DNA from: Archaeoglobus sulfaticallidus PM70-1
GTDB lineage: Archaea; Halobacteriota; Archaeoglobi; Archaeoglobales; Archaeoglobaceae
Length of the DNA stretch: 64,000 nucleotides
Assembly: GCF_000385565.1 (NCBI RefSeq)
Contig: NC_021169.1
Location: forward strand, 1,408,571 to 1,472,570
Direction of reading: 5' to 3'
Part shown: positions 1 through 64,000 of the stretch, piece after piece
How positions within the stretch are numbered: the stretch's first letter is position 1
How the letters are laid out: the number at the start of each line of letters is the position of its first letter
Program-made: the position numbers and the translations under genes
Notes under the pieces: generated by a model
What the model saw: the letters and a program-made list of their open reading frames with translations, nothing else
Database searches by the model: none
Told to the model about the DNA's origin: nothing

Positions 1-185
1 TCTGCAAGGAGGGATGACGCATACAGCCCGGCAAAGCTGCCGTAGCTCATATCAAAAACAACCACATCTTCTAAAGCCTCTGGTTTTTCAGGAGCCTTAA
101 ATGGATCGCAGTGTTCTTTCGCCCAGTCACTCCATGGTATATCTTCATATGTGATTGGGCTTTCCTTTTCGAGATTATCATTCAT
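1..185 (-). CDS. Family III (CaiB/BaiF) CoA-transferase, N-terminal fragment cut by window edge
   Basis: The first ~61 residues run off the left edge. After a polar leader, the segment PEALEDVVVFDMSYGSFAGL matches the N-terminal Rossmann-like start of family III CoA-transferases and parallels PLKGIRVLDIGTLIFGPMVA in the gene immediately upstream. The ATG at 185 is preceded by GAGGTGG, which overlaps the stop of the upstream gene. The pair therefore looks translationally coupled, about 10 bp apart. Paired family III subunits occur in benzylsuccinate- and carnitine-type CoA-transferases, so a two-subunit enzyme moving CoA between organic acids is likely. The substrate cannot be told from this fragment. 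Confidence 0.75.
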   Translation of the reverse strand, partial: MNDNLEKESPITYEDIPWSDWAKEHCDPFKAPEKPEALEDVVVFDMSYGSFAGLYASSLLA

Positions 186-195
186 TCAAACCACC

Positions 196-1551
196 TCACG
201 GATAGAACAACCCGCTTTTTCCATCCCAGTCCTTCGGCGGGCATGAGAAGAAGATGTTCTCGTCCCACTTTCCGATAACTCCCTTCTTGTAAAGCTCATC
301 TAGCTCGTCCTTGCTCATTCCAAGCAACCTGATGAATACATGTTCATTGTCTATGCCGTTGGGTCTTGCAGTCCATTTTATCCTGCCGGGTGACTCGCTC
401 ATCTTTGGAACTGGAGCAACCTCTGCCAGTGAGCCGTATATAGGATCATCGTAGATCCATATGGCCTTTCTCGCCCTCCAGTGCTCGTTGTTGTACTGAT
501 CTTCTGAGCTAAAGACTTTGTTGGATGCAAAACCGAACTCTTCGCCGAGATCTTCCAACTCCTTAACGGTCTTCTCTTTGGCCCACTCATGGAGTGCCTG
601 ATATATGACTGTCTGATTCTCCTCCTTAAGTCGCTCATCTGGGTCGGAATACTTCTCATACAGATCTATTCTACCCATTGCCTCGCACAAACCTTTGAAC
701 TCCTTATCCTTGAAGGCTGCTATCGCAACGAAACCATCCTTGCATCTGACAATATCCGAGGGGACTATGGCAACATCCCTGTTACCATATCTCTCTCTGT
801 TCTTTCCTGTTAGCCCGATGTATATCCAGGTCCAGTCCATGTTCCTCAGCAGGTTCTCAGCCTGTGGATGGTCTATATACTGGCCCTCTCCTGTTTTTTC
901 TCTGTAGTATAACGCAACAAGAACTGCAAAAGCACCCATCAAAGCACCATAAAAGTCCCCAATCCACGCTCCGGCTTTCAAAGGCAAACCATCAGGGAAT
1001 CCGGTGGACTCTATAAGGCCGGAGGTTGCCTGTGCAACCGCATCATAGCTCGGCCTAAACGTCCACGGCCCCCACTGTCCGAATCCGGACATGCTGATGT
1101 AGATTATCCTGGGATTTATTTTTCTGATCTGCCTGTATCCAAGACCCCATCTGTCTGTGGTTCCAGGCCTGTAATTCTCAACGAGGACATCTGATCTTTT
1201 AACCAGCCTGTATATGAGTTCTTTACCTTCAGGAGTCCTCATATCGATTGCTATGTGGTACTTGCTGTTGTTTGTCGCTTCAAAACCGGCAGCGAGGTTC
1301 TTGTGGAAATCAGCAAAGGGGGCAAGGGGTCGCATCGTGTCTCCTCTACCTGGCATCTCGACATGTATGACTTCTGCACCAAATTCAGCGAGGTATGTAG
1401 CAACCATGGGCCCGAAAATCAGGGTTCCGATATCCAGGACTCTTATTCCCTTAAGGGGTTCTGGCTTTTCGAAGATTTTTTCTGGATCCATTATCTCCTT
1501 TATGTATTCCGTATATGGCAGGCTATCCAAATCCTTTTCGTGTTCACTCAT
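196..1551 (-). CDS. Family III (CaiB/BaiF) CoA-transferase
   Basis: Transfers CoA between carboxylic acids in the cytoplasm. The 451-residue protein has the full family length. It shows the N-terminal LKGIRVLDIGTLIFGP motif (~residues 33-48), VLVENYRPGTTDRWGLGY (~122-139), and SYDAVAQATSG (~168-178), whose Asp170 aligns with the catalytic aspartate of formyl-CoA transferase. The ATG at 1551 is chosen because AGGTGG lies 4 nt upstream; a TTG one codon earlier is the alternative. It is the promoter-proximal gene of a minus-strand operon with a second CoA-transferase subunit. The substrate is unknown; aromatic or succinate-type acids are plausible given the beta-oxidation genes elsewhere in the window. 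Confidence 0.88.
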   Translation of the reverse strand: MSEHEKDLDSLPYTEYIKEIMDPEKIFEKPEPLKGIRVLDIGTLIFGPMVATYLAEFGAEVIHVEMPGRGDTMRPLAPFADFHKNLAAGFEATNNSKYHIAIDMRTPEGKELIYRLVKRSDVLVENYRPGTTDRWGLGYRQIRKINPRIIYISMSGFGQWGPWTFRPSYDAVAQATSGLIESTGFPDGLPLKAGAWIGDFYGALMGAFAVLVALYYREKTGEGQYIDHPQAENLLRNMDWTWIYIGLTGKNRERYGNRDVAIVPSDIVRCKDGFVAIAAFKDKEFKGLCEAMGRIDLYEKYSDPDERLKEENQTVIYQALHEWAKEKTVKELEDLGEEFGFASNKVFSSEDQYNNEHWRARKAIWIYDDPIYGSLAEVAPVPKMSESPGRIKWTARPNGIDNEHVFIRLLGMSKDELDELYKKGVIGKWDENIFFSCPPKDWDGKSGLFYP

Positions 1552-1595
1552 CAAACCACCTAACTTTAATTATTTTTAGGTATTTTTGTAAGGAG

Positions 1596-1612
1596 ACGAA
1601 TTTAAATTTTTT
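1596..1612 (-). promoter_or_regulatory. Putative TATA box of the CoA-transferase operon
   Basis: An A/T-only stretch (AAATTTAAATTC read on the minus strand) lies about 50 nt upstream of the ATG at 1551, the usual distance for an archaeal TATA box plus a short leader. The rest of the 1555-1779 gap is A/T-rich with no other recognisable element. Confidence 0.4.
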
Positions 1613-1779
1613 TCTATTTTAATTTAATCTGTAATTGGTCAGCTGGCGGATTCATGGGCTTGTTTCGATTCTCTTTATTCTCATGTAATTTTTTAGAGTA
1701 TTTTTATTTATGAAATTATAAATTATTTAGAACTTTTCAACTGACCAAAACTTAAAATCTTCATACTCAGTAACTGACT

Positions 1780-2772
1780 ATGATGTTCAGGTTTTTCCAA
1801 ATAGAGGTCACGAGAAAGTGTAACATGTCCTGTTTGATGTGCCCTCATGCAGTGTTCCCCAAAGAAAGCCTGATCCATATGGACTTTGAGATATTTGAGC
1901 GAATATCTACATATTTCGACAAAACTGAACTGATACACCTTCAGGGATGGGGTGAGCCCCTCCTTCACAGCAGAATTGGCGAGATGATTGCAATAGCAAA
2001 GGACTCCAAAGCGAGCGTGGGTTTGACGACAAATGGCGTTTTGATCAAAAAGTTCGTTGAGGAGCTGCTGAACCTTGATTACATTGCGATTTCAGTTGGA
2101 GGAATCGAGAGACATAAGTTGCTGAGAGGAAACGACTTTCAGAAATTGGTTGAGAATATAAGGCTTCTTTCAGAACTTAGAGGCTCCGCAAATCCAAAAA
2201 TAAACATAACCTACTTGATGACAATAGATAACTTTAAAGAATTACCCGAAGTTATCAGAAAGCTGAATTTTGTTGATGGATTCATCGTAACGAATCTCGA
2301 CTGTGTTTTCAGCGAGAAAGTATATGGGATGAGAGTCTTTGATAGAAAGGATATTCGAAATGAGGTTGAGAAAACTTTAAAGAAATGTGAAGCTCTTGCA
2401 GCAGAACACGGGATAGCATTTAAATCACCTTCAGTTGTCTCAGTGGAGAGAACAATTTGCGATGCTTTTCCTGATTCGGCAGTAGTCTTCTCAGCAGAAG
2501 GAGAGGTTTATCCCTGTGTCTATCTGAACCTGCCATTTGAGAAAATACAGAGAATATTCAGAGGCAGGAAGTTTTTGATTGAGAAACCCAGTTTTGGCAA
2601 TATAACTGAGATGGATCTTGAAGAAATCTGGAACCAAAGAGAGTATAAAGACTTCAGGGATGTTTTTAGAAGGAGAGGTACGAAAATTTTCAGTCTAAAA
2701 CGAATCCTCGGTCTGGAGAGTGTGAACATGCCAGAGTACTGTAAGGGTTGCTATAAGATATATGGCATATAA
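1780..2772 (+). CDS. Radical SAM protein with SPASM-like C-terminus
   Basis: The N-terminus carries the radical-SAM cluster motif C14-x3-C18-x2-C21 (RKCNMSCLMCP), followed by the GWGEPLLH segment (~62-69), typical of SAM binding. The C-terminal part has further cysteines: ICDAF, VYPCVYL and a final PEYCKGC. FGNITEMDLEEIWN before that is typical of SPASM-containing enzymes and suggests extra Fe-S clusters. Family members modify peptides, proteins or cofactors. No precursor peptide or cofactor gene is evident beside it, so the substrate is unknown. Two adjacent ATGs (1780, 1783) are possible starts. No Shine-Dalgarno motif is seen, so the message may be leaderless. Confidence 0.85.
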   Translation: MMFRFFQIEVTRKCNMSCLMCPHAVFPKESLIHMDFEIFERISTYFDKTELIHLQGWGEPLLHSRIGEMIAIAKDSKASVGLTTNGVLIKKFVEELLNLDYIAISVGGIERHKLLRGNDFQKLVENIRLLSELRGSANPKINITYLMTIDNFKELPEVIRKLNFVDGFIVTNLDCVFSEKVYGMRVFDRKDIRNEVEKTLKKCEALAAEHGIAFKSPSVVSVERTICDAFPDSAVVFSAEGEVYPCVYLNLPFEKIQRIFRGRKFLIEKPSFGNITEMDLEEIWNQREYKDFRDVFRRRGTKIFSLKRILGLESVNMPEYCKGCYKIYGI

Positions 2773-2981
2773 CCTGTTGGTAACCGTTGTTGTCATTTTC
2801 TCGTGTTCATAACCATCTAAAACTTTATGCTAAAACTAACAGACCCAATATATGGACAGAAATCGAATTTACGAATTATGAAAACATTTGCCAGCAGAAT
2901 TTGACAAAATCCCAATTGAATAAAAAAGGATAGGTTTAGAATGCTTTGCGCTTAATTGTACTTAACAATAAAAAATTAAAC

Positions 2982-3647
2982 CTAAATCCTCTTACCCTTG
3001 ACCCTCTCGATGTCGAACTTGGCTTTATCGGATATGTGCATAACTGCGAGAGTTCCGGCCATAACCGGGTCGCTCACAACGACATCTGCAACCCTTGGAA
3101 CTGTACCAAACATGTTCAGCGAAATAACAGGAATTCCAGCCTTCCTGAGCTTTTTAACCTCTTCCGTTATCTGTCCGCCCATTAAACCCCCTGCAAGAAC
3201 AAGAATTTCTGCCCTATGGAGTCTTGAAACAGCTCTGACAGCTTCAGCAAGCTCCTCTTCGCCAATTATCGGCATGGTATCCACGCTTATCCTCTCTCCT
3301 CTCAGGTTGTGCCTGTCCGCTTCGCTTATCGCACCGAGTGCAACCTGAGACACTAAAGCTCCTCCACCAAAAATCAGCACCCTTTTACCGAATACCTGCT
3401 CGAAGGGCTTTTCCTCTGTTATCTCGATAACAGTATCCATTTTTGAGATCTCGTCCTTTATCTTTTCGAAGTCTCCCCCCTCTATCTCGAGATATATCAG
3501 TGCATTTCCTGCATACTCTCCATACTTTATGAGAAATGTCTGAGCGTAGCTGATATTTCCCTGATTATCTGCGACTATTCTGGTTATGTCTCTGAGCACA
3601 CCAATCTTGTTCCTTACGATCATCTGAATAGCTCTTACGCTGTCCAT
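2982..3647 (-). CDS. ACT-domain protein, DUF5612-like
   Basis: 221 residues. The N-terminal ~75 form an ACT domain (RAIQMIVRNKIGVLRDITRI). This is followed by an alpha/beta domain with GKRVLIFGGGALVSQVALGA (~96-115) and a glycine-rich ILVLAGGLMGGQITEEVKKL segment. The arrangement matches archaeal ACT proteins with a C-terminal DUF5612 domain, presumed amino-acid sensors; the role is unproven. It starts 2 nt after the stop of the upstream AsnC-type gene at 3650, so the two are almost certainly co-transcribed. The pairing of two small-molecule-binding proteins suggests an amino-acid-responsive pair. Confidence 0.75.
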   Translation of the reverse strand: MDSVRAIQMIVRNKIGVLRDITRIVADNQGNISYAQTFLIKYGEYAGNALIYLEIEGGDFEKIKDEISKMDTVIEITEEKPFEQVFGKRVLIFGGGALVSQVALGAISEADRHNLRGERISVDTMPIIGEEELAEAVRAVSRLHRAEILVLAGGLMGGQITEEVKKLRKAGIPVISLNMFGTVPRVADVVVSDPVMAGTLAVMHISDKAKFDIERVKGKRI

Positions 3648-3649
3648 GC

Positions 3650-3883
3650 TCAGAACTTTGCCCCGGTTAATGTTTTGGTCTCTATAACTCCATCGAGGGA
3701 TCTGATTTTGTTAACAACAACATCGCTGAGTTCCTCAAAGTCTCTGACAACTATCTTCGCGATCAAATCGTATTCGCCGAAGAGCGGATAAAGCTCCTCT
3801 ATTTCCTCAAGTTCTGCGAGCTTTTCATATACTTCTTTCTCCTTCTTTGGAGAGATTTTAACGAGCACAAACCCCAGTGCCAT
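3650..3883 (-). CDS. Stand-alone Lrp/AsnC ligand-binding (RAM) domain protein
   Basis: The 77-residue protein consists only of the C-terminal effector domain of Lrp/AsnC regulators (GFVLVKISPKKEKEVYEKL, then LYPLFGEYDLIAKIVVRDFE). There is no helix-turn-helix. Such stand-alone RAM proteins bind amino acids and oligomerise, and may modulate full-length Lrp regulators or enzymes. It is the first gene of an operon with the ACT/DUF5612 gene. Confidence 0.85.
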   Translation of the reverse strand: MALGFVLVKISPKKEKEVYEKLAELEEIEELYPLFGEYDLIAKIVVRDFEELSDVVVNKIRSLDGVIETKTLTGAKF

Positions 3884-3946
3884 CAGTACAATTAACGGTT
3901 GGCAGTATTAAAGTTTTATTCTTTTTAATTTTAATCATTTTTATAA

Positions 3947-4771
3947 TTAATCTCCTTTAACCTCTTTCTTCAACCACTCAGGCAGAGCGAAAGATGCTAC
4001 ATGCAAGTCGGGATTGTAATGTTTTGTGGAGATCTTTCTTTCCAACCATCTTTGCTTTATTTTATCATAGTCAGGCTCTATCTCGTTCTTTGAGGCGATC
4101 ATATAACTCCACAGTCCGAGGGGATATGTGGGGACGAAGTTTATGTATATCCTGTAGTTCTCGAACGCCTTTTTAATGCTCTTGTATATCTCGATGAAAT
4201 ATTCTTTCTGAATGAACGGCGACTGGGCCTGGGTTGCGAAGATGTTCGAGATTCTTTTACAGTTGTTGAAGAAGTCTTCTTTCACGAGACTCTCACTTAC
4301 TGGATTCGGATCGGTTCCATCAACTATCACAACATCGAATCTCTCCTTACAGTTCTCAACATACTCCATTCCATCCTCTATGAGAACGGTTACTCTCTCG
4401 TCCTCCAGAGCACCCCCATCAATCCCGATGTATTTCCTGCAGGCGTTTATGACGGTATCATCTATCTCAACCATAACAACCTCGTCAGGGTTGTGCTTCA
4501 GTACCTCCCTTACAGTCCCTCCATCTCCTCCACCAATAACCAGAATCTTTTTCGGCTCATCAACCATGAATAGAGGAACATGAACCAGCATTTCATGATA
4601 GAATGATTCATCTCTCTCAGTAAGCTGTATTTTCCCATCTAAAACGAGCATCTTTCCGAAACCAGCAGTTTCGAATATCTGAATGTGCTGAATCCCCTTA
4701 CTTTCAAAGAGGGTTTCCTTTACCTTTATCATCAACGCCGAATCATCGTAATACTCTATGAACCAACTCAT
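3947..4771 (-). CDS. speE: Polyamine aminopropyltransferase (spermidine synthase)
   Basis: The 274-residue protein transfers an aminopropyl group from decarboxylated S-adenosylmethionine to a diamine. The family signatures are intact: VLDGKIQLTERDESFYHEML (~44-63), the dcSAM-binding ILVIGGGDGGTVREVLKHNP (~76-95), and VVIVDGTDPNP (~147-157) with the catalytic aspartate region. Archaeal enzymes often accept agmatine or long polyamines, so exact substrate specificity is uncertain. It fits with the pyruvoyl arginine decarboxylase at 45999, which makes agmatine. S-methylthioribose-1-phosphate isomerase (61326) may recycle the methylthioadenosine by-product. Confidence 0.93.
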   Translation of the reverse strand: MSWFIEYYDDSALMIKVKETLFESKGIQHIQIFETAGFGKMLVLDGKIQLTERDESFYHEMLVHVPLFMVDEPKKILVIGGGDGGTVREVLKHNPDEVVMVEIDDTVINACRKYIGIDGGALEDERVTVLIEDGMEYVENCKERFDVVIVDGTDPNPVSESLVKEDFFNNCKRISNIFATQAQSPFIQKEYFIEIYKSIKKAFENYRIYINFVPTYPLGLWSYMIASKNEIEPDYDKIKQRWLERKISTKHYNPDLHVASFALPEWLKKEVKGD

Positions 4772-4831
4772 ATACTAGCTACAACCGCGGGAATTTAATC
4801 CTTTTCAAAAACAATTAATCTTTCAGTTTTT

Positions 4832-4911
4832 AGTAACTTAACCCGGTTGTTGCACATCGTGGATGTTGTTACAGTAACTTAAGAAAAATCTCACATCGTG
4901 TAAGTTGTGTC
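4832..4911. repeat. Two imperfect ~40-bp direct repeats
   Basis: AGTAACTTA occurs at 4832 and 4873, and CACATCGTG at 4853 and 4892. Each copy of the second core is followed by a GTTGT-containing stretch (GATGTTGTTAC, TAAGTTGTGTC). The two units are about 40 bp each and lie upstream of speE and downstream of the CAP-lipoprotein gene. They could be tandem operators or the remnant of a duplication. There are only two copies and the spacers are not variable, so this is not a CRISPR. Confidence 0.5.
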
Positions 4912-5032
4912 CAAGACTCTTGGAAGCTGGGTCACAAAAAAGGGTCTTGGATCCATCAAGACTCATCTTCACTACTCACATCTCACTCTCCATTCAATAT
5001 CGATATCATATGATGGCCCAAAAACCAATCCC

Positions 5033-6193
5033 TCAGGGATAATATTTAATTTTAATATTAATCTCAACACCATCATAAGTCCTAGAGTAAACGAATAATC
5101 CAGTTCCGACACTGGCGTTGAGAGTTTTTTCGAATGTTTTAGTACTTTCTTTGTAGTATATCTTTTTGAAGCTCTGACTTTTCAAAAAACGATCGAACTG
5201 TTCTTTATCTGGAACGATGTAAACATCTATTGGTTTGGAAGATTCAACCTTGACCGAAACTGGTACTGTTATGTCAAACCCCAACCCCGGATCGTTGAGA
5301 TAGAAAAATGAAGCATACTTTACATTGAGTGTGATATTGTGTTCCTCTTCCAATCCAACCACATTCATCGTAATGAAGCAAGTGTTCTCTTCGCAGTATG
5401 CTCCAACACCAGCGTCGGAAAATAGATTATCTATATCCAGAATAATAGATCTATGGCCCGGACTTTCAAGCCACCCCTCTACGGCGGCTCTGGCAATCGA
5501 AGTTTCATTGTCTTTCGGACCTAAACCAGTCTGATATGAGAGAACCTCTCCAGATACTATGAAAAACATCCCACTCTCCTTCAATCTGTCGTAATGGTCT
5601 TTTCCCTCAGGACTCGTATGCGCAAAATAGTTTCTTTCACCCATATCTTTGCTGTGATTGTAAGCGACTGCTCTTACCCAATCATTCCACTTATAAGGTT
5701 TCAAACCCGCTTTCTCTCTTTCATGATTGACAAATCTAAGAACTTCTCGCTCAATAAGTGTTGTATTTAATTTCGATGCATCGAAAGTGATGCGATCAAT
5801 GTCTTCTTTGAAGACATAATATTTCACCCCAGAATACTCTTGCAAGTTAGACTCATTTAGTTCGAACCTGAATTCAAACGGTTCTCCGCTATAAGTGCCT
5901 TTCAATACTACGATCCCAGGATATAAGATATCAACAGGTAAAGATAATCCCCCATTAGTTGTTTTTCCCAAAAATTTTCCATTGAGGTATACTTCGCCAT
6001 TAAGTGATTCACCAGTTTCATTAATGTAAAAGTAAAAGCTGAATTTTTTTGGAGTTGGTAGAGGCGTCAAAGTCTCTATAGTTTCCAAAGTCGGCATGGA
6101 TGTAGGAGTTTCAACGGATTCTTGTTGTTTCTCAGCACAACCGAGATATAAAATCGTAAAAGTGAAGATTATTATTATCCAGTACTTGTTCAT
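5033..6193 (-). CDS. CAP/SCP-domain lipoprotein
   Basis: 386 residues. An N-terminal hydrophobic signal ends in a lipobox (ILYLGC, Cys19), followed by a Thr/Pro-rich linker. This indicates a surface lipoprotein anchored outside the membrane. The middle contains a CAP (cysteine-rich secretory/PR-1) domain: LRFVNHEREKAGLKPYKWND, YNHSKDMGERNYFAHTSPEG and VEGWLESPGHRSIIL. The C-terminal ~90 residues are beta-rich and unassigned. CAP proteins in prokaryotes are poorly understood extracellular proteins. The RBS GGGTGA lies just upstream of the ATG at 6193. The right end of the TnpB element sits only ~78 bp upstream, so its original promoter may have been displaced. Confidence 0.8.
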   Translation of the reverse strand: MNKYWIIIIFTFTILYLGCAEKQQESVETPTSMPTLETIETLTPLPTPKKFSFYFYINETGESLNGEVYLNGKFLGKTTNGGLSLPVDILYPGIVVLKGTYSGEPFEFRFELNESNLQEYSGVKYYVFKEDIDRITFDASKLNTTLIEREVLRFVNHEREKAGLKPYKWNDWVRAVAYNHSKDMGERNYFAHTSPEGKDHYDRLKESGMFFIVSGEVLSYQTGLGPKDNETSIARAAVEGWLESPGHRSIILDIDNLFSDAGVGAYCEENTCFITMNVVGLEEEHNITLNVKYASFFYLNDPGLGFDITVPVSVKVESSKPIDVYIVPDKEQFDRFLKSQSFKKIYYKESTKTFEKTLNASVGTGLFVYSRTYDGVEINIKIKYYP

Positions 6194-6270
6194 AGTTCAC
6201 CCTCACTTCTTACTTCGCATATATATTGAAATATTTTAAGCTGTCGGAAAGCATCACGAGCTGGGTGAAG

Positions 6271-7640
6271 GTGAACTACTCCGCCCTCACGGACGGAACT
6301 TCCTGTTTCATCGAGAGAACTTGCCCTGCGATCACCTCTCGGTAGGAGATCACGCAGGGTAGAGGTTCTCCCTCCACAGGCGTTCGGGAGCGTCCCATCC
6401 CCACATCCAGAATGTTGAGGGAGGCGTTGTAGTCTCTGTCCGCCTCCCAACCGCATATAGGACAGGTGAAGGTTCGATCGTGTAGTTTCAGGTTATTTAC
6501 GATGTAACCACACATGGCACATCTCTTCGAGGTATTCTTCGGATTTACTTTGACTACTGTGCGAGCAGCTCTTTCAGCCTTCTCGCACAATAGCCTTACG
6601 AACTTTGACCAGGCAGAATCCGTTATGTGTCTGTTGAGGGTTGTAGAGCTACCGTTTTCTGCCATCTCTTTAACGTTTAAGTCTTCTACGACCATTATGT
6701 CGTAGTTGTTGACGTAGTAACGGGAGAGTTTGTGCAGGAAGTCGTTACGTTGATTTTCCAGCTTCTCGTAGAGTTTGGCCAGCCCGATCCTTACTTTCTC
6801 TCTGTTCTTGGAGCCTTTTTGCTTTCTTGATAGCTGTTTCTGCACCTTCTTGATTTTCTCAAGGGTTCTATCAAGATATTTTGGGTGCTCGAAGTAGTTG
6901 CCATCGGAGTCGACGCAGAAATGAGTGATACCTACATCAATTCCTATAGCTCTACCCGTAGGAGGTAGTGGTTGCTTATCGACTTCAGCCTGAACGATGG
7001 CATACCACTTTCCTGACTTAGTTCTTTTGATGATTACGCCCTTGATCTTACCGCCAATGGATCGATGCAATCTGATGGGGATGTCGCCAACCTTAGACAG
7101 AGATAGTTTCTTCCTATCAAAGTCGATCTTGAACCCCGACTGGTTGAAGTTGAGGGTCTTGAAGGAGTTCGGTGAGGTCTTGTAGCGAAGCCAACCGACT
7201 TTCACCCCCTTCTTTCTCAGTTCGTTCAGGGAAGATATATTGCTCCGGAGCTGGTAATTCACCATCTGCAAAACCTTGGAGTACACCTTACTCAGTTCGG
7301 GTTTTTCTTCTCGCTTGATTCTGACGATAAGTGATTGAGTATCTTCTCGTCTTATCCTTCTACCTTCCTTCCTTGCCTTGTTTACCTCTGAAAGTAAGCG
7401 GTTGTATAACCATCTACATAGCTCAAGCTGTTCATTGAGCTTAGCCTGAACGGTCTTGGAAGGATAAATGCGAAACCTGTAGCTGATCAGCATGATTTTC
7501 ACCTGTGAGGAGTTTTGTGTTTTATCTATCCAATTTATGATCTGCATTTCACGAATATATATCTTGAGAGTGGTGTGAAAGTTTTAGCGGGCTCTCATCC
7601 CCTCACTCACACACGCAAGGGGACTTCCCGACCGTGATCG
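6271..7640 (-). mobile_element. orfB-only IS200/IS605-family (IS1341-type) element
   Basis: The element comprises a single tnpB gene with candidate subterminal hairpins at both sides. The right end is defined by the tnpB stop codon running into TAGTTCACC, with an imperfect hairpin (CCGCCC 6281-6286 / GGACGG 6291-6296) inside the last codons. That is the classical arrangement in this group. The left-end candidate is a hairpin with CCCCT (7599-7603) and AGGGG (7618-7622); the exact left boundary is not determined. No tnpA (Y1 transposase) is present, so mobilisation would need one in trans. Confidence 0.7.
6276..7493 (-). CDS. tnpB: TnpB RNA-guided nuclease (IS200/IS605 OrfB)
   Basis: 405 residues when started at the ATG at 7493, which has GGTGA 5 nt upstream; the frame extends 18 codons further upstream. 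TnpB proteins are RuvC-like, omega-RNA-guided DNA endonucleases ancestral to Cas12. The catalytic residues look intact: Asp186 in GIDVG, Glu270 in VVEDL and Asp354 in ADRDYNAS. The zinc ribbon C325-x2-C328 ... C344-x2-C347 is complete. The N-terminal HTH region (YRFRIYPSKTVQAKLNEQLE) is present. The final codons overlap the right-end hairpin, so the omega-RNA would be encoded at the 3' end of this transcript. Its guide would be the flanking DNA below 6271. It looks functional rather than decayed. Confidence 0.92.
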   Translation of the reverse strand: MLISYRFRIYPSKTVQAKLNEQLELCRWLYNRLLSEVNKARKEGRRIRREDTQSLIVRIKREEKPELSKVYSKVLQMVNYQLRSNISSLNELRKKGVKVGWLRYKTSPNSFKTLNFNQSGFKIDFDRKKLSLSKVGDIPIRLHRSIGGKIKGVIIKRTKSGKWYAIVQAEVDKQPLPPTGRAIGIDVGITHFCVDSDGNYFEHPKYLDRTLEKIKKVQKQLSRKQKGSKNREKVRIGLAKLYEKLENQRNDFLHKLSRYYVNNYDIMVVEDLNVKEMAENGSSTTLNRHITDSAWSKFVRLLCEKAERAARTVVKVNPKNTSKRCAMCGYIVNNLKLHDRTFTCPICGWEADRDYNASLNILDVGMGRSRTPVEGEPLPCVISYREVIAGQVLSMKQEVPSVRAE

Positions 7641-7931
7641 TTAAAGGTGGAACTAAACGGAAAAATGAGCTTTCAGAATTCAGCTATACAACTTTCGCAG
7701 CATTCTAGCAGTCAACCCCGTCAATAGGAAAATTTCTAAAGAGATACTTCAAGAGGAATCTTTGTGAATCTGGCTTCTCTTCTAATAAAAGGGGGTTTGG
7801 ATGAGTGGTAAGGTAGAAAAAGGAGGATAGAAGGGAGATGACTCTGTTCGCTGTTGGGCTGTGGCACAACATATTTGCGATTAGGTTGGTGAGGTAGTTT
7901 TGTCCCAAAATCAACTTCACCCTCTAAATTT

Positions 7932-7967
7932 GTGAACTACTCACCGTCTAAAGACGGTGGCTTCTCC
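7932..7967 (-). repeat. Solo IS200/IS605 right-end hairpin
   Basis: A perfect 8-bp stem (CACCGTCT 7942-7949 / AGACGGTG 7952-7959, 2-nt loop) is followed, on the minus strand, by GAGTAGTTCAC. This is the same stop-codon/TTCAC end that terminates the intact tnpB at 6271. No tnpB reading frame is attached. It appears to be the leftover right end of a second, related element in the same orientation. Confidence 0.55.
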
Positions 7968-8020
7968 CCTCGTACTCTGTTTTGCTAACAAGTACACTGT
8001 ATACTGGGGGAGTTTGGGGC

Positions 8021-8170
8021 TAGTTCACCGGCTTAAGCGGTCACAGACCGCAACCCAGCCCTGCTCCTCAGCATATAGCCGAGGAGCCTGTTATCTACGC
8101 ATACTATGCTTATTCAACAAAATATTTAAGAATTCCGCAATTCATCCACCGGTTAAAACCGGTGGTCTTC
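8021..8170 (-). repeat. Cluster of hairpins: second IS605-type end, possible omega-RNA-like remnant
   Basis: Three perfect inverted repeats lie in 150 bp: GCGGTC/GACCGC (8037-8042/8046-8051), GCTCCTC/GAGGAGC (8063-8069/8081-8087) and CCACCGGTT/AACCGGTGG (8146-8154/8157-8165). On the minus strand the last one reads R-P-P-V-L-T-G-G-stop, a typical TnpB C-terminus overlapping its terminal hairpin. There is also a TAGTTCACC string at 8021 on the plus strand. Neither side has an intact transposase. The 7641-7931 stretch between this area and the TnpB element contains no recognisable gene. Confidence 0.5.
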
Positions 8171-8175
8171 TTGCG

Positions 8176-8190
8176 GAGGTCTTATAAATT
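8176..8190 (+). promoter_or_regulatory. Putative TATA box of the CBS-domain gene
   Basis: CTTATAAATTTAAAG lies about 50 nt upstream of the ATG at 8238, matching the archaeal TATA consensus (TTTATAWA-like). It sits directly beyond the last IS605 hairpin, so the gene's promoter appears intact. Confidence 0.5.
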
Positions 8191-8237
8191 TAAAGATACA
8201 ATAATACAGTACTGACAAAAAAAACAGAGGTGATTGA

Positions 8238-9404
8238 ATGAATGCCGAGGAGTTAAGGGAGATAATAAGAGAGGACTACGAGGTTATAGAGGCCGATGAG
8301 ACGATCTCCAAGGTAATACCCCACCTTAGCAGATACGAGCCGGATGGGGCTCATGCGATCATGGTGATGGACGGGAAGAAAGTGCTTGGAGTAATCAGAG
8401 AGAGGGATTTGCTCAGAGGAAGCGTGATGGTAAACCCACATGAGACTAAAATCAGAAGTTTTGCTGTTAAAACCGGTATTTTGAAAGTATCCGATCTCAG
8501 CTATGAGAAAGTTGCGAGAAGATTTGTTGAGGATTCGACTCCTTTTGTGATAGTTCAGCTAAATGGGAAATATGGTTTGATATACATAAACGATTTTCTG
8601 AAGCTCATCAAATCCGAGCTCAATAAGATCAAGGCCAGAGATGTGATGAATCCTGAAGTTATAACCGTCAGAACATTCGATACTGCAGCGAAAGCCCTTG
8701 CAACGATGAGGAACAACGGAATAGACAGGGTTGTGGTTGTTGATGAGAAAAATAGGGTTAGAGGTATAATCACGGTTAAGGATATCGTGGACAGGATAAT
8801 CTCCCCGAGGAAGAGGGCAAAGATGGGAGATGGAAGCGGAGAGAAAGAGAAAACACTCTCAATCATGGTGGAGAGTGTTATGAGTGAGCCAGTTATTTCT
8901 GCGGATGCGAACGATAGCGTCTCGAGCATAATAGACCTGATGATAGAGAACAGGATTTCGAGCATCGTGATAACCAAAGATGACATGCCGGAGGGAATAA
9001 TAATCAAGAAAGATATTCTTGAATACCTCCTGAAAACCAAAACCCCAGTCACATACAATGTGCAGATAACAACAAGCGAGCTGGAGCTGGACGACTTCGA
9101 CAAGGATGCTCTGATGGAAGACATTGACAAATTCATGAGGAAGTTCAAGGAGTTCTTCACGAACGCTCTGTTCTCAGTATACATAAAGAAGCACAAAGAG
9201 ACCTTCAGAGGTTTGCCTTTGATCTTCGTTAGAATTAAGCTGATAACGGACAAGAAAACATTCTTCGTCTCAGGAGAGAGCTGGGGTGTGGAGTTCGCAG
9301 TCCACACAGCACTCAAGAAGCTTGAAAGAGAAGTTCTCAAGGAGAAAGAAATCCTGCTGAACCAGAGAATGCAGAGGAAGGCACTCGAAGAGTTCTTCGA
9401 ATAG
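8238..9404 (+). CDS. Four-CBS protein with C-terminal ribosome-hibernation-factor-like domain
   Basis: 388 residues. Four CBS repeats can be followed: ~10-65, ~66-125, ~130-190 (ARDVMNPEVITVRTFDTAAK) and ~210-270 (VESVMSEPVISADANDSVSS). They form two Bateman modules, which usually bind adenine nucleotides. The last ~115 residues (from VTYNVQITTSELELDDFD to the C-terminus) have a beta-alpha-beta-beta-beta-alpha pattern reminiscent of HPF/RaiA: a strand, a helix DIDKFMRKFKEFF, strands SVYIKKHKE / PLIFVRIKLIT / KTFFVSGES, then the helix VHTALKKLEREVLKEKE. This HPF-like call is inference from pattern. The RBS GAGGTGA sits 4 nt before the ATG. Confidence 0.75.
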   Translation: MNAEELREIIREDYEVIEADETISKVIPHLSRYEPDGAHAIMVMDGKKVLGVIRERDLLRGSVMVNPHETKIRSFAVKTGILKVSDLSYEKVARRFVEDSTPFVIVQLNGKYGLIYINDFLKLIKSELNKIKARDVMNPEVITVRTFDTAAKALATMRNNGIDRVVVVDEKNRVRGIITVKDIVDRIISPRKRAKMGDGSGEKEKTLSIMVESVMSEPVISADANDSVSSIIDLMIENRISSIVITKDDMPEGIIIKKDILEYLLKTKTPVTYNVQITTSELELDDFDKDALMEDIDKFMRKFKEFFTNALFSVYIKKHKETFRGLPLIFVRIKLITDKKTFFVSGESWGVEFAVHTALKKLEREVLKEKEILLNQRMQRKALEEFFE

Positions 9405-9430
9405 GTTTTTTAATTTTTTACTGTTGTTTT
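9404..9430 (+). terminator. T-rich terminator after the CBS gene
   Basis: GGTTTTTTAATTTTTTACTG directly follows the stop codon. Oligo-T tracts of this kind are the common archaeal termination signal. Confidence 0.45.
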
Positions 9431-9491
9431 ACTTTTGCTGTAGCACGATCATCAATAGAAAGTTTCTTAATACATCTATCGACTGAGGATT

Positions 9492-10601
9492 ATGATCCCT
9501 GAAATCCTCAGAGAGCACAATGCACAGTTCTTTGTTATGTACGACAGCAGCAGGAACGCGAACTTTTACTACTCAACAGGATTTCAGATTCCTGATCCCG
9601 CCTTTTATATGATAGGGGATGACGGAACGGATTTGCTGGTTGTAAGTGAGATGGAGAAGAGGAGGGCAGAGAGGGAGAGCAAGGTTAAGGAAATTGCATC
9701 TCTGAACGATATAGGATTTTATGAGATATACAAGGAGCTTAAAGACCCCCACATCGCCTTGGCTCAGACACTGTATGAGCTAATAAGAACCCATGGCGGT
9801 AAAAAAATTCTCGTGCCGAGAGAGTTTCCTTCATTCCTGTCATTCTATTTCAAGGAGAGAATGGATGTTGAGGTGATACCAAACCCGTTCTCAAGGCTGA
9901 GAATGATTAAGAGAGGGAACGAGATTGAGAAGATACGGCAAACAAGCAAAGCTATCCTCGAGGCAATGGATTTTACGCTAAAAATAATCCGGAAAGTAAG
10001 TTCATGTGAGGAGTTGAGGAACAAGATAGAGGTATTCCTGTTTAAGAAGGGTTTTCTCGCTGAGAATACGATAGTCTCCAGCGGAACACTGAGTGCGGAT
10101 CCTCACTACATCGGTATGGGGGAGATTGAGGATCACCTGATCGTGGACATATTTCCGAGAAGCAGGGAAAACCTCTACTTCTCAGACTTCACGAGGACAG
10201 TATTGCTGAACGATAATGCGGAAATAGCAGAGATGCTTGAAGCCGTTATAGAGGCAAAGAATAAAGCGATCTCGATTATACACGACGGGGTTCTTGCGAG
10301 TGAGATTCACAACCTCGTATGCGATGTTCTGGAGGGGAAAGGATACGGAACGCTGAGGAAGAAGAGTGTGGAGGGTTTCTTACACTCAACGGGGCATGGG
10401 ATTGGGCTTGAAGTGCATGAAGAGCCGAGGATATACATGAACGATGAGGTAATCAGAAAGGGCATGGTCTTCACGGTTGAACCGGGGCTGTACTACAGGA
10501 AAATAGGTGGAGTCAGGGTTGAGGATACTGTTGTCGTTAAGAAGGATGGCTGTGAGGTCTTGACACCTTATAGGGACTTCATTAAGATAACGGGTGTTTG
10601 A
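9492..10601 (+). CDS. pepQ: Xaa-Pro dipeptidase/aminopeptidase (M24 family)
   Basis: 369 residues: an N-terminal creatinase-like domain (~1-130) and a C-terminal pita-bread metallopeptidase domain. Candidate metal ligands are in place: Asp in VDIFPRS and in FSDFTRTV, His in STGHGIGLEVHE, Glu in VEPGLYY and Glu in GGVRVEDTVVV. It would hydrolyse Xaa-Pro peptides in the cytoplasm with two divalent metals. This fits with the peptide-type ABC importer encoded just downstream. The following kinase-like gene overlaps its stop codon by 8 bp. Confidence 0.92.
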   Translation: MIPEILREHNAQFFVMYDSSRNANFYYSTGFQIPDPAFYMIGDDGTDLLVVSEMEKRRAERESKVKEIASLNDIGFYEIYKELKDPHIALAQTLYELIRTHGGKKILVPREFPSFLSFYFKERMDVEVIPNPFSRLRMIKRGNEIEKIRQTSKAILEAMDFTLKIIRKVSSCEELRNKIEVFLFKKGFLAENTIVSSGTLSADPHYIGMGEIEDHLIVDIFPRSRENLYFSDFTRTVLLNDNAEIAEMLEAVIEAKNKAISIIHDGVLASEIHNLVCDVLEGKGYGTLRKKSVEGFLHSTGHGIGLEVHEEPRIYMNDEVIRKGMVFTVEPGLYYRKIGGVRVEDTVVVKKDGCEVLTPYRDFIKITGV

Positions 10602-11292
10602 CTTGAAGGAAGCCATTAGATGGGTCAACATCGGGAGAGACAGGATAACATACTCCGGCAGGGTGGAGATGATCCCAACTGCAGTGTGGATGAGTCCCAA
10701 GGAAATAAAAGAAGAACTGTCATCGAAGCTCTTTGATGAGGGATTATTATTCGAATTAATCGGAATGGATGCATTAAACGATGCTGATATCGTAATCGAG
10801 CATGTTTCGTGCTGGATGCAGTATCATGTCTTTCGCCTAGAAGTCAGGGATGAAAAAACCATCAGGGTTGCACTGAACCTTCTCCCATCCTCTCAGAAGG
10901 AGCCACTGTTCAAACACTACTGGAAGTCTGCAAAGAAGGCTTGGGAAGCAGGAGTTGTTGCTGAGCCTTTGCTTCTTTCAAAAGATGGCAGACTGTTCAT
11001 ACAGGAATGGGTTGATGGAATTCCTGTTTCTGAGATAGTTGGGGAGGAGTGGATAAAGAAAAAAGAAGAGATTATCACATCAATATGTAACTCCATACTC
11101 GAATTATATAAGGTTGGATATGCTTTTCATCCTCTTACAGACTACGAGGTAATGCTGAAAGACGGAAAGGCAATCTTTCTGGACATAACCCGGTTAAGGG
11201 AGGTTAAAGATTCTATTGAATTTGAGGAAATGTATAAAAATTCTATAATTAAGAATGTACGGGTCATTGACTGGCTCAAATCTTTTTGCTAA
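10594..11292 (+). CDS. Kinase-like protein of unknown function, overlapping pepQ
   Basis: 232 residues, starting at a GTG within the end of pepQ (a TTG at 10603 is the alternative). The C-terminal half resembles a divergent protein-kinase/RIO-like fold. FIQEWVDGIPVSEIVGEEW looks like a hinge region. VGYAFHPLTDYEVMLKDGKA followed by IFLDITRLR looks like a degenerate catalytic loop (HxxxD...) and DxG region. No glycine-rich loop is clear, so activity is doubtful. The tight overlap implies co-translation with the prolidase. The function is not recognised. Confidence 0.6.
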   Translation: MFDLKEAIRWVNIGRDRITYSGRVEMIPTAVWMSPKEIKEELSSKLFDEGLLFELIGMDALNDADIVIEHVSCWMQYHVFRLEVRDEKTIRVALNLLPSSQKEPLFKHYWKSAKKAWEAGVVAEPLLLSKDGRLFIQEWVDGIPVSEIVGEEWIKKKEEIITSICNSILELYKVGYAFHPLTDYEVMLKDGKAIFLDITRLREVKDSIEFEEMYKNSIIKNVRVIDWLKSFC

Positions 11293-11338
11293 CCCTTGGC
11301 AAACAAATTTTTAATATCATAGTGTGTAACAGAGAGGC

Positions 11339-12916
11339 ATGAACTCCAAAACTCTTGTATTGGTTGGAGTGTTATTGATCAGTGCACTGCTTCTTGGATG
11401 CGCTCAGGAGAAAACGACCGCTCCAGCTGAGACGCCAACAGCCGAAGAGGTAAAGGCGATAACAATTGGAGTTACAGACAAGATCACAGAGCTTGATCCG
11501 GCAAATGCCTATGACTTCTACACCTGGGAAGTGCTCAACAACATCATGGGCGGTTTGATGAGGTATAAGCCCGGAACAACTGACCTCGAGCCATACCTTG
11601 CTGAGAGCTATGAAGTGCAGGACAACGGTAAGGTTTACATTTTCCACCTCAGGAAGGATCTGAAGTTCGCTGATGGAACACCATGCAAGGCTGAAGATGT
11701 TGTCAGAAGTGTTAAGAGGGTTATGAATATAGCCGGAGATCCATCCTGGCTTGTTACAGACTTCGTTGAGGATGTTGTGGCTGTTGACGATTACACAGTC
11801 AAGTTCGTTCTGAAGAAGCCAATCTCATACTTCCTGGCTCTGGTTGCAACACCACCGTACTTCCCGGTACATCCAAACTACAAGGCTGATGAGATCGACC
11901 CAGACCAGACTGCCGGTGGTGTTGGGCCATACAAGATAGTCAAGTGGGTAAGAGATCAGGAGCTCATCCTCGAAACGAACGAGAACTTCTTTGGCGACAA
12001 GCCCAAGACAGACAGAGTGGTTGTCATGTTCTACAAGGATGCAACAACGCTCAGGCTTGCCGTGGAGAAAGGAGAGGTTGACATCGCATGGAGAACTCTC
12101 ACACCCGTTGACATAGAGTCCCTAAAGAAGAATGCCAACCTGCAGGTGCTTGAGGCTCCAGGTGCTGCCATAAGATACCTTGTCCTCAACGGAAACGAGT
12201 CCACAGAGTATCCGACCAAGAACAAGCTCGTAAGACAGGCTATTGCTGCTGCCATCGACAGAGATGAGATCGTGCAGGTTGTTTACAGGAACACATACAC
12301 ACAGCTCTACTCACTGATCCCGATCGGAATGTGGAGCTATGAGGATGTTTTCAAGCAGAAGTATGGAGACAAGAACCTCGAGCTTGCCAAGAAGCTCCTC
12401 CAGGAAGCTGGATACAGCGAGGACAACAAGCTCAAGCTTGAACTCTGGTGGACACCAACCCACTATGGTGACACCGAGAAGGATCTCGCACAGATCCTCA
12501 AATCACAGCTTGAGGCAACGAACATGATCGAGGTAGAGCTCAAGAGTGCCGAGTGGTCAACCTACACCGACTATGCGAGAAAGTCCGCGATGATGCTCTC
12601 GCTCTTTGGATGGTATCCAGACTACATCGACCCAGATGACTACACAACACCGTTCCTCAAGAGTGGAGCCAATAGATGGCTTGGATATCCATACAGCGAT
12701 CCACAGATGGATGAGCTGCTTGAGAAAGCATCGATAGCACAGTCCACTGAGGAGAGAACAACTTACTACAAGCAGATCCAGCAGAAGCTAGCTGAGGACT
12801 GTCCGATTGTCCCACTGGTTCAGGGTAAGCTGACGATCGTTGCAAAGAAGAACATCGAGGGCATCGTCCTCGATCCGACAATGATCTTCAGGTACTACCT
12901 TGTGTACTCAACCTAA
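11339..12916 (+). CDS. Oligopeptide/dipeptide ABC transporter, substrate-binding lipoprotein
   Basis: 525 residues of the family 5 extracellular solute-binding proteins (DppA/OppA). The signal peptide ends at a lipobox, LLLGC (Cys21), so it is lipid-anchored outside the membrane. The family motif YEVQDNGKVYIFHLRKDLKF followed by ADGTPCKAEDVV is present, as is the GGVGPYKIVKWVRDQELILE segment. It is the first gene of a five-gene importer. Peptides are the likely ligand given the upstream prolidase, although sugars and nickel are also carried by this family in archaea. Confidence 0.9.
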   Translation: MNSKTLVLVGVLLISALLLGCAQEKTTAPAETPTAEEVKAITIGVTDKITELDPANAYDFYTWEVLNNIMGGLMRYKPGTTDLEPYLAESYEVQDNGKVYIFHLRKDLKFADGTPCKAEDVVRSVKRVMNIAGDPSWLVTDFVEDVVAVDDYTVKFVLKKPISYFLALVATPPYFPVHPNYKADEIDPDQTAGGVGPYKIVKWVRDQELILETNENFFGDKPKTDRVVVMFYKDATTLRLAVEKGEVDIAWRTLTPVDIESLKKNANLQVLEAPGAAIRYLVLNGNESTEYPTKNKLVRQAIAAAIDRDEIVQVVYRNTYTQLYSLIPIGMWSYEDVFKQKYGDKNLELAKKLLQEAGYSEDNKLKLELWWTPTHYGDTEKDLAQILKSQLEATNMIEVELKSAEWSTYTDYARKSAMMLSLFGWYPDYIDPDDYTTPFLKSGANRWLGYPYSDPQMDELLEKASIAQSTEERTTYYKQIQQKLAEDCPIVPLVQGKLTIVAKKNIEGIVLDPTMIFRYYLVYST

Positions 12917-12975
12917 TTCTTTTTTATTTTTTGTGATATAACAAATTTTTTATTGCGAATATTTTGGTGGATATT
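12917..12975 (+). terminator. T-rich intercistronic spacer
   Basis: TTCTTTTTTATTTTTTGTG follows the binding-protein stop. It could partly terminate transcription and so raise the binding protein over the permeases, as is common in ABC operons. A/T-rich sequence further on (GATATAACAAATTTTTTATT) could also be a weak internal promoter. Confidence 0.35.
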
Positions 12976-13986
12976 ATGGCGTCGCTCAAGGCATACATCG
13001 TAACAAGGGCTTTGCTTGTAATCCCGACTATCTTCATCCTGCTAACGCTAGTGTTCTTCATCCTCCGAATACTTCCCGGAGATCCGATAAGTGCGATGGT
13101 CGGGCAGAAAGTACCTCCCGAGGTTCTTGAAAAGCTCAGGCACGAAGCTGGACTGGATAAGCCGGTCATCGTGCAGTACTTTGATTACCTGGCTGGAGTG
13201 CTGACTGGAAATCTCGGGAAATCGATGATCTGGGGTAGAAGGCCAGTAATACTGGAGATCATGGACCGTTTTCCTGCAACACTTGAGCTAACGATTTTTG
13301 GGTTTGTTATAAGCGTGATCTTGGGTGTTATCACAGGTTCCATCTCTGCGTTCAGGCGAGGGAGCAAGATTGATACATCGATGAGGGTTTACAGCATCGT
13401 TGCGTACACGCTGTTCATACCATGGTTTGGAATGCTGCTCCAGATGATCTTTGGGGTTTACTTCCAGATATTTCCGATTGGTGGGAGGATAACTCCCGGA
13501 ATGAGTCCTGATCGTATCACCGGTTTGTATGTTTTTGACAGTCTTGTAACGCTTAACTTTTCAGCCTTATATGATGCTTTAAGCCATCTCGCCCTGCCTG
13601 CGATAACTCTCGGTATAGTTCTGTCAGGAGCATATACAAGGCTGCTGAGGAACAACCTGATCGATGTTCTGAGTCAGGACTTCATCACTGCATACAGAGC
13701 GAGAGGAGTCAGGGAGAGAAAGGTGATCAAGCATGCAATGAAAAATGCTTTCATTCCGGTTGTAACTCTGATGGGGTTGCAGTTTGCAATCCTTCTTGCC
13801 GGAGCGGTGCTTACAGAATCCACATTCTCATGGCCTGGAATGGGCACATTCCTGTTAGAGAGAATTGAGTACAGGGACTACACGTCGGTTCAGGGAGCGA
13901 TAGTTTTCTATGCGATGTTCGTTGCGATAATAAGTCTGGTGGTGGACATAATCTACGCTCTGTTGGATCCGAGGATAAGGTATTGA
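12976..13986 (+). CDS. Peptide-type ABC transporter permease, DppB-like
   Basis: 336 residues with about six transmembrane helices. The N-terminal helix YIVTRALLVIPTIFILLTLV is followed by the DppB-type extracytoplasmic signature LRILPGDPISAMVGQ. The EAA loop with its conserved glycine appears as YRARGVRERKVIKHAMKNAF (~240-259), the docking site for the ATPases. The ATG at 12976 is chosen because GGTGG lies 5 nt upstream. It forms the membrane channel with the next gene product. Confidence 0.93.
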   Translation: MASLKAYIVTRALLVIPTIFILLTLVFFILRILPGDPISAMVGQKVPPEVLEKLRHEAGLDKPVIVQYFDYLAGVLTGNLGKSMIWGRRPVILEIMDRFPATLELTIFGFVISVILGVITGSISAFRRGSKIDTSMRVYSIVAYTLFIPWFGMLLQMIFGVYFQIFPIGGRITPGMSPDRITGLYVFDSLVTLNFSALYDALSHLALPAITLGIVLSGAYTRLLRNNLIDVLSQDFITAYRARGVRERKVIKHAMKNAFIPVVTLMGLQFAILLAGAVLTESTFSWPGMGTFLLERIEYRDYTSVQGAIVFYAMFVAIISLVVDIIYALLDPRIRY

Positions 13987-13995
13987 GGTGATAGA

Positions 13996-14853
13996 GTGGA
14001 AGTGAAAAATCTCGCTACAACGATCTTTTCATTCATTCCTGAGGCAGAAGGAAGATACATGGTAATTTCAGGAATGCTGATAGTCCTGCTTGTATTGTTC
14101 ATGGCAGTTTTTGCACCAGTTATTGCACCATACGACCCGATTAAGGCGAGCAAGGACATACTCCAGCCACCGAGTGCAAAACACATAATGGGAACGGACA
14201 ACCTCGGAAGGGACATATTTTCGAGAATCATTTTTGGTGCTAGAGTCGTTCTGGTTGTTGTATTTGTGGCCTCTCTGTTTTCTATGGTTATTGGAGTTCC
14301 TCTTGGACTGATATCAGGTTACTTCGGTGGAAAGCTCGACAGAAGCCTTTCGATGCTCATGGATTCCATGTATGCGTTTCCGAGCCTAATTCTGGCTATA
14401 GCCATTGCTGCGGTTCTCGGGCCAAGCGTTATGAATGCCGTGATAGCGATCTCTGTTGTTTATGTTCCCACCTACTTCAGAATGATCAGAGGACAGGTTC
14501 TCAGCCTAAAGACCCGCCTTTTCGTTGAGGCGGCAAAGGCGATGGGTGCGAAAGATGCCAGGATAATGGCGAAGTATATCTTCCCGAACATCATCCCAAC
14601 TCTGGTGGTGGTTTTCTCGCTGAGCGTTGCAGACGCGATTCTGACTGAAGCTGGATTGAGCTTCCTCGGATTTATCGTCAGCGCTCCAACCCCTGACTGG
14701 GGATTTGAGCTTGCATCAGGAAGGCCTTATCTGCCTGCGGGATACTGGTGGATGATAACCTTCCCCGGACTGATGGTCATGCTTCTGTCTCTTGGATTTG
14801 CGCTGATAGGAGAGGGATTGAGTGAGGTTTATGCACCAAGGAGGGAGAGATAG
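13996..14853 (+). CDS. Peptide-type ABC transporter permease, DppC-like
   Basis: 285 residues starting at GTG. The DppC/OppC signature is clear: APYDPIKASKDILQPPSAKH then IMGTDNLGRDIFSRIIFGAR (~66-85). The EAA loop is FVEAAKAMGAKDARIMAKYI (~174-193). Several transmembrane helices are evident. It lies 9 bp after the DppB-like gene, and its stop codon overlaps the start of the first ATPase gene by one base. Confidence 0.93.
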   Translation: MEVKNLATTIFSFIPEAEGRYMVISGMLIVLLVLFMAVFAPVIAPYDPIKASKDILQPPSAKHIMGTDNLGRDIFSRIIFGARVVLVVVFVASLFSMVIGVPLGLISGYFGGKLDRSLSMLMDSMYAFPSLILAIAIAAVLGPSVMNAVIAISVVYVPTYFRMIRGQVLSLKTRLFVEAAKAMGAKDARIMAKYIFPNIIPTLVVVFSLSVADAILTEAGLSFLGFIVSAPTPDWGFELASGRPYLPAGYWWMITFPGLMVMLLSLGFALIGEGLSEVYAPRRER

Positions 14854-15794
14854 TGCTGCTGGACATAAAAAACCTGAGGACGTACTTCTACACAAGGAGA
14901 GGGGTTGTAAAAGCGGTTGAAAATGTTGACCTCAGTGTTGACAAGGGAGAGTTCGTTTCGATAGTTGGTGAGAGTGGATGTGGCAAATCCACTCTGGCAT
15001 ACTCAGTTATAAGGATGATAAGCTATCCCGGGGAGATTGTAGGCGGAGAGATAATTTTCGATGGCAGGGATGTGCTAAAGCTGAATGAGGAGGAACTCAG
15101 GGCTTTGAGGGGTAAGGAAATTGGAATGGTCTTTCAGGATCCTATGACAAGCCTCGATCCGCTAGAGAAAATTGGAGATCAGATCACCGAGACAATACTC
15201 GAACACATGGATGTTTCCAAGAAAGAAGCGCTTCAGATTGCTGGAGAGATGCTTGAAAAGGTTGGTCTGCCTGCTGACAGGGTTAATTATTACCCTCATC
15301 AGCTTAGTGGGGGGCAGAGACAGAGGGTTATGATCGCAATGGCCGTATCACTGAATCCAAAGCTTCTGATAGCTGACGAACCAACAACCGCTTTGGATGT
15401 TATAGTTCAGGAGAAGATAATGGATCTGCTTGACGATATGAGGAAGGAGGGAAGGGCGATCATGCTTATAACTCATGACTTCGCTTTAGCTTCAGAGAGA
15501 AGCGATAAAATCGCTGTGATGTATGCTGGATGGCTTGTGGAACTTGGATCAGCTAAGGAGATAGCACACGAGCCACTACACCCCTATTCAAAGGGATTGA
15601 TAGACTCAGTCCCGGATGTTTGGATCGACAAGGAGGTTAAGCCACTGCCCGGATTCCCACCGGATCTGATAAACCCACCAGAAGGATGTAGGTTCAGGCC
15701 AAGATGTCCCTTTGCAAAGCAAGAGTGCGTGAAAGAACCCCCTGCACTCAATGTTGATGGCAGGGTTGTGAAGTGCTGGCTTTACGAGGTGTGA
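14853..15794 (+). CDS. Peptide ABC transporter ATP-binding protein, DppD-like
   Basis: 313 residues, GTG start. Walker A GESGCGKSTL (~37-46), Q-loop FQDPMTS, signature LSGGQRQRV, Walker B LLIADEPTTALD and H-loop ITHDFAL are all intact. The C-terminal oligopeptide-transporter extension has the cysteine-rich CRFRPRCPFAKQECV segment found in DppD/DppF proteins, where it can hold an Fe-S cluster. It energises the importer from the cytoplasmic face as a heterodimer with the next protein. Confidence 0.95.
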   Translation: MLLDIKNLRTYFYTRRGVVKAVENVDLSVDKGEFVSIVGESGCGKSTLAYSVIRMISYPGEIVGGEIIFDGRDVLKLNEEELRALRGKEIGMVFQDPMTSLDPLEKIGDQITETILEHMDVSKKEALQIAGEMLEKVGLPADRVNYYPHQLSGGQRQRVMIAMAVSLNPKLLIADEPTTALDVIVQEKIMDLLDDMRKEGRAIMLITHDFALASERSDKIAVMYAGWLVELGSAKEIAHEPLHPYSKGLIDSVPDVWIDKEVKPLPGFPPDLINPPEGCRFRPRCPFAKQECVKEPPALNVDGRVVKCWLYEV

Positions 15795-15797
15795 GGA

Positions 15798-16769
15798 ATG
15801 TTGGAGGTTAGAAATCTCAAAAAGTACTTTCCAGTTCAGAAATCCGCAATAGAGGTATTTTTCTCAAAGAAGAAGGAGTTCATCAAGGCAGTTGATGATG
15901 TATCATTTGAGATCCGGAAGGGTGAAGTTCTCTCGCTTGTGGGTGAGAGCGGGTGTGGAAAAACAACAACAGGGAGAATCCTCGTCGGGCTTGAAACACC
16001 ATCTGACGGGAAAATACTGTTTAAGGGAAAGGATGTAACAACTCTCAGCAAGGAAGAGTACAGAGCTCTCAGAAAGAACATCCAGATGGTATTTCAGGAT
16101 CCCTATGCCTCACTCAATCCAAGAATGAAGATTGGTGAGCATTTAGAGGATCCGCTTATCGTTCATGGGGTTGCTGAGGGGGATGAAGCAAAAGAGATGG
16201 CGATGAAAATGCTCGACAGGGTTGGTCTTCCAGCAGAACAGTTCTACAACCGGATGCCGTATCAGTTAAGTGGGGGACAGAGGCAGAGGGTTGCGATAGC
16301 GAGAGCGATGATTCTCAAGCCAGATTTCGTTGTTGCTGATGAGCCCGTTTCGATGATTGATGTCAGCCTCAGAGCTTCAATCCTGAACCTTCTGATGTCC
16401 TTTAAGGATGAATACAGCCTGAGCATGCTCTTTATAACCCACGATCTCTCAGTGGCAAGGCTCGTTGGAGATAGAATTGCTGTCATGTACCTTGGTAAGA
16501 TAGTTGAGATTGGAGATACGAGGGAGGTCATACACTATCCAAAGCATCCATATACTGCTGCGTTGCTGTCGTCTGTCCCCAGCTTCGTCAGAAGAGAGCA
16601 GAGGGTGGAGATTATTGGAGATATAGCCAATCCAATTGATGTTCCTTCGGGTTGCAGGTACCACACAAGGTGTCCATTCGCGAAACAGAAGTGCAGGGAA
16701 GAGGAACCTGAGATGCAGGGCAACGGGCATAAATTCGCGTGTCACTATCCGTTAGATATAGCATTCTGA
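15798..16769 (+). CDS. Peptide ABC transporter ATP-binding protein, DppF-like
   Basis: 323 residues. Walker A GESGCGKTTTG, Q-loop FQDPYAS, signature LSGGQRQRVAIARAM, Walker B FVVADEPVSMID and H-loop ITHDLSV are present. Like its partner it ends with a cysteine-bearing C-terminal extension (CRYHTRCPFAKQKCREEEPE). It is the last gene of the importer operon, 3 bp after the DppD-like gene. Confidence 0.95.
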   Translation: MLEVRNLKKYFPVQKSAIEVFFSKKKEFIKAVDDVSFEIRKGEVLSLVGESGCGKTTTGRILVGLETPSDGKILFKGKDVTTLSKEEYRALRKNIQMVFQDPYASLNPRMKIGEHLEDPLIVHGVAEGDEAKEMAMKMLDRVGLPAEQFYNRMPYQLSGGQRQRVAIARAMILKPDFVVADEPVSMIDVSLRASILNLLMSFKDEYSLSMLFITHDLSVARLVGDRIAVMYLGKIVEIGDTREVIHYPKHPYTAALLSSVPSFVRREQRVEIIGDIANPIDVPSGCRYHTRCPFAKQKCREEEPEMQGNGHKFACHYPLDIAF

Positions 16770-16779
16770 GGTTGGTTTT

Positions 16780-17048
16780 TCAGTTTCTCTTATACCTTCT
16801 ATTTTCGTTAAAAAGCAAAAGTTTCAGGCTTTTCTCATCATATCCCAAAACCCATCTGTCTTCCTTCACTACAAGAGGGACTGAATAGCTTCCAGAAATT
16901 TTATAAACCTCATCTATATATTTCTTCCTATATCCACTTCAAGCTCATCGAGCCATATTGTCCTGAAATTAACATTATGCTCTTCGAGAAAATCTTTAAC
17001 TCGTTTACAATGCGGGCATGTTGTCAGGCCATATGTTATCTCAGTCAT
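16780..17048 (-). pseudogene. Glutaredoxin-like protein, disrupted by a one-base frameshift
   Basis: From the ATG at 17048 the frame reads MTEITYGLTTCPHCKRVKDF (CxxC redox motif CPHC) and continues through ...LDELEVDIGRNI. It then hits TAG at 16914-16916. The -1 frame continues sensibly: YIDEVYKISGSYSVPLVV (the cis-proline SVP motif), then LGYDEKSLKLLLF and a stop at 16780. The break lies in an A-run (T-run on the plus strand, 16921-16923) where one missing base would restore a ~89-residue glutaredoxin. It is either a recent pseudogene, a sequencing error, or slippage. It is convergent with the importer operon. Confidence 0.72.
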
Positions 17049-17079
17049 AAATTTACTTCAAAAATTACCAAAAAAGAAA

Positions 17080-18375
17080 TTAAGGGGTTAATCTTGTTCT
17101 ATCTCTCGGGAAGATAACAGCTTCTCTGATGTTTTTCAGTTTCAGTATCGACATCAACAGCCTGTCTGCTCCAAGTCCCCATCCGGCATGGGGTGGCATG
17201 CCATATCTGAAAGCTGACAGGTAGAACTCAAAGCTCTCAGGATTCAGCCCTTTCTGGCTTATCATCTTTTCAAGCAGATCTGGCAGGTGTATTCTCTGTG
17301 CACCACTCGCAAGTTCCAGGCTACCAGCCATGAGGTCGAAGGTCTTGCTTATTTCCGGCTCGTTCTCGTATGGCATCGCATAGAACGGTTTGATCTCGGT
17401 TGGCCAGTCAACTATGTAGTAGTGTGAATCGAACTCCTCAGCAAGCAGTTTTAATGCAGGAGTAGAGAAGTCCTCTCCCCAGCTGATCTCCTCACCCCTC
17501 TTTTTGATGATCTCAACAGCCTCATCGTAAGTGACTCTCTGGAATGGAATCTCCGGAATCTCGAGCTTGACTCCTGCCCAGTTGAGATATTTCTCGCATT
17601 TTTCAACAACATCTGTGTAAACCCTGTTTATCAGCCTTTCAAGAACCTTCATAACTCCTTCGTGATCGGTAAAGCTCTGCTCAATGTCTATCGATATTGC
17701 TTCGTTAAGGTGCCTTACAGTGTTGTGCTCCTCAGCCCTGAAGATCGGCCCTATCTCAAAGACCTTCTCGAATCCTGCCCCCATCAGAACCTGCTTGTAA
17801 AGCTGTGGACTCTGGTTCAGAAAAGCCTCTCTTTCAAAGTAGCTTATCGGAAAAAGCTCAGTACCTCCCTCTGTTGCTGTGGAAACTATCTTTGGAGTGT
17901 TCACCTCGATGAACCCCTCAGACGTGAGGAAGTCTCTCACACTCTGGAGCATTTGATGTCTGATTCTGAATATCGCCTGAATTCTCGGCTTTCTCAGGTC
18001 GAGAAATCTTGCGTCGAGCCTTGTATCGAGTTCTGCTGGAACTTTCTCGGCAACATCTAATGGGAGTGGAGCATCTGCCTCATTAAGAACCTCAAACTCA
18101 TCAGGGAGAACCTCGTATCCTCCCGGAGCCTTTGGCTCTTCCTTGACCTCTCCTACCACTCTGACAACGCTCTCTCTCCTGACCTTTCTGGCTCTTTTTG
18201 TAATCTCCGGATTCCTCTTCTTCGGACAGGTTAGCTGTATGATGCCCTCCCTGTCTCTGAGCAAAACGAAAACAACACCTCCGAGATCCCTCACTTCATG
18301 GACCCATCCATACAACAGTACCTTCTTTCCAACATCATCAGCGCCAATATCTGACGTGTACTTTCTCTCATACAC
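17080..18375 (-). CDS. aspS: Aspartyl-tRNA synthetase, archaeal type
   Basis: 431 residues, the usual archaeal length without the bacterial insertion. An N-terminal OB-fold anticodon domain ([20 protein letters not shown]) precedes a class II catalytic core. Motif 2 is [15 protein letters not shown] and motif 3 is [14 protein letters not shown]. Archaeal enzymes of this type may be non-discriminating (charging tRNA-Asn as well); the sequence alone does not settle this. Its start overlaps the end of hisD by 8 bp, so the two genes form an operon. Confidence 0.95.
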
Positions 18376-19624
18376 CTGAATCTCCTCCTTTTGGATCTTC
18401 TTTCAGCCTTACTTTAACGGATTTCTTATGGAATGGTAAACCCTCAGCCTCCGCAAGCTTCATTATCGCATGACCGATCATCTTCAAGCCTTCGGGTTTA
18501 ATCATCTGGTAGGTAATATGCTTTAAAAAGGTTTCAACGCTCAAGCCAGAATAGATTTTTGCATAACCGGATGTTGGCAGAATGTGGTTCGTACCGGATG
18601 CATAATCTCCTGAAGCAACGGGGGAATGGTTTCCTATGAATACCGAGCCCGCGTTCTCTATCTCATCAATCCTGTCTTCAGCACCTTCGAACACCATCGT
18701 CAGGTGTTCTGGGGCGAAGCTGTTCGAGATCGCTATAGCAGTATCTATGTCAGCAACGCAGGTGTAGAAGTTTGAGGACATCTGCTCGTTAGCCAGATCA
18801 CCAACCCTTGTCTCGATTTCCTTGGCTAATTTTTCTGTTGTGCATAGCACTACAGCAATCGAGGAAGGGTCGTGCTCGAGCTGTGCACACACATCGTATG
18901 CTATGAATTCCGTGTTTGCCGTTTCATCGGCTATAACCAGAATCTCTGAGGGTCCAGCCGGCATATCAATTGCCACATCGTTCTGAACGAGCAACTTTGC
19001 TGCAGTCACATACTTGTTCCCGGGCCCGGCAATTTTATCAACTCTCTCTATGGTTTCTGTACCATAGGCAAGGGCTGAGATTGCCTGAGCCCCGCCAACA
19101 GCGTAAACCTCGTCGAACTCGACAATATCGCATGCCACAAGTGTCAGGGCATTAACTCTGCCCTCTTTATTGGGTGGTGTGCATGCGACAAGCCTTTTAA
19201 CACCGGCAATCTTTGCCGGAATTCCTGCCATCAGGGCTGTGGAGGGATAGCTCGCTCTCCCTCCCGGGATGTAGATGCCAGCGGAATTTATGGGAGTGTA
19301 TTTCTTACCGAGGATCATGTGATCGAAATCCAGCCTTATATCTCTATCAACAGAGGTTATGCTGTGGAAGTTGGATATGTTTTCCTTGGCAAGCTCCAAA
19401 GCGTCGATAACGGGATCTTCAACGACATCATATGCCTTGTCGAACTCTTCCTCCGGAACTCTGATGTACTTGAGATCAACTCCATCAATCTCATTTGTTA
19501 TTTCGAGTAAAGCCTTATCTCCATCTCTTTTAACCCGATCGATGATTTCTCTAACAACCTGAAAAACATCTTCGAGTGATTTCTTTCTTTCAAGGTTTAA
19601 AATAAAATCCTTGCTGACTATCAA
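18368..19624 (-). CDS. hisD: Histidinol dehydrogenase
   Basis: 418 residues. It catalyses the last two steps of histidine synthesis (L-histidinol to L-histidine, two NAD+ reduced, zinc enzyme). Family blocks are intact: GKKYTPINSAGIYIPGGRAS (~109-128), VDKIAGPGNKYVTAAKLLVQ, DMPAGPSEILVIADETAN and the C-terminal GTNHILPTSGYAKIYSGLSV. A TTG start at 19624 is supported by GGAGGTG 7 nt upstream; no ATG competes. It lies in the order phosphopantothenate synthetase, hisD, aspS. Confidence 0.95.
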   Translation of the reverse strand: MIVSKDFILNLERKKSLEDVFQVVREIIDRVKRDGDKALLEITNEIDGVDLKYIRVPEEEFDKAYDVVEDPVIDALELAKENISNFHSITSVDRDIRLDFDHMILGKKYTPINSAGIYIPGGRASYPSTALMAGIPAKIAGVKRLVACTPPNKEGRVNALTLVACDIVEFDEVYAVGGAQAISALAYGTETIERVDKIAGPGNKYVTAAKLLVQNDVAIDMPAGPSEILVIADETANTEFIAYDVCAQLEHDPSSIAVVLCTTEKLAKEIETRVGDLANEQMSSNFYTCVADIDTAIAISNSFAPEHLTMVFEGAEDRIDEIENAGSVFIGNHSPVASGDYASGTNHILPTSGYAKIYSGLSVETFLKHITYQMIKPEGLKMIGHAIMKLAEAEGLPFHKKSVKVRLKEDPKGGDSGV

Positions 19625-19635
19625 AAAAACACCTC

Positions 19636-20394
19636 CTAGGACATCACTTCTGTTGCTTTTTCTGTAAGGTAGTCCCTTATTGCAATAATTGATCGGTTCA
19701 GGATCTTTTTGTTGTCGTATCTCGCAAGAATCTCTTCAAGCTCTTTCTTCGGGTAATCTTTAAGCTCCTCGGCAATTTTTATCATGTTTGGTATAGCTCT
19801 AATAATGTTATCCACTATTGTTATGTCGGCCATTCTTGAAGTTCTTGATAGGGGATTGAGATCTATGGTTATTGTTTTCTTGCCGTTGGTTTTCAGTATT
19901 TCGCATCTGTCTCCATCCTCGAGAGGAACCATCACCGTATCGGCAATGAGAATTCCTTTGCTGCTGACCATCCTCCTCGCACTTGTCAAGCCTTTAAGCT
20001 CAGCATCCAGATCGGCGAGTATTTTTCCTCCAAAGCTCTCTATGTATTCTTTAATGTTCCTTACTCTTTCCTCACTGAAGTGGAAAATGTTCACTTCAAG
20101 AACTGCAGAAAGGACTTCGGACAGCTCGATAATTTCTTTTGGAACCAAAGCTGCAGTGTTTCCGTTTACTGAGATTACTGGATGTCTGGATAGCAGCATC
20201 AGAGCCACTGCAGCCCTCTCAGCCTCAAACGCAAAATCATGCGTTTTCTCTCCGAGGATGTAATCGAAAGTCTCCCCCCTTCCATGGGCGGTCATGCCCT
20301 CAATTGCAGTTATCCCTCTTCTGACTCCCTCCGCTATGATCTCCCTGTATTTCAGTGAGAGGTATCTGGGGTGATTTTCAGGAACATGAGTCAT
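19636..20394 (-). CDS. 4-phosphopantoate--beta-alanine ligase (phosphopantothenate synthetase)
   Basis: 252 residues from the ATG at 20394. This is the archaeal DUF137/PPS family that condenses 4-phosphopantoate with beta-alanine using ATP, replacing bacterial PanC/CoaA in coenzyme A synthesis. Conserved blocks: HPRYLSLKYREIIAEGVRRG, AHGRGETFDYILGE and PVISVNGNTAALVPKEI near the nucleotide site, and ITIDLNPLSRTSRMADITIV with DNIIRAIPNM. The frame extends 25 codons upstream, but those residues do not look like the family N-terminus. It is 11 bp upstream of hisD in the same operon. Confidence 0.9.
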   Translation of the reverse strand: MTHVPENHPRYLSLKYREIIAEGVRRGITAIEGMTAHGRGETFDYILGEKTHDFAFEAERAAVALMLLSRHPVISVNGNTAALVPKEIIELSEVLSAVLEVNIFHFSEERVRNIKEYIESFGGKILADLDAELKGLTSARRMVSSKGILIADTVMVPLEDGDRCEILKTNGKKTITIDLNPLSRTSRMADITIVDNIIRAIPNMIKIAEELKDYPKKELEEILARYDNKKILNRSIIAIRDYLTEKATEVMS

Positions 20395-20509
20395 AAAGGT
20401 GATAGAATGTAAGGTTTTAAAACTTCTTCCAACCATCGCTACCGCAATATTTATTAGCAAAAATGTCAAAAAGTGAACAGAGACTCAGAGACTGATTGAG
20501 GCTACACAT

Positions 20510-20580
20510 GCCAGGGTGGCAGAGGGGCTATGCGGTGGACTGCAGATCCACTTTACCCCGGTTCGAATCCGGGCCCTGGC
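20510..20580 (+). tRNA. tRNA-Cys (GCA)
   Basis: The cloverleaf folds completely: acceptor GCCAGGG/CCCTGGC, D arm, anticodon stem GTGGA/TCCAC with loop CTGCAGA (anticodon GCA), and T arm CCCGG-TTCGAAT-CCGGG. There is no intron. The region immediately 3' is filled with insertion-sequence debris. Confidence 0.97.
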
Positions 20581-20601
20581 TTTAATAACTTAGGTACAAA
20601 T

Positions 20602-20670
20602 CCCTTCCTCACCAATATGAGTCTGAAGACTCATTCTACCATTATATCATCCAGTGCTTGGTGAGACCCT
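20602..20670. repeat. Nested inverted repeats downstream of tRNA-Cys
   Basis: CTCACCAA (~20614) pairs with TTGGTGAG (~20660). Between them lies a perfect hairpin, ATGAGTCT-GA-AGACTCAT. Together they could form a branched structure on the tRNA read-through transcript or be a mobile-element remnant. No family is recognised. Confidence 0.4.
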
Positions 20671-20699
20671 TTTTATTTTTAAAAGGCTTTTAGGTAGTG

Positions 20700-20924
20700 T
20701 ATAGTCCTGAAATTTTGACTTTATAAACCCTACCTAACTTACTCCTTTTCCACCTCATCAAAAAGCTTTGAGGCAACACATACTCTTGCCTCTGCTGGCA
20801 ACCTGCTCCAAGGCATCCCCTGGCGTTTGAAGAACCACTTTGTATCTAGGCTCTCATGGAACCTGATGTTGTTGTACAAAAAGCTTTTAAGTGGAAAATA
20901 TATGAAAAAATATATGGGTGGCAA
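20700..20924 (-). pseudogene. C-terminal fragment of a DDE transposase with a candidate IS end
   Basis: On the minus strand a short frame (stop at 20739) reads FLYNNIRFHESLDTK, resembling the YNxxRpHxsL block near the C-terminus of IS481/IS3-type integrase-core transposases. A frame change after it (towards VLQTPGDAL) looks more family-like than the continuing frame, so it is probably also frameshifted. The string TCCTGAAATT at ~20706, just beyond the stop, resembles the terminal repeat of the IS at 21164, suggesting a related element. Only the tail remains. Confidence 0.5.
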
Positions 20925-21105
20925 TAACTTGAATATTGAAAAATACGTGGGAGGTAATGACTTAACTATTGAAGACCTCCTCGACGTTGCGATGTGTGGA
21001 TCCCAAGCATCAAAAGCAATAGCAATTGTCCTTCTGGATGAAATCTTCGAGGGAAAAGTGATCGAATTTCTTAGAAAAATAGTTGAAGGAGAAATCCGTT
21101 GTTAA
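20902..21105 (+). CDS. Small hypothetical protein between IS fragments
   Basis: 67 residues from the ATG at 20902. It begins with two near-copies of a short motif (YMGGNNLNIE, then YVGGNDLTIE), followed by an amphipathic segment DVAMCGSQASKAIAIVLLDE and EIFEGKVIEFLRKIVEGE. There are no homologues I recognise. It overlaps the transposase remnant on the other strand by ~20 bp and may be captured or spurious. The only support is protein-like composition. Confidence 0.35.
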   Translation: MKKYMGGNNLNIEKYVGGNDLTIEDLLDVAMCGSQASKAIAIVLLDEIFEGKVIEFLRKIVEGEIRC

Positions 21106-21163
21106 TGCTTAAGAACCACACCTGCTGGTCCCCTATTACCAAACCTCCAGATATCCACTGTAG

Positions 21164-22097
21164 TTTCCTGAAATTATTTTCCGCTACCTCCAGCAGTAAC
21201 CCAATATCCTTTCAGCAGGAAGCTTTCTCAGAAACGCCTGATAAGGTGTCTCTAAATCCTCCAAATTAGGGCCCATATGAGGTTTTTTGGTTATATCACT
21301 CCACAAACTCATCTATGATATCGAAATACCTTATCTTTGCCTTAAGAGTCCCGTAGAACTTCTCAATCTTTCCGTTTGTCTGGGAATGTTTACTCTACCA
21401 ACTATATGTTTAATTCCGTTCTCTGCAAGAATTTTCCAAACTTAGAGATTCCTTTAGCTTTATTCTCTCCTGGAGAAGCGTAGAATTGAGATCCTCTGTC
21501 AGTTAATATTGACTCAGGCTTGCCATAATTTTCTATGGCTTCCTTCAGAAACTTTTATAGCATTTTCAGAGGTTGCATTGTCGAATACACCATAGCCAAC
21601 AATTAAACGGGAAGCATCATCTAAATAGGCTATTATCCTTGCATTATAATAGAACCAGTCTGTATACCTCAAACTCATGGAATGTTCTCTTTCGTAGCGT
21701 ATCCTTGTTTCTCTTCTTTTTGGCTTTTTCTTCCTTAGCATAGCCGTTCATCCTTAACACTTCATGTATTTTGTTCTTGCTTATGTTATAGCCTTTTTTC
21801 TAAATTGTTTGGAGAACTGCTGCATTGCACCTATATTCTTCGTATGCTTCTTTATAGCTTTTATTTCATTGTTGGATAGTTCTTTCTTTGATCTTCCTGG
21901 TTTCTTTAGCTTTAGTATCCCTCCTGTTTCCTTGTATTGTTTGTAGATCTGATTTATTCTCTGTGGTGTGATATTCTCTATTTTTGCTATCAGTTTGGTC
22001 GGTGTACCTTTCTTTTTTTCTCGGATTATCCATTTTATCGCTTTTTCATCGAGTTTCACACAGGGGTTTGTTGAAGTGAAGAAATAATTTCGGGAAA
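21164..22097 (-). mobile_element. ~0.93-kb insertion sequence with terminal inverted repeats, decayed
   Basis: Left end TTTCCTGAAATTATTT (21164-21179) and right end AAATAATTTCGGGAAA (22082-22097) are inverted repeats with one mismatch in 16. Between them is one decayed minus-strand transposase frame. Length, termini and an rve-type transposase fit an IS481-like element. The flanking target duplication could not be identified. Confidence 0.75.
21190..22061 (-). pseudogene. IS481-like DDE transposase, multiply frameshifted
   Basis: Read in pieces on the minus strand. First comes an N-terminal helix-turn-helix block (LDEKAIKWIIREKKKGTP ... ENITPQRINQIYKQYKET) around 22060-21900. Next is an integrase-core segment with the first catalytic Asp and DD (RYTDWFYYNARIIAYLDDAS) around 21670-21610. 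Then the second Asp motif (ESILTDRGSQFYASPGENKA) around 21510-21450, and a C-terminal LEDLETPYQAFLRKLPAER around 21260-21200. Frames change between the pieces and stops interrupt them, so the protein cannot be made. Confidence 0.8.
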
Positions 22098-22278
22098 AAC
22101 ACAACTTCAAGATATCCACAAAGAGACAGTGATCGGTTCAAATTCTTTCAAAAATAGATCCAACTCAGAATCTCATATGGGGAACTGTAATCGATAATCG
22201 CATCCACAATACTGCTGACTTACTGGAGCGGAAAATATAACCCAAACTTTTTATCCCCCAAAACCATACTTCAAACAA

Positions 22279-23136
22279 ATGAAAATCAAGCCAATTGCTT
22301 TCGACTCGTTTGGTGCGAGGAGCATGTGCACGATGATTGAAACAAAGGATCTCACTATCACGATAGATCCCAGCGTTGCTCTCGGGCCGAAGAGATATGG
22401 CCTGCCCCCTCACCCCATAGAAATCCAAAGAATGGCAGAACTGTGGGATAAGATAAAGGAGGCAGTCCGGATGAGCGATCTGATAATAATAACCCACTAC
22501 CACTACGATCACCACAATCCCAATGAACCGGAGATTTTCGATGGAAAGAGGGTACTGCTGAAGCATCCTGAGGAGATGATAAACAGGAGTCAGAGAAACA
22601 GGGCAAGATACTTCCTATCCGAGCTCAGGAAATTCAATGTCGATTACGAATTTGCAGATGGAAAAAGCTTTGAGTTCGGAGATGTCGAAATAAAGATATC
22701 TAACCCTGTTTTTCATGGAGTGGATGAAAAGCTGGGGTATGTCATTCAGGTTCTCATTTCTGAGAGTGAGAACTTCGTTTTCTCCTCGGATGTTGAGGGC
22801 CCCATTCACAGAGATCAGGCAAAATTCTTGATCGAAAACGATCCGGATGTTTGCATAATAGATGGCCCGATGACCTACATGCTCGGGTACAGGTTCTCGA
22901 ACAGAAGCTTTGAGAGTTCAATCTCCAATCTTAAGGAGATTGTTGAAAAAACTGGTGTTAAGCATCTGGTAATTGACCACCACCTCACAAGAGACATAAA
23001 TTACAGAAGCAGGATGTCTGAGGTGTACGCCTTTGCCGAATCTGCTGGTGCGAAGGCAGAGACTGCGAGAGAGTTCACAGGCTTTGAAAATGATTTACTC
23101 GAGGCGAGAAGGAAGGAATTGTACAGGGAGCATTAG
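22279..23136 (+). CDS. Metallo-beta-lactamase-fold hydrolase, UPF0282 family
   Basis: 285 residues. The metal-binding motif THYHYDHHNP (~75-84) is the archaeal variant of HxHxDH. Further ligands are likely in NPVFHG (~133), VFSSDVEGP and the C-terminal VIDHHLTRD. The N-terminus MKIKPIAFDSFGARSMCTMI is typical of the UPF0282 family, which is widespread in archaea but not characterised. Substrate unknown; a phosphodiesterase or nuclease role is only a family-level guess. It is separate from the IS region and precedes the fwd operon by ~77 bp. Confidence 0.82.
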   Translation: MKIKPIAFDSFGARSMCTMIETKDLTITIDPSVALGPKRYGLPPHPIEIQRMAELWDKIKEAVRMSDLIIITHYHYDHHNPNEPEIFDGKRVLLKHPEEMINRSQRNRARYFLSELRKFNVDYEFADGKSFEFGDVEIKISNPVFHGVDEKLGYVIQVLISESENFVFSSDVEGPIHRDQAKFLIENDPDVCIIDGPMTYMLGYRFSNRSFESSISNLKEIVEKTGVKHLVIDHHLTRDINYRSRMSEVYAFAESAGAKAETAREFTGFENDLLEARRKELYREH

Positions 23137-23165
23137 CCGATTTTTTAAATCGACTAAAAAACAAA

Positions 23166-23178
23166 TCGTTATATAGTC
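23166..23178 (+). promoter_or_regulatory. Putative TATA box of the fwdDBAC operon
   Basis: CGTTATATAGTCC lies about 40 nt upstream of the fwdD ATG (23214), with AGGTGG as RBS 5 nt before the ATG. The spacing fits a promoter with a very short leader. Confidence 0.5.
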
Positions 23179-23213
23179 CCTTTTAGAATTTTTTTCTCGG
23201 TTAGGTGGTAACT

Positions 23214-23588
23214 ATGACCGTAGAAGTTGAGTTAATTTCTGGAAGAACTCTCGATCAGGGGGCTACAGTTGAGGAGAAGTTAACTGATGAATACTTCAAG
23301 GCTGTAAGCTACTGTGAGTTAAGCGAAGAAGATTTCAAAGCTCTTGGATTGTCTGAAGGAGACAGAGTTAAGGTCAAAACAGAGTTTGGAGAGGTAGTGG
23401 TATTCGCCGTATTAAACAAAGACCTCGACAGGGGGATGGCATTCATTCCGATGGGGCCATATGCGAACATGGTGATAGATCCCAACACGGATGGCACGGG
23501 AATGCCGCAGTTCAAAGGCGTTAAAGCAACAGTCGAGAAAACCGATGAGAAGGTTTTGAATGTTAAAGAGTTAGTTGAGGTGATTTAA
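23214..23588 (+). CDS. fwdD: Formylmethanofuran dehydrogenase subunit D
   Basis: 124 residues from the ATG at 23214; an in-frame GTG 9 nt earlier is part of the RBS. The molybdopterin-dinucleotide-binding fold is evident: VEVELISGRTLDQGATVEEK at the N-terminus, LSEGDRVKVKTEFGEVVVFA, then GMAFIPMGPYANMVID and TDGTGMPQFKG, which wrap the cofactor. It completes the cofactor site of FwdB. First gene of fwdDBAC, overlapping the start of fwdB by one base. Confidence 0.94.
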   Translation: MTVEVELISGRTLDQGATVEEKLTDEYFKAVSYCELSEEDFKALGLSEGDRVKVKTEFGEVVVFAVLNKDLDRGMAFIPMGPYANMVIDPNTDGTGMPQFKGVKATVEKTDEKVLNVKELVEVI

Positions 23589-24856
23589 TGGCTGAAGAAC
23601 TTGTTAATGTTATATGCACATTCTGCGGTAGCGTGTGTGATGATGTGCTGTTCGATGTTGAGAATTACAAGGGCAAGAAGTTCTGCAAACTCGGGAGCGG
23701 TAAGTTCTCTCCCAAGGAGAGAATAAAATCTCCGATGATCGATGGCAAGGAAGTCAGCTATGAAGAAGCCATTGAGAAAGCAGCGGAGATACTCGTGAAT
23801 GCAAAAAGGCCGTTGCTCTATGGGTGGGCTTCAACGGTCAATGAGGCCATTCGCCTTGGAGTCATTCTCACTGAAAAGGTTGGCGGAATATACGACCAGT
23901 GTGCAAGTGTATGCCACGCTCCGGGAACTCTGGCATTGATAGAAGAAGGAGTTCCGGGAGGAAGCCTTGGAGAGATCAAGAACAGGGCTGATATGGTTGT
24001 TTTCTGGGGGAGCAACCCCTTAGAGGCTCACCCGAGACATCCCATGAGGTATTCTGTAAGGGCCAAGGGCTTGCTGATCAAGGACAGGAAGGACAGGAAG
24101 GTTGTTGTTGTGGATGTCAGGAAAACGAAGTCTGCCAACATGGCCGATCTCTTCATAAAGATAAAGCCCGGATACGATTACCCAATCATCTCAGCCCTCA
24201 GAGCCATAATCAAGGGTGAAGAGTCAGCAGTTCCGAGCGAGGTTGGTGGTGTGAAGAAGGAACTGCTCAAAGAACTCGCGGATATGATGGTAAACGCGAA
24301 GTACGGTGCTGTTCTGTATGGACTTGGTGTGACCCAGTCAAGAGGAAGAGACAGAAACATTGAGAATGCTATAAAACTCATCCAGCTGCTCAACAGGAAG
24401 ACGAGATGGATAATCTGGCCGATGAGAGGACACTACAATGTTGTTGGTGCTGGAGAGGTTCCGGCGTGGGAGGCTGGATACACCTATGCTATAGATTTCA
24501 GCAGAGGATATCCGAGATTCTCTCCCGGAGAGTTCTCGGCAAATGAAGTTCTGCAGAGAAAGGATTGTGATGCAGCACTCATAATAGCCTCAGATCCTGT
24601 AGCCCACTTCCCGAGAGCATCGGTTGCACATTTGAAGAAAATACCGGTAATCCAGATAGATCCCTTCCCGAACATGACTACCCTCGTGAGCAATGTCGTG
24701 ATTCCATCTGCAGTGGCGGGTATCGAGGCTGAAGGAACAGCGTACAGGATGGACGGAATCCCGTTCAGGGTGAAGAAGGTCGTTGAGACGGAGTACTGGA
24801 GCGACGAGCAGATCCTTGAGAAGATGCTTGAGAAAGTTGATCAGCTTATGGGGTGA
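23588..24856 (+). CDS. fwdB: Formylmethanofuran dehydrogenase subunit B (Mo/W catalytic subunit)
   Basis: 422 residues. It interconverts CO2 and formate at a tungsto- or molybdopterin site; FwdA then links formate to methanofuran. The N-terminal cysteines C10-x2-C13-x3-C17 ... C33 would bind a [4Fe-4S] cluster. The metal-ligand region reads QCASVCHAPG (~104-113) with cysteine, not selenocysteine. RADMVVFWGSNPLEAHPRHP and ALIIASDPVAHFPRA are cofactor-binding segments typical of the family. In Archaeoglobales the complex oxidises formyl-MF to CO2 during organic acid oxidation or fixes CO2 in autotrophs. Confidence 0.96.
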   Translation: MAEELVNVICTFCGSVCDDVLFDVENYKGKKFCKLGSGKFSPKERIKSPMIDGKEVSYEEAIEKAAEILVNAKRPLLYGWASTVNEAIRLGVILTEKVGGIYDQCASVCHAPGTLALIEEGVPGGSLGEIKNRADMVVFWGSNPLEAHPRHPMRYSVRAKGLLIKDRKDRKVVVVDVRKTKSANMADLFIKIKPGYDYPIISALRAIIKGEESAVPSEVGGVKKELLKELADMMVNAKYGAVLYGLGVTQSRGRDRNIENAIKLIQLLNRKTRWIIWPMRGHYNVVGAGEVPAWEAGYTYAIDFSRGYPRFSPGEFSANEVLQRKDCDAALIIASDPVAHFPRASVAHLKKIPVIQIDPFPNMTTLVSNVVIPSAVAGIEAEGTAYRMDGIPFRVKKVVETEYWSDEQILEKMLEKVDQLMG

Positions 24857-24861
24857 TGTGA

Positions 24862-26553
24862 ATGAGCGATATCATGCTCCACATCAAGAATGGTATTGTT
24901 ATCGATCCAAAGAATGGTGTTAACGCTGAGAAGATGGACATTTTCGTTAAAAACGGAAAGATCGTCGAGGAGTCAGAGGTTAGCGGAGAGGTTAAGACAA
25001 TAGATGCATCCAACAAGCTCGTGGTTGCTGGCGGTTTCGACATGCACGCTCACATCGCTGGCAGCAAGATCAATGTCGGCAGAGAGATGAGACCGGAGGA
25101 GATGAGAACTGTAAGGCTCATTGCAGGCAAATTCAGGGCTTCTATAGGCAGGGTTCTGCTGACCTCTCCTGCCATAGGTTATGAGTATGCAAAGATGGGA
25201 TACACGACTGCCTTTGAGGCTGCACAGCCACCAGTTGGAGCCCTTCATACCCACGAGGAGCTTGATGCCATCCCGATGATAGATAAGGCTGCTTTGCCTG
25301 TGTTCGGGAACTGGCATTTCGTGCTGAAGTATGTTGCCGAGAAGGATTTCGAGAAGCTAAGAGCTTTCATCGCATGGGCTCTCGAGAGAACAAAGGGATT
25401 TGGCGTCAAGGTTGTCAATCCTGGTGGTGTTGAGGCCTGGATGTATGGTGGGAACTGCAAGAGTCTGGATGATGAGGTTCCGGGCTTTGGCGTAACTCCG
25501 AGAGAGATAATCACGGCTTTGATTCAGGAAACGGAGAACCTCAATCTGTGCCACTCAGTTCACCTCCACTGCAACAACCTTGGTACACCGGGCAACTATG
25601 AAACTACAATAGAGAGCATGAAGCTTGCATCAAAGTTCAGCAATGAAAAGAGGCAAGTTCTGCATGTGACCCATGTGCAGTTTAACTCCTATGCCGGGAG
25701 TTCATGGAGGGATGTTGCAAGCGGTGCAGCTGAGGTGGCCAAGTATGTTAACAGCGTTGATAACATCACGATAGACATGGGTCAGCCGATTTTTGGTCAT
25801 GCCACAGCCATGACCGGTGATGCACCCTTCCAGTTCACGCTGCACAAGCTTACTGGAGCGAGGTGGAGCAACAAAGACAGCGAGATTGAAGGAGGAGCTG
25901 GCATAGTGCCAATAGCCTATCTGCCAAAGAACCCGGTTCATGCGTTGCAGTGGGCGATAGGGCTTGAACTCGGTCTGCTTGTTGATTCCGATAAGGTCGT
26001 GCTCTCAACAGACTATCCGAACGGTGGACCTTTCACAGAGTATCCATATGTGATGGCGATGCTGATGAGCAAGAAGATGAGGGAGAAAGAGCTTGAGAGA
26101 GTTAGCCCATATGTGCAGAAGGCAACCAACCTGCCATCCATAGATGTCGAGAAGACATTGTATGAAGTGATACACATGACGAGGAGCCTGCCTGCCAGAG
26201 TAATGGGTATGGACAGCAAAGGACATCTTGGAGTTGGAGCGGATGCGGATATAGCGATCTACGACCTCAACCCGCTTGAGGTAGATCCATCCAACGATTT
26301 CGAGACAGTTTACAAGGCCTTCAAGACTGCCGTATATACGATAAAGGGCGGAGAGATCATAGCGAAGGAAGGAGAGCTCGTGAAGGAAGTGTGGGGCAGA
26401 ACATTCTGGGTAGATGCAAGAAACAAGGCAGCTATGGATGCGATAGAATCGGATCTGGACGACATGTTCGAGAAGTACTACAGCCTGCAGAGAGTCAACT
26501 ACGGTGTTGAGGAGGCATGGATCAAGAAACCTGAAAGACTCGTTATGGGGTGA
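24862..26553 (+). CDS. fwdA: Formylmethanofuran dehydrogenase subunit A (amidohydrolase)
   Basis: 563 residues with an amidohydrolase fold and a dinuclear zinc centre. It condenses formate with methanofuran or hydrolyses formyl-MF. Ligand motifs visible: GGFDMHAHIAG (~54-64), the lysine segment GVKVVNPGGVEAW (~176-188, candidate carboxylated lysine), NLCHSVHLHCNN (~227-238), VLHVTHVQFNSYAG and STDYPNGGPF. The C-terminal SLPARVMGMDSKGHLGVGAD is the usual amidohydrolase tail. It lies 5 bp after fwdB and 4 bp before fwdC. Confidence 0.96.
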   Translation: MSDIMLHIKNGIVIDPKNGVNAEKMDIFVKNGKIVEESEVSGEVKTIDASNKLVVAGGFDMHAHIAGSKINVGREMRPEEMRTVRLIAGKFRASIGRVLLTSPAIGYEYAKMGYTTAFEAAQPPVGALHTHEELDAIPMIDKAALPVFGNWHFVLKYVAEKDFEKLRAFIAWALERTKGFGVKVVNPGGVEAWMYGGNCKSLDDEVPGFGVTPREIITALIQETENLNLCHSVHLHCNNLGTPGNYETTIESMKLASKFSNEKRQVLHVTHVQFNSYAGSSWRDVASGAAEVAKYVNSVDNITIDMGQPIFGHATAMTGDAPFQFTLHKLTGARWSNKDSEIEGGAGIVPIAYLPKNPVHALQWAIGLELGLLVDSDKVVLSTDYPNGGPFTEYPYVMAMLMSKKMREKELERVSPYVQKATNLPSIDVEKTLYEVIHMTRSLPARVMGMDSKGHLGVGADADIAIYDLNPLEVDPSNDFETVYKAFKTAVYTIKGGEIIAKEGELVKEVWGRTFWVDARNKAAMDAIESDLDDMFEKYYSLQRVNYGVEEAWIKKPERLVMG

Positions 26554-26557
26554 TATC

Positions 26558-27265
26558 ATGCTTATATTAAAGCCAAAATTCGATTTCGAGGTTAGTGTGG
26601 AGATGGAGATAACACCATCAGTAGCAAAGGCTGATGAACAGGAGATCAAGGATTTTGAGGTTTATTACGGGAAAAAGAAGGTTAAGCTCTCAGAACTCTT
26701 TGAGATAAAGAAGGAAGGGGATGAGGCAAAGCTCGTCCTCGAAGGAGACTTCAGCAAGGTCAAGTGGGTTGGAACAAGGATGGATGAGGGAGAAATTGTT
26801 GTGAAAGGCAATATAGGTGACCACTGTGGAGCCTACATGACCGGTGGGAAGATAGTTGTGGAGGGCAATGCTCTCGACTGGCTCGGAGCGGAGATGAAGG
26901 GCGGAGAGATCATCGTTAAGGGCAACGCGAGGAACTATGTCGGATGTGCGTACTATGGAGACATGACCGGAATGAGCGGTGGCAAAATAACGGTTGATGG
27001 GAATGTAGGAAACTACATAGGAGAGAAGATGGGTGGAGGAGAGATAGAGATCAAGGGAAGTGCAGGAGATTTCATTGGAACTGAGATGAAGGATGGAGTT
27101 ATAGTGATCCATGGAGACTGCGGATTCGTTGGAGGAGACATGAAGGGAGGGACAATAAAGATCAAGGGCAACTTCGAGCTCGTTCCAGGATTCAAGGAAG
27201 TAGAAGACGGATTTGAAGGAGATGTCAACGCTGGAGGTAAGGGCAAGGTAGTTAAAATTGCCTAA
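26558..27265 (+). CDS. fwdC: Formylmethanofuran dehydrogenase subunit C
   Basis: 235 residues from the ATG at 26558, right after GGGGTGATATC. The body is a right-handed beta-helix made of repeated G-G-x-I-x-(V/I)-x-G-(N/D) units: MTGGKIVVEGNALDWLGAEM, KGGEIIVKGNARNYVG, SGGKITVDGNVGNYIGEKMG, GGEIEIKGSAGDFIGTEMKD and so on. FwdC tethers A and B. The genes for subunits E, F, G and H are not in the window. Confidence 0.95.
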   Translation: MLILKPKFDFEVSVEMEITPSVAKADEQEIKDFEVYYGKKKVKLSELFEIKKEGDEAKLVLEGDFSKVKWVGTRMDEGEIVVKGNIGDHCGAYMTGGKIVVEGNALDWLGAEMKGGEIIVKGNARNYVGCAYYGDMTGMSGGKITVDGNVGNYIGEKMGGGEIEIKGSAGDFIGTEMKDGVIVIHGDCGFVGGDMKGGTIKIKGNFELVPGFKEVEDGFEGDVNAGGKGKVVKIA

Positions 27266-27295
27266 TTTTTTTATTTTATTGCTTTTGTTTTTGGG
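27266..27295 (+). terminator. T-rich terminator of the fwd operon
   Basis: TTTTTTTATTTTATTGCTTTTG directly follows the fwdC stop. The remaining spacer to 27520 contains no recognisable gene. Confidence 0.5.
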
Positions 27296-27520
27296 TTTTG
27301 GTTTTACAGTTTGCTAACTGAGGAGATACATAAACAGAAAAGATGAGTTTCGAGAAGAATTGAATACCTAAGTACACTTTATTATTATGGCACACAAAAC
27401 CCTGACGATATCTGAAGATGCCTTGTAAAGGGAAGAGCTGTTGAACTGTAGGTGGGGCTGATGCTTTGCTTGAAAGTGACTTTATCAGCAGAAATTGAAC
27501 TACCGGCAGGAGATTAGAAC

Positions 27521-27799
27521 TCATTCCACCATAAAAACAGCCTCACTTATCCATTCACTCTTACACTTCGGACATTTACTTGCTCCAATATTCTTCAGCA
27601 CGAAACCGCACTTCCTGCACTCTGGGTATGCCACTAGCAATCTGAATCCCTTCTTCTTCAGAACCCTGCCAGCCTTTTCGAATGCATTAAGGACATCTTT
27701 CCTCATTTTTGGATCCAGTTTAAGCTCCCTGATCACATCGCTTGCTGTAAGGCTCCTTCTGTCGATAAGGAGATCTATCAGCTTCTCAACCAGAGTCAT
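27521..27799 (-). CDS. HTH/zinc-ribbon transcriptional regulator (COG3357-like)
   Basis: 92 residues. The N-terminal winged helix (DLLIDRRSLTASDVIRELKL) is followed by a C-terminal zinc ribbon with C-x2-C ... C-x2-C (YPECRKCGFVL ... GASKCPKCKSEW). It matches the archaeal family of predicted regulators with an HTH fused to a Zn-ribbon. It is transcribed divergently from ilvC with a ~58-bp shared promoter region, so it may regulate ilvC or itself; that is inference from position. Confidence 0.8.
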   Translation of the reverse strand: MTLVEKLIDLLIDRRSLTASDVIRELKLDPKMRKDVLNAFEKAGRVLKKKGFRLLVAYPECRKCGFVLKNIGASKCPKCKSEWISEAVFMVE

Positions 27800-27816
27800 A
27801 TTCTGAATTAAAAGAA

Positions 27817-27828
27817 ATCTATATAAGT
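27817..27828 (+). promoter_or_regulatory. Putative TATA box of ilvC
   Basis: ATCTATATAAGTG lies ~38 nt upstream of the ilvC ATG and close to the start of the divergent regulator. It is a good match to the archaeal TATA consensus. Confidence 0.55.
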
Positions 27829-27857
27829 GGTTTGTTATAACTTAGCTCGGTGATTGC

Positions 27858-28862
27858 ATGGCGAAGATATACTATGATGGAGATGCGAACCTTGATGTTT
27901 TAAAGGGGAAGAGGATTGCAATTATTGGCTACGGCAGCCAGGGACATGCACATGCACAGAATCTGAGAGATTCCGGGCTTGATGTTGTTGTTGCGGATAA
28001 GAAGGGGACAAGAAACTGGGATAAGGCTGTGGAGGATGGATTTGAGGTTAAGGAAGTTGCTGAGGCTGTTAAGGAATCGGAAGTGATAATGGTTCTGGTT
28101 CCGGACAACATTCAGCCAGCGGTCTTCTATGAGAGCATAAACGACAATCTGAAGGAAGGAGACATGCTGATGTTCGCTCACGGTTTCAATATCCATTACA
28201 ACCAGATTATACCTCCTAAGTTCGTCGATGTTACGATGGTTGCCCCAAAGGGCCCGGGTCATATCGTCAGGAGGATGTTTACCGAGGGCATAGGAGTTCC
28301 CGCACTCGTTGCGGTGTATCAAGACTACAGCGGAAAGGCTCTTGATAAAGCCTTGGCTTATGCGAAGGGTATAGGGGCAACGAAGGCTGGAGTTATTGAA
28401 ACAACATTCAAAGAGGAGACTGAAACCGATCTGTTCGGAGAGCAGGTTGATCTATGTGGTGGAGTGGCTGAGATGATAAAAGCCTCCTTCGATGTGCTTG
28501 TGGAGGCAGGTTATCAGCCAGAGATAGCATACTTTGAGGTTCTGCACGAATTGAAGCTGATAGTCGATTTGATTTATGAAGGCGGAATCTACGCGATGTG
28601 GTATTCTGTCAGTGATACTGCAAAGTATGGTGGAATGACGAGGGGTAAGAGGATCATAACCGAGCAGACAAGAGAAGAGATGAGGAAGATCCTCAAGGAG
28701 ATTCAAACCGGAGAGTTCGCGAGAGAGTGGATACTCGAGAACCAGGCCAACAGGCCGGTTTTCAACAAGCTGCTTGAGATGGAGAAGAACCACCCGATTG
28801 AAAAGGTTGGCAAAGAGCTGAGGAAGATGATGCCCTGGATCAAGGGCATAGATGTTGAATAG
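27858..28862 (+). CDS. ilvC: Ketol-acid reductoisomerase
   Basis: 334 residues, class I (short) form. It converts acetolactate and acetohydroxybutyrate to dihydroxy acids in branched-chain amino-acid synthesis, with NAD(P)H and Mg2+. The Rossmann motif is [18 protein letters not shown] (~23-40). The knotted C-terminal domain has [20 protein letters not shown] and [16 protein letters not shown], with the acidic Mg ligands. It is not clustered with other ilv genes here. Confidence 0.97.
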
Positions 28863-28903
28863 CCTGTAGGCTTAACCTATTTTCTTTTTTACTTAATTTA
28901 AGC

Positions 28904-29569
28904 ATGAGTGCTCAAGAAATCAGCAAAAGGATTGACTGGGATCGCTTGCTGGAGGCAATGGAATCTGAGGGATTCAAAAGAAAAGCTCCCGTTCTAACCC
29001 TGAAGAGATTTTTGAACACACCTTTTCAGCACCTAGTCTTCACGATTCTGAGTGCGAGAACGAGGGATGAGCAGACCGCAAAAGCGGTGGAAAATCTATT
29101 CAAGGTCGTCAGCACACCGAAAGACCTGGCAAAACTCGAAATTTCAGAAATCGAGAGGCTGATAAAAAGCACGGGATTTTACAGGAACAAAGCAAAAAAT
29201 CTGAAGGCAATGGCGGAGGTTCTGGTTAGAGAATACAACTCAAAAGTCCCGGACGACTTCGACGAACTGCTCAAACTGCCCGGAGTGGGAAGGAAAACAG
29301 CCAATGTTGTTTTAGCCTCCGCATTCAACAGGAACACGATAGGTGTTGATACTCATGTACACAGAATATCAAACAGGCTCGGACTGGTTAACACGAGCAA
29401 GCCAGAAGATACAGAGATCGAACTCAAAAAGATCGTGCCAGAAAGATACTGGAGAAGGGTTAACAAAGCCTTCGTTGCATTTGGGCAGACCGTTTGCAAG
29501 CCAGTAAAACCATTATGTGAAGAGTGTCCTATCAACGATATTTGCCCTAAAATTGGAGTGAAGCTGTAG
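28904..29569 (+). CDS. nth: Endonuclease III (DNA glycosylase/AP lyase)
   Basis: 221 residues. Helix-hairpin-helix LPGVGRKTANVV with catalytic Lys131, and Asp149 in GVDTHVHR, match bifunctional Nth. The C-terminal [4Fe-4S] motif is complete: C198-x6-C205-x2-C208-x5-C214. It removes oxidised pyrimidines in base-excision repair. It is preceded by TTTACTTAATTTAAGC, probably its own promoter and a near-leaderless start. Confidence 0.95.
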   Translation: MSAQEISKRIDWDRLLEAMESEGFKRKAPVLTLKRFLNTPFQHLVFTILSARTRDEQTAKAVENLFKVVSTPKDLAKLEISEIERLIKSTGFYRNKAKNLKAMAEVLVREYNSKVPDDFDELLKLPGVGRKTANVVLASAFNRNTIGVDTHVHRISNRLGLVNTSKPEDTEIELKKIVPERYWRRVNKAFVAFGQTVCKPVKPLCEECPINDICPKIGVKL

Positions 29570-29676
29570 TCTGCTGATCAGCATTCCTCCACAAAATACA
29601 GGAAAAAATCGAAAAGATTATCAATTGTCTCCTTTTAAAATTATTAAATGGAATAGAGGGTAGGGGAGGTCGATTT

Positions 29677-30876
29677 ATGGAGAAAAGAGATGTTGCTGTC
29701 CTCGGAGTTGGCATGACAAAGTTTGGATACCATCCAGACAAAACGCTTGTAGATTTATTTGCTGAAGCTTTTTATGAGGCTTTTGATGAGTCTAATATCG
29801 AGCTGAAAGATATAGAGGCACTATATTATGGAAACTTCGTCGGTGAGATGACTGATGGCTCGGCAAACCTTTCCGGATTCATAGCAGATGAGATAGGCCT
29901 TAGAGGAATTCCGGCGAGGAGATATGAGGCTGCATGTGCGAGCTCATCTGTGGCTTTCAGAGAAGCGTATCTTGCAGTTGCTCATGGTGTGTATGATTGT
30001 GTTGTTGTTGGAGGATCTGAAAGGCTATACAACGCCGGAACGGCTATAGGAACCAGAGCTTTAGCCACTGCAGTAGATGGACTCCACGAGATGACTGCTG
30101 GACTGACATTTCCGGGGGTTTTTGCCTTAGCAGCTAGACTTTATTCAAAGAAGTACGAGATACCGATGGAGGAACTTCATGAGAAGATGGCTCTTGTATC
30201 GATCAAGAACCACAAGTATGGAGCGATAAATCCGAAAGCACAGTTCTACAACAAGTTTGGGGATCTTAAGGTTGAGGATGTGATCAACTCGAAGGTTATC
30301 TGCTCTCCGCTAACGCTGTTCGACTGCTGTCCGATGACCGATGGTGGTAGTGCTGTGATCATAGCATCTGCAGATTTTGCTGAAGATGTCATCGATAATC
30401 CAGTTTATATTCTTGGAACCGGGCAGTCGGGTGCAGGAGGACTTTTTAGGCAGAAAGAGGACATGGTCAGAGCTATACCCAGAAAGATCGCCTCAGAGAT
30501 GGCGTACAAGGAGGCGGGAATAACTCCAAAGGATGTGGACTTCGTTGAGATTCATGATTGCTTCACCATCGCAGAGATCATAGCTACCGAAGCCATGGGA
30601 TTCTTCGAATACGGCAAGGGTGCTGACGCTGTTGCGGAGGGAGTAACATCCATAGATGGAGATCTGCCGGTGAATCCGGATGGAGGGCTGATAGGGAAGG
30701 GACATCCGGTGGGTGCTACAGGTACATCCCAGATTTACTCCGTAGTCAAGCAGTTGAGGGGCGAATTCAAGTACAACCCCGTCAAGGATGCCGAGATCGG
30801 TATGACGGATACGCTTGGCGGGGATTTCGGAACGCTTGTTAATATAATTCTTGGAATCCACAGGAGGAGGGGATGA
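29677..30876 (+). CDS. Thiolase-family acetyl-CoA acetyltransferase
   Basis: 399 residues of the archaeal thiolase type. The nucleophile is Cys87 in RYEAACASSSVAFREAY. The C-terminal catalytic block is GGLIGKGHPVGATGTSQIYS, with DFVEIHDCFTIAEIIATEAM before it. In this operon, with acyl-CoA dehydrogenase and hydroxyacyl-CoA dehydrogenase genes, it would cleave 3-ketoacyl-CoA in beta-oxidation. Archaeal members paired with a DUF35 protein can also act in mevalonate synthesis. RBS GGAGGTCG precedes the ATG. Its stop overlaps the next start (ATGA). Confidence 0.9.
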   Translation: MEKRDVAVLGVGMTKFGYHPDKTLVDLFAEAFYEAFDESNIELKDIEALYYGNFVGEMTDGSANLSGFIADEIGLRGIPARRYEAACASSSVAFREAYLAVAHGVYDCVVVGGSERLYNAGTAIGTRALATAVDGLHEMTAGLTFPGVFALAARLYSKKYEIPMEELHEKMALVSIKNHKYGAINPKAQFYNKFGDLKVEDVINSKVICSPLTLFDCCPMTDGGSAVIIASADFAEDVIDNPVYILGTGQSGAGGLFRQKEDMVRAIPRKIASEMAYKEAGITPKDVDFVEIHDCFTIAEIIATEAMGFFEYGKGADAVAEGVTSIDGDLPVNPDGGLIGKGHPVGATGTSQIYSVVKQLRGEFKYNPVKDAEIGMTDTLGGDFGTLVNIILGIHRRRG

Positions 30877-31286
30877 TCGTGATAACCTTTAAAGAATACT
30901 TCGATGCCCTGCTTGAAGGCAAGCTTCTAGGCCTGAAATGCAAGGACTGTGGTGCATACACCTGCCCGCCAAAGGCTGTTTGCGATAGCTGTGGTAGCAG
31001 AAATCTTGAGAAGGTTCAGCTTTCTGGTAAAGGAGTAATCAGAACATTCACAACCACCTACATCGCTCCAGCAGGATATGATAAGGAGGTCCCGTACACT
31101 GTTGCGATGGTCGAGCTTGAGGAGGGTCCATGGATTGTGGGCAGGCTGGATTTCGATAAGGCTGATGAGGTTGGACAGGGTCTTATCGGCGAGGAAGTTG
31201 AGGTATTTGGAAAGGAGATGCCAACGGAGATGTTCTATCCTGATAAGAAGAGGAGAGTTGTGCCTTACTTCAGGCTTTTGAGGTGA
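30873..31286 (+). CDS. DUF35 Zn-ribbon/OB-fold protein, thiolase partner
   Basis: 137 residues. An N-terminal rubredoxin-like zinc ribbon (LKCKDCGAYTCPPKAVCDSCG) is followed by an OB fold (KGVIRTFTTTYIAPAGYDKE ... VPYTVAMVELEEGPWIVGRL). In archaeal acetyl-CoA acetyltransferase/HMG-CoA synthase complexes, the DUF35 protein bridges enzymes and binds CoA. The four-base overlap with the thiolase gene supports a stable complex here too. Confidence 0.9.
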   Translation: MIVITFKEYFDALLEGKLLGLKCKDCGAYTCPPKAVCDSCGSRNLEKVQLSGKGVIRTFTTTYIAPAGYDKEVPYTVAMVELEEGPWIVGRLDFDKADEVGQGLIGEEVEVFGKEMPTEMFYPDKKRRVVPYFRLLR

Positions 31287-31290
31287 TACG

Positions 31291-32442
31291 ATGAATTTTG
31301 ACTTTAATGAAGATCAGAAGATGCTGCAGGATGCAGTTAGGGAGTTCGCCGAGAAGGAGATAATGCCTTATGGTAGGGAATACGATGAGAAAGCAGAGTA
31401 TCCGATGGATATATACAAAAAAGCGGCAAAGCTCGGGTTTATTGGAGCAAGCATACCTGAAGAATACAACGGTGCCGGAATGGGGTGTGTTGATGAGGCG
31501 ATTATAAGCATGGAGTTCTGCAGGGCGGATTCATCGATAGGCTCGGCAATAGACCTCGCAACGCTTGGAGTTCCAATGCTGAGATACTTCGGAAGCGAGG
31601 AGCAGAAGGAGAACTTCATGGCGAAAGTTCCTAAGGGTGAGGGGCCATCTGCCATAGCAATCACCGAGCCAGATTGCGGTACGGATGTTGCTGCGATGAG
31701 GACAAGGGCGCAGCTTGACGGGGATGAGTGGGTTCTTAACGGTACAAAGCAGTTCATAACCAACGGTAAGGTTGGTATATACACAGTTGTGCTGGCAAAG
31801 ACCGATGTCAACGCCAGCCCACCGCACAAGGGCATTTCAGCGTTTCTTGTTGAGACGGACAGAGAGGGCTACAAGGCAAACCCGATACACAAGATGGGAA
31901 TGAACTGCCACGATACAAGTGAGGTGGTTCTCAACAATGTCAGAATTCCGAAAGAGAACCTGATCGGAGTGGAGAACAGAGGATTCTACCAGCTAATGCG
32001 ATTCTTCAACGAGAGCAGGATTAAGATCGGAGCATTGCATCTTGGAATTGCCATAGGTGCCTACGAGAGAGCCTTGCAGTACGCCAAGGAAAGAAAAGCC
32101 TTTGGCAAGCCCCTCATAGAGCATCAGGCGATCCAGTTCAAGTTAGCAGATATGTTCACGGCAATAGAGTCAGCTAAGCTGTTAATTTTCAAGGCTGCAT
32201 ATCTGGTTGACAAGGGTGAGCCAAATCCTGCATTAAGCAGTGCTGCAAAGCTGTACGCGAGTGAGACTGCGATAAAGGTTACCTATGAGGCTGTTCAGGT
32301 GTTTGGTGGGTATGGGTTCAGCAAGGAGTACGATGTTGAGAGGTACTACAGGGATGCGAGAGTGGGTACGATTTATGAGGGGACAAGCGAAGCTCAGAGG
32401 ATAGTTATTGGTAGAACGCTTGCTGGAAGGATTAAATCTTAA
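31291..32442 (+). CDS. Acyl-CoA dehydrogenase
   Basis: 383 residues, full-length FAD enzyme. Signatures: AITEPDCGTDVAAMRTRAQL (~128-147, FAD/substrate site), FGKPLIEHQAIQFKLADMFT, and the C-terminal VGTIYEGTSEAQRIVIGRTL. The Glu of YEGTSEAQ is at the usual catalytic base position of short/medium-chain enzymes. It introduces the alpha-beta double bond in acyl-CoA. Electrons would need an ETF, which is not in this window. RBS GGTGA precedes the ATG, 4 bp after the DUF35 gene. Confidence 0.95.
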   Translation: MNFDFNEDQKMLQDAVREFAEKEIMPYGREYDEKAEYPMDIYKKAAKLGFIGASIPEEYNGAGMGCVDEAIISMEFCRADSSIGSAIDLATLGVPMLRYFGSEEQKENFMAKVPKGEGPSAIAITEPDCGTDVAAMRTRAQLDGDEWVLNGTKQFITNGKVGIYTVVLAKTDVNASPPHKGISAFLVETDREGYKANPIHKMGMNCHDTSEVVLNNVRIPKENLIGVENRGFYQLMRFFNESRIKIGALHLGIAIGAYERALQYAKERKAFGKPLIEHQAIQFKLADMFTAIESAKLLIFKAAYLVDKGEPNPALSSAAKLYASETAIKVTYEAVQVFGGYGFSKEYDVERYYRDARVGTIYEGTSEAQRIVIGRTLAGRIKS

Positions 32443-32457
32443 TTTTGAGGTGATATT

Positions 32458-33315
32458 GTGAAGGTGGATGATGTAAAGGTCGTTGGAGTTCTTGGAGCAG
32501 GAACGATGGGTAATGGTATTGTTCAGGTCTGTGCGATGGCTGGTTATGAAGTAATAATGAGGGATATCGAGCAGAGTTTTCTCGATAGAGGAATGAATGC
32601 TATAAAGAAAAGCCTCTCAAAGTTCGTATCCAAGGGCAAAATGACTGAGGATGAAATGAACGCTGTGCTTGACAGGATAAAGCCGACTCTCGACATGAAG
32701 GATTTGGAGTCTGCAGATCTTGTCATCGAAGCTGTTGTGGAGAAGATGGATGTTAAGAAGGCTGTTTTCAAAGAGCTGAATGAGATTGTTAAAAATCAGG
32801 ATGCGATATTTGCATCCAACACATCAACACTCAGCATAACTGAGATGTCTGCTGTCACGAGGAAGCCTGAGAACTTTGTCGGAATTCACTTCATGAATCC
32901 TGTGCCGCTGATGAAGGGTGTTGAAATTGTGAGAGGGTTGCTGACAAGCGATGAGACTCTGAACTTCGCTGTTGAGTTCGTTAAGAAAATTGGTAAAGAG
33001 CCTGTGGTGTGCAAGGACTCTGCTGGATTTATAAGCAACAGAATCCTCATGCCATGGATAAATGAAGGAATCTATGTGCTGTACGAGGGAATAGCGACCA
33101 AGGAGGAGATAGACAAGGGGATGAGGCTATTCACTAATGTCCCGATGGGCCCGCTGGAGCTTGCAGACCTGATAGGGCTTGATATCTGCCTTGCAGCAAT
33201 AGAAACCCTTCACAGGGAGCTTGGTGATAAGTACAGGCCATGTCCACTGCTGAAGCAGATGGTCAGTGCCGGATTGCTCGGAAGGAAGACTGGAAGAGGA
33301 TTCTACGAGTACTGA
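32458..33315 (+). CDS. 3-hydroxyacyl-CoA dehydrogenase
   Basis: 285 residues; GTG start with GAGGTGAT upstream. The NAD site is VVGVLGAGTMGNGIVQVCAM (~9-28). The catalytic His lies in FVGIHFMNPVPLMKGVEIVR, and the partner residues in KEPVVCKDSAGFISNRILMP. It is single-domain without an enoyl-CoA hydratase fusion. No hydratase gene is in this operon, so that step must be encoded elsewhere. Last gene of the beta-oxidation operon; a T-rich tract follows the stop. Confidence 0.95.
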   Translation: MKVDDVKVVGVLGAGTMGNGIVQVCAMAGYEVIMRDIEQSFLDRGMNAIKKSLSKFVSKGKMTEDEMNAVLDRIKPTLDMKDLESADLVIEAVVEKMDVKKAVFKELNEIVKNQDAIFASNTSTLSITEMSAVTRKPENFVGIHFMNPVPLMKGVEIVRGLLTSDETLNFAVEFVKKIGKEPVVCKDSAGFISNRILMPWINEGIYVLYEGIATKEEIDKGMRLFTNVPMGPLELADLIGLDICLAAIETLHRELGDKYRPCPLLKQMVSAGLLGRKTGRGFYEY

Positions 33316-33325
33316 CTTTTTTATT

Positions 33326-33679
33326 TTATTCTTGTTTGCAGTCAATTGCACGCTCGAGAATCCATTTCAGCTTCTCGGCATCAAGGTTCCTGCTTATCCT
33401 GACGAACTTACCCTCCACTGCTATAAAACCTCTTTCGAATCTGTAGGCGTTTCTGAAGGGATACAGCCTTGTTTTCTTTGCTCCCATTTTTGTTAACAAC
33501 TTCTCATCGACCACCAATTTTTTATCAAATCTGAGCGTGAAGGACAAGTCATCTCCAACTGAGATAACCTCTTCACAGACCTTTTTAAGCTCACTTTGTA
33601 GGATCCAGGGCTTCCAATCCCTTTCGTTTGCTATTCTGTGGAGTTTGAGGATTTTCTGGATGTATTTTTCTTCGATCAT
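33326..33679 (-). CDS. Hypothetical protein
   Basis: 117 residues, convergent with the beta-oxidation operon (10-bp gap). Basic and mixed alpha/beta, with VISVGDDLSFTLRFDKKLVV and MGAKKTRLYPFRNAYRFERG as the most distinctive segments. There is no signal peptide, membrane helix or metal motif. I do not recognise the family. Codon usage is like its neighbours and the start has no clear RBS. Confidence 0.6.
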   Translation of the reverse strand: MIEEKYIQKILKLHRIANERDWKPWILQSELKKVCEEVISVGDDLSFTLRFDKKLVVDEKLLTKMGAKKTRLYPFRNAYRFERGFIAVEGKFVRISRNLDAEKLKWILERAIDCKQE

Positions 33680-33846
33680 GCTGGATTCTGGTTCTAAGCT
33701 GTGGAGATAACTGTTTCGATATGTGGTGGGTTTTTCGATGCCAGAGAGATAAAAACCTGTTTTTCACCAAAAATTAATAAAAAATAAATTAAAGAAGCGG
33801 TTGAATAGTTACAACGGATTGCAAGAGAATGACTGGAGGAAAAATT

Positions 33847-34851
33847 ATGGAAGAACTGGTTGTGATAGCAGTCCTGTTTATTATCGTAATTCTACTTTAC
33901 ACAATCTACAGAAACCTTAAACTCGAGAGATCGATGAACAACCGATTTGAAGAACTCATCAACAGCATCCCGCAAATAGTGGAGAGCAATCTCACAAAGA
34001 CTCTGACACAGTCGTCGAGCATTCTCGAAAACGTGTTCTCATCAGCCATGATCAGAAATGCAGAGGTAATAAAGGGTGCATTTGCGACCTCGCTGAAAGA
34101 ACTCGGAATTCAGGAGGACATAGCGAGAATCAGAGAAGCTTCATCAGACCTCAAATCAGTAACGACCGACCTAAAAAATATATTCGATGTTAAGCTGAGA
34201 AGGGCTAAATTCGGAGAGTTTCAGCTTGAAATGATTCTGAAAGAGCTGTTTCCATCTCATCGGTTGAGATTTCAGTATAGCATCCCTGATGCGGGAACTC
34301 CTGATGCCTGCATAATGGTGGAAAAGGGGAAGTGGCTCTGCATAGACTCAAAGTTTCCTCTCGAAAATTTCAGGAGATATCTTGAAGCTGAGAATGCTGA
34401 GAAGGATAGATACTGGAAGGAGTTTATAAAAGATGTGAGCAGGCATATAGTCAGCATTAGGGAAAAGTATGTAGGGAAAGATGCAACCGAGAGCTTCGCA
34501 TTCATGTTTGTTCCGTCTGATGCGATCTACTACCATCTCGCAACCGATGCACAGGGTGTTCTAGTTGAAGCCTCCAAAAATGGAGTTATTCTCACCTCTC
34601 CATCAACGATGCCTGCCTATTTGAGCCTCATATCTGCAAAAATAAGGGCGGAGGAGATAAGCGAGAGGGCAGAAAAAATTCAGGAAAAGATAGATGGATT
34701 GAGCCTGAAACTCAGAGACCTTGAGAGAAATCTTGATACCACAACGAAGCACATAAACAACGCTTACAGATCGATGCAAAAGCTCAACAACTCCTATCAG
34801 GATCTCAGGAATTATTTCGAGAGGATATCCGACATCGATGGGCCAGAGTAA
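33847..34851 (+). CDS. RmuC-family protein
   Basis: 334 residues from the ATG at 33847, with GGAGG 7 nt upstream. An N-terminal membrane anchor (VVIAVLFIIVILLYTIYRNL) is followed by a long helical/coiled-coil region. A PD-(D/E)XK-like nuclease core then appears: LKELFPSHRLRFQYSIPDAG, TPDACIMVEKGKWLCIDSKF (D ... D-S-K) and FAFMFVPSDAIYYHLATDAQ, with another coiled coil at the end. RmuC proteins limit DNA inversions and rearrangements in bacteria; the archaeal role is not established. Confidence 0.85.
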   Translation: MEELVVIAVLFIIVILLYTIYRNLKLERSMNNRFEELINSIPQIVESNLTKTLTQSSSILENVFSSAMIRNAEVIKGAFATSLKELGIQEDIARIREASSDLKSVTTDLKNIFDVKLRRAKFGEFQLEMILKELFPSHRLRFQYSIPDAGTPDACIMVEKGKWLCIDSKFPLENFRRYLEAENAEKDRYWKEFIKDVSRHIVSIREKYVGKDATESFAFMFVPSDAIYYHLATDAQGVLVEASKNGVILTSPSTMPAYLSLISAKIRAEEISERAEKIQEKIDGLSLKLRDLERNLDTTTKHINNAYRSMQKLNNSYQDLRNYFERISDIDGPE

Positions 34852-34918
34852 ACTCCATGGTCTTCACCCTTTATAGAGTAAGGATTTATAGTATGTTATC
34901 CATGTTTAACCAAGTGAT

Positions 34919-35560
34919 ATGATGTGGACATTTTCTGCAAAGAAACTGAACCAGCTTCACATTGAAGCTGAAGACTTGTGGAGAGTTCCGGCTAAGGATG
35001 GCTGGCAAAAGTCTCCTGTAAGTCCGATGGATATTTTAAAGCTCTTTAAGGGCATATGGATTAAAGAAGGATACACTCTGAGAGCTTACATTTTCAGACA
35101 AGGTTTGAACGGGAATGGTGTTGTGTGGGCGTTACCGGAATCGGAGTTTCCGGATGTTGATGAGTGTGAATGGCTCGACACTCTCAAAACTCCAAAGCCT
35201 AAAAACACCCTTCCAGTTATGGAGGTTCTAGAAGGCGATTGCTCTCCTGAATCCTATATTTCTTCATCTCTGTTTGTCAGAGAGATGCGCGAGTTTGGAG
35301 CATTATGGCATGGGCTTTCATGGGGATTGCATGAGATAGTCGATGAGAACAGCATTGATGTCGATGACTACGAATGGCTTGTGGATGTTGAGGATCTGAA
35401 ACCGAAAGTGATTTTTGGTGAAACTGTAAAGGTGGAGTTCTTCACCCTCGTTGGAGTTGTAAGATGGAGGATATTCAGGCACTTGGATCTATATTCAGGC
35501 TACAGGTTCAAAACAGAAACTGAGATTGTTGCTGTAGGAGGAGAGGGATTTATTCCTTGA
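34919..35560 (+). CDS. Hypothetical protein
   Basis: 213 residues, acidic and tryptophan-rich (for example LWRVPAKDGWQKSPVSPMDI, GALWHGLSWGLHEIVDENSI and DYEWLVDVEDLKPKVIFGET). There are no transmembrane segments or cysteine motifs. The conserved-looking body and normal codon use argue for a real gene, but I do not recognise a family. It is the last ordinary gene before the decayed accessory stretch. Confidence 0.6.
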   Translation: MMWTFSAKKLNQLHIEAEDLWRVPAKDGWQKSPVSPMDILKLFKGIWIKEGYTLRAYIFRQGLNGNGVVWALPESEFPDVDECEWLDTLKTPKPKNTLPVMEVLEGDCSPESYISSSLFVREMREFGALWHGLSWGLHEIVDENSIDVDDYEWLVDVEDLKPKVIFGETVKVEFFTLVGVVRWRIFRHLDLYSGYRFKTETEIVAVGGEGFIP

Positions 35561-35775
35561 GGAGTTATCATCGGATACAAAGGGGTGTTGCAGGGCATAT
35601 GCATTTTATTTCCGGATCATGGGGGAGTTTTTGAAGTTTGGGGATACCATGAAAGAGGATAAGATAATTCCAAATCTCAGGATCAAGAAATAAGTACCTG
35701 GAACATATCATTCTACATTGACCAAGGTTCAAGAGGTATGGCGCTAGAGGTTGAGGCTGTGGGTCGCCAGTCATG

Positions 35776-35938
35776 CTACTCCGCTGCCTGAGTTTTCGCA
35801 AGCTCCTTCTCTTTCAGGTGCCCGGCAATGTAGAAAAAAAGTCTGTCGGGTTTCTGTAGAGTCTTTTTCAGTTAGTTCTTTAATCTCATCGAACATTTTC
35901 GGTGGGACTCTTACCAAAACAGGCTTAAAGATTTTCGA
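35776..35938 (-). pseudogene. Ribbon-helix-helix (CopG/VapB-type) antitoxin, frameshifted remnant
   Basis: The minus strand reads KIFKPVLVRVPPKMFDEIKE LTEKD, a typical ribbon-helix-helix N-terminus. The match then jumps frame to LYRNPTDFF and again to AGHLKEKELAKTQAAE-stop at 35776. The codon upstream of the first block is TAA with no start codon. Three frames with one coherent protein is strong evidence of a decayed antitoxin. No toxin frame is recognisable beside it. The rest of 35561-36023 shows no other gene. Confidence 0.7.
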
Positions 35939-36023
35939 TTAAGTAACTTTAGATTAGTAATATGATACATAATTAGATAACTAATGGATATTTTATCTAA
36001 GTCTAGCTCATAATTCTAAGCAA

Positions 36024-36362
36024 ATGCCGAGGAAAAAAGAGGGTTTGTTTGATTATCTGGATGAAGCAAATGTTTGGATTTTGAAGAATTTAAAAAACAA
36101 AAAACTAATTTATACTGAATTAATGAAGAACTCCCTAGTCTCTTCTGGAGCCTTTAGTACGAGAATTAACCAGTTAATCAATTTACGCTTGGTAAAAGTG
36201 GAATATGATCAGGAGAAGAGGCGTCCCTTTTATTCCTTAACAGACACTGGTAAACGCATTTTAGAACTGCTTGAGGAAATCGAAAGAGTTCATAGGAAGG
36301 TGGGATTGGGGGAATATAGGGAGTTGAAGGAGATGGAAAAGGATTTGAAGGATATCATGTGA
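36024..36362 (+). CDS. Winged-helix transcriptional regulator
   Basis: 112 residues. A winged helix-turn-helix of the MarR/HxlR/PadR-like class: YTELMKNSLVSSGAFSTRIN (helices 2-3, recognition), then LINLRLVKVEYDQEKRRPFY (wing) and SLTDTGKRILELLEEIERVH. It is followed by a charged C-terminal helix that may dimerise. It stands alone among decayed toxin-antitoxin genes. Its target is unknown. Confidence 0.8.
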   Translation: MPRKKEGLFDYLDEANVWILKNLKNKKLIYTELMKNSLVSSGAFSTRINQLINLRLVKVEYDQEKRRPFYSLTDTGKRILELLEEIERVHRKVGLGEYRELKEMEKDLKDIM

Positions 36363-36366
36363 GTGA

Positions 36367-36557
36367 AAGGGATTTAGGTTGTATGTCGTCCTTATTCCTT
36401 CCCTGCCCGGATGCGTATCTCAGGGAGAGACAAGAGAAGATGCTTAGAGAATATCAAGGAAGCTATTGAAGTTTACCTCGATATTGACAATGCTGAAATA
36501 GAAGCCGAAATCAGGGGCAAGAAAGCTGAGGTCGTCGAATTACTCAATTACATTTAA
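36367..36557 (+). pseudogene. HicB-type antitoxin, frameshifted and start-less
   Basis: Frame 1 reads FRLYVVLIPSLPGCVSQGET then REDA-stop; this is the HicB signature (PxLPGCxSQGET). The next frame continues NIKEAIEVYLDIDNAEIEAE and IRGKKAEVVELLNYI-stop at 36557, exactly what should follow. A frame change around 36440-36450 separates the two halves. No ATG or GTG precedes the first half; TGA is three bases upstream of its first codon. Confidence 0.78.
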
Positions 36558-36597
36558 TTAACCCTCTTTTTACTGGTTTTATTACTGGTGCTTGGCA

Positions 36598-36672
36598 TTG
36601 AAGTTGCCTGTAGTGTCGGGAGAAGATACGATCAAAGCCCTGCACAGAGTTGACTTCAGACTCGTGAGGCAC
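36598..36672 (+). pseudogene. HicA-type mRNA interferase, N-terminal remnant
   Basis: TTG-initiated LKLPVVSGEDTIKALHRVDF followed by RLVRH matches the HicA N-terminus (KLPxxSGxExIKALxKxGF-xxVRQ). The diagnostic GSH block that should follow is missing; the frame instead reads unrelated sequence. It lies 40 bp after the HicB remnant, so together they are a dead hicBA module. Confidence 0.7.
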
Positions 36673-36857
36673 GTATTTTCTCAAGGCCTCTACAAGCATA
36701 ACGGAATAAATATTCAGCCCCTTTTGCATCCTTCCCCAGCTTTTTTGTCTATTTCAAGAAATTTGTGATAGAGATGGTATATAAAGTTTGAAAAAATGGG
36801 GGGTGTGAATTACCAGCGGGTCGAAATTAATAATTACTTATTCTGACAATTAATGAC

Positions 36858-37178
36858 ATGCCTAAATCTAGACGCAGCCTCCTCAAACAAACGGAGCATG
36901 ATGAGGCCGTAAAGAAGTTAGCTTCTAGATACAGAAGGCAGCATCCAAGCGCCACAGTTTATGCAGATGCGTCGGGATTTCTTAAACCCAGGATGATTGG
37001 AAGTCATAGGCCAGACATAATTGTTGTCTTCCGAAATGGTAGAGGGAGAATTATTGAAATCGAGACAGAAGATACGATCAACACTGAGCATGCAAGAGCT
37101 CAGGCTAGAAGTTTTAGAGGATACGCAAACCTCAAAGGGTTCAGGTTTGATGTTTTTTTGGCTGAAAACATTGTTTAA
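36858..37178 (+). CDS. Small PD-(D/E)XK-nuclease-like protein
   Basis: 106 residues. The core GSHRPDIIVVFRNGRGRIIE followed by IETEDTINTEHARAQARSFR resembles a restriction-endonuclease fold: Asp53 in PD, acidic Glu67/Glu69 on the next strand, and a Gln82-bearing helix. The third position is E-x-E instead of E-x-K, as in some divergent nucleases, so activity is uncertain. The N-terminus is basic and DNA-binding in character (MPKSRRSLLKQTEHDEAVKK). An intact gene inside a decayed neighbourhood. Confidence 0.6.
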   Translation: MPKSRRSLLKQTEHDEAVKKLASRYRRQHPSATVYADASGFLKPRMIGSHRPDIIVVFRNGRGRIIEIETEDTINTEHARAQARSFRGYANLKGFRFDVFLAENIV

Positions 37179-37186
37179 TTTATTTT

Positions 37187-37456
37187 TTATTGGATGCCCA
37201 TCCACTTGGCAATCCTCTCCTTTATTTCTCTCCTCTCCACTTCTTCTAATTGAAATCATTCCTCAAACTTCTTTGCATCTCACGACCTTATTTGAAACTC
37301 AAATTCTTCGTCTTCTCCCTTAACTCTTCAACAGAATTCTCCAGCTCTTTTGGTAATATCCTGTAATTATATGGGAAACTCTTCATCAGTAAGCTCTTTC
37401 TCAAGTATCTTCGAAGACTTGACCGTTACCTCCTTTTTATCGATATGATTCCCCAT
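37187..37456 (-). pseudogene. Unidentified small gene, frameshifted remnant
   Basis: From an ATG at 37456 the minus strand reads MGNHIDKKEVTVKSSKILEK then ELTDEEFP. With a frame change it continues as YNYRILPKELENSVEELREK, then KTKNLSFK-stop. A third frame ends QLEEVERREIKERIAKWMGI-Q-stop at 37187. Each block is protein-like and charged, as expected of a small regulatory or antitoxin-type protein. The family is not recognised. The remaining 37457-37581 is empty. Confidence 0.45.
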
Positions 37457-37581
37457 CACGGATGATTTCGGCAATTTTTTTGAAATGAAACTTTACTGGA
37501 TAGTGCAAGGGATTTCTCAATAAAGGCAAAGCTGAATGCAGCAAGAATAAAGTAATATACTATTTGAGCATACATTAAACT

Positions 37582-37818
37582 ATGCCAGTGGAAATCAACC
37601 CGGAAATTTCCGGGGGGAAGCCCGTGATAAAGGGAACCCGCATAACAGTTGAATTCATCCTCGAACTTCTCGCTAACGGCTGGAGCTACGAGGAAATTCT
37701 TGAAAATTATCCTCAGCTTAAGAAAGAAGATATTCTCGAGGCTATAAGCTACGCTGTGAATGTTCTAAAAGAGGAGAGAATTTATTTTATGCCAAAGAAG
37801 TATGAAGTTCATAGCTGA
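37582..37818 (+). CDS. DUF433-family antitoxin
   Basis: 78 residues. The DUF433 signature is complete: EINPEISGGKPVIKGTRITV, EFILELLANGWSYEEILENY, then PQLKKEDILEAISYA. DUF433 proteins are winged-helix antitoxins (VapB-like) that pair with DUF5615 PIN-like toxins. The toxin gene overlaps by 17 bp, as is standard, but is broken. This antitoxin is therefore intact but probably has no target here. Confidence 0.88.
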   Translation: MPVEINPEISGGKPVIKGTRITVEFILELLANGWSYEEILENYPQLKKEDILEAISYAVNVLKEERIYFMPKKYEVHS

Positions 37819-38167
37819 CGAAAACATTCCGAGGTCGTTGAAAGACTTAAAAAAGAGGAAATAAACATAGACTCAATCATAAGCGTGCAGCCAGGGCTTA
37901 AAGATGAGGAAATTGTTAGAATCTCAGAGAGGGGAAAAAGCAGTTATAATAACCTTCGATAAAGATTTTGGAGATTTAATTTTCAGGAAGTCTTTGAAGC
38001 CCTTTGGAGTCATTCTTCTTAGGGTACCTCCAAAATCAGTTGATTACATCACTGAATTTCTCAAATGGCTTTTAATCGAATCAAAAATAGAGTTTGAAGG
38101 GAAGCTCGTTGTTGTCAGGGAGGACAAGATAAGAGAGGTAAGGATAAGCGGGATAACTTCGAAATGA
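37802..38167 (+). pseudogene. DUF5615 PIN-like toxin with two frameshifts
   Basis: The ATG at 37802 opens MKFIADENIPRS, the acidic N-terminal PIN-like motif, then runs to a premature TAA. A shifted frame gives VVERLKKEEINIDSIISVQP then GLKDEEIVRISERGK. A second shift near 37940 gives AVIITFDKDFGDLIFRKSLK, PFGVILLRVPPKSVDYITEF and the rest to 38167. The spliced protein would be ~120 residues with the DEN and TFDKDFGDL catalytic motifs. The toxin has been inactivated while its DUF433 antitoxin stays intact. Confidence 0.85.
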
Positions 38168-38176
38168 GAATCTTTC

Positions 38177-38524
38177 TCATCCCGTTTCTGAAGGAGTTGC
38201 TTCCTCATTAACCTCAGCTTCAGCATTCCTGCCATTTCCGTTAAATTTCTGTCTCCTCACGACCTTAACTTCAATACCATCCCTGCTCCACACTATTTTC
38301 TTTACAGCCTTAAACATCGCTTCAATATGCTTGCATGCATAACCGATCTCTTCCGAATGTTTTGCATAGTCAGGACAGGAGCAGATCCACTTGTAACCAA
38401 CCCACTTGACAACATACTGCTTTGGCTATCCAAAGGTTGAATTCAACGACAAAACGCTGAATTCAGTCTCGTTAATCCTGTACACAACCATTGTGAACTT
38501 CTTTTCTTCATGTCTCGCTGTCAT
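38177..38524 (-). pseudogene. SWIM zinc-finger protein interrupted by an in-frame TAG
   Basis: From the ATG at 38524 one frame reads MTARHEEKKFTMVVYRINET ... LSLNSTFG, TAG (38426-38428), then PKQYVVKWVGYKWICSCPDY, AKHSEEIGYACKHIEAMFKA and on to a stop at 38177. C-x-C ... C-x-H is the SWIM zinc-binding motif found in transposase-linked and DNA/protein-binding proteins. Apart from the single amber codon the frame is intact across ~115 codons. Most simply it is a nonsense-mutation pseudogene; the C-terminal half could restart only poorly. Confidence 0.72.
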
Positions 38525-38629
38525 CTTCAAGTCTCCCGAACAACTCTTACAATTCCGCATCTGGAAACACTACATAACTTCAATGGCTTTCCCTGCTGTA
38601 CATGCACAATCAACCAGTTCAAATGCTTA

Positions 38630-38648
38630 GCGGCTTTTGCAAAGCCGC
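38630..38648. repeat. Perfect 8-bp inverted repeat
   Basis: GCGGCTTT-TGC-AAAGCCGC forms a strong GC-rich hairpin without a following T-run. It lies between the SWIM pseudogene and the truncated nuclease-like gene. It is similar in style to IS200/IS605 end hairpins, but no TTCAC-type end follows, so its origin is open. Confidence 0.4.
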
Positions 38649-38719
38649 CTACTGGGGTGGGCGGATTGCGAATAATCAAAAATGACAAAAATTATAATGA
38701 AGAAAACTCAGATCAAACC

Positions 38720-39070
38720 ATGTTATCTGAACTAATGAACAAATTAATAAACATAAACAAAAAAACCTGTGATCTGATCTGGAATCTTCCAGATGTGGTT
38801 TCAAGACCGGCAATGGATTATCCAAAGCTCATCATCCCTCACAGAAGAGATAGGGATCAGAGAATAAGCGAGCAAGAGGCAAGATTCGTTTATTGCAGTG
38901 TTCTAAACAACTCTGATTTCTTTTATTCAATCGAGACACCAACCGAAAGGAGATATGGAGAGGGTAAAAGAAGCGCCACTTCAATGCTTTTTAATTCAAA
39001 AAGAGTGTTACGCGACTTTGCTGATTACAATCTTCACACCGTCAACTTCTGGAATTTGAAAGCTCCTTGA
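38720..39070 (+). pseudogene. Truncated protein with nuclease-like N-terminal part
   Basis: 116 residues from the ATG at 38720 (the frame is open further upstream without a good start). The segment DQRISEQEARFVYCSVLNNS followed by DFFYSIETPTERRYG resembles the beginning of larger proteins with a restriction-endonuclease-like core. The expected continuation is missing, and the last ~20 residues are encoded in sequence that overlaps the 3' end of the convergent hicB. The most likely explanation is truncation where the hicB cassette joined. Confidence 0.4.
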
Positions 39071-39250
39071 GACTCTTATCAAAATCCACTCTTCAAGTAC
39101 TTCTTCCAGCTCTTTTTTGCATTCTTCAAGAGAGTCTGCGTAGGCATAAACGCCATTCAATCCAGGAATTTCCCCATAGAACACCTGACTTTCAGGTAGG
39201 AACTCATACCTCGCCTTTTTCATGGCCGCTTCAATGTATTCTCTTATCAC
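39008..39250 (-). CDS. Orphan HicB-family antitoxin
   Basis: 80 residues from a GTG at 39250. The sequence IREYIEAAMKKARYEFLPES, QVFYGEIPGLNGVYAYADSL then EECKKELEEVLEEWILIRVS is a complete archaeal HicB (partial RNase-H fold; xGEIPxLxGVxAxAxTLEEC). Normally a hicA toxin gene lies adjacent. Neither side has an intact one, so it may be an orphan or protect against a hicA elsewhere. Confidence 0.82.
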   Translation of the reverse strand: MIREYIEAAMKKARYEFLPESQVFYGEIPGLNGVYAYADSLEECKKELEEVLEEWILIRVSRSFQIPEVDGVKIVISKVA

Positions 39251-39537
39251 ACCAACCCCCACTAACAATTCAAACCACCCCCCAAATTAATCTTTCTACT
39301 CCTGCAAACCTACAAAAATGGCAGAAGTTTACGCTCCAAAAATTCACCTCGCAAGGGGCACACCTTCATAACCTTCTCCCAGCTTTTCTCGAAACCTTTG
39401 TAAGATATTCTATTTAAGGTGTTAGCAAACCACCACCTCAGTCTAAATTCTAACGACTCTAAACCAAAAACTAATATCCTTGAATCCCAATCGTATCAGG
39501 ATTGCGAGCATAAGTACATTAGCATATACAAATTTAG

Positions 39538-39732
39538 CTACAGATCTCTCAGTAATCTGTGTATTTTGTCCATAAACAGCCCACATTTCCCTAATTTAAA
39601 GAGGTCCTTCACTTCCGATCTCTTTGATTTTAACTCATTTTCTCTTTTCAAATAATCAACAAGAATTTTCAACTCTTTCTTCAACCTTTCGTTATAGTCG
39701 ATAGCTCTCCACTTGTCCAAATCTACGTTCAT
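39538..39732 (-). CDS. Small hypothetical protein next to tRNA-Leu
   Basis: 64 residues if started at the ATG at 39732. Highly charged and helical: NERLKKELKILVDYLKRENE followed by LKSKRSEVKDLFKLGKCGLF. No RBS is clear, and the frame runs upstream into the tRNA gene, so the start is uncertain. It could be a tail of a larger lost gene. The 39271-39537 stretch holds no gene I can support. Confidence 0.35.
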   Translation of the reverse strand: MNVDLDKWRAIDYNERLKKELKILVDYLKRENELKSKRSEVKDLFKLGKCGLFMDKIHRLLRDL

Positions 39733-39803
39733 CAGAGAATTCGTTCCCTCGTTGCTATTTAAGCCATTAAACTTTGTTCCCGTGCATTTAACAAGAGAAT
39801 TCA

Positions 39804-39902
39804 TGCGGGGGGAGGGATTTGAACCCTCGGACCCCTTCGGGAGTGGATGTCCCACCAAAGGCCTTGAGTCCACCGCCTTTGGCCTGGCTCGGCAACCCCC
39901 GC
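39804..39902 (-). tRNA. tRNA-Leu (CAA) with a ~14-nt intron
   Basis: Acceptor GCGGGGG/CCCCCGC with discriminator A at 39804, D arm GCCGAGCC..., long variable arm (TCCCGAAGGGG) typical of tRNA-Leu, and T arm GAGGG-TTCAAAT-CCCTC. The anticodon arm GTGGA-CTCAAG is separated from A-TCCAC by GCCTTTGGTGGGAC (about 39849-39862). Removing this restores the canonical loop CTCAAGA (anticodon CAA). Introns in tRNA-Leu at this site (37/38) are known in Archaeoglobus. The accessory island abuts its 3' end. Confidence 0.93.
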
Positions 39903-40068
39903 ATTCCTACCCTATGTATGGATCAGGGAATTTTAAGGTTTTGGTTTACTTGGTTATTGGCGAGGAGGTCATGCTTTAGGCGATAGGGCTTAGATCAAAT
40001 TGCACCGATGTCTGGAAGAAGAAAATTATAAATATTTTCTCCATAATCTCTCTCAAACGGTGATGCTC

Positions 40069-40803
40069 ATGGTTGATGTCGTGCTAAACGGTGAGATTTT
40101 AAAGACAGTTTCAAAAGCGATGGTCTCTCTTGTGAGCGAGGCGAGATTCCACTTCAAGGAAGAGGGACTTCATTCGAGGGCAGTGGATCCGGCGAATGTG
40201 GCTATGGTTATAGTTGATGTACCGTCATCATCGTTCATCAAGTACGAATCTGAGGGGGATTTCGTTGCAGGAGTAGATGTTAACAGGATATTCGACATAT
40301 CCAAGTCAATAAAGAATGATGATGTAGTTGAAATGACAATAAATGAGGAATCTTTTATAGTCAAATTCGGTAGTGTTAAGTACTCGGTATCTCTCATCGA
40401 CCCATCAGCGATAAGGAAGGAGCCCAGAATACCTCAGATCGATCTACCAGCCAAAATCGTAATGGATGCAGGAGAGTTCAAGAAAGCGATAGTGGCTGCC
40501 GATAAGATAAGCGATCATGTTGTCTTCAGGACGAACGAGGAGGGCTTTTTCATCGAGGCGGAGGGAGATGTTGACAGGATAACCTTCAGCCTGTCGGATG
40601 CCGAACTGGCTGAGTTCAACAGGCAGGAAGCCAAGAGCATGTTCTCTCTTGAATATTTAAAGGAGTTTGTTAAAATAGCCTCTTCTGGAGATGTTCTCAC
40701 GATAAGACTCGGAAATGACTATCCTGTCAGGATGGTCTTCGAGGTTGCTGGCGGAAAAGTCAGAGTGGAGTACATTCTGGCGCCAAGAATCGAGGCTGAA
40801 TAG
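40069..40803 (+). CDS. pcn: DNA polymerase sliding clamp (PCNA)
   Basis: 244 residues from the ATG at 40069 (CGGTGATG upstream). Two PCNA domains: MVDVVLNGEILKTVSKAMVS with FKEEGLHSRAVDPANVAMVI in the first, an interdomain connector around DPSAIRKEPRIPQIDLPAKI, and a C-terminal VEYILAPRIEAE tail for PIP-box partners. A homotrimeric ring that tethers polymerases, FEN1 and DNA ligase (lig is at 53883 in this window). First gene of pcn-priL-pelA. Confidence 0.96.
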   Translation: MVDVVLNGEILKTVSKAMVSLVSEARFHFKEEGLHSRAVDPANVAMVIVDVPSSSFIKYESEGDFVAGVDVNRIFDISKSIKNDDVVEMTINEESFIVKFGSVKYSVSLIDPSAIRKEPRIPQIDLPAKIVMDAGEFKKAIVAADKISDHVVFRTNEEGFFIEAEGDVDRITFSLSDAELAEFNRQEAKSMFSLEYLKEFVKIASSGDVLTIRLGNDYPVRMVFEVAGGKVRVEYILAPRIEAE

Positions 40804-40812
40804 TATTAAGCC

Positions 40813-42030
40813 ATGGAAAAAAGAGATTTTTTACCCATTTTATCCTTAATCTCCAAGTATCCCTTTCTGAGGATTTCTGGAATATTTCTTAACTCGCAGT
40901 TTGGCAGCATCGAGGAGATAATGGACAAAGCCAGGGACAGCATACTGATTCAGGAAGCTTTCAGTAAGGGGAAAGAGATCGTTAAAGCCATCCTGAAGGA
41001 TTCCAGAGTTGAATTTGAGTCCTCAGAAGCTAACCTCCTCTGCACATCATGTGACATAAGATGCTACTGTGAGAAGTTTTTAACACCTTACTGCCACGAG
41101 TGTGCTGAATGCTTCAGGAATTGCAGAATTTCAATTGGGGAGGAATATTATAGAGAGAGTCTGAGCAAGGCAAAGGAGTCTGTTCTGAGCTACCTTTATT
41201 CGAGAATACTTGTTTCCCATCTTGAAACCTGGGCTATCAGGAAGTTTGCTGTAAAAAGTGCTGAAATCTATCACAGATTTCTGGTAGAAGAGGGGAGCGA
41301 TGTGCTTGACTTCATAACCTCAGACCTTGGAATAAAAAAGAAGGTCAAAAACGGGAATTATTACATTCATGTTTCGGATTATCTCAGAGCCTCGGTAAAA
41401 ATAAGGGCTAAAGATTGGAGGTTAATCAACAGAAAGCTCGTTAAAGGGTTTGTTGCCGTAACGAGAAAGGATTTGGAGAGGGTTGTTGAGGAGTGTCTGA
41501 GGGAGAAGCTTGCGGAAAGGCTGAGTATAGATATCACCAAATATGATTTTTTGATTGAGGATGTATCGGAGTTAAAATCTGTGTCTGAGAGGTTGAGAAC
41601 AAAGCTTCCGAAATTGAGCCTGAAGAGCGTGGATGTGGGCAAATTCCCACCCTGTATGAGGAGAATCCTTTCTGATTTGCAGGCTGGAGCCAACCTCCCA
41701 CATACTGCAAGATTCGCTTTGACAGCATTTCTGCTGAACATAGGAATGGATGTTGATGAAATAATTTCTCTCTATAAGACCTCTCCAGACTTTGATGAGG
41801 AAAAGACGAGGTATCAGGTTGAGCATATAGCCGGAGCTAAGGGGACTGAATACGATGCTCCCTCATGCGATACCATGAAGACTTACCACAACTGTTACAA
41901 AGACGAGACTTGTAGGAATATTTATCATCCGATACAGTACATCGAGAGGAGATTGAAAGATGAAAGTGGTAGAAGAGAACATAAAGGGAGAGAAAGGAGA
42001 GATAAAGCTAATCCCCGAAAATCTCGATGA
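40813..42030 (+). CDS. priL: DNA primase large subunit with extra cysteine module
   Basis: 405 residues. The C-terminal domain has the primase [4Fe-4S] cysteines: KFPPCMRRILSDLQAGANLP, ...YDAPSCDTMKTYHNC and DETC, with HTARFALTAFLLNIGM between. It partners PriS to make RNA/DNA primers. Unusually, residues 77-104 hold eight cysteines (C77-x2-C80-x3-C84-x-C86-x7-C94-x2-C97-x2-C100-x3-C104), predicting an additional zinc or Fe-S site in the N-terminal domain. The last ~23 residues are encoded inside the overlap with pelA and look like a charged extension. Confidence 0.93.
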   Translation: MEKRDFLPILSLISKYPFLRISGIFLNSQFGSIEEIMDKARDSILIQEAFSKGKEIVKAILKDSRVEFESSEANLLCTSCDIRCYCEKFLTPYCHECAECFRNCRISIGEEYYRESLSKAKESVLSYLYSRILVSHLETWAIRKFAVKSAEIYHRFLVEEGSDVLDFITSDLGIKKKVKNGNYYIHVSDYLRASVKIRAKDWRLINRKLVKGFVAVTRKDLERVVEECLREKLAERLSIDITKYDFLIEDVSELKSVSERLRTKLPKLSLKSVDVGKFPPCMRRILSDLQAGANLPHTARFALTAFLLNIGMDVDEIISLYKTSPDFDEEKTRYQVEHIAGAKGTEYDAPSCDTMKTYHNCYKDETCRNIYHPIQYIERRLKDESGRREHKGRERRDKANPRKSR

Positions 42031-42994
42031 TCTCTGGCACCTCAAGTTCATAATTGAGCCTGGAGATATCGTTTTCGCCCTGACAAAGAGAGTTAGTGAG
42101 AGCAGCGATAAGCTGAGGAGTGACAAGGAGAAGATAACCGTAAGGATAGGAATAGAGGTAGAGAAGGTTGAGTTTCAGAAGTTCTCAAACAGGCTCAGGG
42201 TTAGCGGGAAAATAGTTGCTGGTGTTGAGGATTCCGGTCATCACACGATTAACATCTCCGTGAACAAGGAGATAAGCATAATCAAAGAGCGATGGAAAAA
42301 GGAGCAGATTGAAAGAATAAAGAAAGCAATCGAAGCCTCACAGAGGCCCGAGGTTATAGTGATAACCATCGAAGAGGGATCAGCGGTCATAGGGGTTCTC
42401 AGAGAGTGGGGAATTGAGGAGATTGCAACGATAAACAGGAGCTATGGAAAAGGGGAAGGAAACTACAGAAGCGAGTTCTTCGCTGAAATTTTGAATCTGA
42501 TAAGGAACATCGAGTTCAGGTATGGGGTTGTTGCTGGCCCCGGATTCACAAAGGATGATTTCCTGAAATTTTTGAAAGATAGAGAGCCAGAGATTGCGAA
42601 GGTTATGGTGAAAGCAGATGCTTCATCCATCGGTGTTAGGGGATTCATCGAGGTTCTGAGGAGGGGGGTTATAGACAGGATAGTCGGTGAGCTAAGGTTG
42701 AGTCTCGAGGCAGAGTACATGGAAAGGCTTCTGGCCGAGATATCCAGGGACGGAAAGGCCGTGTACGGGAAGGATGAGGTTGAGAAGGCCATGAATTATG
42801 GGGCGGTTGAGGTTCTGCTCATAGTTGACGACTACATGCTGAAGGAAAGGGAGAACTGGGATGTAGATGGGCTGATGAGGGCTGTAGAGGATTCAGGAGG
42901 TAAGGTTGTTATCCTCAGCTCGGAGTTCGAGCCGGGTAAACAGCTGGTGTCCCTTGGGGGAATCGCAGCATTGTTGAGGTTTCAGATTCAGTGA
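41960..42994 (+). CDS. pelA: Pelota (mRNA surveillance/ribosome rescue, Dom34)
   Basis: 344 residues. The N-terminus GEIKLIPENLDDLWHLKFII and the eRF1-like central and C-terminal domains (VIVITIEEGSAVIGVLREWG, VAGPGFTKDDFLKFL, KAVYGKDEVEKAMNYGAVEV) are those of archaeal pelota. With aEF1A and ABCE1 it splits stalled ribosomes. There is no eRF1 GGQ motif. Its start lies 71 bp inside priL in another frame, and its N-terminus matches the family there, so the overlap is genuine. Confidence 0.96.
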   Translation: MKVVEENIKGEKGEIKLIPENLDDLWHLKFIIEPGDIVFALTKRVSESSDKLRSDKEKITVRIGIEVEKVEFQKFSNRLRVSGKIVAGVEDSGHHTINISVNKEISIIKERWKKEQIERIKKAIEASQRPEVIVITIEEGSAVIGVLREWGIEEIATINRSYGKGEGNYRSEFFAEILNLIRNIEFRYGVVAGPGFTKDDFLKFLKDREPEIAKVMVKADASSIGVRGFIEVLRRGVIDRIVGELRLSLEAEYMERLLAEISRDGKAVYGKDEVEKAMNYGAVEVLLIVDDYMLKERENWDVDGLMRAVEDSGGKVVILSSEFEPGKQLVSLGGIAALLRFQIQ

Positions 42995-43131
42995 AGGTTC
43001 TGAATCTTGAGCTGTCCAGCATGAGCCCAATCTCGAATCAACTTCTGCAAACACCAAAATTTTAATATTCCAACAATCCTTAGCGAATTATACTTCTCCA
43101 ATTAGTGCTTACAACTTATGAGGGTGAAAAA

Positions 43132-44595
43132 ATGAGCCAGAATTCAGGAAAAAAGAAAAACATAGAAACTCTGCCACCGAAAGAGAACTTCTCCGAGTGG
43201 TACCATGAGGTGATTCACAGGGCGGAAATTATGGATGTCAGGTATCCGATAAAGGGTCTTTATGTGTGGTTCCCTTTTGGCTTCAAGATAAGACAGCTCG
43301 TTTATGGAAAGTTGAGGGAGTTGCTCGATAAAGAGCATGATGAGGTTTATTTTCCAGCTTTAATTCCAGAAACTGAGCTTGGGAAAGAGGGTAAGCACAT
43401 AAAGGGTTTTGAGGATGAAGTCTACTGGGTAACCCATGGCGGGCTTGATGAACTCGATGTCAAGCTTGCCCTCAGGCCAACCAGCGAGACTGCAATGTAC
43501 CCGATGTTCAAGCTATGGATCAGAAGTCACACAGATATGCCGTTAAGGGTATACCAGATAGTGAACACATTCAGGTATGAGACGAAGCATACAAGACCAC
43601 TGATAAGGCTCAGAGAGATAACCTCCTTTAAAGAGGCCCACACAGCCCACAGAAACTTTGAAGAGGCTGAAGAACAGGTTAAAGATGCTGTAAAGTTGTA
43701 TAAGGAATTTTATGATTTTCTCGCAATCCCTTACATGGTTATAAGGCGTCCTGAATGGGATAAGTTTCCGGGGGCTGTTTATACGATAGCCTTCGACACG
43801 ATCATGCCGGATGGAAGGACGCTGCAGATAGGAACAGTCCACCACCTCGGAAACAACTTCGCAAAGACCTTTGATATAAAATATGAAACCCCGGATGGAG
43901 ATCACGAGTATGTCCACCAAACATGCTATGGCATCTCTGAGAGGTGTGTGGCTGCGCTCATCAGCGTTCATGGAGATGATAACGGACTTATTCTTCCATT
44001 TGAGGTCTCTCCTGTTCAGTTCGTCATAATACCCGTGCTGTATAAGGGCAAGGAAGAGGAAGTGATGGAAGTTGCTGAGAAGGTGTTCAATAAATTAAAG
44101 GGATTGGGTTACAGGACTGTCCTCGACAGCGGCGATGAGAGGCCGGGAGCTAAGTACTACAAGTGGGAGCTTAAGGGTGCAACAATCAGAATCGAGATCG
44201 GACCGAAAGAGGTTGAGAAGGGCGAGATAGTTGTGTCCTTCAGGGATGAGAGGAAGAAGTTCAGCATGAGTATGGATGAGCTAACAGATGAAAAGATAAA
44301 GGCTTGGGCAAAGGAGATCAAGAGCAGGATTAGAGCGAGAGCATTTGCCGGGATGAAGGAAAAGGTGAGGTATTTCGATAATCTTGACGAACTCAGGGGA
44401 TGGATTAGAACGGGTGTTGCAATCGTACACTTCTGTATGTCTGAAGAGTGTGCTGAGGTGATAGAGAAAGATGTTTCTGCAGGGATTCTCGGGAAGTTCG
44501 AGGAGGCTGGCGAATGGTGTGATAAAGATATTACCGGAAAGTGCATTGTATGTGGTAGGGAGGGCTATCTCTCAGCAATCTCCAGGTCTTATTAG
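43132..44595 (+). CDS. proS: Prolyl-tRNA synthetase, archaeal/eukaryal type
   Basis: 487 residues from the ATG at 43132, preceded by GAGGGTGA. Class II motifs: [20 protein letters not shown] (motif 1 region), [20 protein letters not shown] (motif 2), and [20 protein letters not shown] leading into the HGTP anticodon domain. The C-terminal zinc-binding domain typical of this type is present ([15 protein letters not shown] ... [19 protein letters not shown]). A ferredoxin gene follows 15 bp later. Confidence 0.96.
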
Positions 44596-44610
44596 TCATG
44601 GGGTGATCTC

Positions 44611-44784
44611 ATGCTCGTGATCGATAGGTATAAGTGTGCGTACTGCGGAGCTTGTATTTCTGTGTGCAAGTTCAATGCAAACGAACTCGTTGAGACTTTT
44701 GTAAGGGTTGATGAGGAGAAGTGCACGCTCTGCAAGATGTGCGTGAGGGTATGCCCGATGGGAGCAATAAGCGTTGAAGAGTAG
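44611..44784 (+). CDS. 2[4Fe-4S] ferredoxin, 57 residues
   Basis: The short frame carries two cluster motifs: [11 protein letters not shown] (CxxCxxCxxxC) and [12 protein letters not shown], separated by ~26 residues. The RBS GGGTGA precedes the ATG. The stop lies 11 bp before the geranylgeranyl reductase ATG, so the two are co-transcribed. This ferredoxin is the obvious electron donor for that reductase, as ferredoxin is needed by the methanogen enzyme; the pairing here is inference from context. Confidence 0.93.
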
Positions 44785-44795
44785 GAGGAATGCTC

Positions 44796-45971
44796 ATGGA
44801 TTACGATTACGATGTTGTGGTTATCGGTGCAGGGCCTGGAGGTTCGATGGCCGCAAAAACCTGTGCTGAAGAGGGTTTAAATGTTCTCCTTGTGGAGAAA
44901 AGGCAGGAAATAGGGGCTCCGGTAAGGTGTGCTGAGGGAATAAGCAAAGAAGGTTTGGAGAGGTTCTTTGAGATAGATAGAAAGTGGATTGCAAGAGAGG
45001 TGTCGGGAGCGATAATATACTCTCCCGATGGAACTGAACTCAAGCTCTCATCGGAAATGGCCGGGAATGAGGTTGGATTCGTTCTTGAGAGAAAAATATT
45101 CGACAGAGATCTTGCGAGAATGGCATCAAAAGCCGGAGCTGAGGTGATAGTGAAAACAACAGCCACGGGGATGGAAAGAGAGAAGGATGGACTCAGAATC
45201 AGGCTGAAGAGAATGGGTGAGGATTATGAGGTCACAGCAAAGATAGTCGTGGGTGCGGATGGAGTTGAGAGCAGAGTCGGAAAATGGGCGGGCATAGATA
45301 CAACAGTTAAGCTTGGAGAGATAGAAAGCTGTGTGCAGTACCTGATGACGAACATAGAGTTCGATCCAGACTTCTGCCACTTCTGGATCGGGCAGAAGTA
45401 CGCTCCGGGAGGTTATGTGTGGCTTTTCCCAAAGGGTGAGAGTTCTGCGAATGTTGGAATTGGCATTCTACCCACAATGACCAAGAAAACAGCAAAGTGG
45501 TGGCTTGATAGGTTTGTACAGGAGTACTATCCTGATGGAAAGATTGTTGAGTTCGTGGTTGGAGGAGTTCCGGTAACAGGTCCTATAGATACCGCTGTCT
45601 CTGACAATGTTATGCTCGTTGGAGATGCTGCGAGGCATGCGGATCCCATAACTGGGGGCGGGATAGCCAATGCAATCAAGGGCGGATATTTTGCAGGAAA
45701 AGTTGCGAAAGAAGCTGTAGATGCAGAAAATTACTCTAAAGAGTTTCTGAGGAGGTATGATGAGATGTGGAAGAACGATTTTGGAAAGACTCTTCACAGA
45801 AACAAACTGCTTCAGAAGAAATTCTTAAAGCTCAGTGATGAAACGCTCGATAGGCTCATCAGGAGTATAGCGGGATACAACCTTGAAGAGATAAGCGTTA
45901 AAAGGCTAGTTCTCGAACTGATCAAGAAGAATCCGAAACTGTTGTGGGATATAAGGCATCTGTTTACTTAA
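44796..45971 (+). CDS. Geranylgeranyl reductase family protein (archaeal lipid saturation)
   Basis: 391 residues from the ATG at 44796 (GGAGG 7 nt upstream; ATG 44790 is too close). The FAD site is [20 protein letters not shown], with [20 protein letters not shown] near it. The family motif YxWxFPKG is present as [40 protein letters not shown] closes the FAD site. It most likely reduces the geranylgeranyl chains of digeranylgeranylglycerophospholipids at the membrane, using the ferredoxin encoded just upstream. Other isoprenoid substrates are possible. Confidence 0.92.
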
Positions 45972-45998
45972 AAAATAAAAAAAGACAGGAGAGTTAAA

Positions 45999-46469
45999 AT
46001 GAAGCTCGTTCCGAAGAAGGTTTTTCTGGTCTCGGGTAAGGGATCTCACAGCGATGCGCTGGTGAGCTTTGAGCTTGCTTTGAGGGATGCGGGTATAGAG
46101 AAGTTCAATCTCGTCACAGTCAGCAGCATTTTGCCACCGAACTGCGAGATAGTTGATAAGGAGGAGGGGTTGAAGCACCTATCTCCTGGGGAGATAGTCT
46201 TCACAGTAATGGCGAGATACACGAGCAATCAAGCCGGAAAGAAGATCTTCGCAAGTATCGGGCTTGCTAGGCCAGAGAAGGGTCATGGATACCTAACAGA
46301 GTATTCTGGAGAATGGGATAAAAGCGTTGATGAAAAGCATGCGGAAAAGATGGCGGAACTGATGGTCGAGAGCATGGGCTCAAAGGCAACCTTTAAGAAA
46401 ACGGTATTTGAGGTTGCGGAAGTGAGGGAGTTCACAACAGTTGTCTCCGCAGCAGTTTTTGTTTTGTAA
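45999..46469 (+). CDS. pdaD: Pyruvoyl-dependent arginine decarboxylase
   Basis: 156 residues. The proenzyme self-cleaves at a Ser-Ser bond: LVTVSSILPPNCEIV places the site at Ser42/Ser43, with Ser43 becoming the pyruvoyl group. The sequence SGKGSHSDALVSFELALRDA and GEIVFTVMARYTSNQAGKKI match the family. It makes agmatine, the first step to polyamines, which connects it to the aminopropyltransferase at 3947. RBS GGAG lies 8 nt before the ATG. Confidence 0.95.
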   Translation: MKLVPKKVFLVSGKGSHSDALVSFELALRDAGIEKFNLVTVSSILPPNCEIVDKEEGLKHLSPGEIVFTVMARYTSNQAGKKIFASIGLARPEKGHGYLTEYSGEWDKSVDEKHAEKMAELMVESMGSKATFKKTVFEVAEVREFTTVVSAAVFVL

Positions 46470-46605
46470 TTTTTTACTTTTTGGGTTTTCTTTTGGGTTC
46501 TCAAACTCAATTATTTCTATCCGGTGAATAAAGTCTCCCTTGACAAAAAAGTTTTTTACATATTTTTCAAAGTCTAAAGCAAAATCAAAAACATCAGGCG
46601 GTAAA

Positions 46606-48222
46606 ATGAGGAAAAAGATTGGGTTCTGGGAGGCTTTCAGCATAGGCGTTGGAGGGATGATCGGTGGCGGCATCTTTGCGGTTTTAGGTTTAAGCATTCA
46701 ATTGTCAAAAAGTGCCGCTCCTGTAGCCTTTCTTTTAGCTGGTTTGATAGCTTTGGCGACTGCCTACTCCTATGCCCGACTGTCGGTCAGGTTTCCAAGT
46801 GAGGGAGGGACTATAGAGTTCATTGTGAGAGCTTACGGAACGGGTCTGTTCTCCGGCACTCTCAATGTATTGTTGCTTGCAAGTTACATCGTCATGCTCT
46901 CCCTCTACGCCTACGCCTTCGGCAGCTACGGTGCAAACATGCTGGGCTTCATCAACCCAATCCTTGCAAAACATCTGCTGATAACTCTCGTAATTGTTCT
47001 GTTCACCGTCGTAAATGCCCTCGGTGCAGTCATCAGCGGAAAAACCGAGGATTTACTTGTAGTATTAAAGCTGGCAATTCTGCTAATCGTGGCCGGAGCT
47101 GGCATGGCTTTCGTGGACACAGCTAGACTTTCACCATCAAACTGGGCAGATCCCGTGAGCATTGTTGCAGGCGGGATGATAATATTTCTTGCTTATGAGG
47201 GGTTTGAGCTAATAGCAAATACAGGAAGCGATGTCGAAGACCCGTCGATACTCCCGAAAGCATTCTATGCTGCGGTTCTGCTGGTGGTAGTCGTTTATGT
47301 GATGGTGGCGGTGGTTACTGTCGGGAACCTGCCGTACGATATGATAATCAAGGCGAGGGACTACGCTTTAGCAGCCGCAGCGAAGCCATCGCTGGGCGAG
47401 GCGGGCTTCTGGCTCATAACCTTAGCTGCTCTGGCATCAACAAGTTCGGCAATAAATGCCACTCTCTACGGCACCGTAAGAGCAAGCTACATGGTAGCAA
47501 AGTATGGACAGCTTCCCGAAGCTGTTGAAAAACCCCTCTGGAAGCAGGCTTATGAAGGGCTGCTTATAATAAGTCTTCTATCCTTAATCTTTGCAAATAC
47601 TGCAAGCCTTGAGTTCATATCCACAGCCGGGAGCGGTGGATTTTTGCTTATCTTTCTCTTCGTGAACATCGCAGCGTTGAAGCTCCGTGATTGTGTTAAG
47701 CTAAATCCGGTAATTCCAGCAGTAGGAACAGTGTTAACTCTTGCAGCCCTTGTTGTACTCATTTATAGGATGGCAGAAACTGATGTGAGAAATCTGACGG
47801 TCTTTGTTTGCCTTATTGCAGCATCTTTTCTGATCGAGGCATCCTACAGAGCTATCACGAGCAGGAAGATAGAAGAGTATTTGGATGTAAGGCTAAGGAA
47901 AAGGGAGGAAAACCTGGAAAACTGGTATAGATGGATTGATGGAGTTATTTGCAGTATAGTTGAGACCTTTGAAGATGCAGAGGTGTATCTGGTCGGTAGC
48001 ATTGCGAGGGGTGACATCAAGAAAGCCAACGATGTTGATTTGCTTATCTTTACCAATAATCTTCCATCAAAAGATAGAGAGAAAGATATTGTGAGGAAAC
48101 TCAAACAGAAAGCTAAACTCACTCTGCAGCATTCAGTTGACATTCATTTTGCAAACAAGCAGAGAAAGGAAGAAACGCTTAGGGAGGCACAACATTACAA
48201 GCTTCTGAAACGATCCAAGTGA
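46606..48222 (+). CDS. APC-family amino-acid permease fused to a C-terminal nucleotidyltransferase domain
   Basis: 538 residues from the ATG at 46606; the frame extends 22 codons upstream, but the permease begins at MRKKIGFWEAFSIGVGGMIG. Residues ~1-430 are an amino acid-polyamine-organocation permease with ~12 transmembrane helices (GGMIGGGIFAVLGLSIQLSK is the TM1 substrate-binding glycine motif). Residues ~440-538 form a polymerase-beta-type nucleotidyltransferase: VYLVGSIARGDIKKANDVDL (GS ... DxD) with a third acid in HSVDIHFA. All three candidate catalytic aspartates are present. It would lie on the cytoplasmic face. Function of the fusion unknown. Confidence 0.85.
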   Translation: MRKKIGFWEAFSIGVGGMIGGGIFAVLGLSIQLSKSAAPVAFLLAGLIALATAYSYARLSVRFPSEGGTIEFIVRAYGTGLFSGTLNVLLLASYIVMLSLYAYAFGSYGANMLGFINPILAKHLLITLVIVLFTVVNALGAVISGKTEDLLVVLKLAILLIVAGAGMAFVDTARLSPSNWADPVSIVAGGMIIFLAYEGFELIANTGSDVEDPSILPKAFYAAVLLVVVVYVMVAVVTVGNLPYDMIIKARDYALAAAAKPSLGEAGFWLITLAALASTSSAINATLYGTVRASYMVAKYGQLPEAVEKPLWKQAYEGLLIISLLSLIFANTASLEFISTAGSGGFLLIFLFVNIAALKLRDCVKLNPVIPAVGTVLTLAALVVLIYRMAETDVRNLTVFVCLIAASFLIEASYRAITSRKIEEYLDVRLRKREENLENWYRWIDGVICSIVETFEDAEVYLVGSIARGDIKKANDVDLLIFTNNLPSKDREKDIVRKLKQKAKLTLQHSVDIHFANKQRKEETLREAQHYKLLKRSK

Positions 48223-48364
48223 TGGAAGGTTATTGCTGCTGATTCTGTGACTATTCTGTAACATATAAAAACATAATAATTTAATTATAATTTGATGATT
48301 GCATAATTTAACATACCAGAATATTTCAAATGATTTATAAACCATAAAATACAAACTCAACATA

Positions 48365-49006
48365 ATGGAAGACACCGAATTTGAGAAAAGAAAAAAGATG
48401 GCTGACAGGCTGAAGGAGGAACTCAACCTGAGCGATAGAGTATATAATGCAATGCTAAAAGTCCCCAGACACCTCTTCGTTCCGTACAACTACAGGGATT
48501 CAGCGTACTTGGATACCCCTCTGCCAATAGGGAAGGGGCAGACGATAAGTGCACCCCACATGGTTGCGATCATGTGCGAACTCTTAGATTTGCGTGAAGG
48601 GCATAAAGTTCTAGAAATAGGCACTGGCAGGGGATATCACTCTGCAATTGTTGCCGAGATAGTCGGCAAGAGCGGGAAGGTAATAACGATCGAAAGAGTT
48701 CCTGAGCTGGCAGAGCATGCGAAGCAGACCCTGTCCTCACTGGGATATGATAATGTTGTGGTGATAGTTGGCGACGGTAGCAAGGGATATGAAGCTGAAG
48801 CACCGTATGACAGAATATATGCGACAGCTTCAGCTCCAAAAATCCCAGAACCACTCATAGATCAGCTTAAGAAGGGTGGAAAGCTTGTAATCCCGGTTGG
48901 AAATTACATGCAGGAGCTTATAGTTGTTGAAAAGAATGATGAGATAAAAACGAAGGTGTGGGGGGCTGTTAGGTTCGTCCCACTTTTTGGAGAGTATGGT
49001 TTTTGA
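48365..49006 (+). CDS. pcm: Protein-L-isoaspartate O-methyltransferase
   Basis: 213 residues. [20 protein letters not shown] (~55-74) and the SAM-binding [20 protein letters not shown] (~81-100) are the PCMT hallmarks. It methylates L-isoaspartyl residues to start repair of aged proteins, which is important at high temperature. The 48223-48364 spacer is A/T-rich with a TATA-like GATTTATAAACC ~35 nt upstream, so it probably has its own promoter. Confidence 0.96.
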
Positions 49007-49032
49007 AGTGGGTTTGGGGGGTTTTCAGTTAT

Positions 49033-49443
49033 TCAATGCTCAACGAATATCCTGCAACCATCTCTCAGAATGTTGGAGATCTTGCACAGATGATCTGCAC
49101 TCTTGACTATTTCTTCCTTCACATCCTCGTTAACTCCATCTAAGCCAACCTTAATCTTTGCCTCCCATATGCCATCATCTCCCCTATCGAACTCGATATC
49201 TATCTCAAGTCCCTTAACATCAACCCCTTTACTCTCGCACATCGATACAATCGTTGTTCCAAGACACCCCGCAACAGAGATCAGAAGCAGTTCCGTCGGC
49301 TTGAATCCCGTATTTTCGCCTTTTTCATGGACTCTCTGATCCAAAACAACTGCATGCTCTCTCGAAATACCAACAAACTGCCTTCCCTTTACCCATCTCA
49401 CCTTTGCAAAGCTCTTATCTCCACTTGCACAGCAACCCTCCAT
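49033..49443 (-). CDS. OsmC/Ohr-family protein
   Basis: 136 residues. The family core KPTELLLISVAGCLGTTIVS followed by MCESKGVDVKGLEIDIEFDR gives the two conserved cysteines (in AGC and MCE) used for thiol-dependent peroxide reduction. The N-terminus is unusual, with two adjacent cysteines MEGCCASGD. OsmC-like proteins detoxify organic hydroperoxides; some archaeal members have no proven substrate. It is convergent with pcm and divergent from the aminotransferase gene. Confidence 0.88.
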   Translation of the reverse strand: MEGCCASGDKSFAKVRWVKGRQFVGISREHAVVLDQRVHEKGENTGFKPTELLLISVAGCLGTTIVSMCESKGVDVKGLEIDIEFDRGDDGIWEAKIKVGLDGVNEDVKEEIVKSADHLCKISNILRDGCRIFVEH

Positions 49444-49519
49444 GCACGCAAGCAGTCAGTTCTGCTTAAATCTTTTTGCACCATCAAATTTTTATTTTCC
49501 ATTACTGTTTCTGGGACAT

Positions 49520-50662
49520 ATGTCCGAAAATGAGCTGTTTGAAAAAGAGAGCGAACTGATGATCCCTTTTTTTAAAAGGTTGCCCGTTACATTCAAAAGG
49601 GGTAAGGGGTGCTGGCTCTACGACTTTAACGGAAAAAAGTATCTGGATTTAATAGCTGGGATAGCATGTGTGTCGATAGGACATAGCCATCCCGAGTTTA
49701 TCTCAAGGGTTTATGAGCAGATGAGAGAGCTTATGCATGTATCCAACCTTTTCTACACCGAACCCCAGATCCGGCTTGCCGAGAAACTCAAAGAAATTAG
49801 TGGATTTGATAAGTTCTTCTTCTGCAACTCCGGAACCGAGGCTGTTGAAGCTGCACTGAAAATAGCGAGGAAGGTTACAGGGAAGAAAAAGTTTCTAGCA
49901 CTGGAAAACTCATTCCACGGCAGAACGATGGGTGCTTTATCCATAACATGGAAGGAGAAGTTCAGAAAGCCATTTGAACCGTTGATTCAGGAGGTGGAGT
50001 TCTGCAAGTTCAACGATGTGGATGACTTTCTGGGCAGGGTTAATGCCGACATATGCGCAGTCATACTTGAACCCATACAGGGAGAGGCTGGAGTCTATGA
50101 GGTATCTAAGGAGTTCATGGATGCGGTTTTTGAAGAGAAAGAGAGGTATGGCTACCTTGTTATCTTCGATGAGGTTCAGACAGGGTTCTGCAGAACTGGA
50201 GAGTGGTTTGCCAAGGATCATTTTGGCTGCAGTCCGGACATAATGACGATGGCAAAGGCCATGGCATCAGGCTTTCCGATAGGTGGGGTTGCAGTAACCA
50301 ATGAGGTCGCAAATAAGATCGAGATCTCAGAACATGGTTCAACTTTCGGCGGAAATCCCCTCGCATGCACGGCATCGCTCGCAACAATCGAGATCATGCA
50401 GAAAGAGAATCTTGCAGAGAATTCTAGGGATATGGGAGGGTATTTCAGGAAGAGGCTTGCTGAACTTGGTTTTGAAGCTAGAGGGAAGGGATTGCTGATT
50501 GGATTCGATGTGGGTGATGCAAAAGCTCTTGTGAGCAAACTCTTGGAAAAAGGAGTAGTAGCCAACAACACATCGGATACCACAATCAGGTTCGCTCCAC
50601 CGCTCGTTATAACAAAAGATGAAATCGATTTTGCCGTTGATGCTTTAGAGGAATGTTTGTAA
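49520..50662 (+). CDS. argD: Class III aminotransferase, acetylornithine/LysW-lysine type
   Basis: 380 residues from the ATG at 49520. The PLP-enzyme features are clear: YLDLIAGIACVSIGHSHPEF, FFCNSGTEAVEAALKIARKV (phosphate/PLP site), LVIFDEVQTGFCRTGEWFAK, and the lysine in PDIMTMAKAMASGFPIGGVA that forms the Schiff base. Length and sequence fit ArgD/LysJ of archaea, for arginine and possibly lysine synthesis. 4-aminobutyrate-type specificity cannot be excluded. Confidence 0.88.
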   Translation: MSENELFEKESELMIPFFKRLPVTFKRGKGCWLYDFNGKKYLDLIAGIACVSIGHSHPEFISRVYEQMRELMHVSNLFYTEPQIRLAEKLKEISGFDKFFFCNSGTEAVEAALKIARKVTGKKKFLALENSFHGRTMGALSITWKEKFRKPFEPLIQEVEFCKFNDVDDFLGRVNADICAVILEPIQGEAGVYEVSKEFMDAVFEEKERYGYLVIFDEVQTGFCRTGEWFAKDHFGCSPDIMTMAKAMASGFPIGGVAVTNEVANKIEISEHGSTFGGNPLACTASLATIEIMQKENLAENSRDMGGYFRKRLAELGFEARGKGLLIGFDVGDAKALVSKLLEKGVVANNTSDTTIRFAPPLVITKDEIDFAVDALEECL

Positions 50663-50731
50663 CCTATGCAGCATATCTTCTTTTTTACCGATTTTTAAAT
50701 CTTAAACCTAACAAACCTAACAGACAAGAAC

Positions 50732-51745
50732 TTAACTTTCTCTCAGATACTTTCGGATTTTTTCCGACTGTATCCAACCCTCATCAAGTCTCCTGACGAT
50801 GGACTCTATTCTGTCGATCTGTTTCAGGATTATGTCTCTTTCCATTCCCTCTAGCCTCATCTCTGCAATTCCCTGAATTATTGCAAGCGGATTTCTGATG
50901 TGATCAACCAGAATGGCGAATTCCTCGATGTTTTGATCTATTATTTTATATGCCTCATCTTTCTGCTCCTCGAGAATCTTTCTTTCCGTCAGGTCAGTTA
51001 GGGAAAGCACGATTGTTGAAGGATCCTTTTTGGAAATCGATCCAGCACTAACTAGAACATGCCTGATTCTGCCCTTTCTATCGACGAATTTTATTTCGAA
51101 CTCTCTTGGTGCCTCCTTAGGGTTTTCGTATCTGAGCCTGTTGAACTTCTCCATTTTGTCCAGATCATCTTTGTGGACGAAAAGTCTCCACTCGAGCTTA
51201 CCCTCAATTTCCTCTTTGGAATATCCTGAAAGCTCTACAAATTTTTTGTTGGCGAGAACAATTCTGTCTCCCTCTACTAAAATCGTAGCATTCCCGGTGT
51301 TCTCGAATATTAACATGTACAGCTTTCTTGACCTCTCCAGATCCAGTTCTGCTTTCTTTTTGTCAGTTATGTCCCATGTAAAGTGTATGAAAATCCTTTT
51401 GCCGTTGTAAATGTAGTTTGTGGGGTAAACAGCAGATTTAACCCATTTTTCGGATCTATCATCGAAAAGCTCCGCTACACTCGGGCAGTTACACTTCAAA
51501 GCCTCATCAAGGGGACATCCGGGAAACCTCTCAACACCATGTATAAGTTGAGGACAGAATTTTCCTCTGGCCTCCTCCAGCCTTAAGTTGAATTCCTGCT
51601 CGAATGCAGTATTTACGAGCAAGATTCTGTGTTCTTCATCAACGAGAATGACATAAAATGGTAAAAAGTCGATAAACTCTTTCAGCAATTCAAGATCCAT
51701 TATGGTTGGATCTCTTGGAGCTTTCGGAGTATCCAAAAGTACCAC
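50732..51745 (-). CDS. PAS-PAS sensor protein with a DHp-like histidine region but no ATPase domain
   Basis: 337 residues. PAS 1 (~18-130) contains a cysteine-rich insert: CPQLIHGVERFPGCPLDEAL then KCNC. PAS 2 (~140-255) reads MLIFENTGNATILVEGDRIV ... ELSGYSKEEIEGK, with a PAC-like DRKGRIRHVLVSAGSI. The C-terminus has a helical segment FAILVDHIRNPLAIIQGIAE with a DHIRNP H-box, as in histidine kinases. The protein then ends ~60 residues later with no HATPase domain. It is the last gene of the minus-strand block. Presumed redox or ligand sensor that would need a partner kinase. Confidence 0.8.
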   Translation of the reverse strand: MVLLDTPKAPRDPTIMDLELLKEFIDFLPFYVILVDEEHRILLVNTAFEQEFNLRLEEARGKFCPQLIHGVERFPGCPLDEALKCNCPSVAELFDDRSEKWVKSAVYPTNYIYNGKRIFIHFTWDITDKKKAELDLERSRKLYMLIFENTGNATILVEGDRIVLANKKFVELSGYSKEEIEGKLEWRLFVHKDDLDKMEKFNRLRYENPKEAPREFEIKFVDRKGRIRHVLVSAGSISKKDPSTIVLSLTDLTERKILEEQKDEAYKIIDQNIEEFAILVDHIRNPLAIIQGIAEMRLEGMERDIILKQIDRIESIVRRLDEGWIQSEKIRKYLRES

Positions 51746-51786
51746 CTGTTCGCTTAAAATTTGTTAAATAAAAAAATAGAGGTTAG

Positions 51787-52806
51787 TTAATCCAAAACTC
51801 CAATTTTTAGCGTCCTGTTAGTCTCTTTAATGCTCTCCTCTTTATCCATCAGTTCAAGCATAGCCCTTATCGCATCTATGTTCTCCGGAATGACAATCGA
51901 TTCCTGGTTTATAGCCTGTGTGACATAGACTTCTCCATCCACAACTCCTATAGAATCCTCCCAGACTGCATTCTCGTACAGATCGTATCTGAGTCTGAGA
52001 TCCCTTGCAAACTCGATTATTTTGGCTGTGGATGTAAAACCATCTTCAGAGTTGAATAACATGATTCTCGGCTCCTCTGCAAATGCGCTTTTGATATCTT
52101 CTTCGCTAATATCTTTCTCCATCTCTATTGCTACAGAGTGGACATGCATGATAGTTGTTGGGACCTTAAATGCTGCGGTGATTATGTTTACATCCGGCAG
52201 AATCGACTGCACATCCGGGCCGTGGTGGGATGGAAGCTTGATCGGATTTGGTTGTATTCCATTCACAAGACCCTTCTTATCCTCCTTTGGATCAACTACT
52301 CTCCTTATCATCGTTGCTCTGACTTTCTTTATTGGAAAGTTCTTCTTTATCGTGTAAATCAGCCTTGTAAGGCCAGTTGTGTTGCAGCTGACAACCCTCA
52401 CAAACTGCTTGCCCACGGCCTCCTCATAGTTCGCTATCGCGTTGAATGACACTTCAGCAACATCCTTCTTCTCTCCACCCTGAAATATTGCCTTGACTCC
52501 AAGCTTCTCGTAAAGCTTCTTGTTCTCAGCCCCAATTTTGTTTGGTGAGCAGTCAACGACTATGTCAACCTCTTTCAGCAAATCCTCAATCGTGCCTTCA
52601 ACCTCCAAACCCGCAGACTCAAAGACCTTAACCCTGTCCGGGATTGCAGCGTACAGCCTGTATCCCTTCTTTATCGCCATTTTCGCATCGAAATCGGGTT
52701 TCGTTTTCGTTACGCCTACAACTTCCATGTCCTTCTGAAGGCTAATCGCATCTGCAACCCTCTTGCCTATCGTTCCGTAACCATTTACTGCAACCTTAAC
52801 AGCCAT
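51787..52806 (-). CDS. gap: Glyceraldehyde-3-phosphate dehydrogenase, archaeal type II
   Basis: 339 residues. The N-terminal Rossmann motif VAVNGYGTIGKRVADAISLQ and catalytic Cys141 in VVSCNTTGLTRLIYTIKKNF identify the phosphorylating archaeal GAPDH family, which uses NAD+ or NADP+. It mainly works in the gluconeogenic direction in such archaea. The CooT-like gene ends 1 bp before its start, so the two are co-transcribed. Confidence 0.96.
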   Translation of the reverse strand: MAVKVAVNGYGTIGKRVADAISLQKDMEVVGVTKTKPDFDAKMAIKKGYRLYAAIPDRVKVFESAGLEVEGTIEDLLKEVDIVVDCSPNKIGAENKKLYEKLGVKAIFQGGEKKDVAEVSFNAIANYEEAVGKQFVRVVSCNTTGLTRLIYTIKKNFPIKKVRATMIRRVVDPKEDKKGLVNGIQPNPIKLPSHHGPDVQSILPDVNIITAAFKVPTTIMHVHSVAIEMEKDISEEDIKSAFAEEPRIMLFNSEDGFTSTAKIIEFARDLRLRYDLYENAVWEDSIGVVDGEVYVTQAINQESIVIPENIDAIRAMLELMDKEESIKETNRTLKIGVLD

Positions 52807-52807
52807 T

Positions 52808-52993
52808 TTACCCCTCCAGCAGGATTTTGTGGTTCTTCATGTCCATTAATTTTATCTTTCCTTTAACTTCCGTCATCTCGCCAAGGAGACCGAATAACTT
52901 TACCGTGTCTCCTTCAACCTCGATTCTCACGACATCTTCCATAATTATCTCTTCTTTGCCATCCTTTAAAATAGCAACTTTCGATTCGCACAT
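52808..52993 (-). CDS. CooT-family small protein
   Basis: 61 residues. MCESKVAILKDGKEEIIMED followed by VVRIEVEGDTVKLFGLLGEM matches the CooT/COG1532 family. CooT is a nickel-binding accessory protein for carbon monoxide dehydrogenase, in which the N-terminal Cys2 helps bind nickel; Cys2 is present here. Archaeal homologues are often annotated as RNA-binding proteins. The location next to gap gives no support for a CODH link, so the role is open. Confidence 0.82.
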   Translation of the reverse strand: MCESKVAILKDGKEEIIMEDVVRIEVEGDTVKLFGLLGEMTEVKGKIKLMDMKNHKILLEG

Positions 52994-53058
52994 TTTTAAC
53001 CCACCAATTACTGTTTTTCTCGAATGCTAAAAAAATTTTCGATTAAGTAAATGTTTAA

Positions 53059-53868
53059 TTATGGAAATAAATAGACATGTCTCCCAAATTTCCTGACAAC
53101 ATCGAATCCATCATCTATGCTTTCCATAAAGTCAATCTCGAGGTACGCAGCATTGGGGTACAGCTTCGATGAGCCGACAGTAACGACCATACCCTTTTGC
53201 TCTGCCCTCAGAATCTTGAACGGCTCGTGGCCCCGAACTATTACTTTGAACTCCAGCTGATCGAGAAAGGCTCTGGTTGTTCTCATACCAAAGAAGTAGT
53301 ACCGACCTCGCTGATAGTTCAGACCATTTTCGTCTTTCTCCCATGGATCGTTCCAGAGCATCTCCATAACAGCATCATCGTCAGGGTTTTTTATCATCTC
53401 CTCGGAGAATTCTTCGAAATACTTTCTGCCCATAGTTGGTATTCCACCATGTACGAAAAAGTAGTCCTCTCTGCAAGCACAAACCGGAAGCTTGCTCCAT
53501 AGCTCTGAAATTTTCTCCAAGATCTCCTCCGCGAACTCGCCGAAGTAGCTCTTGATATGGTATGGAAGATCATGAGGGTAAACATTTCCGCTCTCGTGAT
53601 TACCCCTCAGCATCACAACATAGCTCTCGTTCATCAGCCTGAGTATCTCGAAGTAAGTTTCTACAGGATACTCCCCTCTGTCTGCGTAATCCCCCAAGAA
53701 TATGTAGCATTTAGCATCCTTTGAGATTATCTCTCTCAGGGTTTCGACATCAGCGTGAATGTCTCCCACAACAATAGCCTCGCTGGATTCGATTTCAACG
53801 CATTTTTTTGGCTTGAGATTGAGTTCTAAAAGTTCGATGAAGTTGTTTGCCTCTATTCTGTGCTTCAT
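53059..53868 (-). CDS. PPP-family serine/threonine protein phosphatase (metallophosphoesterase)
   Basis: 269 residues. The three PPP motifs are VVGDIHADVETLREI (GDxH), FLGDYADRGEYPVETYFEIL (GDxxDRG) and VMLRGNHESG (GNHE), with downstream VIVRGHEPFK supplying a metal His. It likely dephosphorylates proteins using two metal ions; a nucleotide substrate cannot be excluded. It starts 14 bp after the DNA ligase stop and is probably co-transcribed with lig. Confidence 0.93.
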   Translation of the reverse strand: MKHRIEANNFIELLELNLKPKKCVEIESSEAIVVGDIHADVETLREIISKDAKCYIFLGDYADRGEYPVETYFEILRLMNESYVVMLRGNHESGNVYPHDLPYHIKSYFGEFAEEILEKISELWSKLPVCACREDYFFVHGGIPTMGRKYFEEFSEEMIKNPDDDAVMEMLWNDPWEKDENGLNYQRGRYYFFGMRTTRAFLDQLEFKVIVRGHEPFKILRAEQKGMVVTVGSSKLYPNAAYLEIDFMESIDDGFDVVRKFGRHVYLFP

Positions 53869-53882
53869 ACCATCTTGTCACA

Positions 53883-55577
53883 TCATCTTGCACCCTTCAT
53901 CCCGAACTGTGATTCATATAGCCTACCAACCCTCTCAATGGTATCTGCCTCGCTTATGTCCTTGTCCTCTCTCAGACGAACGAACCTCGGAAATCTCAAA
54001 GCATATCCGCTCTCGTACTTTGGACTCTTCTGTATCTCCTGATATGCAACCTCAAAAACATACTTTGGTTTGAAAACAACCTTCTTACCCTCTTCATACT
54101 CTATTTCGTTTTTGAACAGCTCTGTCAGCTCTTCCAGATCGTCTTCTGTGAATCCAGTAGCAACCTTTCCTACCGGAAGCAAATCCCCATTTTCAGCAAC
54201 ACACGCAAGCTCGAAGGAGCTTATGAAGTGACTCCTCTTTCCTTCTCCCCACTCCCCAGCGACAACAACCAGATCGAGGGTTTCCATGACCTCCTTTATC
54301 TTGAGCCAGTTCTTACCTCTCTTTCCGGGTATGTATAAAGAATCAGGTCTTTTTAGCATAACCCCTTCATGCCCTGCAGCTATTGCTTCGTCGAAGATCT
54401 CATGAACCCTTCTGACATCAGAGGTTATTTCCTGCCTTGCCAGTTTTAGGCCGTTGCCATCATCTTTAACAACATTCTCCAGAATCTTCCTCCTTTCATG
54501 CAAGGGCAGATCTATCGTCTCTCCGCTGTAGATTTCGTTATCACAGTAAAGGATATCGAAAACCTGAACTGTTATGGGTATCTTTTCTACTGCCTGGCTG
54601 ATCCTGTGCTTTCTCCTGAACCTTCTGAGTATATTCTGGAATGGGAGCGGTTTTCCATCTTTGATCGCTATGGCCTCTCCATCCAGAATAACTCCACTCT
54701 TAACACTCTTTTTGACCATTTCGACGACATCGGGTAAGGCTTTGGTTACATTCTCAAGCCTTCTGGAGTATATTGTTATCCTTCCATCGGCATAGTGTAT
54801 CTGAACCCTGGTTCCATCGAACTTCCATTCTACAGCAACCCTACCCATTTCCATAACTGCAGACTCAACACTCTCCGCCACCTGTGCGAGCATCATCCTT
54901 ATCGGAATGTGTGGTTTGATCTTCAGCCTTTTGAGTCCCTCTTCTCCCTCCTTTTTCGCTGTAACAGCAACCTTCCCGAAATCGTTCGTAATCATGTAGG
55001 CTCTCTCGACAATATCCGCACTCAGATTGAACGCTTTGGCTATGGCATCTCTCAGTATTCCTTCGCCAACACCGAGCCTCATCTCACCGAGAAGCAATCT
55101 CGTTATATACTTCGCCTCGATAGGTGAGGCTGAGGAGAACAGATCCATGAGCATTCTTACCTTCTTCTTCTGACTCTTTTCACCTTTCAGTGAACTCATC
55201 GCATCGAAAACCTCTCTGAGATATGCTATCGTAAGCTCCTCTCTGAACAGAATCGTCTGGAGCTTTCTAGAAAGAACTTTTTCAGAGGCCAAACCCAGGT
55301 CACCTGTTTCTTTAACTATTTCTTCTATTTCTCTCTTTTTCAGACCTGTTGTCAGCCTTAGAGCCTCATATACCAGCCCAACTCCAATTCCAACCTCTCT
55401 TTCATCCCAAGGAGGATATATCCTCCCGGTAAGGAACAAAGCGATGTTGTATATGTCGTCATCACTTTCTATGTTCCTGAGAAAGTTTGCAATTTTTGAA
55501 GATAGCTCTATGGTTGATGAGATCTTTTCAAGCTCATCGCAAAATTCCGAAAATTCGAGGAATGTGATACTGCTCAT
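53883..55577 (-). CDS. lig: ATP-dependent DNA ligase
   Basis: 564 residues. An N-terminal DNA-binding domain (~1-210) precedes the adenylation domain with nucleophile Lys252 in EWKFDGTRVQIHY, and SGVILDGEAIAI and HEGVMLKRPDSLY (motifs III-V region). The OB domain ends with PRFVRLREDKDISEADTIER. It seals Okazaki fragments, stimulated by PCNA. Start at an ATG followed by SSITFLEFSEFCDELEK. The ~50-bp gap upstream to the TPR gene is A/T-rich and may hold its promoter. Confidence 0.96.
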   Translation of the reverse strand: MSSITFLEFSEFCDELEKISSTIELSSKIANFLRNIESDDDIYNIALFLTGRIYPPWDEREVGIGVGLVYEALRLTTGLKKREIEEIVKETGDLGLASEKVLSRKLQTILFREELTIAYLREVFDAMSSLKGEKSQKKKVRMLMDLFSSASPIEAKYITRLLLGEMRLGVGEGILRDAIAKAFNLSADIVERAYMITNDFGKVAVTAKKEGEEGLKRLKIKPHIPIRMMLAQVAESVESAVMEMGRVAVEWKFDGTRVQIHYADGRITIYSRRLENVTKALPDVVEMVKKSVKSGVILDGEAIAIKDGKPLPFQNILRRFRRKHRISQAVEKIPITVQVFDILYCDNEIYSGETIDLPLHERRKILENVVKDDGNGLKLARQEITSDVRRVHEIFDEAIAAGHEGVMLKRPDSLYIPGKRGKNWLKIKEVMETLDLVVVAGEWGEGKRSHFISSFELACVAENGDLLPVGKVATGFTEDDLEELTELFKNEIEYEEGKKVVFKPKYVFEVAYQEIQKSPKYESGYALRFPRFVRLREDKDISEADTIERVGRLYESQFGMKGAR

Positions 55578-55631
55578 TGCAGTATATATTACTGCAAGAT
55601 ATTTAAATATATTCCGAAAAAATGATAAAAA

Positions 55632-56741
55632 TTAGCTCGCAGAACCTTTCTCTTTTCTCATAAGCCCTTCGTAGATTCTGTTAGCTTCCTCCTTGTACTT
55701 TCTGGCTTTCTTCTCATTGCCTACTTCTTTGTAGAAGTCTGCTATGTTGTCCAGGCTGTGGGCGTAGCTCTTCAAGTAAGCTGGGTTTCTCTCCATGAGG
55801 TCTTTCTTTATCTCCAGATCCTTTAAAAATGCCTCTTCAGCCTCTTTCAGCCTCCCTGTTTTTTTGTATATGATACCGAGGTTCGTTAGCGCATCACCAA
55901 GATAGCTTCTGTAGAACAGATTTCTCTTGGCAAGCTCTTCGAAGATTTCTTTTGCTTCATTAAACTTCTCTTCAGCTTTGGAAAAATCTTTCATCTCTCT
56001 GTACATTGCACCAAAGTTGCTGAGGACTATGGCAAGGTCTATTTCCTTGCTCTTGTCTTTCTCAACAACCTTCCTGAAAATCTCTTCAGCCTTTGAGTAG
56101 AACTCCATAGCCTCATCAAACTTTTTCTGCTCAGTTTTCAGGGATCCAAGATTGCTGAGTATGTGGGCGAGCATATCATCTGAAAACAGCTCCCTATTTT
56201 TGTTTACGAGGTCGTGTGCCTCCATGAGGTACTTTTCAGCTTCATCAAACCTCTCATGCTCTATGCAGAATGATCCGAAGTCGTTCAGGTTGGAAACAAA
56301 ACCTCTGAGTATCTCATCTGTCATTTCAAGCTCTCTGAATATTCTGTCTGCCTCGGCATAAGCCCTCTCCGCTCTATCAGCCATGTTCATCATCGATAGC
56401 GCCTTTGCCGAATTCGACAGCGTTATGGCCTCAAGCTCTTTCAGCCCAAATTTTCTTGCGAGTTTAGCAGAGTTCAGTGATGCTACAGACCATGAGGCCA
56501 AACCCTCTCTGCTCATCAGATCGCTGGTTATAAGGGAAAAGTGTGTGAAATAGATGAGCGTGAGTATATCTCTCCATTCTCCATCCAGTTCTTTGACTGC
56601 TACGGGCTCCTGCAGTAACTTTTCAGCAACATCTCTGATTCCTTCTGGTGCAGACTTTTGAATTCTCTCAAGAGCCATCAGAGGTAATCCTTTTCTCAGA
56701 TAGTCAAAAACTTCTTTTTTCAGGGTTTCAAGATCTGTCAT
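55632..56741 (-). CDS. Tetratricopeptide-repeat protein
   Basis: 369 residues from the ATG at 56741. It is entirely helical, with at least five TPR units in the second half: DMLAHILSNLGSLKTEQKKF-DEAMEFYSKAEEIFRK, DLAIVLSNFGAMYREMKDFS-KAEEKFNEAKEIFEE, LGDALTNLGIIYKKTGRLKE-AEEAFLKDLEIKKD, and YAHSLDNIADFYKEVGNEKK. TPR superhelices serve as scaffolds for protein interaction. No signal peptide or membrane helix. Partner unknown. Confidence 0.9.
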   Translation of the reverse strand: MTDLETLKKEVFDYLRKGLPLMALERIQKSAPEGIRDVAEKLLQEPVAVKELDGEWRDILTLIYFTHFSLITSDLMSREGLASWSVASLNSAKLARKFGLKELEAITLSNSAKALSMMNMADRAERAYAEADRIFRELEMTDEILRGFVSNLNDFGSFCIEHERFDEAEKYLMEAHDLVNKNRELFSDDMLAHILSNLGSLKTEQKKFDEAMEFYSKAEEIFRKVVEKDKSKEIDLAIVLSNFGAMYREMKDFSKAEEKFNEAKEIFEELAKRNLFYRSYLGDALTNLGIIYKKTGRLKEAEEAFLKDLEIKKDLMERNPAYLKSYAHSLDNIADFYKEVGNEKKARKYKEEANRIYEGLMRKEKGSAS

Positions 56742-56819
56742 ATGCAAAGATCAATGGGGCAATATTTAAAAATTGTTCAAAGAAATGCTCAAAACTTTTC
56801 CAGACCTGAAGTTTTTCTA

Positions 56820-57479
56820 TCACTCGAGAACAACCGCACCTTTAAGCATGATTTCGAGGACATTCTCAATAAACCTGGCGTTATCACCATATTTCATCGC
56901 TTCATTTGAGAATATATCGCAGGAGAAGACCATCAGGTTGTCCTTCCGGATCGCCAGCCTGACATCCCTTCCAGCTTTTGTTATCAGGCCTTCAAGGTAT
57001 GCTTTCGTGTTTCTATCTCCATGAATTACGACATCCCATCCATCCCCATCGAGGTGATAGGCATTCAGACAACATATCTTTTCAACATCTTTGAAATATG
57101 TCTTGGAAAGCATGGAGCTTGCCGATATGATCAGTCTCTCACCCTCGCCCTTTACCTCAAAGTAGTCCTCCATAACGATACCCTTGCTGTTCAACCAGTG
57201 AACGGATTTCTTTGACTTTTTCAGAAGGGAATCAGGAGAGGGTTTAACGAGCATGACCTTTATTTTTGACAGGCTTGAAACAGCCGGGATCTCCTCGTTT
57301 TCAGGTTCCTTAAGCAGAAAGAAAACATCATATTTGAACTCAGATTTGCTGATCCATGAGAGGTCTGAGCTTAGCATGGATGTAAACTCAACCTCAAAAT
57401 CCAGAGACATCAAAACCTCCTCGAGCTCCCGGTAGACATAGCTTTCCTGATCGGTGACTATCAGCGATCTGAATTCCAT
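56820..57479 (-). CDS. Hypothetical protein with a glutamine-amidotransferase-like C-terminal pattern
   Basis: 219 residues. The first half suggests an alpha/beta receiver- or Rossmann-like fold (RSLIVTDQESYVYRELEEVL, then SLSKIKVMLVKPSPDSLLKK). The end, RLAIRKDNLMVFSCDIFSNE followed by AMKYGDNARFIENVLEIML, looks like the closing segment of class I amidotransferase-like domains (VIGDSDFxSN ... DNxxFLxNxxxWL). No catalytic triad is visible. I do not recognise a characterised family. It sits between the GlcF-like and TPR genes on the same strand. Confidence 0.6.
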   Translation of the reverse strand: MEFRSLIVTDQESYVYRELEEVLMSLDFEVEFTSMLSSDLSWISKSEFKYDVFFLLKEPENEEIPAVSSLSKIKVMLVKPSPDSLLKKSKKSVHWLNSKGIVMEDYFEVKGEGERLIISASSMLSKTYFKDVEKICCLNAYHLDGDGWDVVIHGDRNTKAYLEGLITKAGRDVRLAIRKDNLMVFSCDIFSNEAMKYGDNARFIENVLEIMLKGAVVLE

Positions 57480-57518
57480 AATTATGCCAGATACGAGTAA
57501 TATAAAAAACTATCTTGA

Positions 57519-58655
57519 TCAATCTGGATTTTGGAACATAATTTGTGACAGAATCTCCACGATGTCGAATACCTCAATCTCGAACGAGTTTGAACTGCGT
57601 AAATGCCTCTTGCAGAACGGGCACGAGGTTATCAGATATTTTGCTCCGGTATCAATAGCTTCCTTCAGCCTCATTCTGGCTATGTTTATTGACAAATCCT
57701 TAAACTGTGCCCTCAGACCCCCTCCTGCACCGCAGCACATAGAATTCTCTCTGCTATGTTCCATTTCTACCAGTTCAAAGCCAATAGCTTTTATTATCTC
57801 CCTTGGCTCATCATATACACCACTGTGCCTGCCGAGGTGGCATGGGTCATGATAGGTGACCACCTCATGAATGCTATCGAGTTCACCAATAACATTGTTA
57901 TCCATGACATCTCTGAGGATCTGGGTTATGTGGTAGACCTCTATGTCATAATCAACCCTTTTTTCCTCAGCGATTTTTCTGTAGTCTATCGAAAAGGTTC
58001 TGAAACATCCTGCGCATGAGGTGATTATTCTTTCCACGCCCATCTTTTCAAAGATCTTCAGATTCTTCTCGAACATCTTTTCTCCAGCTTTTCTCTGCCC
58101 CGTTCTGAAAAGGGTGGATCCGCAGCAGAGCTCATCTCTGCCAAGATGTGAAAACTCAATGTCAAAATGGTTCAGAAGCCTGACACTACCTTCAGCAATG
58201 CTTCTCTCCTTGAAGCTAGCTGTGCATCCAGCGAAGAAAATTGTACTGCTGTTTCCTTCAAGTTTTTCATTCAACCACTCCCTAAGAGAGTTATCCTCGC
58301 CATAGGGATTTCCGTATGCCAGTATCTTCTCTCCAAATTTTCTGTGAGCTGGTAGCGGCTCTCTTAGCTCAACAATGTTTGTTCTCATTTCTTCCCAGAG
58401 CTTTAGCAGCGGTATATCTGTCTGGCAGACATTCTCGCATAACCCACAGGTTGTGCACTTGAAAAAATCCTTCAAAACGTTCGTGTTCATCTCCAGTTTA
58501 TTTTTCAGAAATGCCTTCATCAAATAGAGTTTTCCCCTTGGAGAAACGCTCTCCCATCCATCGATCTGATATGCCGGGCACACCCTGCAGTAATTGCATT
58601 GCGCACATGCCAAAACTTCGTTGATAATCTTGCTGTCAATCCTGCTGTCCATCAT
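57519..58655 (-). CDS. CCG-domain Fe-S oxidoreductase subunit (GlcF/HdrD-like)
   Basis: 378 residues. Two N-terminal [4Fe-4S] motifs (CAQCNYCRVCP and CTTCGLCENVC) are followed by two CCG domains: GRDELCCGSTLFRTGQRKAG (~150-170) and EHSRENSMCCGAGGGLRAQF. It forms a two-subunit oxidoreductase with the FAD protein encoded 9 bp upstream, passing electrons to a quinone, heterodisulfide or similar acceptor. Glycolate or lactate oxidation is the usual role of such pairs; the substrate here is not proven. RBS AGGTG lies 6 nt before the ATG. Confidence 0.9.
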   Translation of the reverse strand: MMDSRIDSKIINEVLACAQCNYCRVCPAYQIDGWESVSPRGKLYLMKAFLKNKLEMNTNVLKDFFKCTTCGLCENVCQTDIPLLKLWEEMRTNIVELREPLPAHRKFGEKILAYGNPYGEDNSLREWLNEKLEGNSSTIFFAGCTASFKERSIAEGSVRLLNHFDIEFSHLGRDELCCGSTLFRTGQRKAGEKMFEKNLKIFEKMGVERIITSCAGCFRTFSIDYRKIAEEKRVDYDIEVYHITQILRDVMDNNVIGELDSIHEVVTYHDPCHLGRHSGVYDEPREIIKAIGFELVEMEHSRENSMCCGAGGGLRAQFKDLSINIARMRLKEAIDTGAKYLITSCPFCKRHLRSSNSFEIEVFDIVEILSQIMFQNPD

Positions 58656-58664
58656 TTAGGACAC

Positions 58665-59957
58665 CTATGCAAAAATTTCTGCCAGCTTCATGATTCTGGG
58701 CAGTTTACCGGCAGGGAATATCTTTCCGGGATTTAAAAGGTTGTCTGGATCCACACTCTTCTTAAACCTTAGCAACTCTTCGTAATCCTTCAGATACTTC
58801 TTGCTCAGATGAGAAAGAAACATTCCAGTCGAATAAGGCTTTCCTGAGAGCTTCAACCCCATTTTAAGCAACTTCATAGACTTTCTCCAGTCCTTGGTAA
58901 ACCTTCTATCGTTTTCATCGCTTGCGAGAATGATGATCACATTTCCGAGTATTCTGCCACCCTCTTTGCAGAAGTGTATCTGGATTCCGAAATCTCTGCC
59001 CTTCAGCTCCTTGCCGATAATCTTGCAATAATTTTCAAGGTTTTCTAAGGGCATCAGGATCTCGGTCATAACAATTGACGGCCACTTTCTCTTAACCCTC
59101 ATCGGATAAAACCTCTCTTCCCAGAAATCTTTCGCATCAAAACCATTTACTTCAGCCCTGTCTAAGAATACAGCGATTAAAACATCCTTTTCTTCGTAGT
59201 CTGAACCTTCAGCCTCGTTTATCATTCTAATATAACCTGAACTGAAGAATACGGCAGAATATGCGTTTAGCCGTTTTATATCATTGAAGTCTTTAATCTC
59301 AAGACCAACCGGGATCTTCTCTTTATATTCCATCAGCCTAAGTTTTGCAGAGGTTATAAGCCCTGTGGTTCCCTCCATGCCCACATAGTACTTGAGCTCA
59401 TTCTCTTCAACAAACCTCAGCCCATTGAAATCGGCAACCTGCAAACGCTCCACACAGTCTTTGATACCTCCAAACATCATGCTGCCTATTCCTACTCCTC
59501 CCTGAGCGATCCATCCACCAACGGTGGAGGATAACGCGCTGGTAGGATAAACTCTCAGACTCAACCCTTTTTTGTTGGCTCTCTTCTCAACATCCCACCA
59601 GACTGCTCCGGGTTCAGCGATGAAAGTTTTCTCATCCTCATTTATCTCAAATTTATACATCCTTGAAAAATCAACCACTATTCCGCCAAAATACGGGATG
59701 ACCCCACCATAGCCAGAGGTTGCAGAACCTCTCGGCACTATGGGCTTCGAGTACTTCTTGCTGAGCTTCAATATCTCCAGAACCTCCTCAACGCTTTGAG
59801 GTTGCACGATCGCCTCAGCATCCCTGCAGGCAATCTTCTCAATATACTCAGGAAGGACGGAAATATCGTGAGAGTAAACCTTCCTCTCGTGATAATCAAA
59901 AGATACACGAGAAAGATTTTTCTTCAAATCGTATTGAAACTTCTCCAGAGTCTCCAT
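58665..59957 (-). CDS. FAD-binding oxidoreductase (GlcD / D-lactate dehydrogenase family)
   Basis: 430 residues. The vanillyl-alcohol-oxidase-type FAD domain reads AIVQPQSVEEVLEILKLSKK, PIVPRGSATSGYGGVIPYFG and STVGGWIAQGGVGIGSMMFG. The C-terminus RFKKSVDPDNLLNPGKIFPA is the hallmark of GlcD/lactate dehydrogenases. It oxidises a 2-hydroxy acid (lactate or glycolate likely) and hands electrons to the CCG-domain partner. First gene of this pair, ~75 bp downstream of thiC. Confidence 0.92.
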   Translation of the reverse strand: METLEKFQYDLKKNLSRVSFDYHERKVYSHDISVLPEYIEKIACRDAEAIVQPQSVEEVLEILKLSKKYSKPIVPRGSATSGYGGVIPYFGGIVVDFSRMYKFEINEDEKTFIAEPGAVWWDVEKRANKKGLSLRVYPTSALSSTVGGWIAQGGVGIGSMMFGGIKDCVERLQVADFNGLRFVEENELKYYVGMEGTTGLITSAKLRLMEYKEKIPVGLEIKDFNDIKRLNAYSAVFFSSGYIRMINEAEGSDYEEKDVLIAVFLDRAEVNGFDAKDFWEERFYPMRVKRKWPSIVMTEILMPLENLENYCKIIGKELKGRDFGIQIHFCKEGGRILGNVIIILASDENDRRFTKDWRKSMKLLKMGLKLSGKPYSTGMFLSHLSKKYLKDYEELLRFKKSVDPDNLLNPGKIFPAGKLPRIMKLAEIFA

Positions 59958-60032
59958 TGATTAGCTGTTGGGCTGTAAAATATAAAAGCTTTGATATTTC
60001 CAGGATTTAACATTATTAAAGGTTAATGATGG

Positions 60033-61310
60033 CTAACTGTCAAAAGCGTTCTTTACTATCTTTATCGCACACAGCTCCCCACACATCGAACATGCATCGC
60101 TTTTCGACTTTCTTCTTTCCCATACAGCCCTGGCTTTTTCAGGGTCTATGGACAACTCGAACTGTTTCTCCCAGTCAAGATTCTTTCTTGCAAGGGACAT
60201 CTCGTAATCCCTCTTTCTAGCATGCTCCCTCTGTCCATCCTTGACGAGATCCACTGCATGGGCTGCTATCTTTGCAGCTATAACTCCCTCTCTTACATCC
60301 TCCACTGTGGGTAATGCAAGATGCTCCGAGGGAGTAACATAGCATATGAAGTCTGCCCCATGCATCCCGGCAATTGCAGCACCTATGGCAGAGGAGATGT
60401 GATCGTATCCGGCAGAGATGTCTGTAACCAGAGGCCCGAGTAGATAGAGCGGAGCATTTTTTGTTACATGCTTCATGGCCCTGACAGAAGTCTCGATCTC
60501 ATCCAGTGGAACATGTCCCGGGCCCTCAACCATCGACTGAACTCCGGCCTCTCTGCACTTCTCCACAAGCTCGCCAAGCAGAATGAATTCGGTAAACTTG
60601 ACTCTATCGCTGGCATCGTGAATGCATCCCGGGCGAAATGCATCGCCAAGGCTTATCGTGACATCGTATTCCTTCAGGATTTCAAGCAGGTAATCGAAAT
60701 TCTCGTAATATGGATTCTCCTTCTGGTTGTGGAGCATCCAACCGATCGTTATTGCCCCACCCCTGCTAACAACTCCGAGCAACCTTTTACTCCTCTTCAA
60801 CCTCTCTACGCTGTTCCAGTTTACTCCAGCATGGATAGTCATAAAATCAACGCCATCTCTTGCTTGCTTCTCAACGACTCCGAAGAAATCATCTTCATCC
60901 ATATCAACAACTTTCCTGCAACTCCTCGCCGCCTGATATATTGGCACTGTGCCGAAGGGAACGCTTATAGCATCCAGTATCTTCTTCCTTATCCTGTCCA
61001 GATCGCCTCCGGTGGATAGATCCATTATCGCATCTGCCCCATATTTTTCTGCAATAACAGCCTTTTTAACCTCTTCGCCCTCGTTTACATAGTCATCGGA
61101 GGTTCCAACATTCGCGTTTACCTTGGTCTTCATGAACCTCCCTATTGCTTTTGGCCTGGAATTCTCTCTCCGAATATTTCTTGGGACTACTACCTCACCT
61201 TTGGCAATAAGCTTCAGCAGAAAGTCGAGATCGACCCTCTCATCTCTGGCGACTTCTTTCAACCATTCCGGATGCTTTGAGTTTCTTGCAAGCTCCATCA
61301 GGGTCTCCAT
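60033..61310 (-). CDS. thiC: Phosphomethylpyrimidine synthase
   Basis: 425 residues from the ATG at 61310 (a TTG 9 nt upstream is the alternative). It converts aminoimidazole ribotide to HMP-phosphate in thiamine synthesis by radical SAM chemistry. Core blocks: [60 protein letters not shown] and [20 protein letters not shown]. The C-terminal cluster motif is C-x2-C-x4-C ([14 protein letters not shown]). It follows mtnA by 15 bp. No TPP riboswitch is evident upstream. Confidence 0.96.
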
Positions 61311-61325
61311 TGTAATCAATTGATT

Positions 61326-62375
61326 TCATCGATTGATAAATTCTTTGCTTTTCAGGACTTTTGGAACGCTCTCATCATAGGGTGGGAAGATCACACCTTT
61401 CTCTGTTATCAAAGCTGAAACATAGCTCAGTGGAGTAGAATCGAATGCTGGGTTATAGACTTTCACATTTTCAGGAGCGATCCTGCAGTTTTTGCATTTG
61501 ACATGACAGTATCTGAGCTCATCAGCATCCCTCTCCTCGATAACAACATCGTCCATCTTCTTCTCCCAGTCGAATGTTGTAAGAGGTGCGGCGACGAAGA
61601 AAGGTATGCCATGCTCTTTTGCCAGGACAGCAAGAGTATAGGTTCCGATTTTGTTGAAAACACCATCACTGACTATCCTGTCAGCTCCAACTATCACCTT
61701 GTCAACCATTCCTTTCTGCATTACTATTCCAGCCATACTGTCAGTTATCAGCGTGACATCGATGCCATCGTTTATCAGCTCCCATGTGGTCAGCCTTGAT
61801 CCCTGATTGAGCGGTCTCGTTTCACAGGCAAAAACCCTGATGTTCTTGCCCTCGAGCTTTGCACTTCTGATAACCCCCAAGGCTGTACCCCACTCCACTG
61901 TTGCTAAGCTTCCAGTATTACAGATTGTAAGAATACTATCTCCATCCTCAATGAGCTTTGCACCAAAGCTGCCCATGAGCCTATTCCTGAAAACATCCTC
62001 TTCAGCAATTTTTTCAGCCTCCTGAACTGCCAGTTTCCTTGCTTCTTCAATGCTACTGGCGGCCTTGACCTTTCTCAATACTCTTTCAACCCCAACAGAG
62101 AGGTTTACCGCAGTTGGTCTGGCATTTGCGAGAGAACTTGCTCTTTCGGAGACATATTTCAGAAAATCTTCAAAACTATCGAACTCCCTCTCTATGCAAG
62201 CCAGAGCAACTCCATATCCTCCAGCAGCCTCAAGTGCTGGAGCACCTCTTATCGATAGTCTTTTGATCGCAGAAACGAGATCATCAACATTTCTGATCTC
62301 GAGAATTTCAAGCTCGTCAGGAAGTTTTGTCTGGTCTATCATCTTTATGCAGTTTTCCCAGTAAATTGTTCTCAT
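61326..62375 (-). CDS. mtnA: S-methyl-5-thioribose-1-phosphate isomerase
   Basis: 349 residues of the eIF2B-like family. Diagnostic segments: KRLSIRGAPALEAAGGYGVA (~53-72), the catalytic cysteine in ILTICNTGSLATVEWGTALG, and the aspartate in KVIVGADRIVSDGVFNKIGT. It isomerises methylthioribose-1-phosphate in methionine salvage, or a related sugar phosphate in archaea. It could recycle the methylthioadenosine from the aminopropyltransferase at 3947. First gene of a minus-strand block with thiC. Confidence 0.93.
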   Translation of the reverse strand: MRTIYWENCIKMIDQTKLPDELEILEIRNVDDLVSAIKRLSIRGAPALEAAGGYGVALACIEREFDSFEDFLKYVSERASSLANARPTAVNLSVGVERVLRKVKAASSIEEARKLAVQEAEKIAEEDVFRNRLMGSFGAKLIEDGDSILTICNTGSLATVEWGTALGVIRSAKLEGKNIRVFACETRPLNQGSRLTTWELINDGIDVTLITDSMAGIVMQKGMVDKVIVGADRIVSDGVFNKIGTYTLAVLAKEHGIPFFVAAPLTTFDWEKKMDDVVIEERDADELRYCHVKCKNCRIAPENVKVYNPAFDSTPLSYVSALITEKGVIFPPYDESVPKVLKSKEFINR

Positions 62376-62503
62376 GAAAATGGAGACTGGATTTTAACTT
62401 TTATCTTTTGTGGTTTCTGAAGGTTTGGTGGTCGCATCTGTAATCAATAACCAACAGCCATAACCATAATCTTAATAAACATAAAAATTGAGTAGGTTAT
62501 AGA

Positions 62504-62574
62504 GCGGTCGTAGTCTAGTGGCAGGACAGGGGCTTCCCGAGCCTCTAGCCCGGGTTCAAATCCCGGCGGCCGCA
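62504..62574 (+). tRNA. tRNA-Gly (CCC)
   Basis: Acceptor GCGGTCG/CGGCCGC with one G-T pair, D arm GTC...GAC, anticodon stem GGGGC/GCCTC with loop TTCCCGA (anticodon CCC), T arm CCGGG-TTCAAAT-CCCGG, discriminator A. No intron. It stands alone; A/T-rich sequence precedes it as a promoter. Confidence 0.95.
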
Positions 62575-62732
62575 TGGTTCATATTTAAATCCTTATCGTT
62601 CTGATTGTTCACCTGTACTCATTGAGATTTTAATTTCTTCAACAACATTGTGGCCTGAATATAATAATCTGTATTTCTCCAATATTGCTCTCTGCGGCAA
62701 AGTTGACTCTCACATACATCATCATCAAGATT

Positions 62733-62781
62733 CCTGAACAGTATAATAAATCTGAAACAGGTATCTAAAAATTTAAATAAA
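62733..62781 (+). promoter_or_regulatory. Candidate operator and TATA box upstream of the LysR-type gene
   Basis: CCTGAACAG at 62733 and CTGAAACAGG at 62752 form a partly symmetrical site (CCTG ... CAGG) separated by an A/T-rich centre. AAAAATTTAAATAAAC at ~62767-62781 is a likely TATA element ~35 nt before the ATG at 62802. Autoregulation through this site is a guess from position and symmetry. Confidence 0.35.
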
Positions 62782-62801
62782 CGATCTGTCATTTCAGAGT
62801 A

Positions 62802-63725
62802 ATGAGACTCGACTTCATGAAAACTTTCCTGAAAGTAGTCGAGAAAGGAAGTCTCAAATCCGCCGCAAAAGAGCTTGGAATGTCCATAAGTTCAATCAGT
62901 TTTCAGATCAATTCTCTTGAAGAATTCTACGGTGCAAAACTGCTGAACAGGAAAGTGAGTGGTGTGACTCTCACAGAAGAGGGAATCATAGCGATGAAAA
63001 ATATGGAAACGGTTCTCGGGTTGATTGAAGAGGCTAAAAAGCTAATTGCTAGCTTGAGAGAGGATAAAATAACCATAGCATCTGGAATGGTTGGTTTGAA
63101 CATTGTCTTTCAACTTCAAACCCTGCTCAAGGCAAAGTATCCATCATTGCAGGTTGAAATTGTTTTAAGAGGTGCTCACGAGTGTTTAAAACTCCTCAAT
63201 AGGGGTGAGGTGGATTTCACGATAGTTGGGGATTACAGCGATGATGTAGATGACAGCAAATTCCTGATAGAAAAAATCGGAAAAGACTGGTTAGTTTTGA
63301 TCGTTTCTAGAAACCATCCCCTTGCTAAGGCTGATGAGGTTACACTCGAGGAGGTTGTGAACTATCCAATGATCTTTCTGACAGATGACTATGGAATAAC
63401 CTCAAGCACGAGGAAAGCTCTGAAAATGAGCGGATATGATGTCAAACCATCTCTCGTTGTGGGAGATTTCTTCCTGAAGATCAACAGCGTTGCCAACAAC
63501 CTTGGAGTTGCAATAACATCTATGATTGCTGCATCCAAAGCCTATGAAACCGGAATGGTCACAATAAAGCCGATAAAGGACTTCTACGATGAGAGAGATA
63601 TATACATGATCTCGAGCAAACTATCACAGGACTGCAAGAGGATGAAAGAGTACCATGAGTTTCTGCTCAAGGGTGCGAGAAGACTTTTCGACGAGTTCTA
63701 CAAGATGTATTTGAAGCTACATTAG
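62802..63725 (+). CDS. LysR-type transcriptional regulator
   Basis: 307 residues. The N-terminal winged helix reads DFMKTFLKVVEKGSLKSAAK, ELGMSISSISFQINSLEEFY, then GAKLLNRKVSGVTLTEEG, the canonical LTTR start. It is followed by a periplasmic-binding-like effector domain (ITIASGMVGLNIVFQLQTLL; EVDFTIVGDYSDDVDDSKFL; VLIVSRNHPLAKADEVTLEE). LTTRs are less common in archaea than in bacteria, though known in Archaeoglobales. The target may be its own promoter or the gene starting at 63992. Confidence 0.93.
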   Translation: MRLDFMKTFLKVVEKGSLKSAAKELGMSISSISFQINSLEEFYGAKLLNRKVSGVTLTEEGIIAMKNMETVLGLIEEAKKLIASLREDKITIASGMVGLNIVFQLQTLLKAKYPSLQVEIVLRGAHECLKLLNRGEVDFTIVGDYSDDVDDSKFLIEKIGKDWLVLIVSRNHPLAKADEVTLEEVVNYPMIFLTDDYGITSSTRKALKMSGYDVKPSLVVGDFFLKINSVANNLGVAITSMIAASKAYETGMVTIKPIKDFYDERDIYMISSKLSQDCKRMKEYHEFLLKGARRLFDEFYKMYLKLH

Positions 63726-63937
63726 TATCATTCTGTTTTACATATTTATTTTGTTACTGTTTATGCTGTTAATTATTTTAATTCATAATCTATGTCAATC
63801 AACTGCTTTCGAAAGAAGGGATATTATTTTAATTAGATTCATTTAGAAAAAAGATAATTTCGGGAAAACTCTCGATTTCCAGCTGGTTTTAGGATCTAAA
63901 GGATTAAGGATATTTAAATAAATCCGTTAATGGAAAA

Positions 63938-63950
63938 ATATTTATATTGT
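63938..63950 (+). promoter_or_regulatory. Putative TATA box for the gene at the right edge
   Basis: ATATTTATATTGT lies ~45 nt upstream of the ATG at 63992, with GAGGTG as RBS (63980-63985). The 63726-63937 spacer is A/T-rich; apart from a short IS-end-like string at ~63853 nothing is recognised. Confidence 0.5.
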
Positions 63951-63991
63951 TATTAGTATAACTTCAGCTAAACAATAAAGAGGTGTAACTA

Positions 63992-64000
63992 ATGGTTGAA
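63992..64000 (+). CDS. Start of an unidentified gene, cut by window edge
   Basis: ATG-GTT-GAA follows a good RBS (GAGGTG, 6 nt spacing) and a TATA-like element. Only three codons are visible, so no function can be given. It is likely controlled in relation to the LysR-type gene upstream. Confidence 0.45.

Follow-up and report, generated by a model that had tools for sequence, protein, structure and literature searches.

Palindrome-associated transposable elements (PATEs) of Haloquadratum walsbyi are described, in the available part of PMC3119063, as remnants of divergent tnpA/tnpB elements of which only the C-terminal ends are left. In one of them, HqIRS71, an end is extended and still contains part of the tnpB 3' region, and the published families also include single terminal-only remnants. 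In the text as available, the retained region is taken as non-coding debris or end sequence, with neither a guide-RNA gene nor a promoter proposed; the paper predates omegaRNA. According to the accessible portion of PMC7290912, a PATE-like sequence of about 271 nt in Halanaerobium hydrogeniformans consists of 28 nt of left end, no tnpA, the last 58 nt of tnpB and the whole 160-nt right end. The omegaRNA (reRNA) of TnpB has its scaffold at the tnpB/right-end side of the element, its terminal bases pair with an upstream loop, its guide comes from the flank, and it is generally encoded together with tnpB (PMC10097598, part available). TnpB has a role in transposon retention (PMC10278001, part available).

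The window, the whole stretch of 64,000 nucleotides of Archaeoglobus sulfaticallidus PM70-1 that was analysed, contains two hairpins in the same orientation, less than 250 bp apart and without tnpB between them: CACCGTC-TAAA-GACGGTG at 7942-7959 and a 42-nt palindrome at 8135-8176. A sequence-only reading had taken them for two solo right-end hairpins. Inspection of the sequence bears out their orientation, spacing and lack of tnpB, but they match opposite ends of one IS605 and are therefore a right end (RE) and a left end (LE), not two right ends. Positions 7932-8183 of the minus strand are one non-autonomous IS200/IS605 element made up of LE, TATA-like box, omegaRNA scaffold and RE, from which tnpA is wholly and tnpB nearly wholly missing. 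The features of this mini-element and of its neighbour are, in window coordinates:

7932-8183, minus strand: whole mini-element from LE to RE, 252 bp; ends match the IS605 at G000:C1:3944-5629 of the same genome (G000)
8184-8188, minus strand: putative target/TAM TTTAT adjoining the left end; the same pentamer precedes the LE of the IS605 in G000 and in G178
8135-8176, minus strand: LE palindrome (the second hairpin), 98% identical to G000:C1:5588-5629, the tnpA-side end
8119-8129, minus strand: TATA-like box TTAAATATTTT, 36 nt before the omegaRNA start, a putative promoter from its sequence and the comparable position of such boxes in many solo omegaRNAs
7932-8093, minus strand: complete omegaRNA scaffold, from covariance model R1 (E = 7.2e-11) and alignment to the IS605 omegaRNA
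8030-8054, minus strand: extra 25-nt hairpin in the SL2 loop, not in the IS605 copy (alignment)
8023-8028, minus strand: GTGAAC, 5' half of the pseudoknot; pairs with the terminal GTTCAC and co-varies between elements
7942-7959, minus strand: RE hairpin (the first hairpin), from sequence; matches the IS605 tnpB-side end
7932-7937, minus strand: GTTCAC, right-end terminus and 3' half of the pseudoknot, from sequence and pairing
from 7931 downwards, minus strand: predicted guide, host DNA adjoining the right-end terminus
6271-7639, minus strand: neighbouring tnpB-only element, not part of the mini-element (limits by eye)
6276-7547, minus strand: the neighbour's intact tnpB (open reading frame)
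6271-6427, minus strand: the neighbour's own, different omegaRNA (R1, E = 1.2e-4)

The LE limit was inferred from the TTTAT boundary common to two IS605 copies (G000 and G178), so that TTTAT adjoins the left end in three insertions. Both pseudoknot halves, one in the upstream loop and one at the 3' terminus, are intact. Folded as RNA, the minus strand of 7926-8180 reaches -104.4 kcal/mol, where shuffled sequences average -69.9 (z = -7.04; 0 of 200 shuffles equally good). The reading RPPVLTGG-stop, noticed earlier in one hairpin, is real on the minus strand (by eye); it is part of the LE palindrome, not the tail of a TnpB. Among the origins offered for the hairpins, relics of nested insertions fall away, as both ends belong to one element and match an intact IS605. 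A miniature element agrees with the match of both ends to one IS605 family, and a stand-alone guide-RNA locus with the complete scaffold found by R1 and alignment; here the two are the same thing.

A copy search of the own genome (2,076,931 bases, one contig, circular chromosome) found the exact mini-element as a single copy. The other matches are G000:C1:3944-4084 (78%, query 32-198), G000:C1:5588-5629 (98%, query 236-277) and two short partial ones. A lack both of further copies and of a transcript had been named as the outcome that would make the hairpins plain debris; as to copies, it holds for the exact mini-element, but a parent, a second solo and many solo relatives exist. The intact parental IS605 at G000:C1:3944-5629 has its RE and tnpB on one strand and tnpA on the other, followed by the LE; its TnpA is recognised by Pfam. 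The first hairpin of the window corresponds to the parent's tnpB-side end and the second to its tnpA-side end, and the parental TnpB tail reads ...GRSHRL-stop into an RE-type hairpin. Relative to the IS605 omegaRNA, that of the window carries ten substitutions (our count), one added A and the 25-nt hairpin in the SL2 loop. The sole change in the SL2 stem, G-C to G-U, keeps the pair and makes a stop codon, noted by eye, in the old tnpB frame.

The scaffold closest to the window omegaRNA is that of the IS605 TnpB (P0001, G000:C1:4029-5150), which lies about 0.67 Mb away round the circular chromosome and 1.4 Mb along the contig. To judge from the scaffold, P0001 would be the cognate TnpB, and the genome contains both a TnpA gene and this protein. 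The IS605 TnpB of G178 is 88% identical to P0001. The RuvC-II motif of P0001 reads IVFGDL where the neighbouring TnpB has the canonical VVEDL, and a glutamate occurs further on (VNEAWTS); rearranged RuvC-II sites of this kind are active in other TnpBs. The suggestion that the hairpins use the neighbouring TnpB (6276-7547) was rejected as unlikely, because its omegaRNA is of a different class and the closest scaffold belongs to the IS605 TnpB. The neighbour's omegaRNA gives a sub-threshold match to RAGATH-18 (Rfam RF03064; 26.9 vs a gathering score of 44.9), and an Rfam scan of 7932-8093 gave no RAGATH-18 match. Rfam has no match on the window omegaRNA; the LE palindrome gives a sub-threshold psRNA14 match (E = 0.4).

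The mini-element, the tnpB-only element and a CAP-domain gene (5033-6193) make up a 3.4-kb stretch (4772-8237) between spermidine synthase and CBS-domain genes that are adjacent in three same-genus genomes, an insertion hot spot. In these three genomes the two genes are 147-297 nt apart, and neither the CAP gene nor the window TnpB has a match between or around them, so that the whole 3.4-kb insertion is absent there. The proposed comparison with related genomes was thus borne out as to the missing insertion, but not as to the exact letters of an empty site, which were not found at the three loci. A fourth ortholog of the locus (L036) lies at a contig end.

Solo omegaRNAs are present in other archaea. 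A search for the motif GGGCTGNNGTGAACCAGCCC, at most one mismatch being allowed, across 392 genomes of the phylum gave 42 occurrences in 17 of them (reversed-pattern control, 1), and its exact variant was found at 74 loci in a wider genome-contig collection, bacteria included. Merging both searches gave 98 distinct segments, of which 45 have the exact complement of the loop hexamer at the expected distance. With one bacterial row (L202) set aside, a TnpB core lies upstream of 20 partnered loci and is missing there from 24 (profile of 16 TnpBs); the 24 include L126, whose contig ends 248 nt upstream and whose tnpB may be cut off. A stricter filter, partner plus perfect hairpin, retains 37 of the 98 segments and was not used for the totals. 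The hexamer pairs co-vary between elements: GTGAAC/GTTCAC, GTGACC/GGTCAC, GTGAGC/GCTCAC, GTCAAC/GTTGAC and, by eye in L088, GTAAAC/GTTTAC. When 33 solo loci, seven of them duplicates, drawn from another collection, of places already in the set, were scanned for TnpB over the whole stretch on both strands (E <= 0.001), a single match was obtained, the tail in L113. Hosts include Archaeoglobaceae, Alkanophagales, Caldarchaeum, Methanomethylicota, Thermoprotei, a Bathyarchaeon (L158) and a Jordarchaeon (L198), the last with a window-like LE. Rfam at gathering scores had no match on ten loci with solo omegaRNAs.

A second solo family, with a longer 5' part (GGAATGTTTCCGATGACG...), occurs in Archaeoglobaceae and Thermoprotei (L095, L098, L099, L141, L206, L246, L264, L276), and the tnpB-linked L143 has an omegaRNA matching it. 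The L143 TnpB piece was searched in 13 genomes for the GTGAGC solos: identity is 72% in G178, 84% in the host of L141 and 42-45% in G016, G036 and the hosts of L172 and L206. At E <= 1e-30 there was no match in G000, G021, G037, G154, G321 and the host of L164, so that a TnpB related to this piece was not found in some of the solo hosts searched. Two IS605-type mini-elements of G046, L007 and L009, share ends and differ in their internal deletions; L007 seems by eye to have no omegaRNA core, and thus not all mini-elements keep the omegaRNA. Mini-elements of the L007 kind are under-counted, as the solo loci were found by omegaRNA motifs.

Many solo loci show, by eye, the order LE palindrome, purine-rich stretch, TATA-like box, omegaRNA and RE. 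An A/T run of at least 7 starting at -70 to -52 from SL2 is present at 11 of 20 solo loci and at 3 of 20 linked ones, four of the 24 non-linked loci having less than 90 nt upstream and being left out (one-sided Fisher p = 0.009, for loci that are non-independent and a linked stretch that is coding DNA). The run lies about 106-115 nt before SL2 in loci with the longer 5' part (L099, L113, L118, L141, L206), and is absent from L126, L129 and L198. In the tnpB-only element L130 this LE and box are found again, here ahead of tnpB. L122 keeps bases resembling a tnpB start, and L134 and L113 keep unequal lengths of tnpB tail; these differing junctions point to separate deletions. The window box has no clear BRE before it and lies 36 nt upstream, compared with 25-34 nt in the best family.

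The second survey used R1, a covariance model built from nine TnpB-less omegaRNAs of other archaea, the window not being in the training set. At E <= 0.001 it gave at least 60 matches in 24 of the 392 genomes searched. Among the 60 matches listed, 22 are linked to tnpB, 32 are without a TnpB match and 6 have a tail only, as judged over up to 1.7 kb upstream; 34 of the 38 non-linked ones have at least 300 nt upstream. This set is not a neutral sample, as the model was trained on solos and the E-values are rough. Among the matches listed, an A/T run starting at -36 to -24 is found in 17 of the 35 non-linked ones considered and in 1 of the 22 linked ones; three non-linked matches with less than 57 nt upstream were left out. 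L270 is counted as linked; its TnpB match is probably another element's, since an LE stands directly before the omegaRNA. In the best 15 matches (E <= 1e-15) the run is found in 11 and an LE-like word in 12, with TTAC/TTTAC before 9 of them. An Alkanophaga genome alone has at least seven matches, and G178 has multi-copy solo relatives. Many matches of G045 and G046 are without such a run and may be decayed.

R1 also found a second solo in the own genome (L287, G000:C1:343714-343870, minus strand, E = 4.2e-4). It has an LE palindrome, a TATA-like AAATTATTTATAT 27 nt before the RNA, an omegaRNA (fold z = -3.1) and an RE ending GTAGTTCAC; neither TnpB in its 3.7-kb stretch nor Rfam gave a match. 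Its omegaRNA shares blocks with the tails of the neighbouring TnpB (6276-7547) and of L021, and is of the same class. Each of two TnpB classes of this genome has thus left a solo, and the layout is common to both. The layout LE, TATA-like box, omegaRNA, RE without tnpB thus recurs in other archaea and once more here. Two further arrangements were seen in this genome. At G000:C1:166995-168450 (L005, L019) a tnpB 3' end runs into an LE-type palindrome with an RE-like hairpin upstream, apparently an inverted order of gene and ends. A TnpB frame at the contig start (G000:C1:1-198, L020) and a right end at the contig end (2076642-2076931, L004), just before which lies a degenerate RE, probably belong to an element that spans the join of the circular chromosome.

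At least one solo-only family keeps its RNA structure through compensatory changes. Alignment A5 comprises the nine solo omegaRNAs on which R1 was built, all of one family and from six hosts, L132, which is without SL3, being left out, and the structure was written from one member. In A5, 91.7% of cells are paired and 19 of 48 pairs have a double change. The covariation score is 0.322 against 0.147 in shuffles, none of 500 shuffles scoring as high; the further pair types were reached in 2 of 500, and slid structures gave far lower values. SL2 and the pseudoknot add nothing, as they never vary, partly because the search pattern fixed both. The RE hairpin fits less well (74.6%), partly owing to the alignment. 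RNAalifold on its own gave stems similar to those of the written structure. Pair counts did not draw on a MAFFT alignment of more distant omegaRNAs, the 3' half of which was misaligned. Letters common to L096, L133 and L172 between the box and SL1 suggest that the A5 members had a solo ancestor; alternatively, each may descend separately from unsampled tnpB-linked parents.

By combining these observations, it is possible to outline how the mini-element might persist. The reading that we are inclined to prefer, from comparison of the sequences, is a PATE-type IS605 element, non-autonomous but retaining a guide RNA of its own that a distant cognate TnpB would use in trans. The TATA-like box would drive the omegaRNA, with host DNA just past the right end as its guide, and the TnpB of the full IS605 would bind this RNA in trans. 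Were the mini-element lost through excision by TnpA, or through a failure of TnpA to copy it, the empty site, TTTAT followed by the guide (AAATTTAGAGGGTGAAGT), would be cut by the complex, and repair from an occupied copy would then restore the mini-element. As every insertion needs a guide for its own site, the mini-element could not borrow that of its parent, which would explain why the minimal unit retains LE, promoter, omegaRNA and RE. Such an element would fit the retention scheme set out for TnpB in the available part of PMC10278001.

The main rival, which we hold to be possible though rather unlikely, is a dead remnant: an internal deletion removed the core of an IS605-type element, and the omegaRNA, unused, is still there as the deletion is recent. 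The mini-element is indeed single in its genome, and the 25-nt insertion within the scaffold may spoil TnpB binding. Any internal deletion that spares both ends joins promoter and omegaRNA without selection; core deletions of such kind are described as frequent in Haloquadratum in the available text of PMC3119063, and weakly degenerate RE-only remnants exist (L004). Against a remnant stands the integrity of scaffold, pseudoknot, both ends and box. The recurring layout and the compensatory changes in a solo-only family also argue against it, as evidence for the class and not directly for this copy.

It is improbable that the solo omegaRNA has been domesticated as a regulatory RNA, guiding a TnpB-like protein to a host or viral target and not to its own empty site. 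Promoter-bearing solo guide-RNA genes could be retargeted, and the element lies about 50 nt before the CBS-domain gene, but it is absent from the locus in the three same-genus genomes. Moreover, the first 18 nt of the guide match the own genome at their own site and nowhere else with fewer than three mismatches; the single site with three has no TTTAT before it (reversed-pattern control, 4 + 2). TAM plus guide has 13 matches in viral contigs against 1 for the reversed pattern; these were dismissed as targets because 11 of the 13 are a single conserved motif, an unrelated coding one, in contigs of 31-35% GC. The omegaRNA motif has two matches in viral contigs, neither in an omegaRNA-like context by eye. 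A reading of the hairpins as ordinary transcription terminators, or as a REP-like repeat, is most improbable: one consensus terminator-like site does occur (8146-8165, plus strand), but 0.6 are expected by chance, and the omegaRNA scaffold and the match to IS605 ends would be left unaccounted for.

More tentatively than for the trans-guided mini-element itself, it can be proposed that archaea carry widespread guide-only elements (LE, promoter, omegaRNA, RE) which parasitize full IS605 elements in trans, using TnpA for movement and TnpB for retention, each insertion making a site-specific guide. Deletions that join the omegaRNA directly to the tnpB promoter would give rise to them time and again, and they would thereafter spread and evolve as nuclease-free RNA families. 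If solo omegaRNAs are indeed used, then ends, promoter and guide RNA, about 250 bp in all, can suffice as the selfish unit of IS605, TnpB becomes a resource shared by many elements and not only by its own transposon, and the persistence of non-autonomous IS605 elements becomes testable. Annotators gain a recognisable class of RNA genes, the ten Rfam-scanned solo loci having no gathering-score match.

The window element shares with PATEs its derivation from IS605, near-terminal palindromes and the lack of a transposase (PMC3119063, part available): it has IS605-like ends, and its 252 bp, without tnpA or tnpB between them, are too short for a transposase. Several dispersed copies, as in PATEs, are not found; the window element is single in its genome. 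Its anatomy is almost that of the Halanaerobium hydrogeniformans sequence, which differs in belonging to a bacterium, in being one ends-only copy and in having no guide-RNA reading in the available part of PMC7290912. As published PATEs include some with a tnpB tail and RE (PMC3119063 and PMC7290912, available parts), the kind is already known. Guide-only IS605 elements in archaea were not found in the literature searched by title and opening of abstract, nor were PATEs as promoter-driven guide-RNA genes in the available text of papers including PMC3119063, PMC12558985, PMC10278001, PMC8730458, PMC10097598, PMC8987985 and PMC7290912. The promoter-fused guide-RNA reading and its recurrence seem to be new.

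The window omegaRNA agrees with that of TnpB systems in the place of its scaffold, its terminal pairing and its flank-derived guide; it differs in that tnpB is gone and a TATA-like box precedes the scaffold. If used, solo omegaRNAs would be guide-RNA genes that are separate by nature, much as nuclease and guide loci are split in CRISPR-Cas12. IscB systems reportedly have stand-alone, trans-acting omegaRNAs, guide-RNA loci without a nuclease gene beside them; these and the window element alike lack an adjacent nuclease gene, and the nuclease family differs.

Follow-up and report, generated by a model that had tools for sequence, protein, structure and literature searches.

Does an amino-acid permease with a nucleotidyltransferase on its cytosolic end exist as a genuine single protein, and what could such a domain contribute to a transporter? 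The question is raised by a gene in the window, i.e., the whole stretch of 64,000 nucleotides of Archaeoglobus sulfaticallidus PM70-1 that was analysed. A single open frame of 538 codons, with an ATG start and a TGA stop, spans positions 46606–48222 of the (+) strand, and its start methionine is the same methionine that aligns in the orthologues. The encoded protein (538 aa) is an ApcT-like amino-acid permease fused to a C-terminal domain derived from a minimal nucleotidyltransferase (MNT), so that a 12-helix APC permease is followed by a conserved helix and then by an MNT domain with the motif GSX10DXD. The continuous frame claimed in the original prediction is borne out by the open frame itself and by Pfam matches to both parts (AA_permease_2 and NTP_transf_2), each of which exceeds the gathering cut-off. 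The concern that a frameshift had joined two genes in this assembly alone was rejected: 26 Archaeoglobaceae orthologues, about 57–84% identical, have the same architecture, which rules out both chance and a local frameshift. Permease and nucleotidyltransferase are each known families, and the fusion is claimed here as a variant, not as a first report; no prior description of a permease-MNT fusion was found among the open-access papers that were searched.

The permease part is matched by AA_permease_2 (PF13520) over residues 5–404 (46618–47817, +), with an E-value of 8e-32 and 111 bits against a cut-off of 27. An AlphaFold model of the full-length protein (pLDDT 84.7) shows a 12-TM APC fold whose transmembrane helices reach approximately residue 418, and the best structural match by Foldseek is ApcT (MJ0609; PDB 3gi9/3gia), with 34% identity over the whole length and a target TM-score of 0.89; bacterial CAT ranks behind it, and the NCBIfam model TIGR00909 is matched below its cut-off (167 vs 557 bits). 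Proton coupling in ApcT runs through Lys158, with which the TM5 lysine of the fused protein, Lys155 (47068–47070, +), aligns; this position is lysine in 93/93 aligned family members, from which it follows that the fused transporter is probably proton-coupled as well. However, ApcT stops after TM12, whereas the fused protein adds a conserved helix and a 95-residue domain of the nucleotidyltransferase type.

The substrate, a putative amino acid, had originally been sought in the neighbourhood, in which pdaD is a real gene (45999–46469) directly upstream on the same strand; arginine, agmatine or polyamine transport was accordingly named as a possibility. A transporter of this kind, acting with the adjacent pyruvoyl-dependent arginine decarboxylase, is very unlikely, because pdaD adjacency is absent at all other fused loci examined, a T-rich gap of 136 bp with T-runs separates the two genes, and in fold and sequence the permease comes closest to ApcT, with AdiC at 18% identity and far below ApcT in the structure ranking. 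The arginine/agmatine antiporter model TIGR00905 likewise stays below its cut-off (32 vs 409 bits). An operon of pdaD and the fusion was rejected, since the adjacency is not conserved. Downstream of the fusion lie pcm and an argD-like gene, and among the fused loci examined no conserved gene neighbour was found beyond close relatives. Scans for sigma-70-type promoters and hairpin terminators returned nothing useful, as expected in an archaeon.

The tail occupies residues 440–534 (47923–48207, +), and the prediction that it is a nucleotidyltransferase has held up in both sequence and fold. NTP_transf_2 matches residues 453–522 with an E-value of 1.2e-10, overlapped by Polbeta as a weaker match (E 3e-7); the tail model reaches a pLDDT of 91.6 and a pTM of 0.81, and its first matches in the PDB are solved minimal nucleotidyltransferases, namely 1ylq (AF0614), 2rff, 8xeo/8xeh (Legionella MNT) and 6m6w (MntA). 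The NCBIfam model of the MntA antitoxin, NF047752, scores below its cut-off on the tail (21.7 vs 60 bits). The residues read V-G464-S465-I-A-R-G-D...D476-V-D478, an exact GSX10DXD, with Gly464-Ser465 at 47995–48000 (+) and Asp476-Val-Asp478 at 48031–48039 (+), followed by Asp512-Ile-His514 at 48139–48147 (+). Three carboxylates, D476, D478 and D512, are therefore present in the window protein, as predicted, and GSX10DXD is invariant across the 26 Archaeoglobaceae fusions (both its Gly-Ser pair and its two Asp in 26/26); the third Asp, on the other hand, fails to hold across the family, as it is His in 5/26 of the same fusions. In the 41 motif-intact copies, a class that includes a few with GG instead of GS, 21 have Asp and 20 have His at position 512, with at least 10 switches between the two on the permease tree. 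The closest stand-alone relatives mostly carry Asn or Glu at the equivalent position and retain the His that follows. In MntA, the third acid, D71, coordinates the second Mg (PMC7641770); it would correspond to position 512 of the fusion, and with His in half of the motif-intact copies, a classical two-metal transfer is doubtful there.

These residues bear directly on whether the archaeal tail is an active modifying enzyme, one that would transfer NMP to the transporter itself or to a cytosolic partner, in the way that MntA and Legionella MNT modify HEPN, and thereby switch transport or a signalling partner. Such activity is conceivable by analogy but doubtful on balance. It would fit the preservation of GSX10DXD in every Archaeoglobaceae fusion and throughout the 41 motif-intact copies (with GG in a few), as AMPylation by MntA and by Legionella MNT needs the G/S and D/D of the motif (PMC7641770, PMC11586414). 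It is at odds with the His that stands in for the third carboxylate in 20/41 of those copies and with the repeated D/H changes; moreover, bacteria keep the domain but have lost the motif, and neither HEPN nor any other conserved substrate gene was found near the fused loci examined. A candidate target is Tyr300 (47503–47505, +) in the predicted cytosolic TM8–TM9 loop, a weak lead from the family alignment: it is Tyr in 38/41 motif-intact fusions and mostly Glu, Asp or Lys in unfused relatives, a pattern that is confounded by shared ancestry, with 8 changes on the tree. The more specific version, in which the archaeal tail would be a protein-NMP transferase that switches its own permease (e.g., at Tyr300) as the supply of nucleotides changes, with the bacterial branch as a pseudo-enzyme regulator, is quite unlikely.

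The nearest stand-alone homologues of the tail are MNTs of about 110 aa with 32–36% identity, most of which directly adjoin a gene of ~115 aa; three such neighbours were confirmed as HEPN (PF05168). Descent of the tail from an MNT is supported by this kinship, and the tail shares fold, GSX10DXD and domain size with the HEPN-MNT type VII antitoxins (MntA, 6m6w/7bxo; Legionella MNT, 8xeo/8xeh) and with stand-alone AF0614 (1ylq). It differs from the HEPN-MNT antitoxins in being attached to a transporter, in lacking a HEPN partner, in its D/H third carboxylate and in the loss of the motif in bacteria. The earlier suggestion of a relic of a fused MNT antitoxin is thus upheld as to ancestry, while a dead relic is unlikely in view of the purifying selection described below. 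The tail might still act as a membrane-tethered antitoxin that neutralises a HEPN RNase encoded elsewhere, as its mostly HEPN-adjoined stand-alone homologues would allow, but this is very unlikely: with a profile built from the HEPN partners of related stand-alone MNTs, no HEPN was found in the window, nor up to 3 kb from any of 80 fused loci (the best 80 of 462 relatives), and the motif is gone from the bacterial copies. An orphan HEPN as the target of the tail was also sought in the host genome and not found, the three HEPN genes above the cut-off each lying beside its own MNT. Separately, at two loci (L071 and L074; G024:C7 and G147:C10) several MNT-like and HEPN-like genes are clustered within a few kb and adjoin genes that, judged by eye, are glycosyltransferase-like.

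How widely the fusion occurs was addressed by several surveys. Among 60 relatives searched, many were Archaeoglobaceae with the full-length fusion, and 26/55 Archaeoglobaceae genomes carry it, with tail-less relatives at about 50–56% identity in others. About half of the genomes in the order surveyed thus have the fusion. Confinement to Archaeoglobaceae was rejected: when 84,980 species genomes were scanned, giving 462 relatives, bearers turned up in other phyla, and the fusion extends far beyond the order. The best 80 of the 462 relatives are all fused, in open frames of about 480–578 aa, and come from archaea (Archaeoglobi, Desulfurococcales, Pyrodictiaceae, Acidilobaceae and Hydrothermarchaeota) as well as from WOR-3, Thermodesulfobacteriota/'Deltaproteobacteria', Aquificota, Desulfurobacteriaceae and Nitratiruptor; many bearers are metagenome bins, and some labels (e.g., Micrarchaeota) may be misbinned. 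The bearers include a named strain, Thermodesulfatator autotrophicus S606. Searches by phylum gave fusions in about 29/121 Aquificota, 7/250 Thermoproteota and 5/150 Campylobacterota, several of them on chromosome-size contigs, and in 1/148 of a Thermodesulfobacteriota sample. Many heat-loving archaea and bacteria are thus among the bearers. A long open frame in genome G455 was discarded as a fusion, being long only from stop to stop with a true ORF of 447 aa and no tail; a match on a Rhodococcus plasmid (50%) has an alignment that stops at residue 436.

The history of the fusion was read from trees of the permease portion only. With 41 rows, the fusions of Archaeoglobaceae cluster together as a single group (support 93/100); with 93 rows (SH-aLRT supports from a quick search), two changes suffice to account for the fused state, a gain on a branch with support 99 and a loss. 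The loss comprises five Campylobacterota proteins nested inside the fused group (L190–L194 in G955, G944, G926, G956 and G1002), and a stub of the linker is left in four of them (e.g., ...ILDEDLRKGI and ...FIDKNLQEDEE). Motif-intact copies come from archaea or take an archaeal-like place in the tree; GSX10DXD is lost in a bacterial clade of Thermodesulfobacteriota, Aquificota, Campylobacterota and two WOR-3 bins, with replacements such as DELARGER..ANKLH..KxS or GK..HIN. Among the fusions, the motif state changes twice, once in this bacterial clade and once in the lone row L128, the latter by inspection. The permease tree thus supports a history in which the tail was acquired once and later shed once, and in which the motif disappeared once, on entry into bacteria. 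Profile comparison shows the motif-less tails to be homologues of the archaeal ones (hhalign probability 99.7%, E 3e-25), and none of the six bacterial ones that were tested reaches the Pfam cut-off of NTP_transf_2; consequently, annotation largely misses the domain. Its persistence in bacteria without the motif speaks for uses beyond catalysis, and its loss in some Campylobacterota that keep the permease implies that it is not essential to transport.

Whether the domain is nonetheless a neutral passenger, a functionless leftover of the fusion that decays at differing speeds, depends on the constraint acting on it. The tail changes more quickly than the permease, the bacterial copies have lost the motif, some Campylobacterota have lost the tail, and the copy in genome G012 is eroded, all of which such a leftover would show; the passenger explanation is nevertheless unlikely. 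The dN/dS of the tail is 0.05–0.24 for archaeal pairs with measurable dS (NG86), usually above that of the permease and clearly below 1, and that of the motif-less bacterial tails is 0.10–0.18 where measurable, the values being rough because synonymous sites have reached saturation in many pairs. As judged from these codon comparisons, the tail is under purifying selection, the motif-less bacterial tails included. Furthermore, a full-length tail has been retained in dozens of species of several phyla, and the invariant positions are located in the pocket: throughout the 26 Archaeoglobaceae fusions, only W440, W443, G464, S465, A467, D476, D478 and H514 are invariant in the tail. The pocket is retained in these fusions while the remaining tail drifts, and this invariance suggests that nucleotide or metal binding matters there.

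Two unusual copies were noted in these comparisons. The eroded copy of G012 (L060; G012:C10:5408–6901) has a partly deleted tail with several short gaps and a shortened end, and keeps GSX10DXD. At L096 (G015:C1:93300–95400), an in-frame TGA replaces the Gly codon of its relatives (KYGQLPE) and a further TGA stands at the expected start, so that this fused gene is either a pseudogene or a sequencing error; its third-acid position is His.

Between the permease and the tail lies the linker helix behind TM12, residues 420–438 (RKIEEYLDVRLRKREENLE; 47863–47919, +), as delineated from the model and the alignments. Its residues D427, L430 and E434 are conserved in motif-intact and motif-less fusions alike, which suggests a mechanical role shared by the two classes. 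With the motif kept in one branch, lost with the fold retained in another and the tail cut off in a third, the family points to a regulatory role, and the persistence of the motif-less domain argues for a part that is regulatory rather than strictly catalytic. The reading preferred here, held with middling confidence, is that the tail serves as a regulatory module in the cytosol, attached to an ApcT-like transporter that is probably H+-coupled; the module would probably bind NTP-Mg in archaea and be a pseudo-enzyme in bacteria. An MNT domain akin to those in HEPN-MNT modules would have been added a single time, in a thermophilic archaeon, to the C-terminal cytosolic end of the transporter, which is an orphan in that no partner gene is conserved beside it. 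In the archaeal copies, the GSX10DXD pocket would, to judge from its motif, most likely bind NTP-Mg, and a nucleotide signal would pass to the transporter through the conserved post-TM12 helix, such that the nucleotide state may gate transport; in the bacterial copies, the module would have turned into a pseudo-enzyme that regulates or stabilises the permease with no nucleotide chemistry.

Few transporters have a domain derived from an enzyme built into them, and the move of an MNT from a HEPN-MNT-type module to an amino-acid pump would clearly count as domestication. The family forms a graded natural series, from motif-intact (D or H) through motif-less to tail-less with a linker stub, which allows a direct test of the role of the domain; should the archaeal tail be an active transferase, the bacterial branch would be a natural experiment in the passage from enzyme to pseudo-enzyme regulator. 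A precedent for such a module is found in APC permeases with C-terminal Usp domains (about 745 aa) in the same organisms, which similarly combine an APC permease with a cytosolic domain of a nucleotide-binding family; they differ in the domain itself and in belonging to a separate permease lineage at about 31% identity. In Archaeoglobaceae, such Usp-tailed permeases occur, for instance, at L087:5308–7545 (−) and L065:5272–7491 (+), and some of them adjoin the permease studied here.
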